Source: Hyphomicrobiales bacterium (GTDB taxonomy: Bacteria; Pseudomonadota; Alphaproteobacteria; Rhizobiales; Rhizobiaceae). Taken from it: a DNA stretch of 64,000 bases. Every line of letters begins with the position of its first letter. The first letter of the stretch is position 1. The DNA lies in the NCBI GenBank assembly GCA_002400845.2, contig NVRK02000007.1, positions 1 through 64,000 of the forward strand. Direction: 5' to 3'. Both the position numbers and the translations under genes were made by a program. A model generated the notes under the pieces. That model had not been told where the DNA came from and did no database searches. It was given only the letters and a program-made list of their open reading frames with translations. Shown here one piece after another: positions 1-64,000 of this stretch.

Positions 1-418
1 GGTTATGATCCTCCGCATCATTATGGATGGCCATATCCACCACACACCCTAAAGCCACAAACGGTTTGATAAAGTCTTTTAAAAGCTGAAGACGCTCCTT
101 AACGGGAATATCCCGCGTCAACGCCACCTCTATTTTTTTAGCAAGTCTTTGGTCTTTTCGCTTTGAATGGGCTTCTACTTTGTTCCAAAGTTGAGCGCGA
201 TCATGCGTCCATTCAGGCGCACCTTTTGGCGCAGCGATTTCTTTAAAAACAACCTCATCATCTCCCCCTTCTCTTGCGGTTATATTCTTGTTCTTTTGAG
301 TACTGAAGATCGTTTCACCAGATTGATAAGACGCGGCAGACACAGCACTCCTCTGCGTCGGGTCTTCATTTTTAGAAGACACATTCCCAATATGACAATG
401 GATATTACCGTCCTGCAA
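1..418 (-). CDS. MobA/MobL-family (MOBQ) relaxase, N-terminal part, partial
   Basis: This reading frame is not in the ORF track because it runs off the left edge. Reading the minus strand gives IHCHIGNVSS, then RSAVSAASYQSGE, then LWNKVEAHSKRKDQRLAKKIEVALTRD and VDMAIHNDA. This is the family pattern of MobA/MobL relaxases: an initial HxH-type strand, the RSAVAAAAYRxGE box, the LWNxVExxEKRKDxxLAR box and the metal-binding AIH region. The family nicks oriT and leads the strand through a coupling protein. I chose the TTG at 418, preceded by GGTGGAG four bases upstream, because family members start a few residues before IHCH. An in-frame ATG at 520 would add 34 residues unlike the family. The frame has no stops to the window edge. 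It is divergent from the coupling-protein gene, with the oriT-like site between them. Confidence 0.8.
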   Translation of the reverse strand, partial: MQDGNIHCHIGNVSSKNEDPTQRSAVSAASYQSGETIFSTQKNKNITAREGGDDEVVFKEIAAPKGAPEWTHDRAQLWNKVEAHSKRKDQRLAKKIEVALTRDIPVKERLQLLKDFIKPFVALGCVVDMAIHNDAEDHN

Positions 419-619
419 TTTTCTCCACCATCTCAATATCCATGTATGGCTTGTGCGGATATCCGCCAAGCAAGGGTTCCCAAAAACCGCCCAAAAACCG
501 AGCACATCCCCACAATGCATCAAGCAATATATCGCCCCCAAGGTCTCCTCGGGGTTGTAGGGGACGCCCTACAGCACTCCGCGTTCTTAACGTGCGGGAC
601 GCCGTTAAAACGCGGTTAT

Positions 620-686
620 AGGTTGAACAACTTGGCCGCTTTTTACGAACCTGTAATACAAGTTGGGCAACCTGTAAGTGCGCTCT
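620..686 (+). other. Candidate origin of transfer (oriT) with MOBQ-type nic core
   Basis: Two arms form an imperfect inverted repeat. AGGTTGAACAACTTG (620-634) matches the reverse complement of CAAGTTGGGCAACCT (659-673) at 13 of 15 positions. One base after the second arm comes TAAGTGCGCTCT (675-686), which differs at one position from the TAAGTGCGCCCT nic core I recall for RSF1010 and related MOBQ origins. An inverted repeat directly 5' of the nic core is the standard MOBQ oriT arrangement. The site lies between a MOBQ relaxase gene and a divergent coupling-protein gene, which is where an oriT is expected. Nicking has not been shown; the call rests on motif, repeat and context. Confidence 0.72.
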
Positions 687-764
687 ACACGTTGCAGAGC
701 TTAGCCTTGACTCTTTTGAGTTGCAATGCCTTACTTATACACGGACCTTGGTTGGGGATGTGTG

Positions 765-2402
765 ATGAGTAACGACCTGTTTGATTTTAAAAATGCCATG
801 GGCTTGAGCGCCGATGATATAACCCGCTCCGCCAAGACGGGCATGCAGATCGCCAGACTGGGCTCAGGCTGGGCTTTAAAGCGACAACTCACCAAAGAAG
901 GCTACGATCCCATAACCATAGACGCTGCGGTTGCAGCTGTGAAGGAGGGGCGTGATCCAGCATCTATTATAGAGCAAGCCCATCAAGCTTACGCGCTGCG
1001 CGATAAACAAGATCAAATACGGAAGAACCCACCCCCCATTCACGGCTCCGCAAGGTGGAGCAATAAACAAGATTTAAGGAAAGAAAATTTTCTAACGCCC
1101 CATGGCGGCAAAGGTCTGTCACTGGGGCTTTACGGGCATGATCCTCTCTACTGGAACGGTGAGAGCCATTTACTCACTATTGCCCCAACGCGCACGGGTA
1201 AATCTATTATGCAAATTGTGCCCAACCTTTTGCAATATAAAGGCTCTGCTGTGGTGCTTGATCCCAAAGGAGAACTGTTTGGATTAACGGCCAAATGGCG
1301 AGAAGAAAATGTTGGACCTGTTTATGTGCTTAATCCCTTTGGGCTAGAACCACTGGGCAGCTTTACAGATAGCTTTAATCCCCTTGATAACGTCACAGAC
1401 AGCCTGAGCGCAACGAAACTGGCTGAGGTGATTTACCCCCGTGGCAACAACCCTCAACAACAATTTTTTGATAATGAAGCCATCGGTTTTTTATCCGCCG
1501 TTATTGAATATGTGGCCTGTCATCGCCCCCAAAAAGATCGTACTCTGTCTTTTATCCGCACGCATTTAGCCTCTCTCAATACGCGGTTTTACACACTGCT
1601 TAAGGAGATGGGCCAAGAGCATTTGAGTAACGCCATTAAAAATGCAGCCAGTAACTTTTGGACCAAATCGCAAGAAACAGGCAAGCCACGGGTGATGGAT
1701 AGCATCAATCAACATTTACGCATTTGGGATAACGAAGGCCTCCATAAAGCAACGGCGCATTCTGTCTTTAATTTTAAAGACCTGAAGGACAAACCCGCCA
1801 CCGTTTATTTGATGCTCCCTTTTGAAGAGATTGAAGCTTATTCAACCTTTGTGCGGATGATCTTTGCAACTGCTTTAAATGCCATGTTGGAAAACAAAAC
1901 CATTCCTGAAATTCCTGTTCTTTTTGTGCTCGATGAATTTTTAGCTCTAGACAGTGATGAGAGATTTGTATCGGCGCTGCGCACCCACGCAAGCGCAGGC
2001 GTGAGACTTTGGTTTTTCCTGCAAGACTTACCCACCCTAGAACAAAAATATCCCACGACTTGGAAGTCCTTTCTTCAAACAGAAATCAAAACCTTTTTTG
2101 GCACAGACGATCCCTACACCGCCAAACTGATCAGTGAATATCTGGGCGATAAAACGGTTGCCTATGATATTCCCAATATGTCTGCCAGTACATCTGGCGG
2201 TTCATCTGGCAGCACCTCTTATAGTATTTCAGAAAACCTTCATCTCACGGGCCGCAATCTGATGACGCCCAATGAAGTGATCGCCTTTATGGCGGGCAAC
2301 GCGCAAGGGCGTGGCGGCATTCATTTCATGCGCAACATTCCCCCCGTTCAAATCTATTTCACACCATGGTTTAAGGATCCGGCATTGGTCGCGCGGATAT
2401 GA
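765..2402 (+). CDS. VirD4/TraG-type type IV coupling protein
   Basis: This ATPase couples a relaxase-DNA complex to a type IV secretion channel. About 545 residues are read from the ATG at 765, which has GGGGA six bases upstream; the track start at 726 has no such site. Walker A is APTRTGKS (about residues 140-147), followed by the family block AVVLDPKGELF. Walker B is VLFVLDEFLAL (about 385-395). The motifs NPQQQFFDNEA and SFLQTEIKTFFGTDD also fit VirD4/TraG proteins. No clear N-terminal membrane helix is visible. Instead there is a soluble leader of about 110 residues, unlike TraG or VirD4, which have two N-terminal helices. It overlaps the next gene by four bases (ATGA). Together with the relaxase and oriT it suggests a mobilization module. 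Confidence 0.9.
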   Translation: MSNDLFDFKNAMGLSADDITRSAKTGMQIARLGSGWALKRQLTKEGYDPITIDAAVAAVKEGRDPASIIEQAHQAYALRDKQDQIRKNPPPIHGSARWSNKQDLRKENFLTPHGGKGLSLGLYGHDPLYWNGESHLLTIAPTRTGKSIMQIVPNLLQYKGSAVVLDPKGELFGLTAKWREENVGPVYVLNPFGLEPLGSFTDSFNPLDNVTDSLSATKLAEVIYPRGNNPQQQFFDNEAIGFLSAVIEYVACHRPQKDRTLSFIRTHLASLNTRFYTLLKEMGQEHLSNAIKNAASNFWTKSQETGKPRVMDSINQHLRIWDNEGLHKATAHSVFNFKDLKDKPATVYLMLPFEEIEAYSTFVRMIFATALNAMLENKTIPEIPVLFVLDEFLALDSDERFVSALRTHASAGVRLWFFLQDLPTLEQKYPTTWKSFLQTEIKTFFGTDDPYTAKLISEYLGDKTVAYDIPNMSASTSGGSSGSTSYSISENLHLTGRNLMTPNEVIAFMAGNAQGRGGIHFMRNIPPVQIYFTPWFKDPALVARI

Positions 2403-3397
2403 GCAAAGCGCTGAAAGTTCAAAAAAACTCTATGGTGAGAACACTCATCGTTATGGCGCTCAGCGCTGCCATTGGCGGCGTGATTGCTGTGCTCCTTGTT
2501 TTGCCTGCTGCCATCACAGCTGTTGTGCTCATGGGGCCTATCGCATGGCTCACACTTGGCCCCATGTTACTCGCCGCCGCTTCTCTTTCTATCACTTACG
2601 CCATCATAGTTGTTCCCATTTGGGCCATCGTCGGCGGGTATTTATTTGCTCATTTTATGTCAGGGAACGGCAGTGCAGCCGTTAAAAATGGGGTGACATT
2701 TTTCTCAAAGTCACATCCTATTAGCATCCGAACACAAGAGCTCGCCGCCAAACTCAACTTGCCGCCCATTCCCTTTGTTGGATATTACAAAGCAGATGAC
2801 ATCAACGCCTTTGCCATGGGCACAGAACAAAATAATACAATGATTGCCTTCAGCGCAGGCGCCATTGAAAACCTCACCAAAAAAGAACTCGATGCGATCA
2901 TCGCCCACGAACTCGCGCACGTTGCCAATAACGATATGGCACGGATGACTTTTCTGCGCGGCGCACAAGAAGCGCTGACATTTTTTCTCGTTTTTAAATC
3001 TCTCAAAAAATTCACGCGCTGGATTTTTACACCTTTGGCAGAAATTGAAATCATGTCCTTTTCGAGAAAACGTGAATTTGCCGCCGACGCCATCAGCGCT
3101 CAAATAACATCTCCAAACGACATGATTGCAGCCTTAACCGCCATCAAAACAACGCAATCCATCCAAAAAAAGACAGATATCTACCAAAACTGCCGCCTCT
3201 CAGGTTGGAACACCAAAGGCCTCTTCCGCAGCCATCCGCCTCTAGAGAGGCGTATCCAAAAGCTAGCTGCATTAGAAACAGCCGCTAGTTCAGCAACCAT
3301 TAAGGAAGTGCAAAAAAATCAAGAACCCACATTAGCCCCAGTCACCATAACCACAGAAGAAAGCCCCATTAACGGTGCTATGTCGTTTGGGGTTTAA
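2399..3397 (+). CDS. HtpX-like M48 family membrane metalloprotease
   Basis: This is a 332-residue zinc metallopeptidase. Several hydrophobic segments fill about residues 15-90. The zinc site is AHELAH (about 168-173), and the third-ligand glutamate lies in KREFAADA (about 223-230), the HtpX arrangement. The C-terminus carries the SHPPLERRIQKL motif usual in HtpX and Ste24-type proteins. HtpX proteins degrade damaged membrane proteins on the cytosolic face. The start codon lies inside the coupling-protein stop (ATGA), so translation is probably coupled and the protease belongs to the mobile element rather than being the housekeeping htpX. A role in conjugation, such as processing or turnover of membrane transfer proteins, is inference only. 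Confidence 0.88.
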   Translation: MSKALKVQKNSMVRTLIVMALSAAIGGVIAVLLVLPAAITAVVLMGPIAWLTLGPMLLAAASLSITYAIIVVPIWAIVGGYLFAHFMSGNGSAAVKNGVTFFSKSHPISIRTQELAAKLNLPPIPFVGYYKADDINAFAMGTEQNNTMIAFSAGAIENLTKKELDAIIAHELAHVANNDMARMTFLRGAQEALTFFLVFKSLKKFTRWIFTPLAEIEIMSFSRKREFAADAISAQITSPNDMIAALTAIKTTQSIQKKTDIYQNCRLSGWNTKGLFRSHPPLERRIQKLAALETAASSATIKEVQKNQEPTLAPVTITTEESPINGAMSFGV

Positions 3398-4188
3398 GAC
3401 AAAAACGCTAAACTTACCGCAAGAGCAATACTTCCATAGATGAGATACTCAATTATTCGAATTATCCTAATTCTATTTTTGAAAGAATTTTTATATCCCT
3501 CTAAGGCGATTGTGCCATTCAGATATGTGATTTTTCTAGATAAGGATTTTTTACCCCAGATCGCTTTGAAAAAAGAAAAGTATCCTTTGTCTAGTGTGCA
3601 AAAATGTGATGCAAATAAACAGCCGCTAATATCAAAATTTGGCTTGAAGAAAAGAGTTTCATATAAGTTTTGTGTTACAGTTTTGCTATAAAATATTTGC
3701 CTAAGAATCATTACCTCTAAGTTTTTATCCAAGGTGTCGGAATTGACTGTTTCTCTGTAGTATGAAATTTCTGTATGAGCGACAATAAGAAATCGCTCCA
3801 AAAATGTTTTGAGGTTTCTGTATACATATTTTTCGCTTATATATCCTTGTTCAACATCAAGTGCCATGTTTTCTAATTCGAAGCTTATTTTACCTATTGC
3901 ATCTTTTTGATTCTTTCCTAAAGAAGAGGAAGTAAGGTTGTGAGGTTCATTTAGTCTATTAGCTATGGATTCTATATGCTTTTTATAAAGTTTTTTGTTT
4001 AAGATATGATTGTGGCCATAGCTATTTTTAGATTGCTCTAATTTGAGTTGATTCCTTCGAGAAATCAACCAACCACCTGCAGTAAGAGCCCATCCAATAG
4101 TTAGCTTGGTTTCTAAAGACAAAAGCCCTCCTTTAGCAGGGGGGCTTTCACTTTTCTGAACAAATTTTCTTTCAGAATTACAAGTCAT
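3394..4188 (-). CDS. Hypothetical protein with two membrane segments
   Basis: I do not recognise this 264-residue protein with confidence. A hydrophobic stretch TIGWALTAGGWLI lies near residues 30-42 and a second one, IIEYLIYGSIALAVSLAFL, at the C-terminus. Between them is a largely charged, helical region with many Lys, Asn and Tyr residues. The general build recalls small DUF4760-like membrane proteins, but no diagnostic motif was seen. The gene is much more AT-rich than the adjacent protease and coupling-protein genes and overlaps the protease gene tail to tail by four bases. A 25-codon ORF precedes it by ten bases. It is probably cargo of the mobile element. Confidence 0.6.
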   Translation of the reverse strand: MTCNSERKFVQKSESPPAKGGLLSLETKLTIGWALTAGGWLISRRNQLKLEQSKNSYGHNHILNKKLYKKHIESIANRLNEPHNLTSSSLGKNQKDAIGKISFELENMALDVEQGYISEKYVYRNLKTFLERFLIVAHTEISYYRETVNSDTLDKNLEVMILRQIFYSKTVTQNLYETLFFKPNFDISGCLFASHFCTLDKGYFSFFKAIWGKKSLSRKITYLNGTIALEGYKNSFKNRIRIIRIIEYLIYGSIALAVSLAFLS

Positions 4189-4198
4189 TATTTTTTAA

Positions 4199-4276
4199 TC
4201 ACTTTTTGTCGTCTGTTGGGTATTCAGGATCTGGAAACCCTGGAACACCAGGCCAAGGGTGATCAATAGTGCACAT
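4199..4276 (-). CDS. Possible 25-residue proline-rich small protein
   Basis: This ORF is too short for the track. Minus-strand translation gives MCTIDHPWPGVPGFPDPEYP followed by TDDKK and a stop. An AAGGAT sequence eight bases before the ATG could serve as the ribosome binding site. The stop is ten bases before the start of the two-segment hypothetical gene, so it would be read first on the same transcript, either as a leader peptide or as a small partner protein. The unusual Pro/Trp/Asp composition and close spacing argue for a real gene, but the length gives little statistical support. Confidence 0.45.
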   Translation of the reverse strand: MCTIDHPWPGVPGFPDPEYPTDDKK

Positions 4277-4461
4277 TTCTAACTATCCTTTTAGATGTTT
4301 CTTTTCTTTCATTAACGTATATTACTGTACTTAGGAGGATGCTGCAAGAACAAAATAAGAACAACATCTAGCTCTTTCTTGCCGTTATTTACTAAACACT
4401 GAAACCTTACCCACGATGTGCATTAAGCGTTGCCAACTGTTTTTCACTTTGTCCTTTCAAC

Positions 4462-5586
4462 TTAAACCTTCCGAACATTAATCGCCCCAGCATCCAAAGT
4501 ATTTTTCAGATGCACGGCATAATGCTTTTCAATCATGAAAATAGATGTGCGACAGTTCTTTGAAATTTGATAAATATCCGCACCTTCTAACAGCCTTAGG
4601 CATATATAAGTATGCCTGAGGCTATAGGATGAGCGCCGATTGCCTTCTCGATCTGTTTTAAGGTTTGTATCGGCCAATACACGATTAAATTGCTTCTTAT
4701 GATCTTGCGGAAAGACGAGATCAGTCCCTTTAGGCTTGTTACGTGCTTTCAAACGTTCAAAAGGAAACACAGCACCAGTGGTGCTTTTACAGTACCCAAC
4801 ACCGCGCTTACCGCGCACTTCAATCACCAGTATTTCCTCGTCATTTTCTTCTTCGATAGAAACATCGCGATATTCTAACCGATTGACTTCATCAGGCCGC
4901 AGGCCTGTATTGGCCATAAACAATACGTAATCATGAAGTTGCTCTGCCGCATGTTGCCAGTTTAAGCCTTGCGCTTCCTCAACACGTTCACGGGTTCTGG
5001 TATAAAGTGCTTTATACTCTTCTGGCGAGAACCAAGCTCTGTGCGAAACCTTGCCTGAAGTTTTATACGGAGCGGAAAAATCAGGCAGGTGGCTTATCCA
5101 TCCATGACGTAGAGCTGTTTTCATCACTTGGCGCAATGTAACTGTTTCATGGTGCAGGGTGCTTCTCGCTGGCGCACGACCTTCTTCAGGCAACATGCGC
5201 ATGGTGCGATATTCCTGAACCATACCCGCCGTGAGCTTACTTAATCCAATCTCACCAAAGTAAGGAATCAGATGATTGGTCAAACGCGCGCCGTGGTCCT
5301 TTACATAGCGTGGGTGACGCTCCCCATTCGTAATGGCCCCATATTCGATGAGAAACTGTTCTGCTGCGTCTGAAAAGGTCTTTTCAGATATGAGTTCACC
5401 AGCACGGTCTTTGACCCGAAGATCAAAATACCAGTCTTCTGCAAATTCCTTTGCATGAGATAAGCTTTCTGTTTTGCTACTGGTGCGCCATTCTTTGCCA
5501 TCCAAACGGGTAGAACATTGCCAAATAGAACTTCGCTCACGTTTGTAAACACGAACCTTATCACCAAGCACATAATGCGTTGCCAT
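4462..5586 (-). CDS. Tyrosine recombinase / integrase of the tRNA-Lys element
   Basis: This phage-type site-specific integrase has about 374 residues from the ATG at 5586, with GGAGGG four bases upstream; the track start is a TTG four codons earlier. An N-terminal arm/core-binding region (FSDAAEQFLIEYG, then a SAM-like domain) precedes the catalytic domain. Catalytic positions visible are Arg in TGLRPDEVNRL (about 230), Arg-His in YSLRHTY (about 324-325) and the nucleophile Tyr in MIEKHYAVH (about 356). The first His of the usual HxLRHT box is Ser here and the LGH histidine is Cys (NCRTS). Related integrases have the variant NMGTSVxMIEKHY, so this looks like a family trait rather than damage. 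Its 5' end faces the tRNA-Lys gene, the presumed attachment site. Confidence 0.93.
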   Translation of the reverse strand: MATHYVLGDKVRVYKRERSSIWQCSTRLDGKEWRTSSKTESLSHAKEFAEDWYFDLRVKDRAGELISEKTFSDAAEQFLIEYGAITNGERHPRYVKDHGARLTNHLIPYFGEIGLSKLTAGMVQEYRTMRMLPEEGRAPARSTLHHETVTLRQVMKTALRHGWISHLPDFSAPYKTSGKVSHRAWFSPEEYKALYTRTRERVEEAQGLNWQHAAEQLHDYVLFMANTGLRPDEVNRLEYRDVSIEEENDEEILVIEVRGKRGVGYCKSTTGAVFPFERLKARNKPKGTDLVFPQDHKKQFNRVLADTNLKTDREGNRRSSYSLRHTYICLRLLEGADIYQISKNCRTSIFMIEKHYAVHLKNTLDAGAINVRKV

Positions 5587-5671
5587 GAGACCCTCCAAAG
5601 TGTGTGTGGAGTGTGTGCGACCATTTTGGCGATTTTAAGGCAGTGATTTATAGCTAAGTCATTGAAATGTA

Positions 5672-5747
5672 TGGTGAGCGCTCAGGGATTCGAACCCTGG
5701 ACCTACTGATTAAAAGTCAGTTGCTCTACCGACTGAGCTAAGCGCTC
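5672..5747 (-). tRNA. tRNA-Lys (anticodon TTT), CCA encoded
   Basis: The minus strand folds as a standard tRNA: acceptor GAGCGCT with AGCGCTC, D arm GCTCAGTCGGTAGAGC, anticodon arm ACTGACTTTTAATCAGT with anticodon TTT, T arm CAGGGTTCGAATCCCTG, then ACCA. Its 3' end points towards the integrase, which makes it the likely attB of the element on the left. The tRNA is intact, so the element restored the 3' end on integration. Confidence 0.97.
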
Positions 5748-5936
5748 CCAATGCAGTAAACTGCTAATTTGTGATTTCGGATAGTCACAAAATGGAAGAA
5801 ACCAAACGAATATTCTCGTTGGAGACGCGCGATAAATAGGGCGGCGAACGCGCTGGGTCAATAGCTAATTTGATAGTAATGCAAAAAAAATGAAATGCTT
5901 TCTACCAAAGTTAATTTACTGCATAAAATGGACTAA

Positions 5937-6929
5937 TTAGCGTTGTTTATTGGACTTTTTGGAACTGAAACTAGGGAAGGTAGCGAGTACAATACCAACC
6001 AATATCGTAATTATGCCAAATATATGAAACGAGTAAATGGTTTCTGACAAGAAATACCACGCCGCTGCGACTCCAAAGGGCGGTAATAGATACATAAATA
6101 TACCTGATATTGTTGGGCCTAAGATTTTGATTCCAAATTGATAAACTGAAAACGATAGGAGTGAGGCAAATACAACTATAGCAGAAATAGCCCACCAGTC
6201 TTTCGACGTGCTCGGCATGGTAGCGCCATTGAAATATTCATATACACTAAAGGGTAATAACAAGACTGTGCCAAATATTGCAACAAGTGCAAACAGAGGT
6301 AAAGTTTCTAATTCGTTCAATACTTTGCTTCTTAGGCCGACTGAATAAAAAGCCCAACTGATGGCCGCTAAAAGAAAAAACAAATCACCAGGTGTGAAAT
6401 TAATCGATATTAAATTTTGCAAACTTGCTTTGCTCACAATAATACCAACACCAATAAATGCGATAACAATGCCAATCGTTTCGCGAATTTTCATCGGTCT
6501 CTGCCGCCAAAAACGTTCTAATATTATGATTAAGACAGGTGGCAACGTATAGATAAGCGTTCCATTAGTGGCGCTGGTTGTTTGCAAACCAAGATAAACA
6601 ATACCGCCACATATAAACATTGAGAAGAACGCAAGTACCAACAATAAACGCCAATGGTGCTTAGTGACACTTAACATTAGGGTATGATGTTTGCGCGTTA
6701 AATATAAAAGTATAAGCGCACTAAAAAACCATCTTAAAAAGGCCAATGTAAACGGCGCTAGATGGCTAACCATTTTACCAATAACAATATTAGATGAAAA
6801 GAACATTGGCGAAGTAAACAGTGCAATATAGGCAAGTATCTTTAACTTAGAGCTATACTCAAAACTCCCAGTATTTAGTTTATTTGTTTCGTTAATGTCT
6901 GCTTTTGCGTCTAGCAAGTCGCTATTCAT
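5937..6929 (-). CDS. EamA-family (DMT) transporter
   Basis: This 330-residue inner-membrane protein has about ten hydrophobic segments arranged as two EamA repeats. The first begins near PMFFSSNIVIGKMVSHLAPFTLAFLRW and contains the conserved SATNGTLIYTLPPVLIIILERFW block. The second contains AISWAFYSVGLRSKV and GPTISGIFMYLLPPFGVAAAW. Members of the drug/metabolite transporter superfamily export or exchange small metabolites; the substrate is not predictable here. The start is two bases after the stop of the upstream SPOR-like gene, so the two are probably cotranscribed. This is the first chromosomal gene beyond the tRNA-Lys insertion point. Confidence 0.88.
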   Translation of the reverse strand: MNSDLLDAKADINETNKLNTGSFEYSSKLKILAYIALFTSPMFFSSNIVIGKMVSHLAPFTLAFLRWFFSALILLYLTRKHHTLMLSVTKHHWRLLLVLAFFSMFICGGIVYLGLQTTSATNGTLIYTLPPVLIIILERFWRQRPMKIRETIGIVIAFIGVGIIVSKASLQNLISINFTPGDLFFLLAAISWAFYSVGLRSKVLNELETLPLFALVAIFGTVLLLPFSVYEYFNGATMPSTSKDWWAISAIVVFASLLSFSVYQFGIKILGPTISGIFMYLLPPFGVAAAWYFLSETIYSFHIFGIITILVGIVLATFPSFSSKKSNKQR

Positions 6930-6931
6930 TT

Positions 6932-7570
6932 CTATTCACGCGCAATTAACTCACCTTCAAACCTAGAAGTTTTACAAGTTACATCAGCAGGCAGTACCAA
7001 TACTTCGCAACCTTCAATCGCCAATTGCTCATTTTCAAAAGGCCCAACCAACAATTTTGCTTCCAATCCGCTTACAGTTTCAGTCAAAACAGCTCTTGGC
7101 TCTAATCTGTTGAAATTATCTGAACCGTTGTTTGATAATATTACGGCAAATCTTGCGCTTAGTTCTGCAAATGACAGGGCTGAACCAAGTTCCATCGCAT
7201 AACCGGTTCCGCTTGCGGCGCCACTGGTCACGCTTATTGGCGGTGTCGGCACACTATTTGAAAGTTCTGCTTGCTTTTCCATCACCGTTACGCCCTCAGG
7301 AGCAGCAGGCAGAATAGATGTAGGCGCGACCACACTTTTACCCGAAACCCGTTCTAATGAAGATTTTTCACCAGTTTGCGAAGCTTTATATTCATCAAAT
7401 AAAATACTGGCAAACCAAATTATGCCTATTACTGCAATCGCACCAATAACGTATGCAATGGTGGGTATATTAGCGATAGAAAACTTAACAGGCTTACCAA
7501 CAGGATCAGAAATGATCTTTTTGGCACTTGGCTGTTTTGAATTGTTTTCCTTAGCTTGCGAATCTGACAT
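6932..7570 (-). CDS. Membrane-anchored SPOR-like protein
   Basis: This 212-residue protein has a short charged cytoplasmic N-terminus, a single membrane helix IPTIAYVIGAIAVIGIIWFASILF (about 34-57), a Ser/Thr/Pro-rich linker and a C-terminal domain of about 75 residues. The end of that domain, RAVLTETVSGLEAKLLVGPFENEQLAIEGCEVL, has the second-half pattern of SPOR domains (xLxVGPFxxxxxA). SPOR domains bind denuded peptidoglycan, often at the division site. The match is by pattern only. The gene is divergent from glmU, whose product feeds peptidoglycan synthesis, and lies directly upstream of the EamA gene. Confidence 0.65.
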   Translation of the reverse strand: MSDSQAKENNSKQPSAKKIISDPVGKPVKFSIANIPTIAYVIGAIAVIGIIWFASILFDEYKASQTGEKSSLERVSGKSVVAPTSILPAAPEGVTVMEKQAELSNSVPTPPISVTSGAASGTGYAMELGSALSFAELSARFAVILSNNGSDNFNRLEPRAVLTETVSGLEAKLLVGPFENEQLAIEGCEVLVLPADVTCKTSRFEGELIARE

Positions 7571-7670
7571 TATCGTCCAATATTTATGGATTAACCATTT
7601 TTTGGGGCAATTAGCTTAAAGCATCGCCTCAGTTGAATTTACGACCATTGATTAACCTTGGAGTGGCCAA

Positions 7671-9026
7671 ATGGCAAGAACATGTCTTACTATCATATTA
7701 GCAGCTGGTGAAGGCTCTAGAATGAAATCATCCACACCAAAAGTTTTACACAAAATTGCCAACAAAACATTGCTGGGCCATGTAATGAATGCAGCTCAAA
7801 TTGCAGGCGGCAACAGCCACTCTGTCGTTGTTGGTAAAGAAGCTGCAAAAGTAGAAGCAGAAGCAAAAACACATTCTGATAAAGTTGATGTATTCTTGCA
7901 AACAGAGCGTTTGGGCACAGGCCATGCAGTTTTAGCCGCTAAAGATGCTATTGAACGTGAATTTGATGATATTCTCGTTCTTTTTGGCGACACGCCACTC
8001 ATTCAAGCCGAAACATTACAAAGATTACGCAAATCGTTGGAAAATGGTGCACAAGTCGTCGTGTTGGGTTTTAGAACCAATGACCCAACCGGTTATGGTC
8101 GCTTGGTAGAAAATGAGGGCAAGTTAGTCGCCATTAGAGAACATAAAGATGCCAGCGAAGACGAACTAAAAATTAAATTTTGCAATGGCGGCATAATGGC
8201 ATTTAGCGGTAAACATGCCATGTCTTTGCTTAACGCCATTGGCAACGATAATGTAAATAAAGAATATTATCTAACTGATATTGTTGAAATTGCAAAAAAA
8301 GGCGATTTAAAAGTAGTCGCCATCGAAGCTGACGAATCAGAAGTGATGGGCGTAAACGACCGTTTTCAATTGGCCCAAATTGAAGATATTTGGCAGCAAA
8401 CTAAAAGAGCCGAATTAATGCGCTCTGGTGTAACAATGCATGCGCCTTCAACCGTATATCTATCGTACGACACCATTATTGAGCCAGACACTATCATTGA
8501 GCCAAATGTGGTCTTCGGCCCAAATGTATCTGTAAAGTCTGCGGCACAAATTAAAGCATTTTCTCACTTAGAAGGCGCGCAAGTTGCCTCCAAAGCAATT
8601 GTTGGCCCATATGCGAGATTACGTCCAGGCGCGCAATTAAAGGAAGGTTCTAAAGTTGGAAACTTCTGCGAAATTAAAAATGCAATTGTAGAAGAGGGCG
8701 CAAAGGTAAATCACCTATCCTATATTGGTGATGCTCATATTGGTAAAAATGCAAATATTGGCGCTGGTACAATTACTTGCAATTATGACGGCATGAATAA
8801 ACACAAAACCAAAATTGGCGAAAATGCCTTTATCGGTTCAAATTCCTCTCTTATTGCACCTGTAGAAATTGGCGATGATGCATATGTTGGTTCTGGTAGT
8901 GTTATCACGTCTAATGTGCCATCAAACGATTTAGCAATTGCTCGTTCACGTCAATCAAACAAAACTGGCTTGGCTATTAAAATTAGAGCGCGTAATCAAG
9001 CGATTAAAGACGCAAAAAACAAATAG
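7671..9026 (+). CDS. glmU: Bifunctional GlmU: N-acetylglucosamine-1-phosphate uridyltransferase / glucosamine-1-phosphate acetyltransferase
   Basis: This enzyme makes UDP-GlcNAc for peptidoglycan and lipid A in the cytoplasm. It has 451 residues, the normal length. The nucleotidyltransferase domain opens with [20 protein letters not shown], has [14 protein letters not shown] and the metal-binding FGDTPL. From about residue 250 the left-handed beta-helix hexapeptide repeats begin ([15 protein letters not shown]), with the acetyltransferase signature RLRPGAQL, then [19 protein letters not shown] and [10 protein letters not shown]. The ATG has GGAG eight bases upstream. glmS follows in the same direction after about 180 bases. 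Confidence 0.98.
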
Positions 9027-9208
9027 AATCATAAAACAAAATTAAGATTTTATAAACCATGAAACCACACAGGCAATTTACAAATATTTGCTAAAAAAAT
9101 TAGAAATAATTTGTAACGCAAGTTGAATTCAGTTTTTGGGAAAATCTGATATTAGCATCTGTGTTGAATGATACTTTAAATAATTAATTACCTGGGACAG
9201 GAAAATAT

Positions 9209-11035
9209 ATGTGTGGCATTGTTGGAATTGTGGGGAAACAATCCGTAGCACCTCTTTTAGTAGATGCGCTTAAACGACTTGAATATCGTGGATATGATTC
9301 CGCTGGTGTAGCAACGTTAGAAAACGGCGTATTGAACCGCCGCAGAGCACAAGGTAAGCTTGTTAATCTCGAAAAAAAGCTAATTGCAGAGCCGCTTAAT
9401 GGCTTCGTTGGTATTGGTCATACAAGATGGGCAACACACGGTGTTCCAAATGTAGAAAATGCACACCCACATTTTTCAGATAATGTTGCAATTGTTCACA
9501 ATGGCATAATTGAGAACTTTCGCGCATTGCGCGAGGAGTTAGAGAAAAAAGGCTACGTATTCACCTCTCAAACAGATACAGAAGTTGTTGCTCACTTAGT
9601 TGCCAGCTACCTTAAAGAAGGCCTTGAGCCAATAAAAGCCGCTCAAAAGACATTCCAAAGACTTGAAGGCGCTTATGCATTAGCAATCCTTTTCAAAGAT
9701 GCTGATGATATGATTATTGGTGCGCGCAACGGCCCACCATTAGCAATTGGCCACGGCGAAGGCGAAAATTATTTAGGTTCCGATGCGATTGCTTTAGCGC
9801 CTTTTACCAATAAGATAACATACTTAGAAGACGGCGACTGGTGCATTATTAAAAAAGACAATGTTGAGATTTTCGACTTTGATGGAAATCCACAAGAACG
9901 CATAGCGCAGACTTCTGCAAGTTCAAGCTTTTTGGTCGACAAAGGCAATCACAGACACTTCATGCTCAAAGAAATTTATGAGCAACCAGAAGTAATGTCT
10001 CATACCCTGTCGCACTATCTAGATTTTGGAACATGCGAATCACACATCGGTAATGATTTGCCATTTGATTTTGCAAAAATTGATCGCATGGCAATTTCTG
10101 CATGTGGCACAGCCTATTATGCTGGTTTAATCGCAAAATATTGGTTCGAAAAATATGCGCGTTTACCAGTAGATATTGATGTAGCCTCTGAATTTAGATA
10201 TCGCGAAATGCCATTGCCTAAAAATGGCTTTGCACTGTTTATTTCACAATCAGGCGAAACAGCAGACACACTTGCATCCCTTCGATATTGTAAAGAAGGC
10301 GGTATGCATATTGGCGCTGTCGTAAACGTTGTTGAATCAACAATCGCCCGTGAATCAGATGTAATCTTCCGCACACTTGCAGGACCTGAAATTGGTGTTG
10401 CGTCAACCAAAGCTTTCACATGTCAATTGTCTGTTCTAGCCTCACTTGCTATTGCCGCTGGTAAAGCACGCGGTGTACTGAGTGACGAAGATGAAAAACG
10501 ATTGGTGCGTGAATTAACCGAAGCGCCGCGTTATGCAAATGCAGCCTTAAAGCTTGAAAAAGACTTAGAGAAAATAGCACATGATGTCGCCAAAGTGCGT
10601 CATATTCTTTATCTGGGCCGTGACACTAACTTCCCACTAGCGATGGAAGGTGCGTTGAAGCTGAAAGAAATTTCATACATTCACGCAGAAGGCTACCCAG
10701 CAGGCGAATTAAAACACGGCCCAATCGCATTGATAGATGAAGATATGCCAGTTGTTGTTATTGCCCCTCACGATAGTATTTTTGAAAAAACAGTTTCAAA
10801 CATGCAAGAGGTTGCAGCACGTGGTGGCCGTATCATTCTAATCACAGATGAAAAGGGCGCTTCGCTCAATTCTGTAGATACAGAACATATGATTGTCATG
10901 CCAAATATGCCAGATATTCTAACGCCGCTCATTTATGCGTTGCCAATTCAATTACTAGCTTATCATACAGCGGTAATAATGGGCACAGATGTCGATCAGC
11001 CAAGAAATCTAGCAAAATCTGTTACTGTTGAATAA
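9209..11035 (+). CDS. glmS: Glutamine--fructose-6-phosphate aminotransferase (isomerizing)
   Basis: GlmS makes glucosamine-6-phosphate from fructose-6-phosphate and glutamine, the first step towards UDP-GlcNAc. It has 608 residues, the usual length. The N-terminal Cys nucleophile follows Met directly (MCGIVGIVG), as in Ntn glutaminases. HTRWATHG and HNGIIEN mark the glutaminase domain. Two SIS domains follow, with SACGTAYYAG, SQSGETADTLASLR and HAEGYPAGELKHGPIALI. The C-terminus DQPRNLAKSVTVE is the conserved isomerase tail. GGACAGG upstream of the ATG is a good ribosome site. I see no glmS ribozyme in the 180-base leader, and none is expected in this group. Confidence 0.98.
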   Translation: MCGIVGIVGKQSVAPLLVDALKRLEYRGYDSAGVATLENGVLNRRRAQGKLVNLEKKLIAEPLNGFVGIGHTRWATHGVPNVENAHPHFSDNVAIVHNGIIENFRALREELEKKGYVFTSQTDTEVVAHLVASYLKEGLEPIKAAQKTFQRLEGAYALAILFKDADDMIIGARNGPPLAIGHGEGENYLGSDAIALAPFTNKITYLEDGDWCIIKKDNVEIFDFDGNPQERIAQTSASSSFLVDKGNHRHFMLKEIYEQPEVMSHTLSHYLDFGTCESHIGNDLPFDFAKIDRMAISACGTAYYAGLIAKYWFEKYARLPVDIDVASEFRYREMPLPKNGFALFISQSGETADTLASLRYCKEGGMHIGAVVNVVESTIARESDVIFRTLAGPEIGVASTKAFTCQLSVLASLAIAAGKARGVLSDEDEKRLVRELTEAPRYANAALKLEKDLEKIAHDVAKVRHILYLGRDTNFPLAMEGALKLKEISYIHAEGYPAGELKHGPIALIDEDMPVVVIAPHDSIFEKTVSNMQEVAARGGRIILITDEKGASLNSVDTEHMIVMPNMPDILTPLIYALPIQLLAYHTAVIMGTDVDQPRNLAKSVTVE

Positions 11036-11076
11036 TAGACACTAAACAACCATATTATAATGGGGTAAGAGAATAT

Positions 11077-11108
11077 CAGAGCCAATTAATTTTTGGCTCT
11101 GAATTTTT
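11077..11108 (+). terminator. Rho-independent terminator after glmS
   Basis: CAGAGCCA pairs with TGGCTCTG around a nine-base A/T loop, followed by AATTTTT. It lies 40 bases after the glmS stop and before the DUF502 gene. Confidence 0.8.
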
Positions 11109-11135
11109 ACATGGAAATTTTAGGTAACAAATTTA

Positions 11136-11795
11136 ATGATAAAGCTTAGACGATATTTTCTTACTGGCTTTATTATTACAGCCCCACTGGTCATCACACT
11201 TTATATGATTTGGACAATTGTCGAATGGGTAGACAGTTGGATAATACCATATGTACCTGCAGCCTATAATCCAGATACTTATTTACCATTTCATGTTCCA
11301 GGTGCAGGTTTTTTAATCGCGCTATTTAGCATAACAATCATAGGCTTTTTAACGGCTAATATTATTGGCAAAACCATTGTATCTTTTGGCGAAAGATTTT
11401 TGGCAAAAATGCCTGTTGTTCGTAATCTATACAACGGACTTAAGCAAATTTTTCAAACTATTTTATCCGATAAAAATGATTCATTTAAACAAGTTGGTCT
11501 TTTAGAATACCCACGAAAAGGGCTTTGGGCAATTGTATTTATCGCAACAGACACCAAAGGCGAAGTTAACGAGGTTTTAAAAGAAAAAGGCCATGAGACT
11601 TTAAGTATTTTTCTACCAACTACGCCAAATCCAACCTCTGGTTTTTTATTATTCGTTCCCAAAAAAGACGTAATAATTTTAAATCAATCCGTTGAAAATG
11701 CCGCTAAACTTGTAATCTCAGCTGGGCTTGTAACACCAGAAGAAACCCAAGAACAATTGCAATATTTAGCCAATAACGCGAAGCGTAAAAAATAA
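11136..11795 (+). CDS. DUF502 family membrane protein
   Basis: This 219-residue protein carries the DUF502 signatures. It starts with LRRYFLTGFIITAPLVITLYMIW (first membrane helix) and has a second hydrophobic helix, GAGFLIALFSITIIGFLTANIIG. The conserved block MPVVRNLYNGLKQIFQT is followed by YPRKGLWAIVFIATDT and FLPTTPNPTSGFLLFVPKKD. The family has no established biochemical function in my knowledge. The gene is convergent with recG, a pairing common in Hyphomicrobiales. Confidence 0.92.
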   Translation: MIKLRRYFLTGFIITAPLVITLYMIWTIVEWVDSWIIPYVPAAYNPDTYLPFHVPGAGFLIALFSITIIGFLTANIIGKTIVSFGERFLAKMPVVRNLYNGLKQIFQTILSDKNDSFKQVGLLEYPRKGLWAIVFIATDTKGEVNEVLKEKGHETLSIFLPTTPNPTSGFLLFVPKKDVIILNQSVENAAKLVISAGLVTPEETQEQLQYLANNAKRKK

Positions 11796-11814
11796 GTTAG
11801 CGCAATTCAACAAT

Positions 11815-13923
11815 CTAACCAGCTCGCAACAACCTAATTGCTTGGTCTTGCCCAAATAAATAAAGCAAAATTCTAAGCGCTTCGCCTTGTTCTCCTTCAA
11901 GGTTAGGATTTTGCGCAATAATAAGTTTTGCACCATCGCGGGCAATTTCCAAAATATCTTTATGAAATTCAGGATCAGCAAGACTAAAGCCGGGGGCTCC
12001 AGATTGCCGCGTTCCTAAAACTTCACCTTCACCGCGCAGTTCTAAATCTTTTTCAGCAATTACAAAACCATCATTGGTTTCGCGCATTGTATTTAATCTA
12101 GCTTTTGCGATTTCACCTAGTGGATGCTTGTAAAGTAAAATACAGTTAGATGCTTTATCTGAACGACCAACACGGCCCCGTAATTGGTGCATTTGCGCCA
12201 AACCAAAGCGCTCTGCATGTTCAATAACAATGATCGTCGCATCCGGTACATCTACACCAACTTCAATCACAGTTGTTGCGACTAAAACTCTTGTCTTTCC
12301 GGTCCTAAAAGCTTCCATAGCGCTGTCTTTTTCTTCAGCGCTCATGCGTCCATGTACTAAGCCTACACCATCACCCAATGCATGTTGCAATGCTTTAAAA
12401 CGTTGGTCAGCAGAAGTCGCATCAACCTCATCACTTTCTTCCACCAAAGGACAAACCCAATATACTTTTTGACCTTGTGAAACCGCTGCTTGAACGCGCC
12501 CAACCAATACATCTAATTTATCAAGCGATAATAATGTCGTGTTTATTTCTTGGCGGCCCGCTGGTTTGTCTGGCAATTGAGAGACATCCATATCACCATA
12601 CCAAGTCATCACCAATGTGCGCGGTATAGGCGTTGCTGTCATAACCAACACATCACTTCTTGGGCCTTTATCGCCAAGTGCTAAACGTTGATGCACACCA
12701 AATCTATGCTGTTCATCAATTACCGCTACTCCCAAATCCTTAAACGCCACAGCTCCCTGAAATAAAGCATGCGTACCAATAATAATTTGCGTTTCACCTG
12801 ATTGAATACGCTCCAATATTGCCTCACGAACCTTGCCTTTTTCACGCGCAGTTAAAATTTCAACCTTTATACCAACGGTTTCGCAAATTGGACCAATGGT
12901 TGCTAAATGTTGACGCGCCAAAATTTCGGTCGGTGCCATAATTGCAGCTTGTGAACCGCTTTCAATGCTAGAAGCCATAGCGCATAAAGCAACGATGGTT
13001 TTACCTGCACCCACATCACCTTGCAACAACCGCAACATGCGTTCTGGTTTTGCAATATCTGCATTAATTTCTTTAATTGCATTTTCTTGGCTTTGGGTGA
13101 GGGGCCACTTAAACTCACCAAGTATTCGACTTTGTAAATCACCCGAAAACTGCCTTGCAGTTCCACCCGATTTACGCATGCGATCGCGCATTAAAGCAAG
13201 CGCTAATTGCCCAGTTAAAAATTCATCATAGGCAAGTCTGCGCCTATGATTTGATCTCGGGTCTAAGTCGGTTAAATCGCGCGGTCTATGAATGCGTTTG
13301 ACAGCGTCTGAAAAATTGGGCCATTTCTCACGTTTTAATAGTTCGCTATCTATCCATTCTGGCAATACTGGTAATTGCTTAACCGCAGTACGAATTGATT
13401 TTTGTAATGTCTTTTGAGCAATACCACTCACCATTGGGTAAACAGGTTCAATAAGCGGCATCGTGGCAAACGCTTCATCATCCAAAATATGATCTGGATG
13501 CACCATACTTGCTTTACCGTTGAAGCGCTCAACACGGCCACTTACATAACGTTCACTACCAACTGGCATTTGCTTTTCTAAATAAGAGCCATGCGCTCTA
13601 AAAAAAACCAATTGCATATCACCACTACTGTCGTGAACATTTACACGGTAGGGTACACGTTTGTTGCCCCTAGGCGGCGCTTGGTGATTATCAATATGAA
13701 CTTTTATAGTAACGATTACGCCATCTTCAGCCTCTGCAATCTTTGGCTGTTTGGTGCGATCAATAATCGAATGCGGCACATGAAAAAGCATGTCAGCTAT
13801 ACGTGCTGTCTCGGCGCTCTCAGAACCACGAAAGAGTTTAGTCAGCGCCTTTTCAAGCTTAGGGCCAATGCCCTCTAGCTTTGAAACACTCGCAAATAGC
13901 GGATTTAAAATATCAGGCCTCAT
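11815..13923 (-). CDS. recG: ATP-dependent DNA helicase RecG
   Basis: RecG remodels stalled forks and branched recombination intermediates. The protein has 702 residues, the normal size. It has an N-terminal wedge/OB domain (VTIKVHIDNHQAPPRGNKRVPYRVNV), then SF2 helicase motifs: QGDVGAGKT (Walker A), APTEILARQH, DEQHRFGVHQR, TATPIPRT, then HGRMSAEEKD, ATTVIEVGVDVPDA and QLRGRVGRS. The C-terminal DLELRGEGEVLGTRQSG block is typical. It starts at an ATG at 13923 and is divergent from sdhE across about 140 bases. Confidence 0.98.
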   Translation of the reverse strand: MRPDILNPLFASVSKLEGIGPKLEKALTKLFRGSESAETARIADMLFHVPHSIIDRTKQPKIAEAEDGVIVTIKVHIDNHQAPPRGNKRVPYRVNVHDSSGDMQLVFFRAHGSYLEKQMPVGSERYVSGRVERFNGKASMVHPDHILDDEAFATMPLIEPVYPMVSGIAQKTLQKSIRTAVKQLPVLPEWIDSELLKREKWPNFSDAVKRIHRPRDLTDLDPRSNHRRRLAYDEFLTGQLALALMRDRMRKSGGTARQFSGDLQSRILGEFKWPLTQSQENAIKEINADIAKPERMLRLLQGDVGAGKTIVALCAMASSIESGSQAAIMAPTEILARQHLATIGPICETVGIKVEILTAREKGKVREAILERIQSGETQIIIGTHALFQGAVAFKDLGVAVIDEQHRFGVHQRLALGDKGPRSDVLVMTATPIPRTLVMTWYGDMDVSQLPDKPAGRQEINTTLLSLDKLDVLVGRVQAAVSQGQKVYWVCPLVEESDEVDATSADQRFKALQHALGDGVGLVHGRMSAEEKDSAMEAFRTGKTRVLVATTVIEVGVDVPDATIIVIEHAERFGLAQMHQLRGRVGRSDKASNCILLYKHPLGEIAKARLNTMRETNDGFVIAEKDLELRGEGEVLGTRQSGAPGFSLADPEFHKDILEIARDGAKLIIAQNPNLEGEQGEALRILLYLFGQDQAIRLLRAG

Positions 13924-14064
13924 TTGGCCTCCATCTACAATTTTTAATGATTAAATAAATTAACTTTTAGGTGGCAGATCGCTCTAAATAGTTTATGTAG
14001 CATCCAAGGTAATGGCAAGTCCAATAGATCGAATTAAAATTCATATCATGAAGAGTTATACAAA

Positions 14065-14340
14065 ATGAATGATGCGCTGATAATAAGAAAAAAACAACTT
14101 TTATACCGCGCCAATCATAGAGGTATAAAAGAAATGGACATTATTATTGGCGGGTATGCCGATGCATTTATAATGGACATGCCAGTAGATGTTTTAGACG
14201 AGTTTGAAAAAATCATGTCCGAATTAGACAGAGATCTTTTAACTTGGTTTGTCGGCGAGGTAGAAGTACCAGCACACATTAAGTCACCACTTTTTGATAC
14301 AATTTTACAACACACTATAGATCGTCAAAAAAATAAATAA
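14065..14340 (+). CDS. sdhE: FAD assembly factor SdhE
   Basis: This 91-residue protein belongs to the SdhE/YgfY family, which promotes covalent FAD attachment to the succinate dehydrogenase flavoprotein. The family RGxxE motif is present as HRGIKEMD, and the following acidic helices (FEKIMSELDRDLLTWFVGE) match the family. The stop overlaps the mfd start by one base (TAATG), so it is translationally coupled to mfd. This sdhE-mfd pair beside recG is a recurring arrangement in Hyphomicrobiales. Confidence 0.93.
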   Translation: MNDALIIRKKQLLYRANHRGIKEMDIIIGGYADAFIMDMPVDVLDEFEKIMSELDRDLLTWFVGEVEVPAHIKSPLFDTILQHTIDRQKNK

Positions 14341-17300
14341 TGCTCGATAAAAATTTACATACACGCATTTTAGAGGAAGACAGAAGCATAACGCTAACAG
14401 GCGTTCCAAATGGAATGCTTGCAAGTCTTTTGTCGCAAATCACTTTTGACAAAAGTAAAAATGCCAAAAACGCCCCCCACAAAGGTGCCGTCTACATTGC
14501 ATCTGACAGCCAAAAAATTGGTGAATTATTAAACGGATTAAATTTCTTTGCGCCATGGTTAGAAGTCGTAGAACTTCCTGCATGGGATTGCCTGCCATAT
14601 GACAGAGTATCGCCAAGCAATGACGTTTCAGCCAATAGAATTGATGCGCTTACAAAAATTGCGACACGATCAAAAAACGACACACCCTTACTGGTAATTA
14701 CGACCATTAATGCTTGGGTACAAAAATGCGTACCCATCAGTAAAATGGTCAATCAGAGTTTTCACCTAGCGCCTGGTATTTCCATTGATATGGAAAAAAT
14801 CATTTCGTGGCTTGCCCAAAATGGGTTCGAACGCACACCTACAGTGCGTGATAGAGGTGAATTTGCTGTGCGTGGCGGCATACTTGATTTGTTTACACCC
14901 GGTTCAGAAGAACCAGTGCGCTTAGATTTTTTTGGAAGCACATTAGAGACGATCAGAAGCTTTGATATCGCCACTCAAAGAACAATTGGGCAGTTGAAAG
15001 AGTTCTCACTCATTCCAATGAGTGAAATCAATTTAGACGAAGATGCAATATCAAAATTTAGACAGGGCTACATTTCTAATTTTGGTGCAGCAACCAGACA
15101 AGACGCTCTTTATCAAGCGATTAGCGAAGGGAGACGTTATGCAGGAACCGAGCATTGGTTACCTCTATTCTACGCGAATTTAGATACAGTAGAAGATTAT
15201 TGTGAGGGCTATAAAATAGTAGCCGATCAAACAGCGATTGACGCTGGTAATTTGCGTATCGAACAAATTGAAGATCATTATCAATCACGTAAAGATTCAC
15301 TAAATTCAAAACTAGAAGCTGGAGCAGATGGTGGCACACCCTATAAGCCAATGCCTCCTGAAACGCTTTATTTGACGCAAAGCGACTTAAAAACCAGCAT
15401 AGATGAATGCTTACTTATAACGCAGTTCCAACCACCAGAGACTGAACAAAGAGCAACGATTGATTTAGGTGGCAAACAAAGCCGAAACTTTAGGCAAGAA
15501 CGAACCGCAGGTGAAAATGTATTTTCTGCTCTGGTCGAATATATAATTGCAGAACGCGAACGCGGACAAAAAGTACTTGTCGCTTCGTGGAGCGATGGTT
15601 CGGCAGACCGAATGAAAAACGTTCTAAACGATCATGGCATGGATCGTATAGAACTTATAAAATCATTTTCTGATATTGAAAAACTACCTAAAGGCGCGAC
15701 AGCTTTAACGTCATTGCCAATTGAAGAAGGCTTTATTGTTGAGGGTCTAACCATTATTGCAGAGCAAGATGTGTTGGGCGACAGGCTTGTACGACGCACT
15801 CGCAAACGCAAAGCCAGTGATTTCATATCCGAAGCAGGCAGCCTAAACGAGGGCGACATAGTGGTGCATGTAGACCACGGCATTGCAAAATTCATTGGGC
15901 TTAAAACAATTGAAGCAATCGGCGCACCACATGATTGTTTGGAGTTACATTATTTAGGTGCCGATAAATTATTTTTACCTGTAGAAAACATTGAACTACT
16001 TTCCAGATACGGTTCAGAAGATGCCAATGTTCAATTGGATAAATTGGGCGGTGTTGCATGGCAGGCTCGTAAATCTAAACTCAAAAAACGCATTCTTGAA
16101 ATGGCCGATCAACTCATCAAGATTGCCGCAAAACGCGCCTTACGACAAGCCGATAAACTTTTGCCACCAGACGGCCTATATGGTGAATTTAACGCGCGTT
16201 TCCCTTATGATGAAACAGAAGACCAGCTAAGCGCCATTGAAGCCGTACTGGATGATTTAGCTGCGGGTACGCCAATGGATCGTCTAATTTGCGGTGATGT
16301 TGGTTTTGGTAAAACAGAAGTCGCATTACGTGCCGCTTTTGTTGCAGCAATGGCTGGCAAACAAGTGGCATTGGTTGTGCCAACAACATTGCTAGCACGC
16401 CAGCATTATAAAACATTTTCAGAACGCTTTAAGGGCTTGCCGCTTAACGTTCGTCAAGCTTCAAGGCTGGTTGGTGCCAAAGAATTAAATGAAACGAAAA
16501 AAGGTTTAGCAGATGGCACAATTGATGTTGTCATTGGCACCCATGCACTTCTTTCAGATTCCATTAAGTTTCATCGCCTAGGTCTTTTAATAATCGATGA
16601 AGAGCAACGTTTTGGGGTTAAGCATAAAGAACGCCTTAAAGAAGTTAAGTCCGATGTGCATGTGCTTACTCTATCAGCAACACCAATTCCAAGAACGCTT
16701 CAATTAGCGCTAACAGGCGTGAGAGAACTCTCATTAATCACAACAGCGCCTGTTGATCGATTAGCGGTAAGAACCTTTGTTACACCGTTTGATACGCTGG
16801 TTGTGCGCGAGGCGTTATTGCGCGAACATTATAGAGGCGGACAAAGCTTTTATGTATGTCCGCGCGTGAGTGATCTTGAAGAGCGAAAAGCATTTTTAAC
16901 AGAACATGTGCCAGAATTAAAAGTAACCATTGCGCATGGAAAAATGTCACCCACCGAATTAGACGATGTGATGAATGCCTTTTACGATGGCCAGTATGAT
17001 GTATTGCTTGCAACAACAATTGTTGAATCAGGCTTGGATATTCCAACAGCAAATACACTGATAATTCACCGAGCAGATATGTTTGGCTTAGCACAGCTTT
17101 ATCAATTGCGAGGCCGAGTAGGGCGCTCTAAAACACGCGCTTATGCAATCTTTACACTGCCAGTTAATCGTATTTTGACGCAAGGCGCAGAACGAAGACT
17201 TAAAGTATTACAATCACTTGATACAATTGGCGCAGGTTTTGAATTAGCCAGCCATGACCTAGACATTCGAGGTTCTGGTAATTTATTGGGCGACGATCAA

Positions 17301-17861
17301 TCTGGCCAAATTAAAGAAGTAGGCTTCGAGCTTTATCAACAAATGCTAGAAGAGGCCGTGGCTGAATTAAAAGACGGCGGCAGTTTGGACGCAAGTGAAG
17401 AGCGCTGGTCACCACAAATATCTGTTGGCGCACCAGTATTAATTCCAGAATCCTACGTGCCTGACCTTCAATTGCGTTTGGGGTTATATAGAAGGTTATC
17501 CGAGATCGCAGGTAGTGGTGAAATTGATGCCTTTGCCGCAGAAATGATTGACCGTTTTGGCCCCATGCCGATTGAAGTCGATTACTTACTTAAAATCGTA
17601 TTCATCAAGGGCATATGTCTTAAAGCGAATATCGAAAAATTAGATGCTGGACCAAAAGGCTTAGTAGTGCACTTTAGAGGAAAAGAATTCTCAAACCCTT
17701 CTGCATTATTATCATGGCTGGGTGAGCAAGGTTCTTTAGCAAAAGTACGCGCAGATCATAGCTTATTCTTAAACCGAGATTGGCCAAATGCTGAAAAGCG
17801 TTTAAAAGGCACGGCAGTCATTGCTTCAAAACTAGTGAAAATGGTTTTAGCAGTAAAATAA
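14340..17861 (+). CDS. mfd: Transcription-repair coupling factor Mfd
   Basis: Mfd removes RNA polymerase stalled at lesions and recruits UvrA. It has 1173 residues, the expected length. The N-terminal UvrB-like part includes LPAWDCLPYDRVSPS and TVRDRGEFAVRGGILDLF. The RNA-polymerase interaction domain begins near EGDIVVHVDHGIAKFIGLKTIE. The RecG-like translocase has CGDVGFGKTEVALRAAF, DEEQRFGVKHKE, LSATPIPRTLQ, ATTIVESGLDIPTANT and QLRGRVGRSK. The C-terminal D7 region follows. It is coupled to sdhE by a one-base overlap. Confidence 0.98.
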   Translation: MLDKNLHTRILEEDRSITLTGVPNGMLASLLSQITFDKSKNAKNAPHKGAVYIASDSQKIGELLNGLNFFAPWLEVVELPAWDCLPYDRVSPSNDVSANRIDALTKIATRSKNDTPLLVITTINAWVQKCVPISKMVNQSFHLAPGISIDMEKIISWLAQNGFERTPTVRDRGEFAVRGGILDLFTPGSEEPVRLDFFGSTLETIRSFDIATQRTIGQLKEFSLIPMSEINLDEDAISKFRQGYISNFGAATRQDALYQAISEGRRYAGTEHWLPLFYANLDTVEDYCEGYKIVADQTAIDAGNLRIEQIEDHYQSRKDSLNSKLEAGADGGTPYKPMPPETLYLTQSDLKTSIDECLLITQFQPPETEQRATIDLGGKQSRNFRQERTAGENVFSALVEYIIAERERGQKVLVASWSDGSADRMKNVLNDHGMDRIELIKSFSDIEKLPKGATALTSLPIEEGFIVEGLTIIAEQDVLGDRLVRRTRKRKASDFISEAGSLNEGDIVVHVDHGIAKFIGLKTIEAIGAPHDCLELHYLGADKLFLPVENIELLSRYGSEDANVQLDKLGGVAWQARKSKLKKRILEMADQLIKIAAKRALRQADKLLPPDGLYGEFNARFPYDETEDQLSAIEAVLDDLAAGTPMDRLICGDVGFGKTEVALRAAFVAAMAGKQVALVVPTTLLARQHYKTFSERFKGLPLNVRQASRLVGAKELNETKKGLADGTIDVVIGTHALLSDSIKFHRLGLLIIDEEQRFGVKHKERLKEVKSDVHVLTLSATPIPRTLQLALTGVRELSLITTAPVDRLAVRTFVTPFDTLVVREALLREHYRGGQSFYVCPRVSDLEERKAFLTEHVPELKVTIAHGKMSPTELDDVMNAFYDGQYDVLLATTIVESGLDIPTANTLIIHRADMFGLAQLYQLRGRVGRSKTRAYAIFTLPVNRILTQGAERRLKVLQSLDTIGAGFELASHDLDIRGSGNLLGDDQSGQIKEVGFELYQQMLEEAVAELKDGGSLDASEERWSPQISVGAPVLIPESYVPDLQLRLGLYRRLSEIAGSGEIDAFAAEMIDRFGPMPIEVDYLLKIVFIKGICLKANIEKLDAGPKGLVVHFRGKEFSNPSALLSWLGEQGSLAKVRADHSLFLNRDWPNAEKRLKGTAVIASKLVKMVLAVK

Positions 17862-17880
17862 TAATGGCCTTACAGCAAAG

Positions 17881-18843
17881 CTATTTAACCTCTGCCGTAA
17901 GCTCGTCTAATATTTTTTGCATGTCGTCTTCACCAGTGCTGGTATCAGAAATTGTAGCATCATCGGCCAATACTTTTTCCAAATCAATTTCAGCAGCGCT
18001 TTTTTGCGATGCGCTTTTTTGAATTAAGTTTAGTTCCTTAATTTTATCAAATATAGGAACATCAGCAACGCTAGTTCCCTCTACATCAGCAATTTCTTCT
18101 GCCGTTTTTTCTGCTCGAAACGTACTCTTCAATTCAGATGTAGTATCTTTCATAACATTATTTGCTGCTTTAGATGTTTTAGTCGCTGTTTCTATAACTG
18201 ATTTTTGTGCAGAGTTCGCAACAGATACGCTGGCATCACCAATAGTGCTGACAGTGCCTTTAGCAGCCGCTGCAACATTGCTAGAAACACTTGTTGCCGC
18301 GCCAGCTGTATTGACAGCAGAGCCAGTAACAGCTGCAATTGCACCTGCGCCAATAGCCTTTAAGCCAGAAGTAGAGTTTTTTCCAACTTTGCTCGCAACA
18401 TTAGCGCCATTAGCTACAGCAGAAAATGCTTTAGGGGGATTTTCAACAGAGCGTTCTTTTAACTCAGAATTAATTTGCGTTGTCTTTTGCGTTGTTCGTT
18501 CAATGGTAGTCTTGGCAATATTTCCAGTTTTTGGTACCTGAACTGGTGTAACTCTAGAAATATTACTTTCTATAAGTACATCTGAATTGCCACCGATTAA
18601 AATTAAATGTTCCACATTATCACGTCTTACCAAGACTAGACGTCTTTTATCATCAACAATCGCGGCATCAGTAACAGCCAATCTGGGTTGACGATTTTTA
18701 GCTATTCTAGAAACATTGTTGCCAAACACAACTCGTATCAACCAAACCACAAGCAATAAAACAATAAGCAAAACTGCAAAAATTATTGCAAGTTGCACAC
18801 CATCATTCAAATTCGTCCCAAAAATATCATTCACTAAGTTCAT
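17881..18843 (-). CDS. FliO-like membrane protein with Ala-rich tail
   Basis: From the ATG at 18843 (the track uses a TTG five codons earlier) the protein has about 320 residues. A membrane helix, LAIIFAVLLIVLLLVVWLI, lies near the N-terminus. It is followed by a short domain, RLAVTDAAIVDDKRRLVLVRRDNVEHLILIGG, that matches the cytoplasmic FliO/YqiK-type pattern (LxLVRRDxVEHLILIGG). The remaining 200 residues are rich in Ala, Thr, Ser and Val, probably disordered, and end with an acidic stretch. FliO helps assemble the flagellar export gate, but no other flagellar gene lies nearby, so a general membrane role is equally possible. The gene is convergent with mfd and divergent from cckA. Confidence 0.65.
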   Translation of the reverse strand: MNLVNDIFGTNLNDGVQLAIIFAVLLIVLLLVVWLIRVVFGNNVSRIAKNRQPRLAVTDAAIVDDKRRLVLVRRDNVEHLILIGGNSDVLIESNISRVTPVQVPKTGNIAKTTIERTTQKTTQINSELKERSVENPPKAFSAVANGANVASKVGKNSTSGLKAIGAGAIAAVTGSAVNTAGAATSVSSNVAAAAKGTVSTIGDASVSVANSAQKSVIETATKTSKAANNVMKDTTSELKSTFRAEKTAEEIADVEGTSVADVPIFDKIKELNLIQKSASQKSAAEIDLEKVLADDATISDTSTGEDDMQKILDELTAEVK

Positions 18844-19062
18844 AATAGACCCCAACAATCTTAAAAACTATACATCCCACACCCTCCAATAAATCATATT
18901 GTGTTTATGTCAAATGCAACCAATTGATAGTTTTGTACCATTTATGCCTATAATCACTAAAAATGACGGGTTATTATACAGTTTAGGGTTTTCTGTTAGG
19001 CCCATTTATGATTCATACTGAGTAAAGAATTTTTAGATTCGTTAATTGCAAACGGTGATACA

Positions 19063-21777
19063 TTGACCAATAAAATTAATATAGATAATTTAAGCGATGA
19101 CGAATTAGATAAATTAGCACCGTCTAAAGTTAAGTCGAAAACCAACAACGATGGCATCAACAGTAGTAAGACTGTTAAACATGGGACTAAGAGCATTCAA
19201 AACAATTCAAAAAATGATCCTGATTTGAATACCCCATTAATCGATCAGCCTTCAGATTCTAATGGCAAGATCATATTCTTTTTGCTTGCATTACTTTTAA
19301 TATCCCTTGCAGCGCAATTTGGATATCTAAGCCACAATCAACTATCTCAGCCCATCACACTTGCGATTATGGGTGCTTTAGCTGGTGTGGGTGTTTTTTG
19401 TCTTCTTGCATTTTTGTTTGGCTTTTTGAAATTAACCTCAAAAAAGAGATCTGATGATTTCTCAAACCATTTAGTAAATGGAATGGATTCTGGCGTTTTA
19501 GTGACAGATACAAACAACAAAATCATCTACGCCAATAGAGCATATGGTAATATAACAGGCAGTACATCTGACTTAGATACAGCAAGCATTGAAGCTGTTT
19601 TTTCTAAAAACAGTTCTGCATCAGAAGTTATCTATCGCATTTCTAATAAAGCTAAATCTGGTGAACCTGCTTCAGGAGAATTTAGATTACCCTCTGGTAT
19701 AATTTCTAGCTTCGAAGGTCCACGCTGGTTTCGAATTAGAGCGCGTAATATGAAAAGCTCAATAGACCAAAATGGCCTAACCGTTTGGCAGTTATCTGAC
19801 ATAACGCACGATCGCCATGAGCAAGAAGTAGCGTTTCAAGAATTACAACATGCCATACATTATTTAGACCACGCACCCGCCGGCTTCTTTTCTAGTGAAG
19901 CAGATGGCACAATTGTTTATCTAAACTCAACGCTTGCAGATTGGTTAGGCATTGATCTTGCTCTGTTTAAACCGGGCACCATTAAGTTAAGCGAATTTGT
20001 TTCTGATAACGGCATTCAATTAATCAATGCCGTTAAACCAACTGACAATAAGTCTAAAACTGCAATCATCGATGTTGACTTCATTCGGGGCGAAAGCGGC
20101 AGAATGCCTGTGCGCCTTTATCATAAAGTTTCTCCAGATACCGATGGCGCACCAGGCGCAACAAGAACACTTGTTATAAACCGCTTAGCAAAAGAAGAAA
20201 CTGACAGTGCATTGTTAGATGCAGAACTGCGCTTTACAAGGTTCTTTAACAATACACCGATTTCCATTGCTTCTATATCGCAAGATGGCAAAACAGTTCG
20301 TACCAATGCGCCTTTCATGCGTATGTTTAATGAACAATTGGGCAAAGCAGGCAATGCAGAAGGCATTAGTCTTAAAAATTTAGTGAAAGAAAGCGATCGC
20401 GAAAATGTTGAAAAAGCTTTAAGCGCAGTCATTTCTGGCAACAGCGAACAACACGAAGTAAATGTTGAAATGGCAGGCAGTGATACGCGCTATTTAAAAC
20501 TTTTCCTTAGCCCTGTAATTGATTCGGAAGAAGACACTGCTGAAGGCACAACCACCGAACGCATAGTTGTTTATGTTTTAGAAACGACCGAACAAAAAGC
20601 AATGGAGAAGCAATTTAATCAGGGTCAAAAAATGCAAGCTGTTGGACAACTTGCAGGCGGTATTGCGCATGATTTCAACAATGTATTAACTGCCATAATT
20701 GGCTTTTCAGATTTACTACTCTCTAATCACAGACCGTCGGATCCATCGTTCCAAGACATAATGAACATTAAGCAAAATGCCAATCGTGCCGCCAGTTTGG
20801 TGCGCCAACTATTAGCATTTTCAAGACGTCAAACTTTACGCCCACAAATTTTACAAATGGGTGAAGTAATGTCTGACCTTAGAATGCTACTCGACAGATT
20901 ATTAAGCGGCAAAGCAAATCTAAACATCATTCATGGTAGAGACTTGTGGCCTGTAAAAGCGGACATATCTCAACTTGAGCAAGTGATTGTTAATCTAACA
21001 GTTAATGCACGCGACGCTATGGAAAAGGGTGGTGACCTAACAATCAAAACTTCAAACCTTGCTAAAGAAGATGTTAAAGCTCAATTTGATTATAAAGAAA
21101 TGCCTGCAATTGATTACGTATTGCTTGAAGTGGAAGACCAAGGCACAGGCATGTCACCAGAAGTAATTGCAAAAATATTCGAGCCATTTTTCTCAACCAA
21201 AGATGTTGGCAAGGGAACTGGCCTTGGCCTTTCTACTGTTTATGGCATTATAAAACAAAGTGGTGGATTTATTTATCCAGATTCCGAAGTTGGAGTTGGA
21301 ACAACATTTAGAGTTTTCTTGCCGCGCCATGAAATAACGGATGAAGAAAAATTAGAGCTTTCAACAATTGTCATCAAAAAAGAAAACGCTAAAGACCTAA
21401 CAGGAAGCGCAACAATTCTACTTGTGGAAGATGAGGATGCTGTTAGGGCCTTTGGTGAACGCGCATTAACCTCGCGTGGCTATGAAGTGCATGAAGCAGC
21501 AAGCGGAGTTGAAGCGCTTGAAGTGTTAGAAGAGTTAGGCGATAAAATTGATCTAATCGTATCTGATGTTGTTATGCCCGAGATGGATGGGCCATCTCTT
21601 TTGCGCGAAGTTAGAAAAAGCCATCCAGATCTTAAATTTATATTTGTTTCTGGATACGCAGAAGAAGCATTTGCTAAAAACCTTCCAGAAGAAGAACGCG
21701 AACGCTTTGGCTTCTTAGCAAAACCGTTCTCACTAAAACAATTGGCAACAACTGTTAAAGAGATGCTGGAAGAATAG
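19063..21777 (+). CDS. cckA: Hybrid sensor histidine kinase CckA
   Basis: CckA is the membrane kinase at the top of the CckA-ChpT-CtrA cell-cycle relay. The 904-residue protein has a charged leader, two membrane helices (about 70-90 and 98-122), two or three PAS domains, then the His-phosphotransfer helix GQLAGGIAHDFNNVLTAIIGFSDLLL characteristic of CckA. ATP-binding boxes are NLTVNARDAM, DQGTGM and GKGTGLGLSTVYGI. A C-terminal receiver has its phospho-Asp in LIVSDVVMPEMDG. The start is the TTG at 19063; no in-frame ATG lies near and an in-frame TGA closes the frame just upstream. It runs about 100 residues longer at the N-terminus than the Caulobacter protein, as I recall for rhizobial homologues. 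Confidence 0.92.
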   Translation: MTNKINIDNLSDDELDKLAPSKVKSKTNNDGINSSKTVKHGTKSIQNNSKNDPDLNTPLIDQPSDSNGKIIFFLLALLLISLAAQFGYLSHNQLSQPITLAIMGALAGVGVFCLLAFLFGFLKLTSKKRSDDFSNHLVNGMDSGVLVTDTNNKIIYANRAYGNITGSTSDLDTASIEAVFSKNSSASEVIYRISNKAKSGEPASGEFRLPSGIISSFEGPRWFRIRARNMKSSIDQNGLTVWQLSDITHDRHEQEVAFQELQHAIHYLDHAPAGFFSSEADGTIVYLNSTLADWLGIDLALFKPGTIKLSEFVSDNGIQLINAVKPTDNKSKTAIIDVDFIRGESGRMPVRLYHKVSPDTDGAPGATRTLVINRLAKEETDSALLDAELRFTRFFNNTPISIASISQDGKTVRTNAPFMRMFNEQLGKAGNAEGISLKNLVKESDRENVEKALSAVISGNSEQHEVNVEMAGSDTRYLKLFLSPVIDSEEDTAEGTTTERIVVYVLETTEQKAMEKQFNQGQKMQAVGQLAGGIAHDFNNVLTAIIGFSDLLLSNHRPSDPSFQDIMNIKQNANRAASLVRQLLAFSRRQTLRPQILQMGEVMSDLRMLLDRLLSGKANLNIIHGRDLWPVKADISQLEQVIVNLTVNARDAMEKGGDLTIKTSNLAKEDVKAQFDYKEMPAIDYVLLEVEDQGTGMSPEVIAKIFEPFFSTKDVGKGTGLGLSTVYGIIKQSGGFIYPDSEVGVGTTFRVFLPRHEITDEEKLELSTIVIKKENAKDLTGSATILLVEDEDAVRAFGERALTSRGYEVHEAASGVEALEVLEELGDKIDLIVSDVVMPEMDGPSLLREVRKSHPDLKFIFVSGYAEEAFAKNLPEEERERFGFLAKPFSLKQLATTVKEMLEE

Positions 21778-21851
21778 GGAGCTTGCCCCGCCAATCAATT
21801 TTTCATTGGCAGTTCAATATATGCTCAAAATCTAAAGTTCGGGGTTTAAGT

Positions 21852-22712
21852 TTGAAAGTTTTTAAAACAAAAAAAGAAGTCCTAAAATACAGCAGAAAAT
21901 CCGCGGCAAAGGGTAAGTCAATCGGGCTTGTACCAACCATGGGGTTTTTGCATGATGGTCATATATCATTAGTCAAAATGGCAAAGAAGAAGTCCGACAG
22001 GGTCATTGTTTCAATTTTTGTAAACCCTACGCAATTTGGTGATCCAAGCGATTTAGAAAAGTATCCACGCAATATGGAAGCTGATTTAGCCATGTTAAAA
22101 GCGGCTAAAGTAAATGCTGTTTTTGCGCCTGAAATTGATGAAGTATACGACAAAGAAGCACAAACAATTGTTGAGACGACAAAACTGTCGCGCATAATGA
22201 TGGGTAAAATCAGACCCGGTCACTTTCGCGGTGTTTCAACGATTGTCACTAAACTGTTCAATATATGCCAGCCAGACCTCGCATTTTTTGGTGAAAAAGA
22301 TTACCAACAATTGCAGGTAATTAAACGCATGGTCAAAGATTTAGACATGCCGATTAAAATTGTTGGTGTGCCAACGATGCGCGAAAAAGACGGACTTGCA
22401 ATGTCTTCACGCAATGTACGCTTAACAAAAGCCAATCGAAAGGCCGCTACTGTTTTAAGTAGGTCTCTTTTTGAAGTAGAAAAAATTTGCGCGAACCAAA
22501 ATATGACAACCACAAAATTAGATAAAATTATAAGACAAATTATTTCTAAGGAACCAAAAGCTGAAATTAAAGGCGTAGATATTAAAGACGCTGAAAGCCT
22601 TGGGACAGTTAAAGGCATAGTGAAACAGCCCGTTGTTGCGATGCTTGCAGTGCAATTTGGTGACATCATGCTAATTGACCAAAGGGTTTTCACGCCCAAA
22701 ATTGCTCTATAA
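21852..22712 (+). CDS. panC: Pantothenate synthetase
   Basis: PanC joins pantoate and beta-alanine using ATP, the last step of pantothenate synthesis. I start it at the TTG at 21852 (LKVFKTKKEV), giving 286 residues, the normal size. The track start at 21783 adds 23 residues that do not fit the family. Motifs are LVPTMGFLHDGHISLV (HIGH-type nucleotide site), VSIFVNPTQFG, RPGHFRGVSTIVTKLFNI, FGEKDYQQLQVIKRMV and GLAMSSRNVRL. panB follows in the same direction after about 75 bases, so the two probably form an operon. Confidence 0.95.
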   Translation: MKVFKTKKEVLKYSRKSAAKGKSIGLVPTMGFLHDGHISLVKMAKKKSDRVIVSIFVNPTQFGDPSDLEKYPRNMEADLAMLKAAKVNAVFAPEIDEVYDKEAQTIVETTKLSRIMMGKIRPGHFRGVSTIVTKLFNICQPDLAFFGEKDYQQLQVIKRMVKDLDMPIKIVGVPTMREKDGLAMSSRNVRLTKANRKAATVLSRSLFEVEKICANQNMTTTKLDKIIRQIISKEPKAEIKGVDIKDAESLGTVKGIVKQPVVAMLAVQFGDIMLIDQRVFTPKIAL

Positions 22713-22787
22713 TTTATATTCACCTTATACAAAGCGCATGCTAAAACTATTATTCAATTACAAAGTTATTTTAGAGAGTTGTTCTTC

Positions 22788-23597
22788 ATGAGTGTTCAAA
22801 AACCAATTCGCCGAATTACTGTTCCGCAAATCAGAAATAAAAAAAATAGTGAACCAATTGTTTCGCTAACGTCTTATCACTCTCATACCGCCGCTATTGT
22901 CGATCAATATGCCGATTTTATTTTGGTTGGAGATTCACTTGGCATGGTAATGCATGGCATGGACTCTACGGTTGGCGTACCACTTGAATTAATGATTATG
23001 CATGGCAAAGCGGTTGTTAGAGGCACAAAGCGTTCTTTGATCGTGGTTGATATGCCTTTTGGAAGTTACGAAGAATCTCCAGCGGTAGCCTTTAGAAATG
23101 CCGCACAGATAATGAAAGAAACCCAATGCGGCGCCGTTAAGTTAGAAGGTGGTGTACGCATGGCTGAAACCATTCAGTTTTTAGTAGAACGCGGAATACC
23201 GGTAATGGCGCATATTGGTCTTACACCGCAATCTAGCCATGTAATGGGAGGCTTTAAGACGCAGGGCCGTGACAAGTCTACATGGAAAGCCCATGAGGAC
23301 GATGCAAAAGCTGTAGCCAAAGCAGGCGCCTTTGCTGTTGTGGTCGAGGGCGTGGTTGAACCACTAGCGGATAGAATTACAAAAAAGATAGACATTCCAA
23401 CCATCGGGATTGGCGCTTCGGCTACATGCGACGGCCAAATATTAGTATTGGAAGATATGCTGGGCTTAAACCCATCACCGCCAAAGTTTGTAAAAACCTA
23501 TGGCGACCTTGGTGCTCAGATTGAAAATTCGGTTAAAGCCTATGCTGAGGATGTGAAATCTAGAACATTCCCAACAAAAGACAATGTTTATAAATAA
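22788..23597 (+). CDS. panB: 3-methyl-2-oxobutanoate hydroxymethyltransferase
   Basis: PanB makes ketopantoate from alpha-ketoisovalerate and methylene-tetrahydrofolate. I use the ATG at 22788 ([20 protein letters not shown]), which gives about 269 residues. Family motifs are [60 protein letters not shown] and [23 protein letters not shown]. It is downstream of panC and followed by a strong hairpin. Confidence 0.96.
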
Positions 23598-23603
23598 TAA
23601 AAA

Positions 23604-23639
23604 AAAGCACTCCCTTACAACGTGGCAAAGGAGTGCTTT
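23604..23639. terminator. Bidirectional hairpin terminator between panB and DUF1127 gene
   Basis: AAAGCACTCC pairs perfectly with GGAGTGCTTT. On the minus strand the stem is followed by a long T run, ideal for ending the DUF1127 transcript. On the plus strand only TTTA follows, so panB termination here may be weaker. Confidence 0.8.
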
Positions 23640-23699
23640 AGTCGCCAGCGATATGGGGACGTAATCGCTGACAAAAAGTATCAATTTATATTTGATTTA

Positions 23700-23846
23700 T
23701 TATTTTAAAGATTTGTTCTCTTGAACATATTTGTTACCAACGCGATGCAAACCAAGATCAATAAGCTGATGAGCAGACAATGAATTTAATTGTTTTGTCG
23801 TTTTACGCGTTACTTGCCAATCACGAATTGTTCTAAAAACATTCAT
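23700..23846 (-). CDS. DUF1127 family small protein
   Basis: This 48-residue ORF is too short for the track. Translation gives MNVFRTIRDWQVTRKTTKQL, then NSLSAHQLIDLGLHRVGNKY. The pattern R-x-W, then LSxxxLxDLGLxR, is the DUF1127 signature. GGAG lies seven bases before the ATG. Proteins of this family in alphaproteobacteria have been tied to RNA metabolism and to phosphate and carbon control, but the role of this copy is unknown. The hairpin at 23604 followed by a T run on this strand is its likely terminator. Confidence 0.82.
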   Translation of the reverse strand: MNVFRTIRDWQVTRKTTKQLNSLSAHQLIDLGLHRVGNKYVQENKSLK

Positions 23847-24106
23847 TTACCTGCTCCTATGTTTGGCATACATGTCAAAATGAATACGCCTCTACAAAAT
23901 GTTATTGTTAACTTAGGTGCTTCCTTTGCAGATTTTGAAGATAAAACGAGTGCTAATTTTGCATTAGAGATATGCATTTTTTGCATAATAAATAGCCATA
24001 AACACGTAAAATGCCTAAAAGATGACCATGTAATAATAACTATATAAATTTTGAAACAAAACACTTTTAATTTAGCAATCATGAAACAGTAGTAAAAAGT
24101 GTTGCT

Positions 24107-25501
24107 TTAAGGTTTTGGCATTCTGTTCCAAGCATCCAGTGCAGCAATTTTATAAGCCTCTGCAAGGGTTGGATAATTGAATGTGTTTTCCACAAAATAC
24201 TCTAACGTGCCTTTTAAATTTAGCACAGCTTGACCAATATGAATCAGTTCAGTCGCGCCTTCACCCACAATATGACACCCCAATAGACGTCTCGTTTTAA
24301 GTGAAAACAACATTTTCAACATACCAGAACCAACACCCATAATATGTCCGCGCGAGGTTTCTCTAAATCTAGCTATGCCACATTCATAAGAAATACCGCG
24401 TTCTTTAATTTCTTCTTCGCTCATGCCTATGGTCGACATTTCTGGTACTGAATAAATTCCATACGGAAAATATTTAGGCGGCTTATAAGCTGTTTCATTA
24501 AACGCATGACAAGCCGCAATTCGGCCTTGCTCCATCGACGTCGATGCAAGGCTTGGGAAACCAATTATATCACCTGCGGCATAAATATTTGGGACGTTCG
24601 TTCTAAACGTATTTGGATCAACGCTTATACGTCCTCGATGATCGCATTCAATACCGCATTTATCTAAAGCAAGAGATGGCGTTGCACCCATGCGCCCAGC
24701 CGCAAATAAAACCATATCAGATTTCATATTGCGACCATCTTCCATTTTAACCAGGCAGTTTTTATTTTCATCGACTGTAATGCTTTCCACCTTTTTACCA
24801 AAACGCAATTGCATACCGCGATCACGAAGCTGATGTTTAAAATCATCAATCAGTTCGTTATCGATGAAATCAAGCATGGTGTCACGCGGTTCAACGATGG
24901 TTACATGCACATCAAGCGTATTAAAAATAGTAGCGTATTCAACGCCAATAACACCAGCACCAACCACAATAATTGATTTTGGCAAATGCTTTAATTCCAA
25001 TATCTCATCGCTGTCAACAACCGATATCCCATCAAATGGAATGTTTTCAGGCCTAAAGGGTACTGTTCCAACAGCAATCAAATAATGGTCCGCCGTGAAG
25101 GTATGAACTTCACCTTCTTCACCAGCAACTTCAATTGTATTCTTATCTAAAAAATGAGCTTCACCGCGCAGTGTCGTTACTTGGTTTCGAGCAAATTGAT
25201 GTTCTAATACTTCAATTTCATGGGTTAATGTCATTTGCAATCGGGCGCGTAGATCATCAGCCGTTAAGTCTTGCTTCACACGATAAGAACGACCATAAAA
25301 ACCACGCTCTCGCCAGCCAGACAGATTCAATGCAGTTTCACGTAGGGTTTTAGAGGGAATAGTTCCAGTATGCACAGAAACACCACCAACACGGCGACCA
25401 CGATCAATCACCAATACGTTTTTATTAGATTTAGCAGCTTGAATTGCAGCACGTCGACCAGCTGGCCCACTGCCAATAACAATAAAATCGTAATGTTCCA
25501 T
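24107..25501 (-). CDS. sthA: Soluble pyridine nucleotide transhydrogenase (Si-specific)
   Basis: This flavoprotein moves hydride between NADPH and NAD+. About 464 residues are read from MEHYDFIVIGSGPAGRRAA (ATG at 25501; the track adds five residues). FAD-binding GSGPAG lies at the N-terminus and the NAD(P)-binding GAGVIGVEYATIF in the middle, with the second FAD box NIYAAGDIIG and a C-terminal dimerization domain ending in FNYPTLAEAYKIAALDAWNR. In place of the redox CxxxxC of dihydrolipoamide dehydrogenase it has SVHTGTIPSK, so neither redox Cys is present. That is consistent with a transhydrogenase rather than a disulfide reductase. Confidence 0.93.
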   Translation of the reverse strand: MEHYDFIVIGSGPAGRRAAIQAAKSNKNVLVIDRGRRVGGVSVHTGTIPSKTLRETALNLSGWRERGFYGRSYRVKQDLTADDLRARLQMTLTHEIEVLEHQFARNQVTTLRGEAHFLDKNTIEVAGEEGEVHTFTADHYLIAVGTVPFRPENIPFDGISVVDSDEILELKHLPKSIIVVGAGVIGVEYATIFNTLDVHVTIVEPRDTMLDFIDNELIDDFKHQLRDRGMQLRFGKKVESITVDENKNCLVKMEDGRNMKSDMVLFAAGRMGATPSLALDKCGIECDHRGRISVDPNTFRTNVPNIYAAGDIIGFPSLASTSMEQGRIAACHAFNETAYKPPKYFPYGIYSVPEMSTIGMSEEEIKERGISYECGIARFRETSRGHIMGVGSGMLKMLFSLKTRRLLGCHIVGEGATELIHIGQAVLNLKGTLEYFVENTFNYPTLAEAYKIAALDAWNRMPKP

Positions 25502-25676
25502 ATTTAAAACCCTCAATTAATTCCCAATAAATTGCTCCCAAAAGCAAACTGATTCCCTAACAAATCTATTTAAGTGTCGCCTTACCCAAACACGATTGCA
25601 AGCCTTAGTATGACAAGGTTTCACCAAATATTTTAAAAGATATTCTAAAATATAATTCAACAAATTGAATCAAAAA

Positions 25677-25710
25677 AAGGCCCGAATTGCAGTTTTGCAA
25701 ATCGGGCCTT
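25677..25710 (-). terminator. Rho-independent terminator after glnA
   Basis: AAGGCCCGAATTGCA and TGCAAATCGGGCCTT form a 15-base stem with one mismatch around GTTT. On the minus strand it is followed by a T run. It lies about 30 bases past the glnA stop. Confidence 0.9.
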
Positions 25711-25736
25711 AATTATTAAAACTCTAATATAATTAA

Positions 25737-27146
25737 TTATACAGAGTAATACATATCAAACTCAACAGGGTGAGGCATTGTTTCGTAACGAATAACATCC
25801 TGCATTTTCAATTCGATGTAAGCATCGATTTGGTCTTTATCAAACACACCACCTTCAAGAAGGAATTTGTGATCTTTTTGCAATGATTCAAGCGCTTCAC
25901 GAAGAGAACTACACACAGTAGGAATTTTCTTAAGTTGCGCAGCAGGTAGCTCGTACAAATCTTTATCCATAGGCTGACCAGGATGAATTTTGTTTTTGAT
26001 ACCGTCGATACCAGCCATAAGCATAGCTGCAAAGCCCAAATATGGGTTTTGTGTTGGATCAGGAAAGCGAATTTCAACACGCTTAGACTTTGGTGAAGAA
26101 CCGTGTGGAATACGGCAAGAAGCTGAACGGTTACGAGCTGAGTAAGCTAGTAGAACAGGCGCTTCGTATCCAGGAACCAAACGCTTGTATGAGTTTGTTG
26201 ATGGATTTGTAAAAGCGTTGATAGCTTTAGCGTGCTTAATGATACCACCAATGTAGTACAGGCAGTTTTCAGAAAGACCAGCATATTCGTTACCAGCAAA
26301 AGTTGGTTTGCCATCTGCCCAAATAGACATGTGAACGTGCATACCAGTACCGTTATCACCAAACACTGGCTTCGGCATAAATGTAGCAGTTTTACCATAT
26401 GCGTGCGCAACTTGGTGAACAGCGTATTTATAGATCTGCATTTTGTCGGCGTTGCGTGTCATTGTGTCGAACATTATGCCCAACTCGTGCTGAGCAGATG
26501 CAACTTCATGGTGATGCTTTTCAACTTTAACGCCCATTTCTGTAAGAACAGAAAGCATTTCGCCACGATAATCTTGACCACTGTCTACTGGAGGAACTGG
26601 GAAGTAACCGCCTTTAGTACGTGGGCGGTGGCCCATATTGCCGCCTTCATATTCAGTATTACTGTTAGATGGAAGCTCTGAACAATCTAGTGAGAAACCA
26701 GTGTTGTATGGGTCTGTTGAAAAACGAACGTCATCAAACACGAAAAATTCAGCTTCTGGACCAACAAAAATTGTATCGCCAAGGCCTGTTGATTTCAAAT
26801 AAGCTTCAGCTTTTTTAGAAGTACCACGAGGGTCACGGCTGTAAGGCTCACCTGTTACTGGATCAAGAACATCACAGAAAACTGATAATGTCGCTTGAGC
26901 AAAGAAAGGATCAATGTGAACAGTATCTAGGTCAGGCATCAATGTCATGTCTGATTCATTGATAGCTTTCCAGCCGCCAATTGATGAACCGTCAAACATG
27001 ACGCCATCTTCAAACATCTCTTCGTCAACAATACCAACATCCATAGTTACATGGTGCATTTTGCCGGCTGGGTCAGAGAATCTAACATCTAAAAACTTAA
27101 TGTCTTCTTCTTTAATTCTCTTAATAATATCGGATGCGCTAGTCAT
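25737..27146 (-). CDS. glnA: Glutamine synthetase type I
   Basis: GlnA joins ammonia to glutamate with ATP, the entry point of nitrogen assimilation. It has 469 residues as usual for GS-I. Motifs are [39 protein letters not shown], the ATP-binding [17 protein letters not shown] and [10 protein letters not shown]. The adenylylation loop [14 protein letters not shown] keeps the regulatory Tyr, so control by GlnE is expected. It is directly downstream of glnB on the same strand, the standard glnB-glnA operon of alphaproteobacteria. Confidence 0.98.
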
Positions 27147-27250
27147 GGTCTCCCTTTCTCGAAGCTCACCTTAATGTAAGGCTATTTACTTAGACTATTT
27201 AAATTATGGGTTAGGCAACCCGCCATATGCCCGTTCGAATTCTATTTTTA

Positions 27251-28162
<912 letters not shown>

Positions 28163-29686
28163 TTGCCATTTACAGCACTCGGCCTCAGAAAGCCGATCAC
28201 AGACGCATTGGAAGAATTAGGCTATGAAACGCCATCGCCAATTCAAACAAAAGCTATACCAGCCATTATGGAAAAGCGCGATGTAATTGGGCTTGCGCAA
28301 ACAGGCACAGGTAAAACAGCAGCCTTTACACTTCCGCTACTAGATCGCCTATCTGGCGACAGCAGAACAAGAACCAAAGGCGAGGCGAGGGTACTTATAC
28401 TATCTCCTACAAGAGAGCTTGCGGCTCAAATCCATAAAGCCGTGAAAGAATACAGTAAAAACCTAGCCATACGCTCAACCTGCGTCATGGGTGGCGTTTC
28501 AATTAAACCACAAATTAGAGCACTCAATGCAGGCGTTGATGTTCTTGTTGCAACACCTGGTCGCTTAGAAGATTTGGCGAAACAAGGCGCCATCGATTAC
28601 AAAACAGTTGAGACAATCGTTTTAGACGAAGCTGACCAAATGCTTGATATTGGCTTTATGCCAGCAATTCGCCGCATAATGGGCGCTTGTAAAAACATCG
28701 AACAACGTTTGTTATTTTCAGCCACAATGCCGAAAGAGATTAAACAACTCACAAAGCAATATCTTAAAAATCCAGTTGAAGTATCTGTTGCGCCCGTTTC
28801 AAAAACAGCAGACAAAATTGAACAAAGCGTCATGCGTGTAAATGCAGGCGTAAAAATCTCAGCAGTCATTCATATTTTAAAATCGCACGAAAACAAACGC
28901 GTCATCATGTTCTGCCGCACAAAACGTGGCGCAGATAAAGTTGTTAAACGCTTAAAACATGAAAAGCTTGATGCCGCTGCCATTCACGGTAACAAATCAC
29001 AAAACCAACGTGTAAAAGCGCTTGAAGCCTTCCGCAATGGATCAGTCCCTATCTTAATTGCAACAGACATTGCTGCACGTGGCATTGATGTGCCGGGCAT
29101 AGAATTGGTTATCAATTATGATTTACCACAAGTACCAGAAGCATATGTGCACCGTATTGGACGAACAGCCAGAGCAGGGGCATCAGGTATTGCTGTCACA
29201 ATTTGCGCACCAGAGGAAGAAGATATCCTTCGCCGTATTGAGCGCTTGATTAAAATCCAAATTCCTACAATGGAAGCCCCAGCAGATTTACCGATGCCAG
29301 CCCCACTACCGCGCGGCATTAAAATGGCTGGTAACAACAGAGGCAAACCTCAACGCTCTGGACGCAGACCTCCACGTCAAAATTCGACCGTTAAAAAAGG
29401 AGCACCAAAAAAAGGCAAAGCTCCAAGTATTTTAGAAAAAGCCATGTCTGCCGTTGATAGAGCTGAAAAAGAGGGCAGTTTTGCCAATGAAGGCAACTTC
29501 AGTGAGCCTCAAAAGCCTAAAGCCAGGAATCGCGGCAATAACAATTCTGGAAATAAAAAAGGTGGGCAAGGGCGCAGAAGTGGCCCTAATGCAGAAGGCG
29601 GCGGACCAAATAGCAGTAACAAACGTTCTAATTCACGACCAGGAAATAGAAACAATCAAAGTAAGCGCTCTAACAACAATTTTTAA
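28163..29686 (+). CDS. rhlE: DEAD-box RNA helicase (RhlE type)
   Basis: This ATP-dependent RNA helicase has 507 residues. Motifs in order are the Q motif TPSPIQTKAIP, AQTGTGKTAAF (I), PTRELAAQI (Ia), VATPGRL, DEADQMLD (II), SATMP (III), IATDIAARGIDVPGI (V) and HRIGRTARAG (VI). After residue 380 comes a basic tail very rich in Asn, Gly, Arg and Lys, likely an RNA-binding disordered region. The start is the TTG at 28163 (PFTALGL), because the Q-motif aromatic lies only two residues later and no ATG fits. Helicases of this type act in ribosome assembly, RNA decay and cold adaptation. Confidence 0.93.
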   Translation: MPFTALGLRKPITDALEELGYETPSPIQTKAIPAIMEKRDVIGLAQTGTGKTAAFTLPLLDRLSGDSRTRTKGEARVLILSPTRELAAQIHKAVKEYSKNLAIRSTCVMGGVSIKPQIRALNAGVDVLVATPGRLEDLAKQGAIDYKTVETIVLDEADQMLDIGFMPAIRRIMGACKNIEQRLLFSATMPKEIKQLTKQYLKNPVEVSVAPVSKTADKIEQSVMRVNAGVKISAVIHILKSHENKRVIMFCRTKRGADKVVKRLKHEKLDAAAIHGNKSQNQRVKALEAFRNGSVPILIATDIAARGIDVPGIELVINYDLPQVPEAYVHRIGRTARAGASGIAVTICAPEEEDILRRIERLIKIQIPTMEAPADLPMPAPLPRGIKMAGNNRGKPQRSGRRPPRQNSTVKKGAPKKGKAPSILEKAMSAVDRAEKEGSFANEGNFSEPQKPKARNRGNNNSGNKKGGQGRRSGPNAEGGGPNSSNKRSNSRPGNRNNQSKRSNNNF

Positions 29687-29909
29687 GGTGCGTTAATAAG
29701 CTAAATTCTGCACGTTTATCGCTAGTTTTGCAGCTAATAAAAAGAAAATGATAAAAAGATAAAAAAAATGTCATTTCCCCCTTTGCACTTTGTAAAACTG
29801 TTGTTATAGACCGCGCAGAATTACTGCTTTTGATTTGAAATTCTCTTTTAAATCAAAAGCGCCATTACCAACCTGAAGGCAAAAGCAATCAGGTACATGG
29901 CACATATCA

Positions 29910-29994
<85 letters not shown>

Positions 29995-29998
29995 AAAA

Positions 29999-30168
29999 CA
30001 AATTGCGTAGCAATATGTTAATTCCTCCACACAGATATTTAATTGAGCGGCAGGCCTTTTTTTGGCACAAAAAATGTTGAGAGCGACTTAAGCCAAATTG
30101 CGTAGCATTTTGTAGCTCTGTTCCCACAAACACCAAATTATCTGCGGCAGGTGATTTTTGTAAAAAAC
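29999..30168 (+). repeat. Imperfect tandem repeat of about 95 bases after tRNA-Leu
   Basis: CAAATTGCGTAGCAATATGT at 29999 recurs as CAAATTGCGTAGCATTTTGT at 30094. GCGGCAGG recurs at nearly the same offset in each copy (48 and 50 bases in), and each copy then runs into a T-rich stretch and CAC. The repeat core contains the palindrome ATTGC-GTA-GCAAT in the first copy. The unit begins right after the tRNA CCA. It may be a duplicated trailer or processing element. Confidence 0.6.
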
Positions 30169-30213
30169 ACCGAGAGCACCATTTCTTCTCTTACGACAAT
30201 TTAGTTTCACTCA

Positions 30214-30253
30214 GTGCCTCTTTATCGACAAAAAGAGGCACGAGCAGAGCTCG
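30214..30253. other. Tandem hairpins in the tRNA-Leu to lipoprotein intergenic region
   Basis: GTGCCTCTTT (30214-30223) pairs perfectly with AAAGAGGCAC (30232-30241) around ATCGACAA, immediately followed by a second short hairpin CGAGC-AGA-GCTCG. No T run follows, so this is not a standard terminator. A small structured RNA is possible but unproven. The rest of 29995-30462 shows only the tandem repeat and no gene. Confidence 0.5.
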
Positions 30254-30477
30254 GCAACCTCTTCGATAGCTAAGAAAATTTGATGGTGAAGCCTTCTAAT
30301 TATGATGATGCAAGCAACACAATTTTGAGGGTAGTTTGTCCACAAATTCCAACAACACAACTATTGGTATTATATAACTGTGGATTACACGTGCATTGCA
30401 ATGTCATCACTCGACAACAGTCGAACTAATCCTGTAGATACGGCTAAAATTACAACCATATAATGAACGGGCTCCCA

Positions 30478-30858
30478 ATGTTTAAAAAAATAACCAGCAC
30501 AACAGCATCACTATTAATTGCTATGGCTTTAATATCAAGCTGCGCAACAAAACCAGATGATATCGAAGCAGCCTATGTTTCCCCGCTGGGATACGAAGGA
30601 TATACTTGCGATCAATTAAGCCAGGAAGCGGCCCGTGTTTCTCAAAATGCGGCTCGTGCTGTTGGCGTACAAGACAAAAAAGCCAAGAAAGATGCTGCAA
30701 CAGTAGGCATCGGCATTATCCTATTTTGGCCTGCGCTTTTCTTTGTAAAAGGTAGCGGAGCTACAGAAGCTGAAGTTGCACGCCTTAAGGGTGAAATGGA
30801 TACTATCAAAAAGGTATCCATTCAAAAGCAGTGTGGCTTTGAATTCCAACAGTCCTAA
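30478..30858 (+). CDS. Small lipoprotein of unknown function
   Basis: From MFKKITSTTASLLIAMALISSC the protein has about 126 residues; the track ATG five codons earlier has no ribosome site. The lipobox LISSC predicts lipidation at Cys and anchoring to the outer or inner membrane. The body has YEGYTCDQLSQEAARVSQNAARAVGVQDKK, a helical stretch, then GIGIILFWPALFFVKG, a hydrophobic segment, a coiled charged helix and a late Cys (KQCGF). This build is common in proteobacterial lipoproteins often labelled only hypothetical. No function can be assigned. A strong terminator follows. Confidence 0.75.
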   Translation: MFKKITSTTASLLIAMALISSCATKPDDIEAAYVSPLGYEGYTCDQLSQEAARVSQNAARAVGVQDKKAKKDAATVGIGIILFWPALFFVKGSGATEAEVARLKGEMDTIKKVSIQKQCGFEFQQS

Positions 30859-30895
30859 TTTTTTAACTGTAAATCTCAAAAACAACAAATTTATT

Positions 30896-30930
30896 AGGCT
30901 GTGAAGAAATTCACAGCCTTTTATTGTTTT
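30896..30930 (+). terminator. Rho-independent terminator after the lipoprotein gene
   Basis: AGGCTGTGAA pairs with TTCACAGCCT around GAAA, followed by TTTTATTGTTTT. The rest of the 312-base gap to tig shows nothing further that I can support; the tig promoter must lie in it. Confidence 0.92.
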
Positions 30931-31176
30931 GACAATTATTGTTGTTAAGCTTCCTGAAATTGCTGATATTATTGCTTTCAGCCATCACTATAATAACGTT
31001 ATTGGTTGCACCTTTTAGCGGCATATGTTACCTCGCCAGCAATTCTTCTTACATATTTATGGTAAGTCCTAAGGCTTCATTTTAGCTAATGTGAATATGC
31101 GAGAAATAAACAAGCAATAACAGCAGCTTACAGGCAACAATGTCTCAGGCTCAATAGACGATAGGTTATTTTGAAT

Positions 31177-32523
31177 ATGCAAGTTACTGAAACCCTAAAC
31201 GAAGGCCTTGCCCGCGAACTAAAAGTTGTTGTTCCAAAAGGTGATCTTTCTACAAAGCTAGATGCCAAATTGGAAGACATGAAGGGCAAAGTGAAAATCA
31301 ACGGTTTTCGCGAAGGTAAAGTACCTATGTCACACGTCAAAAAGATGTATGGCAAGCAAGCAATGGCTGAAATCGTAAACGAAATCATCAATACGACTTC
31401 TGGTAACGTTCTTAAAGAGCGTGACGAAAAGCCCGCTCAACAGCCAGAAATTTCAATGACTGAAGACGAAAAACAAGCAGATAAAATTCTTGCTGGCGAT
31501 GCAGATTTTGAATTTAAAATGACTTACGAAGTTGTTCCAGAAATCACAGTTCCAAACTTGGAAAAACTTAAAATCGAACGTCCAGTAACTGATGTGACGG
31601 ATGAAGAGATTAACGAGCAAGTAGAAAAAATTGCTGAAAGCGCTCGTAAATACGAAGAGAAAAAAGGCAAAGCAGCTGACAAAGACCAAATTACCATGGA
31701 TTACCTTGGTAAAAAAGACGGCGAACCATTTGAAGGCGGCAAAGCCGAAGATGCATTACTCGTAATCGGATCAAACCGTTTCATTCCAGGCTTTGAAGAG
31801 CAACTTATCGGCCTGAAAGCTGGCGATAACAAAATCGTCAAAATTTCATTCCCTGATGATTACCAAGCAGAGAACCTTGCAGGCAAAAAAGTTGAATTTG
31901 ATGTAACAATCAAATTGGTTGAAAAACCAGCTAAGCTTGAGCTTAACGATGAATTGGCTAAACAGCTTGGTATGGAGAGCATGGAAAAGCTTCGCGAAGC
32001 CATTAAAGGCCAAGTTGAAAGCCAAAATGGTTCTTACACAAGAGCTAAAGTTAAGCGTCAAATTCTAGACACACTTGATAAAGAAGTGAAAATGGAATTA
32101 CCGACTAAAATGGTTGAAGCTGAGTTCAAAAACATTTGGCAACAAATGACTGCAGAACTTGAGCGCGCTAAATCTTCATTCGAAAAAGAAGACACAACTG
32201 AAGAAGAAGCTAAAAATGAATACCAAAAACTAGCAGAGCGTCGTGTACGCCTTGGTCTTTTACTTGCTCAAATTGGTGAAACAGCCGAAGTTCAAATTAG
32301 CGAAGAAGAAATGCAAAAAGCAGTTTACGACCAAGTACGTCAGTATCCAGGTCAAGAACAGCAGATCTTTGAATACTTCCAAAAGAACCCAGAAGCAGTT
32401 GCTGGCCTACGTGCACCTCTTTACGAAGAAAAAGTTGTTGAGTTCATTATGACTAAAGCAAACATCACAGACAAAACTGTGAGCCGCGAAGAGTTGATGA
32501 AACAAGACGAAGAACTTAGCTAA
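31177..32523 (+). CDS. tig: Trigger factor
   Basis: Trigger factor is the ribosome-bound chaperone and prolyl isomerase. I use the ATG at 31177 (MQVTETLNEGLARELKVVVP), two codons into the track ORF, which gives 448 residues. The ribosome-docking signature is GFREGKVPMSHVKKMYG. The FKBP-like PPIase domain covers about 160-250 (DYLGKKDGEPFEGGKAEDALLVIGSNRFIPGFEEQLIG). A helical C-terminal chaperone domain follows, with WQQMTAELERAK and EKVVEFIMTKANI. It precedes clpP, clpX and lon as in many bacteria. Confidence 0.97.
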   Translation: MQVTETLNEGLARELKVVVPKGDLSTKLDAKLEDMKGKVKINGFREGKVPMSHVKKMYGKQAMAEIVNEIINTTSGNVLKERDEKPAQQPEISMTEDEKQADKILAGDADFEFKMTYEVVPEITVPNLEKLKIERPVTDVTDEEINEQVEKIAESARKYEEKKGKAADKDQITMDYLGKKDGEPFEGGKAEDALLVIGSNRFIPGFEEQLIGLKAGDNKIVKISFPDDYQAENLAGKKVEFDVTIKLVEKPAKLELNDELAKQLGMESMEKLREAIKGQVESQNGSYTRAKVKRQILDTLDKEVKMELPTKMVEAEFKNIWQQMTAELERAKSSFEKEDTTEEEAKNEYQKLAERRVRLGLLLAQIGETAEVQISEEEMQKAVYDQVRQYPGQEQQIFEYFQKNPEAVAGLRAPLYEEKVVEFIMTKANITDKTVSREELMKQDEELS

Positions 32524-32575
32524 TATCAAATAGATAGAACAGTTTATTAAAGTAAATTGTTAAATACATTTAATT

Positions 32576-32605
32576 AACCCGATGGTGAAAACTGTCGGGT
32601 TTTTC
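32576..32605 (+). terminator. Rho-independent terminator after tig
   Basis: AACCCGA pairs with TCGGGTT across a short interior loop, followed by TTTTTC. It lies about 55 bases past the tig stop. The remaining 340 bases before clpP hold no supported gene and presumably contain the clpP promoter. Confidence 0.85.
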
Positions 32606-32949
32606 ATTGCCTAAAGCAATCAAGTACCAACACAATAGTTCAGATTCAAACAATAGATGAAGATGACAGCAATAATTGACTATCAGAAATGCACCACTTC
32701 AAAACTCTAGCCACTATTGAGCCCAACCACTATTGAGAATGCACCAAAGCGCACTTATGTGAACCAATTGTTAGGTAGCTAGATTGCTTCTACTAAATAA
32801 AACTAGAATTTCATCACCTCTTTAACCCTTCCTTTGCTTCTTTTATGTCTATTGCACTTAGAGATTCGAATGCTTACATGCGCATATTGAATAATATTCG
32901 CAAAATCACAGATGTACACAAAAGAACACTGACGAAAAAGGCCTGTTAA

Positions 32950-33567
32950 ATGCAAGATCCAGTAATTACCGCAATGAATTTAGTTCCAATGGTTGTTGAG
33001 CAAACAAACCGCGGCGAACGCTCATATGATATTTTCTCGCGACTATTAAAAGAACGTGTGATTTTCATCACGGGGCCAATCGAAGACAGCATGGCGACAA
33101 TTGTTTGTGCGCAGCTTTTGTATCTTGAGGCCGAGAACCCTAAAAAAGAGATCAACCTGTATATCAACTCACCAGGCGGTGTAGTCACAGCAGGCATGGC
33201 AATTTACGATACAATGCAATTTATTAAACCAGCTGTTTCTACACTTTGCATGGGGCAAGCAGCTTCAATGGGTTCATTGCTACTTTGCGCTGGCGAAAAA
33301 GACATGCGTTTTGCATTGCCAAACGCGCGTATCATGGTTCATCAACCATCTGGCGGTTACCAAGGTCAAGCATCTGACATCGAGCGCCATGCGCAAGACA
33401 TAGTTAAGATGAAAAGACGTTTGAACGAAATTTACGTTAAACACACAGGTCAAAAATACGATACAGTTGAAAAGACACTCGATCGCGATCACTTCATGAC
33501 AGCACAAGAGACCAAAGACTGGGGCATTATCGATCAAGTACTTGATAAACGTCCAGAAACAGAGTAA
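32950..33567 (+). CDS. clpP: ATP-dependent Clp protease proteolytic subunit
   Basis: ClpP is the serine protease barrel that works with ClpX or ClpA. It has 205 residues. The catalytic Ser is in [12 protein letters not shown], the His in [10 protein letters not shown] and the Asp in LDRDHFMTA, all present. The oxyanion-strand motif [20 protein letters not shown] is intact. It is followed by clpX in the same direction after about 260 bases. An inverted pair GGCCTTT/AAAGGCC just past the stop lacks a T run. Confidence 0.98.
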
Positions 33568-33825
33568 TAGCGCGGGTGCAATAAATCTGGCCTTTGAAAC
33601 TAATTTTAGCTTTAAAGGCCAATTATACACTAAAACATCACATTAATGGTTACATTAATTACAAATATTAAGCCTATAGTCATTTTTTACGGCTTAATAT
33701 ATCACACTTAACCGATTTAACTTGCGTAGAGCATTTCTACGTAGTTTGATGATGTGCTAATAATAAAGACAATAATTTAGTGGACGCTATCATAAACAAT
33801 TGAAGCGTAAACGATAGGAAGATTA

Positions 33826-35106
33826 ATGAGCAAGATTTCAAACAGTGGCGACGGCGGAGAGTCAAAAAACACGCTCTATTGTTCGTTTTGTGGTAAGAGC
33901 CAGCATGAGGTTCGCAAGCTAATTGCAGGACCTACTGTATTTATTTGCGACGAGTGTGTTGAACTTTGCATGGATATTATCCGCGAAGAAAATAAATCTA
34001 CGACTGTAAAATCAGGTGATGAAGTACCTTCACCACAAGATATTTTAAGCACTTTAGATGATTATGTAATTGGCCAACCACACGCAAAACGCGTTTTGGC
34101 TGTTGCTGTACACAACCACTATAAGCGTCTTGCACATTCTACTGCTAACGACGACGATGTGGAACTTGCGAAATCAAACATCATGCTTATTGGACCAACA
34201 GGTTGCGGCAAAACACTTTTGGCGCAAACATTGGCACGTATCATTGATGTGCCATTTACTATGGCAGATGCAACAACTCTTACCGAAGCTGGTTATGTGG
34301 GTGAAGATGTTGAAAACATTATTCTAAAACTACTACAATCTGCTGACTATAATGTTGATCGCGCACAACGCGGCATCGTATACATAGATGAAGTTGATAA
34401 GATTTCTCGCAAATCAGACAACCCATCAATCACACGCGACGTGTCAGGTGAGGGCGTACAACAAGCCTTGCTAAAAATTATGGAAGGTACAGTTGCTTCT
34501 GTTCCGCCACAAGGTGGTCGCAAACATCCTCAGCAAGAATTCTTGCAAGTTGATACAACAAACATCTTATTCATCGCTGGTGGTGCATTTGCTGGTTTGG
34601 ATAAAATCATTTCAGACCGTGGTCGCAAAACCTCAATTGGTTTTGGAGCACGTGTAGAATCAGAAGAAGACCGTAAAGTTGGCGAGATATTCCAAAGTTT
34701 AGAGCCAGAAGATTTGGTTCGTTTTGGTCTAATTCCAGAATTTGTTGGCCGTGTTCCTGTTCTAGCAACGCTTGAAGATCTTGATGAAGATGCTTTGGTA
34801 CAAATTCTATCGGAACCTAAAAACGCTCTGATTAAACAATATCAACGTTTATTCAGCATGGAAGATGTTAAGCTTACCTTCCATGAAGATGCACTTAAAG
34901 AGATCGCGAAGAGAGCCATCCTACGTAAAACCGGTGCTCGTGGACTGCGTTCAATTCTTGAGAGTATTCTTTTGGACACAATGTACGAGCTTCCAGGCCT
35001 TGATGGTGTCGAAGAAGTTGTGATCTCAGATGAAGTTGTAACGAGTGAAGTTAGACCGCTTTATATCTACTCTGAAAAAAGTGAAGACAAAGAAGTTAGT
35101 GCTTAA
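33826..35106 (+). CDS. clpX: ATP-dependent Clp protease ATP-binding subunit ClpX
   Basis: ClpX is the AAA+ unfoldase partner of ClpP. It has 426 residues. The N-terminal zinc-binding domain has [26 protein letters not shown] with four Cys. Walker A is GPTGCGKT, Walker B is [10 protein letters not shown], and the pore loop GYVGEDVE and sensor region [10 protein letters not shown] are present. The ATG has AGGAAG upstream. In alphaproteobacteria ClpXP degrades CtrA, which ties it to the CckA pathway encoded earlier in the window. Confidence 0.98.
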
Positions 35107-35127
35107 AGCATCGCTTTAAAATAATTA

Positions 35128-35162
35128 TAAAAATGGCTCAGTTTTTACTGGGCCATTTTTTT
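35128..35162 (+). terminator. Rho-independent terminator after clpX
   Basis: AAATGGCTCAG pairs with CTGGGCCATTT (one G-T pair) around TTTTTA, then a run of eight T. The other 270 bases before lon are AT-rich, with no gene that I accept. Confidence 0.92.
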
Positions 35163-35438
35163 GAATGGTATTAAAATATTTATTAACATAGTTTTTAAAA
35201 ATACCCTTGAACTTATGCCCAATAAGCACCAAATATTGACACAACGTTATTGGGTATTTTTATGTGATAAACTTAACTTTTGTACAAAAATTGAATGTTT
35301 TGGGTTCACAATTCAGAATATAAAGAATTATGAACTATTAGCAGATATAATTTAGATTCGTTTTATCACGAACACCAAAGACATAAATGATCGCAAAACT
35401 CTATTCAGTATAGAAAAGCGAAATAGGAAAAGCACTTT

Positions 35439-37868
35439 ATGACTAAGACAGAAAAAGATGGCATTGTATTGGGCGCAGGCGAAGTTTACCCATTGCTGCC
35501 CTTACGAGACATTGTAGTATTTCCTCATATGATTGTTCCGCTATTTGTAGGACGTGAAAAATCTATAAAAGCACTCGAAGAGGTGATGAATAACGATCAC
35601 CACATTCTTCTATTCACGCAAAAAAATGCGAGCGACGATGATCCAGCGCCAGAAGCCTTATACGAAATAGGCACACTGGCTAAAGTTCTACACATGCTTA
35701 AATTACCAGATGGCACTGTAAAGGTGCTGGTAGAGGGCATGCACCGCACACGTGCGCTTCAATTCACAGATCGTACAGATTTCCATGAAGCCCGCTGCGA
35801 AGTGATTGAAGATTCAGAACCAGATGTTGTTGAAATTGAAGCAATTGCACGTTCAACTGTGGCAGAATTTGAAAACTATGTGAAACTAAACAAAAAGATT
35901 TCACCGGAAGTTCTAAGTTCTGTTTCTCAAATTGAAGACTATACAAAGTTAGCAGACACTATCGCTTCTCACCTAGCGATTAAACTTGCCGAAAAGCAGG
36001 AAATTCTATCAATTTTCAGCGTACAAGAACGCCTTGAGCACATCTTTTCCATGATGGAGAGTGAAATTTCTGTTCTTCAAGTTGAAAAACGTATTCGCAG
36101 CCGTGTCAAACGACAAATGGAAAAAACACAGCGTGAGTATTACTTGAATGAGCAAATGAAAGCCATTCAGCGCGAATTAGGCGATGGAGAAGAAGGTAAA
36201 GACGAGCTCAGCGAACTAGAAGAACGTATCGGCAAAACTAAGCTTTCTAAAGACGCTAAAGAAAAAGCAAATTCTGAGTTTAAAAAATTAAAGCAAATGT
36301 CTCCAATGTCTGCTGAAGCAACAGTGGTTCGCAACTACCTTGATTGGATGCTTGGTATTCCATGGAATAAAAAGTCAAAAATCAAAACAGATATAAACGA
36401 AGCGCAAACAATTCTTGATGCCGATCACTACGGACTAGAAAAAGTTAAAGAACGCATTGTTGAATATTTGGCAGTTCAGTCTCGCTCCAAAAAGATTAAA
36501 GGCCCAATCCTTTGCCTAGTAGGACCTCCAGGGGTTGGTAAAACATCGCTTGGTAAATCTATTGCTAAAGCTACGGGCCGCGAATTTGTTCGCATGGCAC
36601 TTGGCGGCGTTAGAGATGAAGCAGAGATAAGAGGCCATCGCAGAACTTATATTGGCTCAATGCCGGGTAAAGTCATTCAGTCCATGAAAAAGGCGAAGAA
36701 ATCTAATCCACTATTTTTGCTCGATGAAATAGACAAAATGGGTAGTGATTTTAGAGGTGACCCATCTTCTGCGTTACTAGAAGTACTTGATCCAGAGCAA
36801 AACCACACATTTGCAGATCACTATCTCGAAGTAGATTACGATCTTTCAGACGTTATGTTTGTAACGACATCTAATACACTTAATATTCCAGGGCCATTAA
36901 TGGACCGCATGGAAATTATTCGTATCGCTGGGTACACGGAAGACGAAAAAGTTCAGATTGCAAAACGTCACTTATTGCCAAAAACAATCAAAGATCATTC
37001 ATTGGCTGACAATGAATTTTCAGTGAATGACGAAGCTTTACTGGATGTTGTGCGTCGTTACACCCGCGAAGCTGGTGTGCGTAACCTTGAACGCGAATTA
37101 TCAAAACTTGCGCGTAAAGCGGTTACTGAAATTTTGAAAGAGAAAACGAAATCTGTCAAAGTTACACTTAAAAACATCGAAGTTTATCTTGGTGTTCCAA
37201 AATTCAGTTTTGGCAAAGCAGAAGAAGACGATCAAGTTGCAGTCGTTACGGGTCTTGCTTGGACTGAGGTTGGTGGCGAGTTGCTTACCATTGAAGCCGT
37301 TGCAATGCCTGGTAAGGGCAAAATGACCGTTACGGGCAATCTGCGAGATGTGATGAAAGAATCTATTTCAGCCGCCGCATCTTATGTGCGTTCTCGCTCA
37401 GTTGAATTTGGTATTGAACCACCACAATTTGACCAAGTAGACATTCACGTTCACGTTCCAGAAGGTGCTACCCCAAAAGATGGCCCATCTGCAGGCGTTG
37501 GAATGGCGACGACAATCGTTTCTGTGATGACAGGCATTAAAGTAAAATCTGATGTTGCAATGACGGGTGAAATTACGCTTAGGGGTAGGGTTCTACCAAT
37601 TGGCGGTCTTAAGGAAAAACTTCTTGCGGCACTTCGTGGCGGCATTACCACTGTGATTATTCCACAAGAAAACGCTAAAGACCTTGTCGACATTCCTGAC
37701 AATGTAAAAAGAAACCTTACAATTATTCCTGTAAGCCGTGTAGATGAAGTTTTAGAACATGCACTCGTGAGTGTTCCAAAAGCCATCACCTGGACTGCTG
37801 AGGACGCTGCAAAGGCTCGCCGCGAACTGTCTGGTCAAAACAAAGATCAATCAGCTACAGCGCATTAA
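35439..37868 (+). CDS. lon: ATP-dependent protease Lon (LonA type)
   Basis: Lon degrades misfolded and regulatory proteins in the cytoplasm. It has 809 residues. The N-terminal substrate domain begins PLLPLRDIVVFPHMIVPLFVGREKS. The AAA+ module has Walker A GPPGVGKTSLGK, then GGVRDEAEIRGHRRTYIGSMPG, Walker B LFLLDEIDKMG and DPEQNHTFADHYLEVDYDLS. The protease domain has the Ser-Lys dyad in PKDGPSAGVGMA and the later ALRGGITTVIIPQEN block (GGLKEKLLAA supplies the Lys). It lies between clpX and the HU gene, the classical lon-hupB order. Confidence 0.98.
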   Translation: MTKTEKDGIVLGAGEVYPLLPLRDIVVFPHMIVPLFVGREKSIKALEEVMNNDHHILLFTQKNASDDDPAPEALYEIGTLAKVLHMLKLPDGTVKVLVEGMHRTRALQFTDRTDFHEARCEVIEDSEPDVVEIEAIARSTVAEFENYVKLNKKISPEVLSSVSQIEDYTKLADTIASHLAIKLAEKQEILSIFSVQERLEHIFSMMESEISVLQVEKRIRSRVKRQMEKTQREYYLNEQMKAIQRELGDGEEGKDELSELEERIGKTKLSKDAKEKANSEFKKLKQMSPMSAEATVVRNYLDWMLGIPWNKKSKIKTDINEAQTILDADHYGLEKVKERIVEYLAVQSRSKKIKGPILCLVGPPGVGKTSLGKSIAKATGREFVRMALGGVRDEAEIRGHRRTYIGSMPGKVIQSMKKAKKSNPLFLLDEIDKMGSDFRGDPSSALLEVLDPEQNHTFADHYLEVDYDLSDVMFVTTSNTLNIPGPLMDRMEIIRIAGYTEDEKVQIAKRHLLPKTIKDHSLADNEFSVNDEALLDVVRRYTREAGVRNLERELSKLARKAVTEILKEKTKSVKVTLKNIEVYLGVPKFSFGKAEEDDQVAVVTGLAWTEVGGELLTIEAVAMPGKGKMTVTGNLRDVMKESISAAASYVRSRSVEFGIEPPQFDQVDIHVHVPEGATPKDGPSAGVGMATTIVSVMTGIKVKSDVAMTGEITLRGRVLPIGGLKEKLLAALRGGITTVIIPQENAKDLVDIPDNVKRNLTIIPVSRVDEVLEHALVSVPKAITWTAEDAAKARRELSGQNKDQSATAH

Positions 37869-37904
37869 GAGCAGAATTGCGCAAATAAGAAAATACAATA
37901 TCTT

Positions 37905-37932
37905 GAGGCTCCATTTATGGGGCCTCTTTTTT
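37905..37932 (+). terminator. Rho-independent terminator after lon
   Basis: GAGGCTCC pairs with GGGGCCTC (one G-T pair) around ATTTAT, followed by TTTTTT. The remaining 310 bases before the HU gene hold no supported ORF and should carry its promoter. Confidence 0.9.
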
Positions 37933-38244
37933 ACATAACACGCACACCGATAGCTCTGTCATAGGCATTCTACAGCTTTTGATATCGACGCTCAAAAGCC
38001 TAGAAACTTGGCTTTAACAACCCTGTCATAGCGAATCATATTTGCGATAAACCTATATTTTCGATCAAAATATACAGATATTCATGGAAAAATCAGTTTG
38101 ACTTTTATAAAAACACCTCCGAATCGGGACTTTTTTGGGTTTTTTCAAACTTTTATAACGATCAACATTGTAATTTCTCGTCAAAAAAGTGATTTTACTG
38201 CGTGTTTAACAATCACATTCACTATACGTGAAAGGATTATATTT

Positions 38245-38520
38245 ATGAATAAGAATGAGCTTATTGCTTCAGTGGCAGAAAAAGCTGACCTTACTAAGGT
38301 ACAAGCAGCCGAAGCAGTAGATGCGGTGCTCACAAGTATTTCTGGCTCTTTGGCTAGCGGTACCGATGTTCGCATCTTAGGATTTGGTAACTTCATCGTT
38401 GCACAACGTAAAGCAACAACTGCTCGCAACCCGCAAACAGGCGCACCAATTGATGTTCCTGCTGCAAAAGTACCTCGCTTTAAACCAGGCAAGGCTCTTA
38501 AAGAAGCAGTAAACGTATAA
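38245..38520 (+). CDS. hupB: DNA-binding protein HU
   Basis: This 91-residue histone-like protein bends and compacts DNA. The real start is the ATG at 38245 (MNKNELIASVAEKADLTKVQ), with AAAGGA seven bases upstream; the track ORF begins far upstream in non-coding sequence. The DNA-binding arm signature GFGNFIVAQRKATTARNPQTG and the C-terminal VPRFKPGKALKEAV are conserved. It follows lon, as in most proteobacteria. Confidence 0.98.
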   Translation: MNKNELIASVAEKADLTKVQAAEAVDAVLTSISGSLASGTDVRILGFGNFIVAQRKATTARNPQTGAPIDVPAAKVPRFKPGKALKEAVNV

Positions 38521-38569
38521 AAAACTCTAGTACAAGTGGTGGGGCCACCTTACTACGCAATATTTAAAG

Positions 38570-38604
38570 AACCCGTCGCTCTATATGAGTGACGGGTTTT
38601 TTTT
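38570..38604 (+). terminator. Rho-independent terminator after hupB
   Basis: AACCCGTC(GCTC) pairs with (GAGT)GACGGGTT around a short A/T loop, followed by eight T. Confidence 0.94.
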
Positions 38605-38689
38605 GTTTAAAAAACAATCGTAGTATGGACATTGTGCAAATTATCGACTCCACTGTCTTTAGCGTTAATCTTTTAACAGAACTGGTATC

Positions 38690-40291
38690 GTGTTGAGTAA
38701 AAATAAAAATAACAATTCAACTAAAATACCACTTTTAGAAGTGCGTGACCTGACCAAAGTTTTTGGCACACTAAAAGCCAATGACAAAATTAATTTAAAA
38801 ATTGAAAAAGGCGAAATTCACGCTTTGTTAGGCGAGAATGGCGCAGGTAAATCGACCCTAGTAAAAATGCTTTACGGTTCACTGCAACCAACTTCAGGAA
38901 AAATTTTCTGGAAAGCAGAACCAGTGAGTATGCTTTCGCCATTTCAAGCACGAGCAACTGGCGTTGGAATGGTATTTCAACACTTTTCTCTTTTTGAATC
39001 TCTAACGGTTGCAGACAATATTGTATTATCACTTGGACCAGAATATAGCGTTGAGCAGGTTGCAAGGGATGCAGAAAAACTATCCGCTGATTATGGACTT
39101 CCACTCAAAGCAGATAGCATTATTGGTGACTTGTCTGTTGGGGAAAGGCAACGCGTTGAAATCGTGCGCTGTCTTTTACAAAACCCACAATTAATTATCT
39201 TAGATGAGCCAACTTCTGTTTTAACACCTCAAGAAGCAGATAATCTTTTTGTAACTTTAAAAAGATTAAGGAATGAGGGACGTTCTATATTATATATATC
39301 GCACCGCCTAGATGAGGTTCAAAAGCTGTGTGACAAAGCAACCATATTGCGAAATGGCAAATGGATAAGCGAATGCATTCCAAAAAAGGAAACCGCAGCC
39401 AGCCTCGCCACTATGATGGTTGGCGAAGACATTGCAGATATAAAACGCACAAATAGCAAATCTAAAAAACAACGCGATGTTCTACTAAGCGTAAATGATG
39501 CAAATTTAGAACAAGACAATCCATTTGCGGTAGAATTAAAAAACATCCATCTTGAAATTAGATCTGGTGAAATAGTTGGAATTGCTGGTGTGGCTGGAAA
39601 TGGTCAAAATGAATTGTTCTCATTACTTTCTGGAGAGGCAACAACACCTAAGAATGCAATTTCAATTAGAGGCAAGCAAGTTGGTAATTTAGATGTGAAT
39701 GAACGCCGCCAATTAGGAGCGGCATTTGTGCCTGAAGAACGCTTGGGGCACGGTGCAGTGCCCAATGCCGCCTTAACCCAAAACATGATTTTAACACGCC
39801 ATCAATCTGACAAAGTGGCTTTCAAAAAATATGGCGCTATTGGATACATTTGGCAAGAAATGGTGACCAAAGCGACCAAGCGTGTTTGTGATATTATGGA
39901 TGTTAGAAAAGCAGGCGAAGACCCTGTTGCAGGATCTTTATCTGGCGGTAATTTACAAAAATTCATTATGGGCCGCGAACTCGATCGTCAACCCTCAGTC
40001 TTTGTCGTGAACCAACCCACATGGGGTGTAGACGCTGGCGCAGCACAGCGCATAAGACAAACCATGATTGATCTAGCAAAGTCTGGCTCTGCTGTTCTCG
40101 TAATCTCACAAGATTTAGATGAAATATTAGAAATGTCAGATAGAATTGTTGTCATGCACGAAGGCACACTTATAGAGGCAGGGCCCGCTCACTCAATCAC
40201 GCGTGAACATATTGGATTATTAATGGGTGGCATGGGCCAACAAACATCTACTACTGATACCGCTAATAAAGGAGCAACCAATGCGTCTTGA
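38690..40291 (+). CDS. BMP-family (nucleoside-type) ABC transporter, double ATP-binding subunit
   Basis: This 533-residue protein has two ABC ATPase halves, as in NupO/YufO and RbsA. The first half has GENGAGKST, LSVGERQRVEIVRCL and LIILDEPTSVLTPQE. The second has the usual degenerate Walker A GVAGNGQNE, then SGGNLQKFIMGREL and the NQPTWGVDAGAA block typical of the nucleoside/BMP subgroup. The start is the GTG at 38690. It overlaps the first permease gene by 11 bases. With two permeases and a BMP-type binding protein downstream, it most likely imports nucleosides or related compounds; the substrate is inferred. Confidence 0.93.
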   Translation: MLSKNKNNNSTKIPLLEVRDLTKVFGTLKANDKINLKIEKGEIHALLGENGAGKSTLVKMLYGSLQPTSGKIFWKAEPVSMLSPFQARATGVGMVFQHFSLFESLTVADNIVLSLGPEYSVEQVARDAEKLSADYGLPLKADSIIGDLSVGERQRVEIVRCLLQNPQLIILDEPTSVLTPQEADNLFVTLKRLRNEGRSILYISHRLDEVQKLCDKATILRNGKWISECIPKKETAASLATMMVGEDIADIKRTNSKSKKQRDVLLSVNDANLEQDNPFAVELKNIHLEIRSGEIVGIAGVAGNGQNELFSLLSGEATTPKNAISIRGKQVGNLDVNERRQLGAAFVPEERLGHGAVPNAALTQNMILTRHQSDKVAFKKYGAIGYIWQEMVTKATKRVCDIMDVRKAGEDPVAGSLSGGNLQKFIMGRELDRQPSVFVVNQPTWGVDAGAAQRIRQTMIDLAKSGSAVLVISQDLDEILEMSDRIVVMHEGTLIEAGPAHSITREHIGLLMGGMGQQTSTTDTANKGATNAS

Positions 40292-41381
40292 GCTTATTAA
40301 ACGCGGTAACCCGTCTAAAACGTTTTCAATATTTTCACCCTTCATTGCGTTACTCCTAACATTCGTTACAGGCGCAATCATGTTTATGTTGCTGGGTAAA
40401 AACCCAATAACGGGGCTTTATACTTATTTCATAGAACCCTTAATTGACCCGTGGACGAGAGAACAAATTTTAGTAAAAGCCACGCCCCTAATTCTAATCG
40501 CAGTTGGTCTTGCTGTTTGTTTTAGGTCAAGCAATTGGAACATTGGCGCAGAAGGTCAATATATTATTGGCGGTATGTTTGGCGCTATCATTCCTGTTTA
40601 TTTTAACGAGTGGGACTCGCCACTGGTTTTACCTCTTGTAATGATGATGGGCATGATTGGTGGTGCGCTTTATGCCTATATTCCTGCAATTTTAAAATCT
40701 AAATTTGGCACCAATGAAATTTTAACCAGCTTGATGTTGGTATATGTTGCACAGCAAATTGTCGATTGGCTAGTACGTGGCCCTTGGCGCAATCCGGCAG
40801 GCATGGGTTTTCCAGGAACAAAAGACTTCAACGAAAGCGCAATACTTCCCAGCTTCTATGAATTTGGAGATGCTCATTACGGCAGTGTATTTGCGCTTAT
40901 TGCTGTAATCTTAGCATGGTTCTTTTTATCTAAAACCATCAAGGGTTTTGAAATAAACATCATTGGAGAGACGCCGCGTGCGGCAAAATTTGCTGGCTTT
41001 GATGTGAAAAAAATGACGATCTTTGCATTCTTAATTTCAGGCGCATTGGCAGGCTTGGCAGGCATTGCAGAAGTATCAGGATCTGTTGAAAAGCTCGATG
41101 ACAAATTATCCCTTGGCTATGGATTTACCGCAATCATCGTAGCATTTTTGGGCCGTCTAAACCCATTGGGAATTTTAGCGGCTGGCTTAATATTAGCCCT
41201 TACATATATAGGCGGCGAGGGCGCACAAATATCACTCGGCATTTCAGACCGCGCGACAAGAGTATTCCAAGGTCTATTATTATTCTTTGTGTTAGCTTGC
41301 GACACACTCATTCATTATCGTTTTAGATGGGTGAAAACTGTTGATAATATCTCAGGAACTAAATCTGGGGAGGGCACATAA
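40281..41381 (+). CDS. BMP-family ABC transporter permease 1
   Basis: I start this at the ATG at 40281 (MRLELIKRGNPSKTFSIF), preceded by AAAGGAGCAACC, which gives about 366 residues. The track start at 40227 lies inside the ATPase gene. It has about eight to ten membrane segments and the BPD_transp_2 permease pattern, for example VGLAVCFRSSNWNIGAEGQYIIGGMFGA, FGTNEILTSLMLVYVAQ and GFTAIIVAFLGRLNPLGI. It corresponds to the NupP/YufP subunit. Its stop overlaps the next gene by one base. Confidence 0.92.
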   Translation: MRLELIKRGNPSKTFSIFSPFIALLLTFVTGAIMFMLLGKNPITGLYTYFIEPLIDPWTREQILVKATPLILIAVGLAVCFRSSNWNIGAEGQYIIGGMFGAIIPVYFNEWDSPLVLPLVMMMGMIGGALYAYIPAILKSKFGTNEILTSLMLVYVAQQIVDWLVRGPWRNPAGMGFPGTKDFNESAILPSFYEFGDAHYGSVFALIAVILAWFFLSKTIKGFEINIIGETPRAAKFAGFDVKKMTIFAFLISGALAGLAGIAEVSGSVEKLDDKLSLGYGFTAIIVAFLGRLNPLGILAAGLILALTYIGGEGAQISLGISDRATRVFQGLLLFFVLACDTLIHYRFRWVKTVDNISGTKSGEGT

Positions 41382-42316
41382 TGTTTGGATTCAGCCTAGA
41401 TGTTTGGATAAGCATAATTATATCCGTTTGCGCTGCATCAACACCCTTATTGCTAGCGGCAACTGGTGAACTGATTGTTGAACGCTCTGGTGTATTAAAC
41501 CTTGGCGTAGAGGGCATGATGATAATGGGTGCTGTTGCTGGTTTTTCTGCCGCACAACTCTCAGGCAGCCCATATGTAGGCGCTCTAATCGCGGTATTCG
41601 CTGGCGCAATATTCTCTCTTTTATTCGGTTTTTTAACGCTTACCCTCGTCGCCAATCAAGTCGCCACTGGCTTGGCTCTTACGATTTTAGGGCTCGGCCT
41701 TTCTGGTATGATAGGGGAAGGTTTTGTTGGGCAACCGGGCATTAAAATGTTGCCGATAGAAATTCCATTACTAAGTGATATTCCCATTATTGGTAAAATA
41801 TTATTTGGCCAGGATATTATTTTCTACACATCAATATTACTCGTTTTTGCTGTGGGTTGGTTTTTGTTTAAAACCAAAGCAGGTCTTCAACTTCGCTCAG
41901 TAGGCGACAACCATACATCAGCCCATGCGCTTGGAATCAACGTTATTAAGACAAGATATTTAGCCGTCATGTTTGGTGGTGCTTGTGCTGGCTTAGCAGG
42001 TGCACATTTGTCGCTTGTCTATGTGCCACAATGGGTAGAAGGCATGACAGCGGGCAGGGGATGGATAGCACTGGCCTTAGTCGTCTTTTCATCTTGGCGC
42101 CCAATGCGATTGCTAGTTGGTGCTTATTTATTTGGCGCGGTAACCATAGCCCAATTCCACGTTCAAGCATTAGGCATTGGCATACCGGCACAATTTTTAA
42201 CCTCATTGCCGTATATTGCAACAATCATTGTGTTAGTTATCATTGCCAGAAACCGTAGAATGACTATGATTAACACACCTGCGTCTCTTGGAAAATCATT
42301 CGTTCCAGATCGCTAA
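41381..42316 (+). CDS. BMP-family ABC transporter permease 2
   Basis: This 311-residue protein has about eight membrane segments and the second-permease pattern of nucleoside ABC systems (NupQ/YufQ): ATGELIVERSGVLNLGVEGMMIMGAVAGF, then LRSVGDNHTSAHALGINV and GGACAGLAGAHLSLVYVPQWVEGMTAGRGWIALALVVFSSWRP. The ATG overlaps the previous stop (TAATG), so the two permeases are translationally coupled. Confidence 0.93.
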   Translation: MFGFSLDVWISIIISVCAASTPLLLAATGELIVERSGVLNLGVEGMMIMGAVAGFSAAQLSGSPYVGALIAVFAGAIFSLLFGFLTLTLVANQVATGLALTILGLGLSGMIGEGFVGQPGIKMLPIEIPLLSDIPIIGKILFGQDIIFYTSILLVFAVGWFLFKTKAGLQLRSVGDNHTSAHALGINVIKTRYLAVMFGGACAGLAGAHLSLVYVPQWVEGMTAGRGWIALALVVFSSWRPMRLLVGAYLFGAVTIAQFHVQALGIGIPAQFLTSLPYIATIIVLVIIARNRRMTMINTPASLGKSFVPDR

Positions 42317-42375
42317 ACTATAAAGAAAACACAATTCGGTCCACAGACAGAAAATAATATACAGGGAGCAAAAAT

Positions 42376-43536
42376 ATGAAAAAAATACTAATAGCCATTT
42401 TAGGCATAGCAGTCGTTGGCGGAGGGTATTATCTTTATAATCAAAACCAAACCGCAAAAATGACAGCAATGAAAGCGATGGAAGCTCAAAAAGCAGCCGA
42501 AGCAAAAGAAGAAGCTGAAAAAGTTGCAGCACTTGCCAAAACCAAAGCTTGCTTTATCTACATTGGCCCAACAGGCGATTTTGGCTGGACATACCAGCAT
42601 GACCAAGGCCGCAAACAAATTGAAGCAGAACTTGGCGATGCGGTTGAAACAGCATTTCTTGAAAGTGTTCCAGAAAGCGCAGAAGCTCAGCGTCCAATCG
42701 AAAACTTTGCGCGCAATGGCTGTGACATTATTTTCACAACATCGTTCAACTATATGGACCCAACAAATAAAGCCGCAAAAAAGCACCCAAATGTAAAATT
42801 TGAACATGCAACAGGCTTTAAACGCGAATCTGATAACGTTTCGACTTATTCTTCAAAATTCTATCAAGGCCGCTACGTACAAGGTCAAATCGCCGCTAAA
42901 ATGTCAAAAACTGGCGTTGCGGGATATATCGCATCTTTCCCGATTCCAGAAGTTGTTCGCGGTATCAATGCATTCATCTTAGGCGCTCAATCTGTAAACC
43001 CAGATTTTAAACTAAAAGTAGTTTGGGTTAGCACTTGGTTCGATCCACCAAAAGAAGCTGATGCTGCAAAAGCATTGATCGACCAAGGTGTCGACATCAT
43101 TACACAGCACACCGATTCTACTGCCGCAATGCAAGTAGCAAGTGACCGTGGTATCAAAGCATTTGGCCAAGCATCAGACATGATAAAATTTGGTCCTAAA
43201 ACACAGCTTACTGCCATCATTGACGATTGGGGTCCATATTACGTCGAACGCACAAAAGCGGTTATCGACGGCACGTGGAAGCAATCAGACACATGGCGCG
43301 GCATGGCAGAAGGTAATGTTGTTATGGCGCCCTTTACAAACATGCCTGATGACGTAGCCGCTATGGCAACTAAAACCACAGCAGACATCACTTCTGGCGC
43401 TGTAGAACCATTCACAGGACCAATCATGAAGCAAGATGGTACTGTGTGGCTAAAAGCTGGTGAGAAGTCAGATATTGGCACTCTATTAGGCATGAACTTC
43501 TACGTTAAAGGCGTGGACGATAAACTGCCTAATTAA
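42376..43536 (+). CDS. BMP/PnrA-family substrate-binding protein, probably membrane-anchored
   Basis: This 386-residue protein is the binding component of the preceding ABC operon, and GGGAGC precedes its ATG. The BMP fold is shown by ACFIYIGPTGDFGWTYQHDQGRKQIE, CDIIFTTSFNYMDPTNKAAKKHPNVKFEHATGFK and SFPIPEVVRGINAFILGAQSVNPDFKLKVVWVSTWFDPPKEADAAKALIDQGVDIITQHTDS. The N-terminus has a hydrophobic helix, ILIAILGIAVVGGGYYLYN, but no lipobox and no clear signal-peptidase site. An Ala/Glu/Lys-rich helix of about 30 residues follows it (MKAMEAQKAAEAKEEAEKVAALAK). It therefore looks tethered by an uncleaved helix and stalk. It is last in the operon and followed by a terminator. Confidence 0.9.
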   Translation: MKKILIAILGIAVVGGGYYLYNQNQTAKMTAMKAMEAQKAAEAKEEAEKVAALAKTKACFIYIGPTGDFGWTYQHDQGRKQIEAELGDAVETAFLESVPESAEAQRPIENFARNGCDIIFTTSFNYMDPTNKAAKKHPNVKFEHATGFKRESDNVSTYSSKFYQGRYVQGQIAAKMSKTGVAGYIASFPIPEVVRGINAFILGAQSVNPDFKLKVVWVSTWFDPPKEADAAKALIDQGVDIITQHTDSTAAMQVASDRGIKAFGQASDMIKFGPKTQLTAIIDDWGPYYVERTKAVIDGTWKQSDTWRGMAEGNVVMAPFTNMPDDVAAMATKTTADITSGAVEPFTGPIMKQDGTVWLKAGEKSDIGTLLGMNFYVKGVDDKLPN

Positions 43537-43594
43537 GTTTTGAGTTAAAAGTAGAATAAGGCGCAAAACAGCCAATTTTTACAATATATTACCC

Positions 43595-43628
43595 TAAAAG
43601 GCCGGATAGATTTTCTGGCCTTTTTTTA
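43595..43628 (+). terminator. Rho-independent terminator after the BMP ABC operon
   Basis: AAAAGGCCGGA pairs with TCTGGCCTTTT (one G-T pair), followed by a long T run. Confidence 0.92.
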
Positions 43629-43717
43629 TTTCTAAAATAAATGTAATTAGGTCAAAATTGGGCTTGTATTACAGCCAAGAATATAGCATTACCCACGAAC
43701 CACATATTGGCATCTTT

Positions 43718-43807
43718 GGAGAGGTGACAGAGTGGTCGAATGTACCGGTCTTGAAAACCGGCGAGCGCGCAAGCGTTCCGTGGGTTCGAATCCCACCCTC
43801 TCCGCCA
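43718..43807 (+). tRNA. tRNA-Ser (anticodon TGA), CCA encoded
   Basis: Acceptor GGAGAGG pairs with CCTCTCC, followed by GCCA. The anticodon arm CCGGTCTTGAAAACCGG gives anticodon TGA. A long variable arm (GCGCGCAAGCGT) and the T arm GTGGGTTCGAATCCCAC mark a class II serine tRNA. Confidence 0.97.
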
Positions 43808-43840
43808 TAGAACATTTTGTTTCACAAAATGCGTACAGAT

Positions 43841-44032
43841 TCACAACATTGTAATAACTAAAAGTGACAGCTGATTGGTACAATCAGCGAGAGCAGGGTA
43901 GAGCAATACCCAAAACGCGTAAGTTGCGCAGACATAAACTTGTGCAACCAATTCAATTCTCTTATGCCAATAAGCTACTTTCTCTCTGTGTTCTTCCGTT
44001 GATTGTACATCACTATTTTGAAAGGCTTCCAA
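43841..44032 (-). CDS. Possible small protein next to tRNA-Ser
   Basis: This is a 63-residue ORF with a TTG start and no strong ribosome site. The middle, EHREKVAYWHKRIELVAQVY, is amphipathic and is followed by a hydrophobic YAFWVLLYPALA. It follows the 40-residue ORF on the same strand and ends just before the tRNA-Ser 3' end. I do not recognise it. It could be a remnant of an element once inserted at the tRNA, or chance. Confidence 0.25.
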   Translation of the reverse strand: MEAFQNSDVQSTEEHREKVAYWHKRIELVAQVYVCATYAFWVLLYPALADCTNQLSLLVITML

Positions 44033-44047
44033 CTAACCTGTATAAGC

Positions 44048-44170
44048 CTAATGTTTTTCCTTAAGACGCAACTTCTTTGTTTCAAGTTTTTCTTTAAGCA
44101 AGGTTGTTATCAGGCTTCCTATTCCAAGCCCACCCAACGCACTTACTATAATTGTTATCCAATTCGCCAT
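44048..44170 (-). CDS. Possible 40-residue single-span membrane protein
   Basis: The minus strand reads MANWITIIVSALGGLGIGSL, then ITTLLKEKLETKKLRLKEKH: one glycine-rich membrane helix and a basic amphipathic tail. This build resembles small phage-associated membrane proteins, but no family was recognised and the ribosome site is weak. Between this ORF and the beta-barrel gene I see nothing else that I can support. Confidence 0.4.
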   Translation of the reverse strand: MANWITIIVSALGGLGIGSLITTLLKEKLETKKLRLKEKH

Positions 44171-44363
44171 GCTTTACGTGTACCGGTCATCGTTGAAATA
44201 AGTAAACGGCTATTTCTAAAAAGCTATCGCCGTATAGTTAATCATACGCATTTTTGAGAAGAAATAGACCAGACTCGCATGGGTTGTATTTATTGCAGCC
44301 TTTCTGCTTCTATGCTACATGATTTAGTCTGTTAAATAGTTAGGGTTGGGGGCCATTACTGTT

Positions 44364-45308
44364 ATGTTTCGTATTTGCTTGGGTTTAATACTTCATGTTG
44401 TTTTAATAGGCGCAGCATTTGCAGAGGCGAATGCCGAACAACTAATCAAAGATAAAAGTTGGTCAGCGACTTGGATACCTTATTACGCTACGATTAATCA
44501 GGATGCTACTAAGGGTAGTTTGGCGACAACAACTACAATTAATTCCCAGAGTTTTAGAATTGAAAAGCGAATTAATTCTGTATTTGACATTGGCATTGAT
44601 CTGACCTTCGAACAATCAAATCAAGTTGCCAATAAAAAGCTGTCAGGATTTGGAACTAAGGCAAGCTTGGGCCAAGACAGTTATGAGGCCAATGTCTTTG
44701 GTCGCACAAAGGTAGGCGTAATATCTCTCGAATCCCATGTGCGTTTTGGTCGTGACAACTATAAACTCTTGCGTCCAGATTTGTTGACTGGGCTTGTTGG
44801 CCAATCTAAATCCAGCGGGTATCATTTCGGATCATATGTTGAAGCGAGTGCTACGATCCCGCTCAATGAATATTTCTTTGTACGCCCAGTTGTTGATTTC
44901 GATTATGAATATCTATCCGTAAATTCCTTTTCTGAAACTGGAGCTGGACCTGGCAACATAACATTTAGCCGTGTTGAAGATCGCCGTGCAATTGGCCAAG
45001 TTGGCATTGCTCTTGGTGCAAAATGGGATATGTCAGACGCAAGCTCACTAACAGTATTTGTTAATACCAAATACAGACGCAATTTTTTAACTGGACCAAT
45101 TAGTACCAATGCTGTGCAGCCACGAGGTCTTGGATATCTAGGAAAACAGACATTATCGAACGGACAGGAAAAAGAAGGCCTTATTCTGGACGTCGGTACA
45201 ATGTTGTCCAAAAACAATGGTATGCAAATCTGGGCGGTTTATCGTGGTCAATATTTCCCAAGTTCCACTAGGCATGGCCTGAGCGGACAGTTGAAAATTT
45301 CATTTTAG
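44364..45308 (+). CDS. Outer-membrane beta-barrel protein, autotransporter-barrel-like
   Basis: I start this at the ATG at 44364, giving about 314 residues with the signal peptide MFRICLGLILHVVLIGAAFA. The mature part has alternating aromatic and polar strands with frequent Gly and Tyr (YHFGSYVEASATIPLNEYFFVRPVVDFDYEYLSVN; GQVGIALGAKWDMSDASSLTVFVNTKYRRNF). It ends in QLKISF, the C-terminal Phe that Bam-assembled barrels need. It resembles an autotransporter barrel without a long passenger. It lies upstream of and convergent with the LuxR-type two-component system. Function unknown. Confidence 0.75.
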   Translation: MFRICLGLILHVVLIGAAFAEANAEQLIKDKSWSATWIPYYATINQDATKGSLATTTTINSQSFRIEKRINSVFDIGIDLTFEQSNQVANKKLSGFGTKASLGQDSYEANVFGRTKVGVISLESHVRFGRDNYKLLRPDLLTGLVGQSKSSGYHFGSYVEASATIPLNEYFFVRPVVDFDYEYLSVNSFSETGAGPGNITFSRVEDRRAIGQVGIALGAKWDMSDASSLTVFVNTKYRRNFLTGPISTNAVQPRGLGYLGKQTLSNGQEKEGLILDVGTMLSKNNGMQIWAVYRGQYFPSSTRHGLSGQLKISF

Positions 45309-45386
45309 TGCGCCCTTTAGTTTAAGCGTTCAAGATCATTCAACTAGGGCAGAATAGCCCGATAGTCTTGGTAATAATAATTAGGA

Positions 45387-46055
45387 CTAAAAATCCTCAG
45401 GCTGAATAAGATTAAAGTTAATGGCGATTGCAACTGCTTCAGAACGGTTTGAAACATCAAGTTTTCGCAAAATTGCACTAACATGATAACGCGCAGTAGA
45501 AACTGATACGCCCAACATTTCAGCTATTTCTGGATTGGTAAAACCCTTTGACATAAAGGCCAGTACCTTTTTTTGTTGATTTCCAAACAGGGCGAATTCT
45601 TCAACTGCCTTTGATTTAAGTTCACTCTCGTTTTGTTTATAAGTGGCTTCAAGCAACCCATCTGGAATGAGTATTTCTCCGCTGAATATACGACGAATAG
45701 AACTAGTCAGATTGGCGGCAGAAATATCCTTAATAAGGTAGCCGCACGCACCGGCATCAATCATACCTTCTACAATATCTCTATTTGCAAACGTGCTGAG
45801 GCCTATAATACGAACACTTTGATGATGCTCTACAATTAATTGAGTGGCCAGTTTACCACTCATGCCTTCCATTTTGACATCCATTAAAATGATGTCCGGT
45901 TTGAGTTTTTTGCTTAGAAAAACAGCTTCTTCACCATTTTCGGCTTCGCCAACAACTTCCATGTCTGGCACTTCGCCAAGGACCAGTGCCAACCCCTTTC
46001 TCACAACCATATGGTCGTCGACCAATAAAATGCGAATTATTTTACTCTGTGTCAT
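45387..46055 (-). CDS. LuxR/NarL-family response regulator
   Basis: This 222-residue regulator has an N-terminal receiver domain (ILLVDDHMVVRKGLALVL, phospho-Asp in DIILMDVKMEGMSG, later Lys in GYLIKDI). A GerE-type helix-turn-helix follows: LAFMSKGFTNPEIAEMLGVSVSTARYHVSAILRKLDVSNRSEAV. It overlaps the kinase gene upstream by 14 bases, so the two form one two-component system. Targets are unknown; the neighbouring barrel, PAN-domain and autotransporter genes are the obvious candidates by position. Confidence 0.93.
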   Translation of the reverse strand: MTQSKIIRILLVDDHMVVRKGLALVLGEVPDMEVVGEAENGEEAVFLSKKLKPDIILMDVKMEGMSGKLATQLIVEHHQSVRIIGLSTFANRDIVEGMIDAGACGYLIKDISAANLTSSIRRIFSGEILIPDGLLEATYKQNESELKSKAVEEFALFGNQQKKVLAFMSKGFTNPEIAEMLGVSVSTARYHVSAILRKLDVSNRSEAVAIAINFNLIQPEDF

Positions 46056-48543
46056 TGCTAATCCATATCGCTGTTACAACCGTACCTTTGGCCAAATCAC
46101 TTGTTACCTCAAGTTTCCCGCCAATCTTGCTCATACGGTCTTTCATAATTAACAGCCCCAAACTGCCAGTTACAACATTATCCGGGGCAAAACCGCACCC
46201 ATTGTCTGAGATAGACAACGATGCATGATTGGGTTGACAAATGAAGCAGACTTCAACATTTTTCGCAGTTGAATGTTTAGAAATGTTAGTCAGACATTCC
46301 TGTGCTATTCTATAAAATGTATGCTGAATGTAATCAGGTAAAATAATATTGGATTCAATTTCCAGAATAACAGAAATAGCTTCACTGCGTTCAGTCTCCT
46401 TGACTAATTCTTCAAGTGATTTTCTTAAAGAGTAAGCAGACAGTTTATGCGAACGCCATTCCAAAAGCAGTTGCCGCATTTCGGCGAGGGCATCTTTATT
46501 GAGATTCTTTAGGTCACCTAGCGCCAATAAGGCCCGATCAGGATCTTTCTGTAACAATGCAGGTACGGAATCAGCAATAAGGTTTGCTGAAAAAAGTGTT
46601 TGGCTCACTGTGTCATGTAATTCATTAGAGAGATGGTTTCTTTCCTCAAGGCGAGCGTTTCTATCAGCATACTCACTTACCTCAGCAGTTCTTGTGGCGA
46701 CCTTATCTTCTAACGTTTGGATTAACTCATTTTGTGCCATAGCCATCTCGTTAAAGGATGAGGCCAAATATCCAATTTCATCCCGATAAGAAATTTTTAT
46801 GGGAGTTGCCAGCTTGCCATCAAGAATTTTTTGCACACCTTGAATGAGGTTTTGCAATGGTTTATCCAAACTGACAGTGAAGAATCGCGGAAAAATAATC
46901 AGAATTGCCAAGCTGGACAGAAGAATGAAAATGGCTATCGGCTCATAGATTTTATTGAGATAATTAAGAAGCCCGAGGCGTTTATATTCAACAATCCCTT
47001 CGCCCAATGCTGCTTTATACGGAAGACCAGAAGCAAACTGTAATTCTTTGATGCGTCTTTCATAAAATGCTGGCACAATTCCTGTTATTAAGGGCGCGAC
47101 ATTAGCATGATAAAAATCCGTTAGTGGCTTTTCTGGGAAATCGGCAAAGACCATATCGATCACACCATTTGGATATAGTTTCAACTGGAAACTGTATTTA
47201 TCCTTTGGAGAAAAGACAGAGACAACATTACGCCATGTAACAGTTACTTTACCTACCTCTTTCTTAATGAACATACCAGATTGGAACTGCTCACCGATCG
47301 TTTTATCTAAATGTTTTTCATATTTTTGCAATTCGGCAGTGATGAGGAAGATGGTGGGTTGGGGGCCAAATTGATGTTGAATATTACGCCATCGAGGCAA
47401 TTGGTTAAAGCCAATAATTCCACCATTGTGAGGGTAGATATTGGAATAATTTTTGCCAAAAAAGGGAAAGTCAAAAGGCATTTGAACAGGAGTATCATCT
47501 ACTTGAATGCGATCACCAAAGTTCAAATCAAATTGATAAGGAGTACGCGCCACGCTGTAGCTTCCATTCTTCTCCAGCTTAAATCTGATTGCAGTTTTCT
47601 CTGCCAACCGATGTTTGTCTTCATAGGCATCCATATAGACCGATCCGACCAACCAAGCCGTCCCGCTAATTAACGTAAGAACAACGGCGAGGGTTACGCC
47701 TACGAGTTTTATTTTGAAAGAAGAATGCTCCGGAATGTAGTTCAAATAGACTAACGCGAAACTGGCAAGAGTGAATAAGAAAAACCAACAATTTAGTATT
47801 TCTGCCAGTCTCCAGTCGATGAGACCAAAACTTCTACCAACCAAGGTCAGTCCCATAACAAGCGGCACAAGCAACAAATAAAAAAAGGCTCGCGCTGCTG
47901 CTGCATCATGGCTTAACTGGGTCGGAGGCCAGATTATTGCCAACAAAGCTGGGCCAATCGATTTCAGCCACGACTTTTGTCTCTCGTACGACAGGGCGGT
48001 TATCAAGCGATCCATAAAAAAAATGTGGGCAACAAAAAACCCCATGCCGATGGGGATAAATATCCAGGCTTCACGATATTCAACCACGCCATCTTGCAAC
48101 AACTGATGCCGGGCAAGCGCGACATAAATCTCAATACCGATTTGTACTAAAAATACAGTCCCAAGAAACAAGTTTCCAAAAGACAGTGCTTGTTGCTTAC
48201 GTTGAAAGTTGAATGAAAATAATATAAAGCCAGCCAAAGCGCAAACAGCTGGAACGCTAATCCATGGCATCGCGTAATTGGCATAATAGGGATGTAATGA
48301 ATAGGGTAAAAATTGTAGTAATATTCCTAGAAATGCACTGACAAAAGTGATGAAAAGAAAAAAATCGGTGCGACTTACTTTCTTCTTCCACAAAGATGAA
48401 AAAAACCGAAAGGTAAAGTAAATCGCTATTAACGAAGCCAATATGATTTCAATAAGCATATTGATCGAAATTGGATTCCAGAACAAATAGGACATGTTCT
48501 CAGCACTCCCCAATACTGCATGTTTGGATACATCTGCTATCAT
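46042..48543 (-). CDS. NarL-type sensor histidine kinase with multi-span N-terminus and periplasmic beta-rich domain
   Basis: This kinase has about 833 residues from the ATG at 48543; a later ATG at 48495 with GGGGAG upstream is also possible. The first 310 residues hold about eight membrane segments. Residues about 320-565 form a large presumed periplasmic domain with FDFPFFGKNYSNIYPHNGGIIGF, then VTVTWRNVVSVFSPKD and SFQLKLYPNGVIDMVFAD, a pattern like extracellular nidogen-type beta domains. A last membrane helix, IAIFILLSSLAILIIFPRFF, is followed by a HAMP domain, a short coiled region, the HisKA_3 box HLSNELHDTVSQTLFSANL with its phospho-His, and the ATPase part SISDNGCGF and SLGLLIMKDRM. 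It is cotranscribed with the response regulator. Confidence 0.88.
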   Translation of the reverse strand: MIADVSKHAVLGSAENMSYLFWNPISINMLIEIILASLIAIYFTFRFFSSLWKKKVSRTDFFLFITFVSAFLGILLQFLPYSLHPYYANYAMPWISVPAVCALAGFILFSFNFQRKQQALSFGNLFLGTVFLVQIGIEIYVALARHQLLQDGVVEYREAWIFIPIGMGFFVAHIFFMDRLITALSYERQKSWLKSIGPALLAIIWPPTQLSHDAAAARAFFYLLLVPLVMGLTLVGRSFGLIDWRLAEILNCWFFLFTLASFALVYLNYIPEHSSFKIKLVGVTLAVVLTLISGTAWLVGSVYMDAYEDKHRLAEKTAIRFKLEKNGSYSVARTPYQFDLNFGDRIQVDDTPVQMPFDFPFFGKNYSNIYPHNGGIIGFNQLPRWRNIQHQFGPQPTIFLITAELQKYEKHLDKTIGEQFQSGMFIKKEVGKVTVTWRNVVSVFSPKDKYSFQLKLYPNGVIDMVFADFPEKPLTDFYHANVAPLITGIVPAFYERRIKELQFASGLPYKAALGEGIVEYKRLGLLNYLNKIYEPIAIFILLSSLAILIIFPRFFTVSLDKPLQNLIQGVQKILDGKLATPIKISYRDEIGYLASSFNEMAMAQNELIQTLEDKVATRTAEVSEYADRNARLEERNHLSNELHDTVSQTLFSANLIADSVPALLQKDPDRALLALGDLKNLNKDALAEMRQLLLEWRSHKLSAYSLRKSLEELVKETERSEAISVILEIESNIILPDYIQHTFYRIAQECLTNISKHSTAKNVEVCFICQPNHASLSISDNGCGFAPDNVVTGSLGLLIMKDRMSKIGGKLEVTSDLAKGTVVTAIWISNDTE

Positions 48544-48726
48544 TACAGATATATATCCAATCAAATACTACTTACAAAACACAATGATTAATTGCGTACG
48601 TGAATAATTGTGCGTGTCATCTTGCGTGGAATTATAGAATGCGCCCCACAACTCCCCAACTATAATTTCCAAGTAAGCGGCACAAAACTCTCATTATCAA
48701 TCAATTGGCTAAGAAACAAGCAGTTG

Positions 48727-48748
48727 CCCCTAGTCAGATGACTAGGGG
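48727..48748. other. Perfect inverted repeat between the sensor kinase and PAN-protein genes
   Basis: CCCCTAGTC-AGAT-GACTAGGGG is a perfect nine-base inverted repeat in the 360-380-base region between the divergent kinase and PAN-domain genes. No T run follows on either strand, so it is more likely a regulator site or leader hairpin than a terminator. Nothing else in this intergenic region was recognised. Confidence 0.55.
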
Positions 48749-48923
48749 TGGCTACTCATTTGGCTAGTTCTTATTGCGCGTATTAATAGTTATTGTATCT
48801 TCGAGTAACTGTAAAGTTGTGTGCTGGGTGTGCAGTTATTTGAAGTTTACTCCAAGTATAACTCACCAATACGATGTTACGTGGGAAATTTAGAGAATTT
48901 ATTACAAACAAAAGGGATTTATT

Positions 48924-49472
48924 ATGGGAAAGTTTGGTCTAATTGGAACTGTTTTATGTGGTGTTGCGCTTACGGCAACAGGGGCATATGCGGCTGATAT
49001 AAAGATATCAAAAAGCGATGGCTCGTGCCCGAGCAACTACAGATTGATGGAATATGCAGAGATCAGCCTTTCTGGCAAGCACGATAAGAAAAAGGGTGAC
49101 CTAACCGTTATAGGACTAGAAGTTTGTGAAAAAGCTGGTCAATGGGATATCCTTCGCTTGTCTGGTGGCGGCTCGTTCGGTGGACCAGGCTATAAATGTC
49201 ATCACTTCACAAAGGATACGAGGACCTTTGGCGGTTCGGTGTGTATTAAAGGTGATTGGAATCCGAAGCAAGATCGTGCCGGTGGTGATCTTGGGATTTT
49301 ACTAAATCCGCGTCCAACCAACGTAGCGCAGTGTGAAGAAGCCTGTTTCAAAAACTCAAGTTGCGATTCGTGGACCTTTGAAACAAATCCGGGCGGAGCA
49401 TGCCATCTTAAACGCGGAACACCAGGTTTGAGTGCAAATGCAAACCTCATCTCTGGAACTACTGGGCGCTGA
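48924..49472 (+). CDS. Secreted PAN/apple-domain protein
   Basis: This 182-residue protein has the signal peptide MGKFGLIGTVLCGVALTATGAYAAD. The C-terminal third, DLGILLNPRPTNVAQCEEACFKNSSCDSWTFETNPGGACHLKR, matches the PAN_4 pattern (D-x(n)-CxxxCxxxxxCxxWTF-x(n)-CxLK). PAN/apple domains mediate binding to proteins or carbohydrates. The N-terminal region has four further Cys and a Gly-rich segment. GGGATTTATT precedes the ATG. It is divergent from the sensor kinase and followed by the decayed autotransporter. Confidence 0.8.
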   Translation: MGKFGLIGTVLCGVALTATGAYAADIKISKSDGSCPSNYRLMEYAEISLSGKHDKKKGDLTVIGLEVCEKAGQWDILRLSGGGSFGGPGYKCHHFTKDTRTFGGSVCIKGDWNPKQDRAGGDLGILLNPRPTNVAQCEEACFKNSSCDSWTFETNPGGACHLKRGTPGLSANANLISGTTGR

Positions 49473-49749
49473 TAAACAAATTAAATGGTGGAGCCTGTGG
49501 CGAATCTCGTTGATTAACCAGAGGCTTCATCAGTCAAATTCTATCCAACCAGTGGAATTTAATTAACATAATCCCACCGTTCAAAATTCGACAGAATAGT
49601 TCTTCTTAAAAAGTACCTCATTGGCACTGGCGGGAGGGTCGTTAGAGAAAAGACTACTTAAAACTGTTTGTTGATATCTATATTTAGCAAACACAAAACA
49701 ATAATGTTGGGGATTGTAAGTTATGAAATTTAATTGTGTGGAAATTTTA

Positions 49750-51409
49750 ATGAAAACCAAATTTATTTTGGTGTTTATCGGCCAATCTTTAACTTCAATT
49801 CCCAAAGCCCATGCTTTTGAGGAACTGTATATTTAGAAAATCCTAGCGCGAATGAGCCAAAAGGATATTTTTTTATTCAATAGTCTAATTCTACTACACT
49901 GAAATATGCTAGTGTAGCTTTAGATGTAAACTCCAGTTCCTTATTAGCGGGTGGTGCGATTTGGCATAATTCCAAAATACATTTGCAATATCCGTCCATA
50001 ACCGCTGTTGGAATCGAAACTGGTTGTGGCTATTTCGATGTCACCATATTAGAGCAAAGAGGTGCAGATTCCGCATCAATTTCAGCCCAAGACTATATGG
50101 GCGTTCGTTTCACAGCACGTGCAACCGTAAATGGCCCGCTTTATGAAATTGAAATCGGCATTTCTGGAGTAACAGATACTGTTATCATCGCAACAACAAA
50201 ATCACCAGCCCCCACAATTACTAGCAAAGTAACGGTTGAAACAACCAAAGAAACAGTTCGAAAATTCCTTCAAAATCGTTCAACCCATATATTGAACAGC
50301 CAACCAAGTTTAATTGAAAAAATTGTTGGGCAGAGTAATGGAGCAGGTGGCCCATTAGGATTGTTGCAAATTAATGGTAACGAACATGCACAAAAGTATT
50401 TCTTTTCAACGTCACGTTCGAAAATCTTAACTGCGAAAAAAACCACACATCGTTAAATCGAGAAATTACATCACAAGCCTTGGGTAACTCTGAAATTAAT
50501 AATTACAATGCCGAGAATACAAATATTCTCGGATTTCAACGAACCAATCAAACCAATAATCAAACGAACAATGAAGCTTTACATAATTTAGAAGGCAATG
50601 ACGGTACTGAGAGTACAAACCTTCAAAACCAAAGTCTTGCTGGTTCGTGGGGTATATGGACAGAAATTTATGGTTCACGCTCTAACAATGGGGATGCAAA
50701 AAGCTCACTTTGGGCTGGGTATGTTGGCATGCATTATTTTGTGAGCGATCAAAATATCATTGGCCTTATTGGTCAATTTGATTGGTCTGACCAAACTGAT
50801 TCTTCTAATGGCTCTAAAGTCGATGGTAGAGGCTGGATGATCGGCCCCTATATTGCGGGTAAATTTGAAGATCAAACACTCTACTACGAAGCAAGCATTC
50901 GCTATGGTCGTTCTGAAAATAACATATCCCCAATTGGAACTTTCACAGATAAATTTGAAACTGAGCGCCTAATGTTGTCCAGAAAATTAACGGGTGAATA
51001 CAAACATGATACTGTTACAGTGCGCCCAGAAATTGGTTTAACTTGGTATAAAGAATCTCAAAAGTCGTACACAGATAGCCTGAACCACAAAATACCAGAG
51101 CAGGTAATCTCTACTGGAGAGTTTCGGTTCGGCCCAGTATTTTCCAAACAAGTGAAACTTGATAATGGCAATATTATCACACCAAACTTTGGCATTAGCG
51201 GCGTTTATAATTTCGATGTTAGAAACAATAATACGTCGAAGGGAACATCAACTAATACGGATGAACTTCGCGCGCGCTTTACAGTAGGGGTTAAAACTAC
51301 CAATGCCATGGGCTGGAGCCTATCTGCCGCTAGTTTCTACGACGGCGTAGGCATTGATGATTACTATTCGTATGGTGGCTCAATCAAATTGACGGTGCCA
51401 TTGAACTAG
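49750..51409 (+). pseudogene. Autotransporter gene broken by frameshifts and a stop
   Basis: A signal peptide starts at 49750 (MKTKFILVFIGQSLTSIPKAHA) but meets a TAG at 49834-49836. A -1 shift there continues with LENPSANEPKGYFFIQ, then a second TAG at 49881-49883. The same frame then runs on through ALDVNSSSLLAGGAIWHNSK into the track ORF 49983-50456. Near an A7 run (50436-50442) a further -1 shift joins the ORF at 50480-51409. That last part is an intact autotransporter beta-barrel domain (SWGIWTEIYGSRSNNGDAKSSLWAGYVGMHYFVSDQNIIGLIGQFDW, ending in GSIKLTVPLN). The parts add up to one autotransporter of about 550 residues with three lesions, so decay is likelier than sequencing error alone. 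The two track ORFs should not be read as separate genes. Confidence 0.78.
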
Positions 51410-51685
51410 GGCGAGAAATTACGACGAGCGGTGATGTTTAAATATATGCCGCCGCCATCACCCAATGTTAGCCTATTTATTCAGTTAGCCGCCAACCATA
51501 GTTTTCATAACGATACTAACCAAATTCATAAGCGACATTGCAGTTTACGGTAAACACTACTAACTTTCAACAAACATAAAATACTTATTATACAACGGCT
51601 TGTAGACACAACTTAAAGAACTACGGACGATAGCAACACCTATTTAAGCACGCGCGCTCAGCAATATTGAATGCAATTCATCAAA

Positions 51686-52600
51686 CTATTCCTCAAAAAA
51701 CAATCTAATGTTTTCAACAAACTTAGCTGTAGCGACGGGTAGAGTTCTATATCTTAACTGACCAATAAATACTTTTACCAACGCAACTTCTTTTAAATCA
51801 AGCGGTACGTAGCAAACGTTCTCTTTTAAGTCTCTTGAGTTTATAAAAAACGGAACCGTAAATCCTATGCCATCACCTTCGCTTATTATCTGTTGAATTA
51901 AATGAAGATCATTGGATTCAATGATTGGACTAATTTTGATTCTTTTTTTACTACTTGCAGTTTCAAGCGCTTCACGAAGCCCATTACCACGCATAGGTAA
52001 TAGTATGTCATATTCTAGGCATTCTGTTAAACGTAGCGAAGTCCGATTAGACAAAACATGATCGGTTCTTATTACGGCGTGAATTTGTTGTCCTATATTT
52101 AATATTTCGTGAAATTCGCTTGTATTATTGGGTTCAAGACTCATCGCCAAGTCGCAAGTTTGAGATGTGAGAGCATTTTCGACTTCAGAGCGTTCAATTA
52201 CTTGTATTTCGAATGTCACACCAGGAAATTCTGAACGATATTTTCGAACTTGTAATGGTAATAAATACCTTGCAATTTCTGGCGTTGCGGCAATTCTAAT
52301 ATGCCCCAAACGCATGCCTTTAAGATCAGCAATTTGAGACCTTACACGTTCTAAATCTGCAATCTGACTTCTGATATGTTGAACAAATAATTCGCCAGCA
52401 CTGTTAAGTCGAACGCCTTTAGAATTGCGCTCAAACAAATCAACACCTAACTCTTCTTCAAGAGCGATAATCCTTCGATTTAATGCAGAGGGTGTAATAG
52501 AAACAGTCTTCGCCGCAGCGCGAATTGACCGCGTTCGGGCAACGGCATCAACATATTTCAAGCTCAAAAGGTGTCTCAAGGTAAGTCTTTCGTGGTGCAT
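51686..52600 (-). CDS. LysR-family transcriptional regulator
   Basis: This 304-residue regulator has an N-terminal winged helix-turn-helix (LRHLLSLKYVDAVARTRSIRAAAKTVSITPSALNRRIIALEEELGVDLFERNSKGVRLNSAGE) and a LysR effector-binding domain (GHIRIAATPEIARYLLPLQVRKYRSEFPGVTFEIQV). It is divergent from urtA across about 190 bases, the classical LysR-target geometry, so control of the urea transporter is a reasonable inference. The effector is unknown. Confidence 0.93.
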   Translation of the reverse strand: MHHERLTLRHLLSLKYVDAVARTRSIRAAAKTVSITPSALNRRIIALEEELGVDLFERNSKGVRLNSAGELFVQHIRSQIADLERVRSQIADLKGMRLGHIRIAATPEIARYLLPLQVRKYRSEFPGVTFEIQVIERSEVENALTSQTCDLAMSLEPNNTSEFHEILNIGQQIHAVIRTDHVLSNRTSLRLTECLEYDILLPMRGNGLREALETASSKKRIKISPIIESNDLHLIQQIISEGDGIGFTVPFFINSRDLKENVCYVPLDLKEVALVKVFIGQLRYRTLPVATAKFVENIRLFFEE

Positions 52601-52791
52601 TTATTGCACCACTGTATATATATTTTAACAGCATACAACAACGCAATTTCTTATTAGCGTATTTTTAGTTGGGTGCGGCGTGATGTAAATTGCTATAATT
52701 AGCAGGGGTATAACTTCATCATGTTGCGCTTCATATAATTAACTCAACTAGCCTTGAGTAATGAAATTAATTATACGCAAAGGTTGAATAA

Positions 52792-54081
52792 ATGACTAAG
52801 AAAGCAAACCCACACTTAACAGCATTGGCTGCTATAAGTATGATTACTGTATCTGCCACAATGGCAATGGCTGCAGATACTATAAAAATTGGTGTACTAC
52901 ACTCATTATCAGGAACGATGGCGATTTCTGAAACGACACTTAAAGACACAGTAGAACTACTTATAGATCAACAAAATGCAAAAGGCGGTTTACTCGGCAA
53001 GCAATTAGAAGCAGTTGTCGTTGATCCAGCTTCTGACTGGCCACTATTCGCTGAAAAAGCCCGCGAACTTCTGACAGTATCAAAAGTTGATGTGATCTTC
53101 GGATCATGGACGAGTGTGAGTCGTAAATCTGCACTTCCAGTTCTTGAAGAACTGAATGGTTTAATGTTCTACCCGGTTCAATACGAAGGTGAAGAATCTT
53201 CTAAAAACGTTTTCTACACTGGCGCAGCGCCAAATCAACAAGCCATACCTGCAACTGATTATTTTTTAGAAGAATTAGGCGTAGAGAAATTTGCTCTTCT
53301 TGGAACAGATTATGTTTATCCACGTACGACAAACAAAATCCTTGAGCAGTACCTAAAAGATAAAGGTATTGACGCGAGCGATATTTTTGTAAACTACACA
53401 CCATTTGGTCATTCAGATTGGTCAAAAATTGTTGCAGATGTTGTTGCCTTGGGAGCAGATGGCAAAAAGGTTGGCGTTATTTCAACAATCAATGGTGATG
53501 CAAACATTGGTTTTTACAAAGAACTAGCAGCAGCTGGAATTTCTGCGGATGACATTCCTGTTATTGCATTTTCTGTTGGTGAAGAAGAGCTTTCTGGTTT
53601 AGACACATCAAACCTAGTTGGACACCTTGCCGCTTGGAATTATTTCCAATCAGCAGAATCTCCTGCAAATGCTAAATTCATCAAAACTTGGAAAGCACGT
53701 ATGGGCGATAAGCGCGTAACGAACGATCCAATGGAAGCGCATTACATTGGCTTCAATATGTGGGTAAATGCTGTGACAGCAGCTGGCACAACGGATGTGG
53801 ATAAAGTTCGTACCGCAATGTACGGCCAAAAATTCCCAAACCTTACTGGCGGCACAGCAGAAATGCTAACCAACCACCACCTTTCAAAACCTGTTCTAAT
53901 TGGCGAAATCCAAGCAGATGGTCAATTTGATATTATCAGCCAAACTGAGCCAGTAAATGGTGATGCTTGGACTGACTTCTTAGCCGAATCTAAAGTGCTG
54001 AAGTCAGATTGGAAAGATCTGAAATGTGGTATGTACAACACAGAAACTAAATCTTGTGTGCAAATCAAATCTAACTACTAG
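52792..54081 (+). CDS. urtA: Urea ABC transporter substrate-binding protein
   Basis: UrtA is the periplasmic urea-binding protein of the high-affinity Urt system. It has 429 residues with the signal peptide MTKKANPHLTALAAISMITVSATMAMAADT. Family motifs are IKIGVLHSLSGTMAISETTLKD, DPASDWPLFAEKARELL, IFGSWTSVSRKSALPVLEELNGLMFYPVQYEGEE and TDYVYPRTTNKILE, which are characteristic of UrtA rather than branched-chain amino-acid binding proteins. It opens the urtABCDE operon. A hairpin directly downstream probably gives it higher mRNA levels than the membrane subunits. Confidence 0.95.
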   Translation: MTKKANPHLTALAAISMITVSATMAMAADTIKIGVLHSLSGTMAISETTLKDTVELLIDQQNAKGGLLGKQLEAVVVDPASDWPLFAEKARELLTVSKVDVIFGSWTSVSRKSALPVLEELNGLMFYPVQYEGEESSKNVFYTGAAPNQQAIPATDYFLEELGVEKFALLGTDYVYPRTTNKILEQYLKDKGIDASDIFVNYTPFGHSDWSKIVADVVALGADGKKVGVISTINGDANIGFYKELAAAGISADDIPVIAFSVGEEELSGLDTSNLVGHLAAWNYFQSAESPANAKFIKTWKARMGDKRVTNDPMEAHYIGFNMWVNAVTAAGTTDVDKVRTAMYGQKFPNLTGGTAEMLTNHHLSKPVLIGEIQADGQFDIISQTEPVNGDAWTDFLAESKVLKSDWKDLKCGMYNTETKSCVQIKSNY

Positions 54082-54112
54082 ATTTAAACTAGTATTTCTT
54101 AGATACTAAAAG

Positions 54113-54137
54113 TGGGGCGTCTTTTGCGGACGCCCCA
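54113..54137 (+). terminator. Hairpin between urtA and urtB (attenuator-like)
   Basis: TGGGGCGTC pairs perfectly with GACGCCCCA around TTTTGCG, followed only by TTTATAT. The short T stretch suggests partial termination or 3'-end stabilisation of urtA mRNA. Confidence 0.7.
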
Positions 54138-54168
54138 TTTATATGTCCCACTTTTACAAGATAGTTAT

Positions 54169-56118
54169 ATGATCCGTACATTTTTATTTCTTGTAGTCTA
54201 TTTTGTTTCTGTACTTTCTGTTTCAGCACAACAAAATGATCTTCAATCTATACTCAATCAAAATAGCAAAGCTGTAGAGCGCGCTTCAAGAAAAACGCTC
54301 CAACCAGTGTTAAAATCATTAATCGATAGCAAGTTAAAAGAAGTGCCTATTTTTCTAGAAAAGTGGCGCGCTAAAAAGGTATGGATACGAAAGTCCGATA
54401 AACAGTTTTTTTATATCAATAATAAAAACAGCACCCCAATAAAACTTATAGACATTTCGAGTGGTGAAATTGTTGGCTTAGAACCAAAAAATAAGCTAAA
54501 ACAATTAAAGCCTAACAGTGGCGTTAGAAGTATTATTGCTTCAACACTTGTACAATTTCAATTAATCGACATTGACAAAAATCGCCGCTTAGCAGCGCTA
54601 AAAGCCATAGAACGTGATGCTAATTCAAGTCATTTAAATGCGTTACGTGCCACAATAAACAAAGAACCGTTGCCAAGTATAAAAGCCCGTATGTTACGGT
54701 TAGAGCGTCTTTTAACAATACGGTTTGATGAGAACCCAACAAAACGTATTAAGGCTATTAATGGTTTTGCTGGCGATACGAATGTAGATGTGCGAGCCGC
54801 ACTTAACCCAATATTACAAACAAAAATCGCTGTTTCTACAATTTTACCAGAAGATAAAAACATTGCTAAAATACTAAAGGTTGGAGACAGTATATCTACG
54901 CAAGTAGCATATGATATATTAGTAAAAAACAAATTAGCGCCTGCGCAAATTAGCATTCAAGAGCGTGATAAGTCACTCATTGCAAATATCAAAAATTCAG
55001 AAATCGCAGGAATTAAAACAAGCACTCTAGACAATGAACAATCTCGAATTATCGCGTATCAAACCCTTGTTAAAATTGGCGCTGTTCCAGATTTTGTTAC
55101 CAATGAACAACGTGCAAAGAGTTTGAAAGAATTTGTATTTTTCAATCAATACATTGAGACCAACAAAACAGTAACAACTGCAGCGAAAAAAACTTTAGAC
55201 ACCATTAACGCACGTGTTAAAGTATTCAGCTTTATTGATCTGGGTTTAGACGGCCTGTCATTGGCATCGATCTATTTTTTAGCCGCCATTGGGCTTGCCA
55301 TTACCTTTGGGGTTATGGGCGTTATAAATATGGCACATGGCGAATTTATAATGATTGGCGCTTATACAGGCTATGTCGTTCAACAATTTGTTCCAAATTA
55401 TACAGCATCCATTATAATTGCTTTGCCTCTGGCATTTATAGTTGCTTTCGCAGCAGGTGTTGCGCTTGAGCGCCTAGTTATACGCCACTTAATGCATCGT
55501 CCACTTGAAACTTTATTGGCAACATTTGGCATCTCAATTGCATTGCAACAATTGGCCAAAAACATATTTGGAACGCAGGCCAGACCACTAACATCACCAG
55601 ATTGGTTAGGCGGCTCTTGGGTCATCAACGATATTATTTCAATAAGTTACATTCGAGTTGCAATATTTTTTCTTGCGCTTGCATTTTTGTTTTTACTTTT
55701 ATTCATTCTTAAAAGAACGCGCCTGGGACTTGAAGTAAGAGCCGTAACACAAAACCCGCGCATGGCGTCCTCCATGGGAATTAATCCAGATAAAATAAAC
55801 ATGCTCACCTTTGGACTTGGCTCAGGCATTGCTGGCATTGCGGGAGTGGCGATTGGCTTATTTGCGCAGGTCACATCCGAACTTGGTTCGGGCTATATCG
55901 TACAAAGCTTCATGACAGTCGTTGTTGGGGGCGTTGGCAATATTTGGGGAACCTTAGCAGGTGCCAGTATGATTGGTGGACTGCAAAAAATCATCGAATG
56001 GTTCAACCCATCAAACACACTTGCTGCTCAAACTTACATGATTATTTTCATCATTATATTCATTCAATTTAAGCCTAAGGGAATTGTCGCTCTTAAAGGC
56101 CGTGCGGCAGGGGATTAA
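54169..56118 (+). CDS. urtB: Urea ABC transporter permease UrtB with long N-terminal domain
   Basis: The start is the ATG at 54169 (MIRTFLFLVVYFVSVLSVSAQ, a signal peptide), giving 649 residues; the track start lies in the hairpin upstream. Residues about 22-365 are a helical, probably periplasmic region with HEAT-like spacing. The permease begins near VFSFIDLGLDGLSLASIYFLAAIGLAITFGVMGVINMAHGEFIMIGAYTGY and continues with RAVTQNPRMASSMGINPDKINMLTFGLGSGIAGIAGVA and TVVVGGVGNIWGTLAGA. UrtB proteins characteristically have such an extension compared with LivH. Confidence 0.94.
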   Translation: MIRTFLFLVVYFVSVLSVSAQQNDLQSILNQNSKAVERASRKTLQPVLKSLIDSKLKEVPIFLEKWRAKKVWIRKSDKQFFYINNKNSTPIKLIDISSGEIVGLEPKNKLKQLKPNSGVRSIIASTLVQFQLIDIDKNRRLAALKAIERDANSSHLNALRATINKEPLPSIKARMLRLERLLTIRFDENPTKRIKAINGFAGDTNVDVRAALNPILQTKIAVSTILPEDKNIAKILKVGDSISTQVAYDILVKNKLAPAQISIQERDKSLIANIKNSEIAGIKTSTLDNEQSRIIAYQTLVKIGAVPDFVTNEQRAKSLKEFVFFNQYIETNKTVTTAAKKTLDTINARVKVFSFIDLGLDGLSLASIYFLAAIGLAITFGVMGVINMAHGEFIMIGAYTGYVVQQFVPNYTASIIIALPLAFIVAFAAGVALERLVIRHLMHRPLETLLATFGISIALQQLAKNIFGTQARPLTSPDWLGGSWVINDIISISYIRVAIFFLALAFLFLLLFILKRTRLGLEVRAVTQNPRMASSMGINPDKINMLTFGLGSGIAGIAGVAIGLFAQVTSELGSGYIVQSFMTVVVGGVGNIWGTLAGASMIGGLQKIIEWFNPSNTLAAQTYMIIFIIIFIQFKPKGIVALKGRAAGD

Positions 56119-56131
56119 GGGGATTAATTTG

Positions 56132-57325
56132 ATGAAAACAGCATTCAAAAATAGCTTTATTTATAAAAACCCATCGGTACTTATATTTCTTTCGGCTTTA
56201 GCCATACTAACAATTGGGATGACCATTTTGTCAGAAGGCTTTGGCGTTGGATTGGTATCAACCAGCTTCATCAAAATATTAGGCAAGACACTTTGTTTTT
56301 GTTTAATTGCAATAGCAATGGATTTGGTTTGGGGATATTGCGGAATACTATCTCTTGGACATTTTGCTTTCTTTGGCCTTGGTGGTTATATGGTCGGCAT
56401 GTGGCTCATGTTTGCCAGAACAAAAGACATCGTTATTAATTCTATGGTGAACGCACCGTTGCCGCCAACACCTAATGAAATTAGGGACGCTGTAGGATCG
56501 CAAATTTTTGGTGTCGTTGGTGGTTCCGAAATTCCAATGATATGGATGTTCGCTGACAGTTTACTTATTCAATTACTATTAGTCATATTAGTACCTGGGC
56601 TTTTGGCTTTTGTATTTGGCTATTTAGCTTTTCGCTCTCGTGTGACAGGTGTTTATCTGTCAATCTTAACTCAAGCAATGACACTCGCACTTTCGCTTTA
56701 TCTATTCCAAAACGACAGTGGTTTACGAGGCAATAACGGTCTTTCTGGCCTTCAAAACATACCAGGACTAACCGAAGTCTCACAAGATATAATTTCTGTT
56801 TGGTTTTTATGGGCCTCTGCCATAGCACTTGGACTTGGGTATATTATTGCTAATTGGCTAATATCTGGAAAGTTTGGAAGTGTTGTTCGCGCCATCAGGG
56901 ATGATGAAACACGCGTGCGCTATCTTGGATATACGGTTGAAATTTACAAATTATTGGTATTCGTCATTACAGCTATTATTGCAGCAATTGCAGGTGCACT
57001 TTACTACCCACAAGCAGGCATTATTAACCCAGCAGAAATTGCGCCCATTGCTTCTATTTACTTGGCAGTTTGGGTAGCAATTGGTGGAAGAGGGCGCATT
57101 TATGGTGCAGTCATAGGGGCCGCAAGCGTAACCTTAATATCCAGTTGGTTTACCGGCGGACAAATACCTAACATTTCTCTTGGGTTCTACACAATCAAAT
57201 GGATCGATTGGTGGCTGGTAATATTGGGATTTGGCTTTGTTGCCATTACATTATACGCCCCATCTGGACTAGGTGGATTGTTTGATCGCTTAGTGCGCAA
57301 GCAAGTAAATGAGGAGAGCAAATAA
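56132..57325 (+). CDS. urtC: Urea ABC transporter permease UrtC
   Basis: I start this at the ATG at 56132 (MKTAFKNSFIYKNP), with GGGGAT upstream, giving about 397 residues. The track start lies inside urtB. It is a multi-span LivM-type permease with MDLVWGYCGILSLGHFAFFGLGGYMVGMWLM, SRVTGVYLSILTQAMTLAL and the UrtC-type NDSGLRGNNGLSGLQNI. VRAIRDDETRVRYLGYTVEIYKL and VAIGGRGRIYGAVIGA follow. The stop overlaps the urtD start (TAATG). Confidence 0.95.
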   Translation: MKTAFKNSFIYKNPSVLIFLSALAILTIGMTILSEGFGVGLVSTSFIKILGKTLCFCLIAIAMDLVWGYCGILSLGHFAFFGLGGYMVGMWLMFARTKDIVINSMVNAPLPPTPNEIRDAVGSQIFGVVGGSEIPMIWMFADSLLIQLLLVILVPGLLAFVFGYLAFRSRVTGVYLSILTQAMTLALSLYLFQNDSGLRGNNGLSGLQNIPGLTEVSQDIISVWFLWASAIALGLGYIIANWLISGKFGSVVRAIRDDETRVRYLGYTVEIYKLLVFVITAIIAAIAGALYYPQAGIINPAEIAPIASIYLAVWVAIGGRGRIYGAVIGAASVTLISSWFTGGQIPNISLGFYTIKWIDWWLVILGFGFVAITLYAPSGLGGLFDRLVRKQVNEESK

Positions 57326-58071
57326 TGCAAGAAGCATCCTTATTAGAATTGGAAGGCGTATCGGTTTCATTCGATGGTTTTAAAGCGATAAACAATTTGT
57401 CATTTCAAATTGGCAGTGCTGAATTGCGTGCAATTATAGGTCCAAATGGCGCAGGCAAAACTACCATGATGGACATTATCACAGGCAAGACAAAACCAGA
57501 CAATGGCAGTGTGTTGTATGGCACACCTGCAAAAAGCCTCTTACGATTATCTGAGAGCCAAATAGCACGCATCGGCATTGGACGTAAGTTTCAACGCCCC
57601 ACTGTTTTTGAAAATCAAAGCGTGTTTGATAATTTCTTAATGGCACTCAAAAAGAGTAGATCGCCACTGGATGTATTATTTTATCGATTAGAAAATACAG
57701 ACCTTGAACGCGTTAAAGTTCTGGCAGAGGAGGTCGGCTTGCATGAACAGTTGGAACGTACTTCTGGTGAGTTATCACACGGACAAAAGCAATGGCTAGA
57801 AATTGGAATGTTACTGGCACAAGACCCAAAAGTTTTATTAGTCGATGAGCCAGCTGCTGGAATGACGCCTCAAGAGCGCATGCATACAACAAATATTTTA
57901 AAGAAGGCCGCCCAAACACGAGCAGTGGTCGTAGTGGAACATGACATGGAATTTGTACGTCGTTTAGAATGTCGTGTAACTGTTTTACATGAAGGGTCTG
58001 TGTTGGCTGAAGGAAGTATCGACCATGTTACAAATGACGAATCTGTAATCGACGTTTACTTGGGAAGATAG
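57325..58071 (+). CDS. urtD: Urea ABC transporter ATP-binding protein UrtD
   Basis: This 248-residue ABC ATPase has GPNGAGKTTMMDIITG (Walker A), GIGRKFQRPTVFE (Q loop with the RKFQ.P sequence typical of UrtD), LSHGQKQWLEIGMLL (signature with HGQKQW, again UrtD-like) and VLLVDEPAAGMTP (Walker B). It is translationally coupled to urtC and one base from urtE. Confidence 0.95.
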   Translation: MQEASLLELEGVSVSFDGFKAINNLSFQIGSAELRAIIGPNGAGKTTMMDIITGKTKPDNGSVLYGTPAKSLLRLSESQIARIGIGRKFQRPTVFENQSVFDNFLMALKKSRSPLDVLFYRLENTDLERVKVLAEEVGLHEQLERTSGELSHGQKQWLEIGMLLAQDPKVLLVDEPAAGMTPQERMHTTNILKKAAQTRAVVVVEHDMEFVRRLECRVTVLHEGSVLAEGSIDHVTNDESVIDVYLGR

Positions 58072-58072
58072 A

Positions 58073-58768
58073 ATGTTAGAAATACGCGACCTAGATCTCC
58101 ATTACGGACAATCAAAAATTCTCAATAACATCTCCCTTACAGCTCATACAGGCAAAGTTACCTGCATAATGGGAACCAATGGCGTTGGTAAAACAAGCTT
58201 ACTAAAAGCGATTTCTGGCGTTCACCCACGCAGCAATGGCGACATCATGATCGATGGTCATAATGTAGGAAAAAGTGAGCCCTTTAAACTAGCCCAAATG
58301 GGCATTGGATATGTGCCACAAGGACGTGATATTTTTCCTCTATTAACAGTTCGCGAAAACCTAGAAACTGGCTTTGCCTGTTTACCAAAAGGTGAAAAAC
58401 ACATTGATGATGAAATATTTGAACTTTTTCCGGTTCTAAAACAAATGGAAAATAGAAGAGGCGGTGACTTATCGGGCGGACAACAGCAACAATTAAGCAT
58501 CGCACGCGCTCTTATTACCAAGCCAAAAATTCTTTTGCTTGATGAACCAACTGAAGGCATTCAGCCCAATATTATTCAACAAATTGGGCGCGTCATAGAA
58601 ATATTGCGAAATAGAAACGATATGGCAATCGTACTTGTGGAACAATATTTCGACTTTGCTTACAACTTGGCTGATACATTTTATACAATGCGTAGGGGAG
58701 AGATTGAGATGAGCGGCCCTAAATCAAAATTGAGCAAATCAAAACTTCTTAAATCTGTCTCTGTGTAA
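58073..58768 (+). CDS. urtE: Urea ABC transporter ATP-binding protein UrtE
   Basis: This 231-residue ABC ATPase has LDLHYGQSKILNNISL, MGTNGVGKTSLLKAISG (Walker A), GYVPQGRDIFPLLTVRENLETG (UrtE-type Q loop), LSGGQQQQLSIARAL and ILLLDEPTEGIQPNII. The last gene of the urt operon. No urease or urea-carboxylase gene follows within the window; the next gene is a convergent LacI regulator. Confidence 0.95.
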   Translation: MLEIRDLDLHYGQSKILNNISLTAHTGKVTCIMGTNGVGKTSLLKAISGVHPRSNGDIMIDGHNVGKSEPFKLAQMGIGYVPQGRDIFPLLTVRENLETGFACLPKGEKHIDDEIFELFPVLKQMENRRGGDLSGGQQQQLSIARALITKPKILLLDEPTEGIQPNIIQQIGRVIEILRNRNDMAIVLVEQYFDFAYNLADTFYTMRRGEIEMSGPKSKLSKSKLLKSVSV

Positions 58769-58809
58769 CGCTACTAATAACAGCGTTAATATATAATGAC
58801 CATTATAAA

Positions 58810-58831
58810 TTAACGCACTGTTTTGCGTTAA
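58810..58831. terminator. Hairpins between convergent urtE and LacI-type genes
   Basis: TTAACGCA pairs with TGCGTTAA around CTGTTT. A second inverted pair, AACGCT/AGCGTT, lies just upstream at the urtE stop. The 70-base gap has no strong T run, so termination efficiency is uncertain in both directions. Confidence 0.5.
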
Positions 58832-58838
58832 ATTACAG

Positions 58839-59867
58839 CTAAATATTCTCACTTGTATGAATTTGAAATGGCAACATAAAAGTTTGGTCGCGGGCTAAAC
58901 CATCTGATTTATTCGCGTTGATTAAGCTTTTGATCGTTTGTTGAGCTACCTCACGCAGTGGGTGAGAAATGACCATAGTCAATGTATTTTCAAGCAAAGC
59001 ATTTTTAGTAACCTCTGTCAGCTCATAACCTACGGCAACAAAGTCATCGGCTAACTTGGCTCTTTTCACTGCATCCAATACACCAGCCATACCACCACCA
59101 GAGATAAACAAACCCTTTAGGTCAGGATTTTCGGTCAGTACTTTTTCGGTCGCTTCATGACCAATCGCGTTGGTCTCATAAGTATAATGAGGCTCCAAAA
59201 GTGTGAAATTGTCATTATACTCCCTAAAATAGGATCGAAACCCAGTTTCATTTAATTCTTGATTGCGATATCTATGACTGCCAACCAACGCACCAATTTT
59301 CCCTGGTTCTTTACACATTTTGTGAAATGCCCAAGCAGCTGTGCGTCCAACTTTCCAATTATCCAGCCCAATAAAACCAATAGGGCAGTTGGCCACCAAC
59401 GGAGATACTAAAGCAAATACAGGAGTCTGCGTGGCTGCAACTTTTTCAATCGATTCTATTATTAGTGGGTGATGTGCAGAAGAAATTGCGAACCCATCAA
59501 AACCCACACCATGTTTTAAAATATGATCTGCAACATTATTGGGGGATAAATTGTTGATGTGATGTATATTTAGTTTAACGTTACAACCTTCAACATCATC
59601 AGCAGCCCTTTGTAATTCGGTAGCCAAATTGCGATAAAAGTGTCTATTACTTTGCATAAGCAATATTGAAAATTCAAAACTTTCTATGCTTGCAGCTATT
59701 CTGTCTTTTATGGACCCAACACCGTAAAAACCGATATCAGCCGCCGCTTGTAGCACAACTTCCATCGTACCACGTCGTACATTGTTCTTTCCACTTAACA
59801 CCCGATTAACAGTCGCGACCGATACATCTGCCTTTACTGCCAAGTCTTGAATTGTAGGTCTTGCCAC
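58839..59867 (-). CDS. LacI-family transcriptional regulator
   Basis: This 342-residue regulator has the LacI headpiece MARPTIQDLAVKADVSVATVNRVLSGKNNVRRGTMEVVLQAAADIGF. A periplasmic-binding-protein-like effector domain follows (GFDGFAISSAHHPLIIESIEKVAA; GLFISGGGMAGVLDAVKRA; LREVAQQTIKSLI). It is divergent from the sugar ABC operon and most likely represses it. The effector is probably a sugar or polyol taken up by that system. Confidence 0.93.
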   Translation of the reverse strand: MARPTIQDLAVKADVSVATVNRVLSGKNNVRRGTMEVVLQAAADIGFYGVGSIKDRIAASIESFEFSILLMQSNRHFYRNLATELQRAADDVEGCNVKLNIHHINNLSPNNVADHILKHGVGFDGFAISSAHHPLIIESIEKVAATQTPVFALVSPLVANCPIGFIGLDNWKVGRTAAWAFHKMCKEPGKIGALVGSHRYRNQELNETGFRSYFREYNDNFTLLEPHYTYETNAIGHEATEKVLTENPDLKGLFISGGGMAGVLDAVKRAKLADDFVAVGYELTEVTKNALLENTLTMVISHPLREVAQQTIKSLINANKSDGLARDQTFMLPFQIHTSENI

Positions 59868-59910
59868 AGTTCTTACTCCTAAATAAATAGAATTATTTCA
59901 TATCATTTCA

Positions 59911-59946
59911 TATCATTACCATATCAGTTTTTGATATACAATGATA
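59911..59946. promoter_or_regulatory. Candidate operator between the LacI regulator and sugar ABC operon
   Basis: TATCATTACCATATCA (59911-59926) and TGATATACAATGATA (59932-59946) form an imperfect inverted repeat, and TCATATCATT direct repeats lie just before it. The site is about 45 bases upstream of the lacI-type gene. The rest of the 318-base intergenic region shows AT-rich sequence and no gene. Confidence 0.45.
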
Positions 59947-60185
59947 CAAAATGATTTTAGTCAAGTGACATCGTTATGTAAAGTATGTTTTATTATCAGT
60001 GCACATAAACGATTGTTACAACACGAAATTCTGCTCTATATCAAATTTTAGAGTCATGAGTTTTTAGTAAAAATCAAATGTGTGGGGTTTCCAAGTGCTC
60101 AAATAAGTAATTTTTGAGTGCTCGAAATCTTAGTACTAGTTTTTAATAGGCATCATAGTGAAGCCTAAACTCGGGAGAAGTATAG

Positions 60186-61160
60186 ATGAAATTATTCACA
60201 AATATGTTGAAAAGCACTGCAGTGGCAGCTGTGGTTATGACTGCAAGTGTTGCAACTGCACCAGCTGCTGATATCGCTGTAATTGCAGGTTCGATTGAAG
60301 ATGGTTTCTTCAACCTTATCAAAAAAGGCGTCGATGATGCGACATTAGTAGTTGAAGCAAATGGTGGTTCAGTAAATTATCTTCGAACATCTAACTACGA
60401 TAATTTTGGCCCTGACCTAGTGCAGCTAATCAATACAGCGGTTAGCCAAAATGTAGATGGCATTGCGATTCCAGTATGGGTTCCAGAATCACAGGTTCCT
60501 GCGCTTAAAGCAGCTGCTGCCAAAGGCATTAAGATAATGATCTACAACTCAGGCGCTTCAATAAGAGAAGAAGTAAGCGGCATCAACTATTTTGGTTCTG
60601 ATGAATTTGTTGCTGGTGTAGCTGGTGGTGAATATATGGCAAAAAATGGTGCTAAAAATATTATTTGTCATATCCAAAGCCCTGGAGCTGTAAACTTGGA
60701 AGCACGTTGTAAAGGTGTGAAAGAGGGCGCTGCTAAACATGGCGCTATATCAACTAACTTGCCTCTACCTGCAAACCTTGACCAAAATGTAACAGCTACT
60801 TCTGAGGCTATTAAAGCTGAATTGCTTAAAGATCCAACAATTGATGCTGTTATAACTTTGGCTGCTTGGGCTTCAGACGCAGCAGCTGTTGCGATTAAAC
60901 AAGCGGGTGGTCCAGACAAAGTTAAACTTGGTACATTCGACATGAGCCCTGCGGTTCTTGCCCGTATTAAAGATGGCACTCAGTCTATGGCAATCGATCA
61001 ACAACCATACCTTCAAGGCTTTTTAGCAACATCTATGCTTGCAGCTCACATTGATTTTGGTACAGAACTCGCAACTGATCCTGTGTTGACAGGTCCTGCG
61101 ATCATTGATGCGTCCAATATTGATACTGCACTTGCTGGTGTTAAAAAAGGCGCTCGTTAA
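60186..61160 (+). CDS. Sugar/polyol ABC transporter substrate-binding protein (FrcB/RbsB-like)
   Basis: This 324-residue periplasmic binding protein has the signal peptide MKLFTNMLKSTAVAAVVMTASVATAPAAD. Pentose/hexose-binding (Peripla_BP_4) features are FNLIKKGVDDATLVVEANGGSVNYL, VDGIAIPVWVPESQVPALKAAAAKGIKIMIYNSG, GVKEGAAKHG, DAVITLAAWASDAAAVAIKQAG and AIDQQPYLQGFLATSMLA. GGGAGAAG precedes the ATG. It is the first gene of an operon with permease, ATPase and a MocA-type dehydrogenase. The substrate could be inositol-like given the dehydrogenase; this is inference. Confidence 0.92.
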   Translation: MKLFTNMLKSTAVAAVVMTASVATAPAADIAVIAGSIEDGFFNLIKKGVDDATLVVEANGGSVNYLRTSNYDNFGPDLVQLINTAVSQNVDGIAIPVWVPESQVPALKAAAAKGIKIMIYNSGASIREEVSGINYFGSDEFVAGVAGGEYMAKNGAKNIICHIQSPGAVNLEARCKGVKEGAAKHGAISTNLPLPANLDQNVTATSEAIKAELLKDPTIDAVITLAAWASDAAAVAIKQAGGPDKVKLGTFDMSPAVLARIKDGTQSMAIDQQPYLQGFLATSMLAAHIDFGTELATDPVLTGPAIIDASNIDTALAGVKKGAR

Positions 61161-61184
61161 TTTCGAGTCAAAACTAAAAATAGT

Positions 61185-61206
61185 CAACCCAGTCTATGCT
61201 GGGTTG
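61185..61206 (+). terminator. Hairpin after the sugar-binding protein gene (attenuator-like)
   Basis: CAACCCAG pairs perfectly with CTGGGTTG around TCTATG, extendable by GTC/GGC, with only a weak TTCTAATT after it. Such hairpins often let binding-protein mRNA exceed that of the membrane subunits. Confidence 0.65.
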
Positions 61207-61266
61207 GCTTCTAATTATAAAATACGTACCTAATGAATATTAAGTGAATAAATTGGAGAGAGTTAA

Positions 61267-62268
61267 ATGCGTAATCTGTCAATAGGCAGCCTATTAATAA
61301 GACCCGAAGCGGGTGCTTTTTTAGGTATGGTCTTTGTTTTTGTTTTTTTTGCCGTTTTTGGCGGATCAACTTTCACGTCCTTTTCAGGCGCGGCTAGCTG
61401 GTTAAATGTTGCCGCTAATTTGGGCATCATCGCTATCCCTATTGGCTTTTTAATGATTGCTGGCGAACTTGATCTCTCCATTGGTGCAATGGTTCCTGCG
61501 GCCTCTATGTCTATGGGGATTATATCAGGTTATTACGGACTTCCAATTCTGGTCGGTGTTGGCCTTACTATGCTTTTTGCGGCAACATTTGGTTGGATTA
61601 ATGGCATCATTGTTGTTCGCACAGAAGTACCATCCTTGATTGTAACAATGGGAACACTCTTTTCTATTGCTGGCTTAACACTTTTCTTATCTATCTTTTT
61701 AACCGACACAACTGCTGTTGCATTAAATGCACCTGCATGGGCTAAAGCAGTTTTTGGTGATTTTTACTTCGGTTCTTACCAAATAATAATTCTTTGGTGG
61801 CTAGGTATGACTGCAATTTACGTCTACTTTTTACACTTTTCTCCTTGGGGCAATTGGTTGTACGCAATGGGTGGAGACAAAGTAAGCGCCAGAAATGCAG
61901 GTATTCCAACGAATAAACTGACCATTGGCATGTTCATGCTGTCGTCTCTTAGCGCAGCCTTTGTTGGGATTTGCCAAACAATTCTATTTAATTCTGCTCA
62001 AGTATCTTCAGGCATGTCATTCATCTTTAATACGATTATTTCAGTTGTAATTGGTGGCGTAATTCTTACGGGTGGATTTGGTTCTGTGATTGGCATCTTC
62101 TTCGGAACAATCACATTCGCCATGGTAAACCAAGGTATTTACTTCACAGATTTCGATCGCAACCTTTCAAGCTTAATTGTTGGTATCATGTTGTTGATTG
62201 CGGTTTTGATGAACAACACATTTAGACAAATGGCGTTAACCCATACGTCTCCAAAGAAAAAGAAGTGA
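61267..62268 (+). CDS. Sugar/polyol ABC transporter permease (FrcC/RbsC-like)
   Basis: This 333-residue permease has about eight to ten membrane segments with the BPD_transp_2 pattern: AANLGIIAIPIGFLMIAGELDLSIGAMVPAASM, EVPSLIVTMGTLFSIAGLTLFLS, AMGGDKVSARNAGIPTNKLTIGMFMLSSLSAAFVGI and GGVILTGGFGSVIGIFFGTITFAMVNQGIYF. GGAGAG precedes the ATG. The next gene, the ATPase, follows closely. Confidence 0.94.
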   Translation: MRNLSIGSLLIRPEAGAFLGMVFVFVFFAVFGGSTFTSFSGAASWLNVAANLGIIAIPIGFLMIAGELDLSIGAMVPAASMSMGIISGYYGLPILVGVGLTMLFAATFGWINGIIVVRTEVPSLIVTMGTLFSIAGLTLFLSIFLTDTTAVALNAPAWAKAVFGDFYFGSYQIIILWWLGMTAIYVYFLHFSPWGNWLYAMGGDKVSARNAGIPTNKLTIGMFMLSSLSAAFVGICQTILFNSAQVSSGMSFIFNTIISVVIGGVILTGGFGSVIGIFFGTITFAMVNQGIYFTDFDRNLSSLIVGIMLLIAVLMNNTFRQMALTHTSPKKKK

Positions 62269-62278
62269 GGTGATTGCA

Positions 62279-63088
62279 ATGTCTAAGAATATTAAATCTA
62301 ATAGAAAACCCGTTCTTGAGTTACGCAACGTAAATAAATCTTTTGGTCCAATTGATGTGTTGCATGACATCTCTTTGAAAGTACACAAAGGGGAGGTGCT
62401 ATGTCTTTTAGGAGATAATGGCGCTGGTAAATCAACACTCATTAAAACGCTTTGTGGTGTTCACAAACCGACAAGCGGCACAATCCTTATGGATGGTGAA
62501 GAGGTTAATTTCCCTAACCCTAGGTCTGCGGCGGATAAAGGCATCTCAACTGTTCACCAATTTGGTGGAACATTTCCTTTAATGAGCATCGGTCGTTCTT
62601 TCTTCGTAGGGGTTGAGCCAACCAAAAACTTTGGCCCAATAAAAATATTTGATAGAAAAAAAGCCAATGAAATTGCGGTTAAAGCGGTTCAAGATTTTGG
62701 CATCACACGCATTGATGATGGTGATCGTTTGATCGGTGGTTTGTCTGGTGGTGAGCGTCAATCTCTTGCAATTGCAAGAGCGGTGCATTTTGGTGCACGT
62801 GTGCTTATTCTAGATGAGCCAACAGCAGCCCTTGGTGTCAAGCAAGCCTCACACGTATTGCGCATTGTGAATGAAGCAAAAAAACGGGGCCTTGCGGTAA
62901 TCTTTATTACACACCAAGTGATGCATGCGATGGCCGTAGGTGACCATTTCGCTGTGTTAATACGCGGTGGCATTGCCGCTGATTTCAAAAAAGGCGAAAG
63001 ATCACGCGAAGAAATCACTGATCTAATGGCTGGTGGTGAAACTATGGCGGATTTAGAAGCTGAAATTCAAGCAAGTATAGACGAATAA
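62279..63088 (+). CDS. Sugar/polyol ABC transporter ATP-binding protein (FrcA-like)
   Basis: About 269 residues are read from MSKNIKSNRKPVLELRN (ATG at 62279, with GAGGTGATTGCA upstream); the track start is three codons earlier. A single ATPase domain has LGDNGAGKSTLIKTLCG (Walker A), HQFGGTFPLMSIGRSFFVG (Q loop), LSGGERQSLAIARAV (signature) and VLILDEPTAALGVKQASHVLRIV (Walker B). A single-domain ATPase with a CUT2-type permease is the FrcBCA arrangement, unlike the double-domain RbsA. Confidence 0.94.
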   Translation: MSKNIKSNRKPVLELRNVNKSFGPIDVLHDISLKVHKGEVLCLLGDNGAGKSTLIKTLCGVHKPTSGTILMDGEEVNFPNPRSAADKGISTVHQFGGTFPLMSIGRSFFVGVEPTKNFGPIKIFDRKKANEIAVKAVQDFGITRIDDGDRLIGGLSGGERQSLAIARAVHFGARVLILDEPTAALGVKQASHVLRIVNEAKKRGLAVIFITHQVMHAMAVGDHFAVLIRGGIAADFKKGERSREEITDLMAGGETMADLEAEIQASIDE

Positions 63089-63092
63089 CAAC

Positions 63093-63153
63093 GTTTCAGC
63101 TGCCCCCTCCCAAGCTGAAACAGACCTAAGGCAGTGTGGTGCTGGCTTAGGTC
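63093..63153 (+). other. Two tandem hairpins between ABC ATPase and dehydrogenase genes
   Basis: GTTTCAGCT pairs with AGCTGAAAC (63093-63121). It is followed at once by GACCTAAG pairing with CTTAGGTC (63123-63153). Neither has a T run. They may act as mRNA processing or stability elements inside the operon. Confidence 0.6.
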
Positions 63154-63209
63154 ACTTTGAGCACAAATAAACATCAAATTTATAAACCCCTTTTTTGGAA
63201 TATGACTTA

Positions 63210-64000
63210 ATGAACACACGAATTGCAATTATTGGCGCAGGTATTATGGGCGCAGACCACGGTGATATTATATCAAAAGAATTGCCAGGCGCTAAATTGC
63301 AAGTCGTGTGCGATGCGTTCGAAGAACGCGCAACAGCGTTAGCAAAAGCATGTGGTGACGCGGATGTTTCGACAGACCCTTATAGCGTTATCGCGCGTAA
63401 AGATGTCGATGCCGTAATTGTAGCAAGCCCAGACCACACACATGCCGAATTGGTAATGGCCTGTATTGAGCATAACAAACCTGTGTTGTGCGAAAAACCA
63501 TTGGCGCCTACTGCCGCAGAAAGTTTAAAAATAATCAAAGCAGAAGTTGCTTGCACAAAACAGATGGTTCAGATCGGCTTCATGCGCCGTTTCGATCAAT
63601 CTTATCGAGAGATGAAATCTGTTTTGGATAACAATGTTATTGGTCAACCATTAATGATGCATAACTTCCATCGTAATGTAGAAACGCCAGCCGCTGATTT
63701 TACAGCAGATATGGCAATTACAAATTCTGCACCGCACGAATTTGATGTAGCAAGATTTATCCTTGGCAGTGAGTACAAATTCATCTCATCATTTTCACCA
63801 AAAGGTGGTAATGACAAAGTTGGCCCTGTATTTATGGTGCTAGAAACCCAAGCTGGCCAATTGGTAAACATTGAGATCAACAATAACGCATCTTATGGTT
63901 ATGACGTGCGTGGTGAATTGATTGGCGAGAAGGGGGCTGTTTCGCTAAACTCACCAACATACACAACATTAGATTTAAAACTTAGCAAATCTACACAATA
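63210..64000 (+). CDS. Gfo/Idh/MocA-family oxidoreductase, partial (C-terminus beyond window)
   Basis: Not in the track because it runs off the right edge; 263 codons are visible. The N-terminal Rossmann fold has IAIIGAGIMGADHGDII, followed by DAVIVASPDHTHAELVMACIEHNKPVLCEKPLAPTAAE, which contains the family EKP motif. The substrate domain continues with QIGFMRRFDQSYREMK and NSAPHEFDVARFILG, where the DxxxH-like position typical of inositol 2-dehydrogenases is represented by HEFD. These NAD(P)-dependent enzymes oxidise inositols or sugars. Its position after an ABC sugar operon suggests it oxidises the imported compound. Confidence 0.9.
   Translation, partial: MNTRIAIIGAGIMGADHGDIISKELPGAKLQVVCDAFEERATALAKACGDADVSTDPYSVIARKDVDAVIVASPDHTHAELVMACIEHNKPVLCEKPLAPTAAESLKIIKAEVACTKQMVQIGFMRRFDQSYREMKSVLDNNVIGQPLMMHNFHRNVETPAADFTADMAITNSAPHEFDVARFILGSEYKFISSFSPKGGNDKVGPVFMVLETQAGQLVNIEINNNASYGYDVRGELIGEKGAVSLNSPTYTTLDLKLSKSTQ

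Follow-up and report, generated by a model that had tools for sequence, protein, structure and literature searches.

The question raised by the left end of contig C98 is whether the short intergenic region found there contains an origin of transfer (oriT) and, if so, what kind of element it would mobilise. We analysed positions 1 to 64,000 of this 80 kb contig (hereafter the window), which belongs to a draft assembly of 2.9 Mb in 130 contigs. From the left, the order is relaxase, oriT region, type IV coupling protein (T4CP), M48 peptidase, a hypothetical gene, integrase and tRNA-Lys. Our reading is that positions 620–686 are, very probably, the oriT of an integrative mobilizable element (IME) inserted in tRNA-Lys.

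A predicted nick region between divergent genes

The intergenic region that carries the putative oriT is approximately 350 bp long and lies between a relaxase gene on the minus strand (PF03389) and a T4CP gene on the plus strand (PF02534, T4SS-DNA_transf), the divergent context that the original prediction had described. The parts of the site are:

620–634, plus strand: distal arm of the oriT inverted repeat, AGGTTGAACAACTTG
659–673, plus strand: nic-proximal arm of the oriT inverted repeat, CAAGTTGGGCAACCT
675–686, plus strand: nic core, TAAGTGCGCTCT, with the nick predicted between G682 and C683 by homology to RSF1010

The arms are 15 bp long, complementary at 13/15 positions and separated by a 24-nt loop, and the single base G674 separates the nic-proximal arm from the core; the coordinates previously claimed for the repeat, ending one base before the core, are exactly right. 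The nic site of RSF1010 is TAAGTGCG^CCCT (PMC4814116). The core in the window differs from it by one mismatch, again as claimed, and the comparison with RSF1010 places the predicted nick at 682^683.

Could this be a chance repeat next to a chance motif? The exact 12-mer TAAGTGCGCTCT occurs once in the 2.9-Mb draft genome, and copies with one mismatch are found in 18 further places, which is the point in favour of such a reading. However, none of the seven one-mismatch copies that we checked has an inverted repeat (best score 5, compared with 9 at the oriT), and the arrangement of repeat and core is conserved in relatives (see below), which already contradicts a chance origin. Of 4000 positions chosen at random in the window, 10 have an inverted repeat of equal or better score ending within 4 nt of them. 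We find a chance origin hardly credible. A search of the region against Rfam gave no match near the gathering score.

The relaxase

2–418, minus strand: N-terminal 139 residues of a MobQ-family relaxase, with the conserved Tyr (PF03389, NCBIfam MobQ, alignment)

The relaxase gene is truncated by the first base of contig C98, and alignment with relatives places its likely start at a TTG at 418. The fragment matches PF03389 with 103 bits, covering positions 1–113 of MobA_MobL, and its best NCBIfam match is MobQ with 105 bits, which for a fragment falls below the whole-protein cut-off of 200. A complete homologue in genome G004, with 50% identity over the stretch covered by the fragment, matches the solved MOBQ relaxases NES (4HT4) and MobA (2NS6), and together these matches bear out the MOBQ family to which the left-edge gene had been assigned. 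Lack of a catalytic Tyr had been named beforehand as evidence that would count against the oriT; the relaxase family's invariant Tyr is present in the window, where the assembly holds only the N-terminal fragment of the protein. The HUH motif (H..D..HNPHxH) is found in the relatives, and the corresponding part of the window gene is missing from the draft. The remainder of the gene was found neither elsewhere in the draft nor on contig C40, which points to an assembly gap as its probable location.

Comparison with the IncQ system RSF1010/R1162, likewise MOBQ, reveals both likenesses and differences. Its oriT also has an inverted repeat directly preceding TAAGTGCG^C, and its MobA belongs to the same Pfam family as the relaxase described here. 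In RSF1010 the nick is followed by CCCT, whereas the family described here has CT[CG]T; the arms in the window are longer, and the loop is 24 nt rather than 3. Unlike RSF1010, the element is integrated and encodes its own T4CP, and no MobB or MobC was seen. The oriT is of an already known kind (MOBQ, RSF1010 type); the new part is the module that surrounds it.

Conservation of the oriT among relatives

Relatives were gathered by T4CP searches of related genomes and genome contigs, and the resulting loci are mainly from Alphaproteobacteria. In 23 alphaproteobacterial sequences, the window included, a TA[AG]GTGCGCT core, preceded by an inverted repeat, is retained 5' of the relaxase gene. Within a set of 21 sequences (the window, genomes, and the plasmids NZ_CP086614 and NZ_CP058352) the core TAAGTGCGCT is invariant (21/21), as are positions −1 to +10 around it (GTAAGTGCGCT), the C at −7 and A at −5 in the nic-proximal arm, and the T at +12. 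Two further sequences, L063 and L064, have TAGGTGCGCT as their core.

Several distinct arm sequences occur among the relatives, and every one of them is self-complementary, reaching 15/15 in L011 as against 13/15 in the window. Because a MAFFT alignment of the whole oriT misplaces the distal arms, pairing was scored locus by locus against mononucleotide shuffles, and not as a column-wise count of covariation. Scored in this way, arm pairing exceeds that of the shuffles at p ≤ 0.015 in 19 of 21 loci, the remaining two giving 0.035 and 0.07.

In some loci the relaxase and T4CP genes are separated, and there the oriT remains 5' of the relaxase. Our conclusion from this set of sequence comparisons is that the oriT tracks the relaxase and not the T4CP, which is the pattern expected for the relaxase's own nick site. 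A core that is kept and arms that still pair support the original oriT reading, and the concern that homologous elements might carry a different oriT elsewhere is answered by relatives that show the same core in the same place, with arms that are altered yet pairing.

A second, opposite-facing site

551–615, minus strand: second inverted-repeat site (repeat 603–615/579–592; GTGC-type core 567–578; short hairpin 556–562/567–573)

Approximately 75–100 bp from the oriT, nearer the relaxase and on the other strand, lies a second site. In the relatives it is made up of an inverted repeat, then a GTGCG-like core and a G/C hairpin. By pattern matching it was recognised in 17/21 loci, and a similar arrangement was seen by eye in the printed sequence of L012, L013, L048 and L051. 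There are two ways in which this site could alter our reading: it could be the working oriT, or the locus could have a dual oriT, so that 620–686 would be at most one of two origins. The recurrence of repeat and GTGCG-like core in relatives favours this, as does the core of one clade, AGAAAACCGGCAAGTGCGCC, which is close to the RSF1010 sequence GAGAAACCGGTAAGTGCGCCC. Yet the alignment reveals that the second core drifts (AAGTGCG, ACGTGCG, AACTGCG, CGGTGCG, and AGTGCTG in the window), whereas the core at 675–686 hardly varies. A nick site within the second core is therefore unlikely, and we regard a working or dual origin there as quite improbable.

We thus retain 620–686 as the oriT, and the second site may instead bind the relaxase, have a regulatory role, act in priming or be a decayed oriT. 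An intrinsic terminator was also considered for it and set aside, since on reading the sequence no T run follows the site. Our search of titles and abstracts in the open-access literature found no paper describing opposed oriT pairs.

A coupling protein paired with an M48 peptidase

765–2402, plus strand: VirD4-like type IV coupling ATPase (T4CP) without a predicted transmembrane segment (PF02534, 206 bits; hydrophobicity; model)
2399–3397, plus strand: M48 (HtpX/Ste24-like) membrane peptidase (PF01435, 102 bits; motifs; hydrophobicity; fold search)

The window T4CP has the conserved ATPase domain (T4SS-DNA_transf) of VirD4-type T4CPs. Judged on a hydrophobicity scale, which is the basis of all our transmembrane calls, the N-terminal transmembrane domain is absent from this protein and from 24 other close relatives with complete N-termini. 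The start of the M48 gene overlaps the T4CP stop codon, and its product has HELAH and SRKREFAAD motifs and three hydrophobic segments. Models of the two proteins were built from alignments of 24 (T4CP) and 21 (M48) sequences; the first resembles Cag-beta and TrwB-deltaN70, that is TrwB without its anchor, and the second, by fold search, Ste24p/ZMPSTE24 and HtpX.

At a T4CP score of 430 bits or more there are 26 distinct loci, and every one of them has an M48 gene directly downstream of the T4CP (the window, L011–L014 and L048–L069; 27 rows, of which L014 and L059 are one locus). It is important to note that the window and L011–L014 seeded the profiles, so that 21 of the 26 loci are independent. 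HEXXH and the downstream Glu are invariant in the M48 partners, which have hydrophobic N-terminal helices in nearly all loci. Among T4CPs scoring below 430 bits, an M48 neighbour is found only in L078, L080 and L086. Of the 24 T4CPs that score lower, though above 230 bits, and were listed without M48, 21 have an N-terminal hydrophobic segment; L086 is counted in this list despite an M48 frame overlapping its T4CP. With both M48 and one N-terminal hydrophobic segment, L078, L080 and L086 weaken the case for a strict rule that M48 replaced a lost anchor. In L062/L130 (pRLN3) the M48 gene consists of two overlapping frames and is possibly decayed, and no relaxase was found inside the locus examined.

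Other mobilizable systems offer partial parallels. The plasmid CloDF13, like the element described here, encodes its own T4CP, MobB (PMC7431656); its relaxase is MOBC, and MobB, unlike the window T4CP, has and needs a membrane domain. T4CPs without a membrane domain are known, such as TraJ/TraI of pIP501, and some work with a small membrane protein (PMC7434980). The window T4CP shares the missing domain with the pIP501 type and differs in that its membrane neighbour is, by its motifs, an M48 peptidase with an intact active site.

Searching titles and abstracts of the open-access literature, we found no paper describing a link between M48 and T4CP. We tentatively suggest a family of mobilization modules in which a coupling ATPase that has lost its anchor and a membrane-bound, catalytically intact M48 form a two-protein unit, where M48 would anchor the ATPase and may act on the helper's channel, and to which the second, opposite-facing inverted-repeat site would also belong; we hold this as a possibility rather than the likely outcome. 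The constancy of the pairing between anchor-less ATPase and M48 suggests an undescribed way of docking DNA on a borrowed channel.

The integrated element

4462–5598, minus strand: tyrosine integrase (PF00589, E 8e-5, below the cut-off; 74% identity to its counterpart beside the corresponding tRNA in G004)
5672–5747, minus strand: tRNA-Lys(TTT), the insertion site, overlapping the att repeat
5670–5716: 47-bp att repeat, with an exact copy on contig C40 at ∼13844–13890

The integrase lies immediately 3' of tRNA-Lys(TTT), and the att repeat is the 3' part of the tRNA. At the C40 copy there is no tRNA gene, from which it would follow that C40 from position 1 to ∼13.8 kb is likely the other part of the island. 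Genome G004, which is complete, has these genes at this tRNA in an unchanged order; its att repeats lie 28.7 kb apart, so that this complete cousin measures about 28.7 kb, and the tRNA side of the insertion is syntenic with the window. The C40 side gave no synteny with G004 beyond attR in the 5.6 kb compared, so that the 47-bp repeat is the only link between C98 and C40.

VirB4 was not found in the draft genome, although the draft is 91.5% complete and this absence is therefore no proof; nor does it appear in the gene tables of the plasmid cousins NZ_CP086614.1 and NZ_CP058352.1. The elements are thus best read as mobilizable and not self-transmissible. On its sequence features, the host element is very probably an IME in tRNA-Lys(TTT) with its own integrase and att repeats, its halves lying on unjoined contigs.

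A stranded element might retain a decayed, non-functional oriT, and the two mismatches in the window arms, set against the perfect pairing in L011, would agree with this, as would the failure to find a helper system in the draft. However, the nic core is intact, the att repeat is exact, and the T4CP, M48 and integrase genes are open reading frames of normal length; we consider a remnant unlikely.

MOBQ IMEs and virD4-carrying mobilizable elements of Mesorhizobium, as far as the passages found describe them (PMC8627217), share with the island the order Hyphomicrobiales, tRNA sites, and a relaxase with a virD4-like gene in the absence of a T4SS. Those passages do not report an M48 partner, an anchor-less T4CP or the oriT core, all three of which the island has.

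The sequence, its conservation, the gene layout, the att repeat and the non-detection of VirB4 are our direct evidence. We infer that the element is excised, nicked and transferred with the aid of a helper, and likewise the part played by M48. The integrase would excise the element as a circle, and the MobQ-family relaxase would bind the inverted-repeat arm adjoining nic. Its Tyr would then cleave the plus strand between G682 and C683, remaining attached to the 5' end. The element's VirD4-like ATPase, which M48 probably holds at the membrane, would dock the relaxase–DNA complex to a mating channel supplied by a helper conjugative element. The transferred strand would leave T4CP side first, with the relaxase gene last. 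With the predicted oriT of an integrated mobilizable island located to the base and supported by comparison, nicking and mobilization are directly testable.

The insertion site seems to be a recurrent one, tRNA-Lys. In a genome of the same genus (L136; G006:C94, ∼40972) there is an att-like tRNA-Lys fragment without a tRNA gene.

The C40 segment (L138; C40:1–13838) carries type III restriction-modification, SNF2-type helicase, Fic, KAP/PifA-like and excisionase-like HTH genes, and its restriction and other defence-like genes raise a possible role in the spread of phage defence.

The two plasmid cousins (L128 and L129) have the relaxase, this oriT and the T4CP–M48 pair, yet are typed as non-mobilizable by MOB-suite (PLSDB), so that such elements can be missed.
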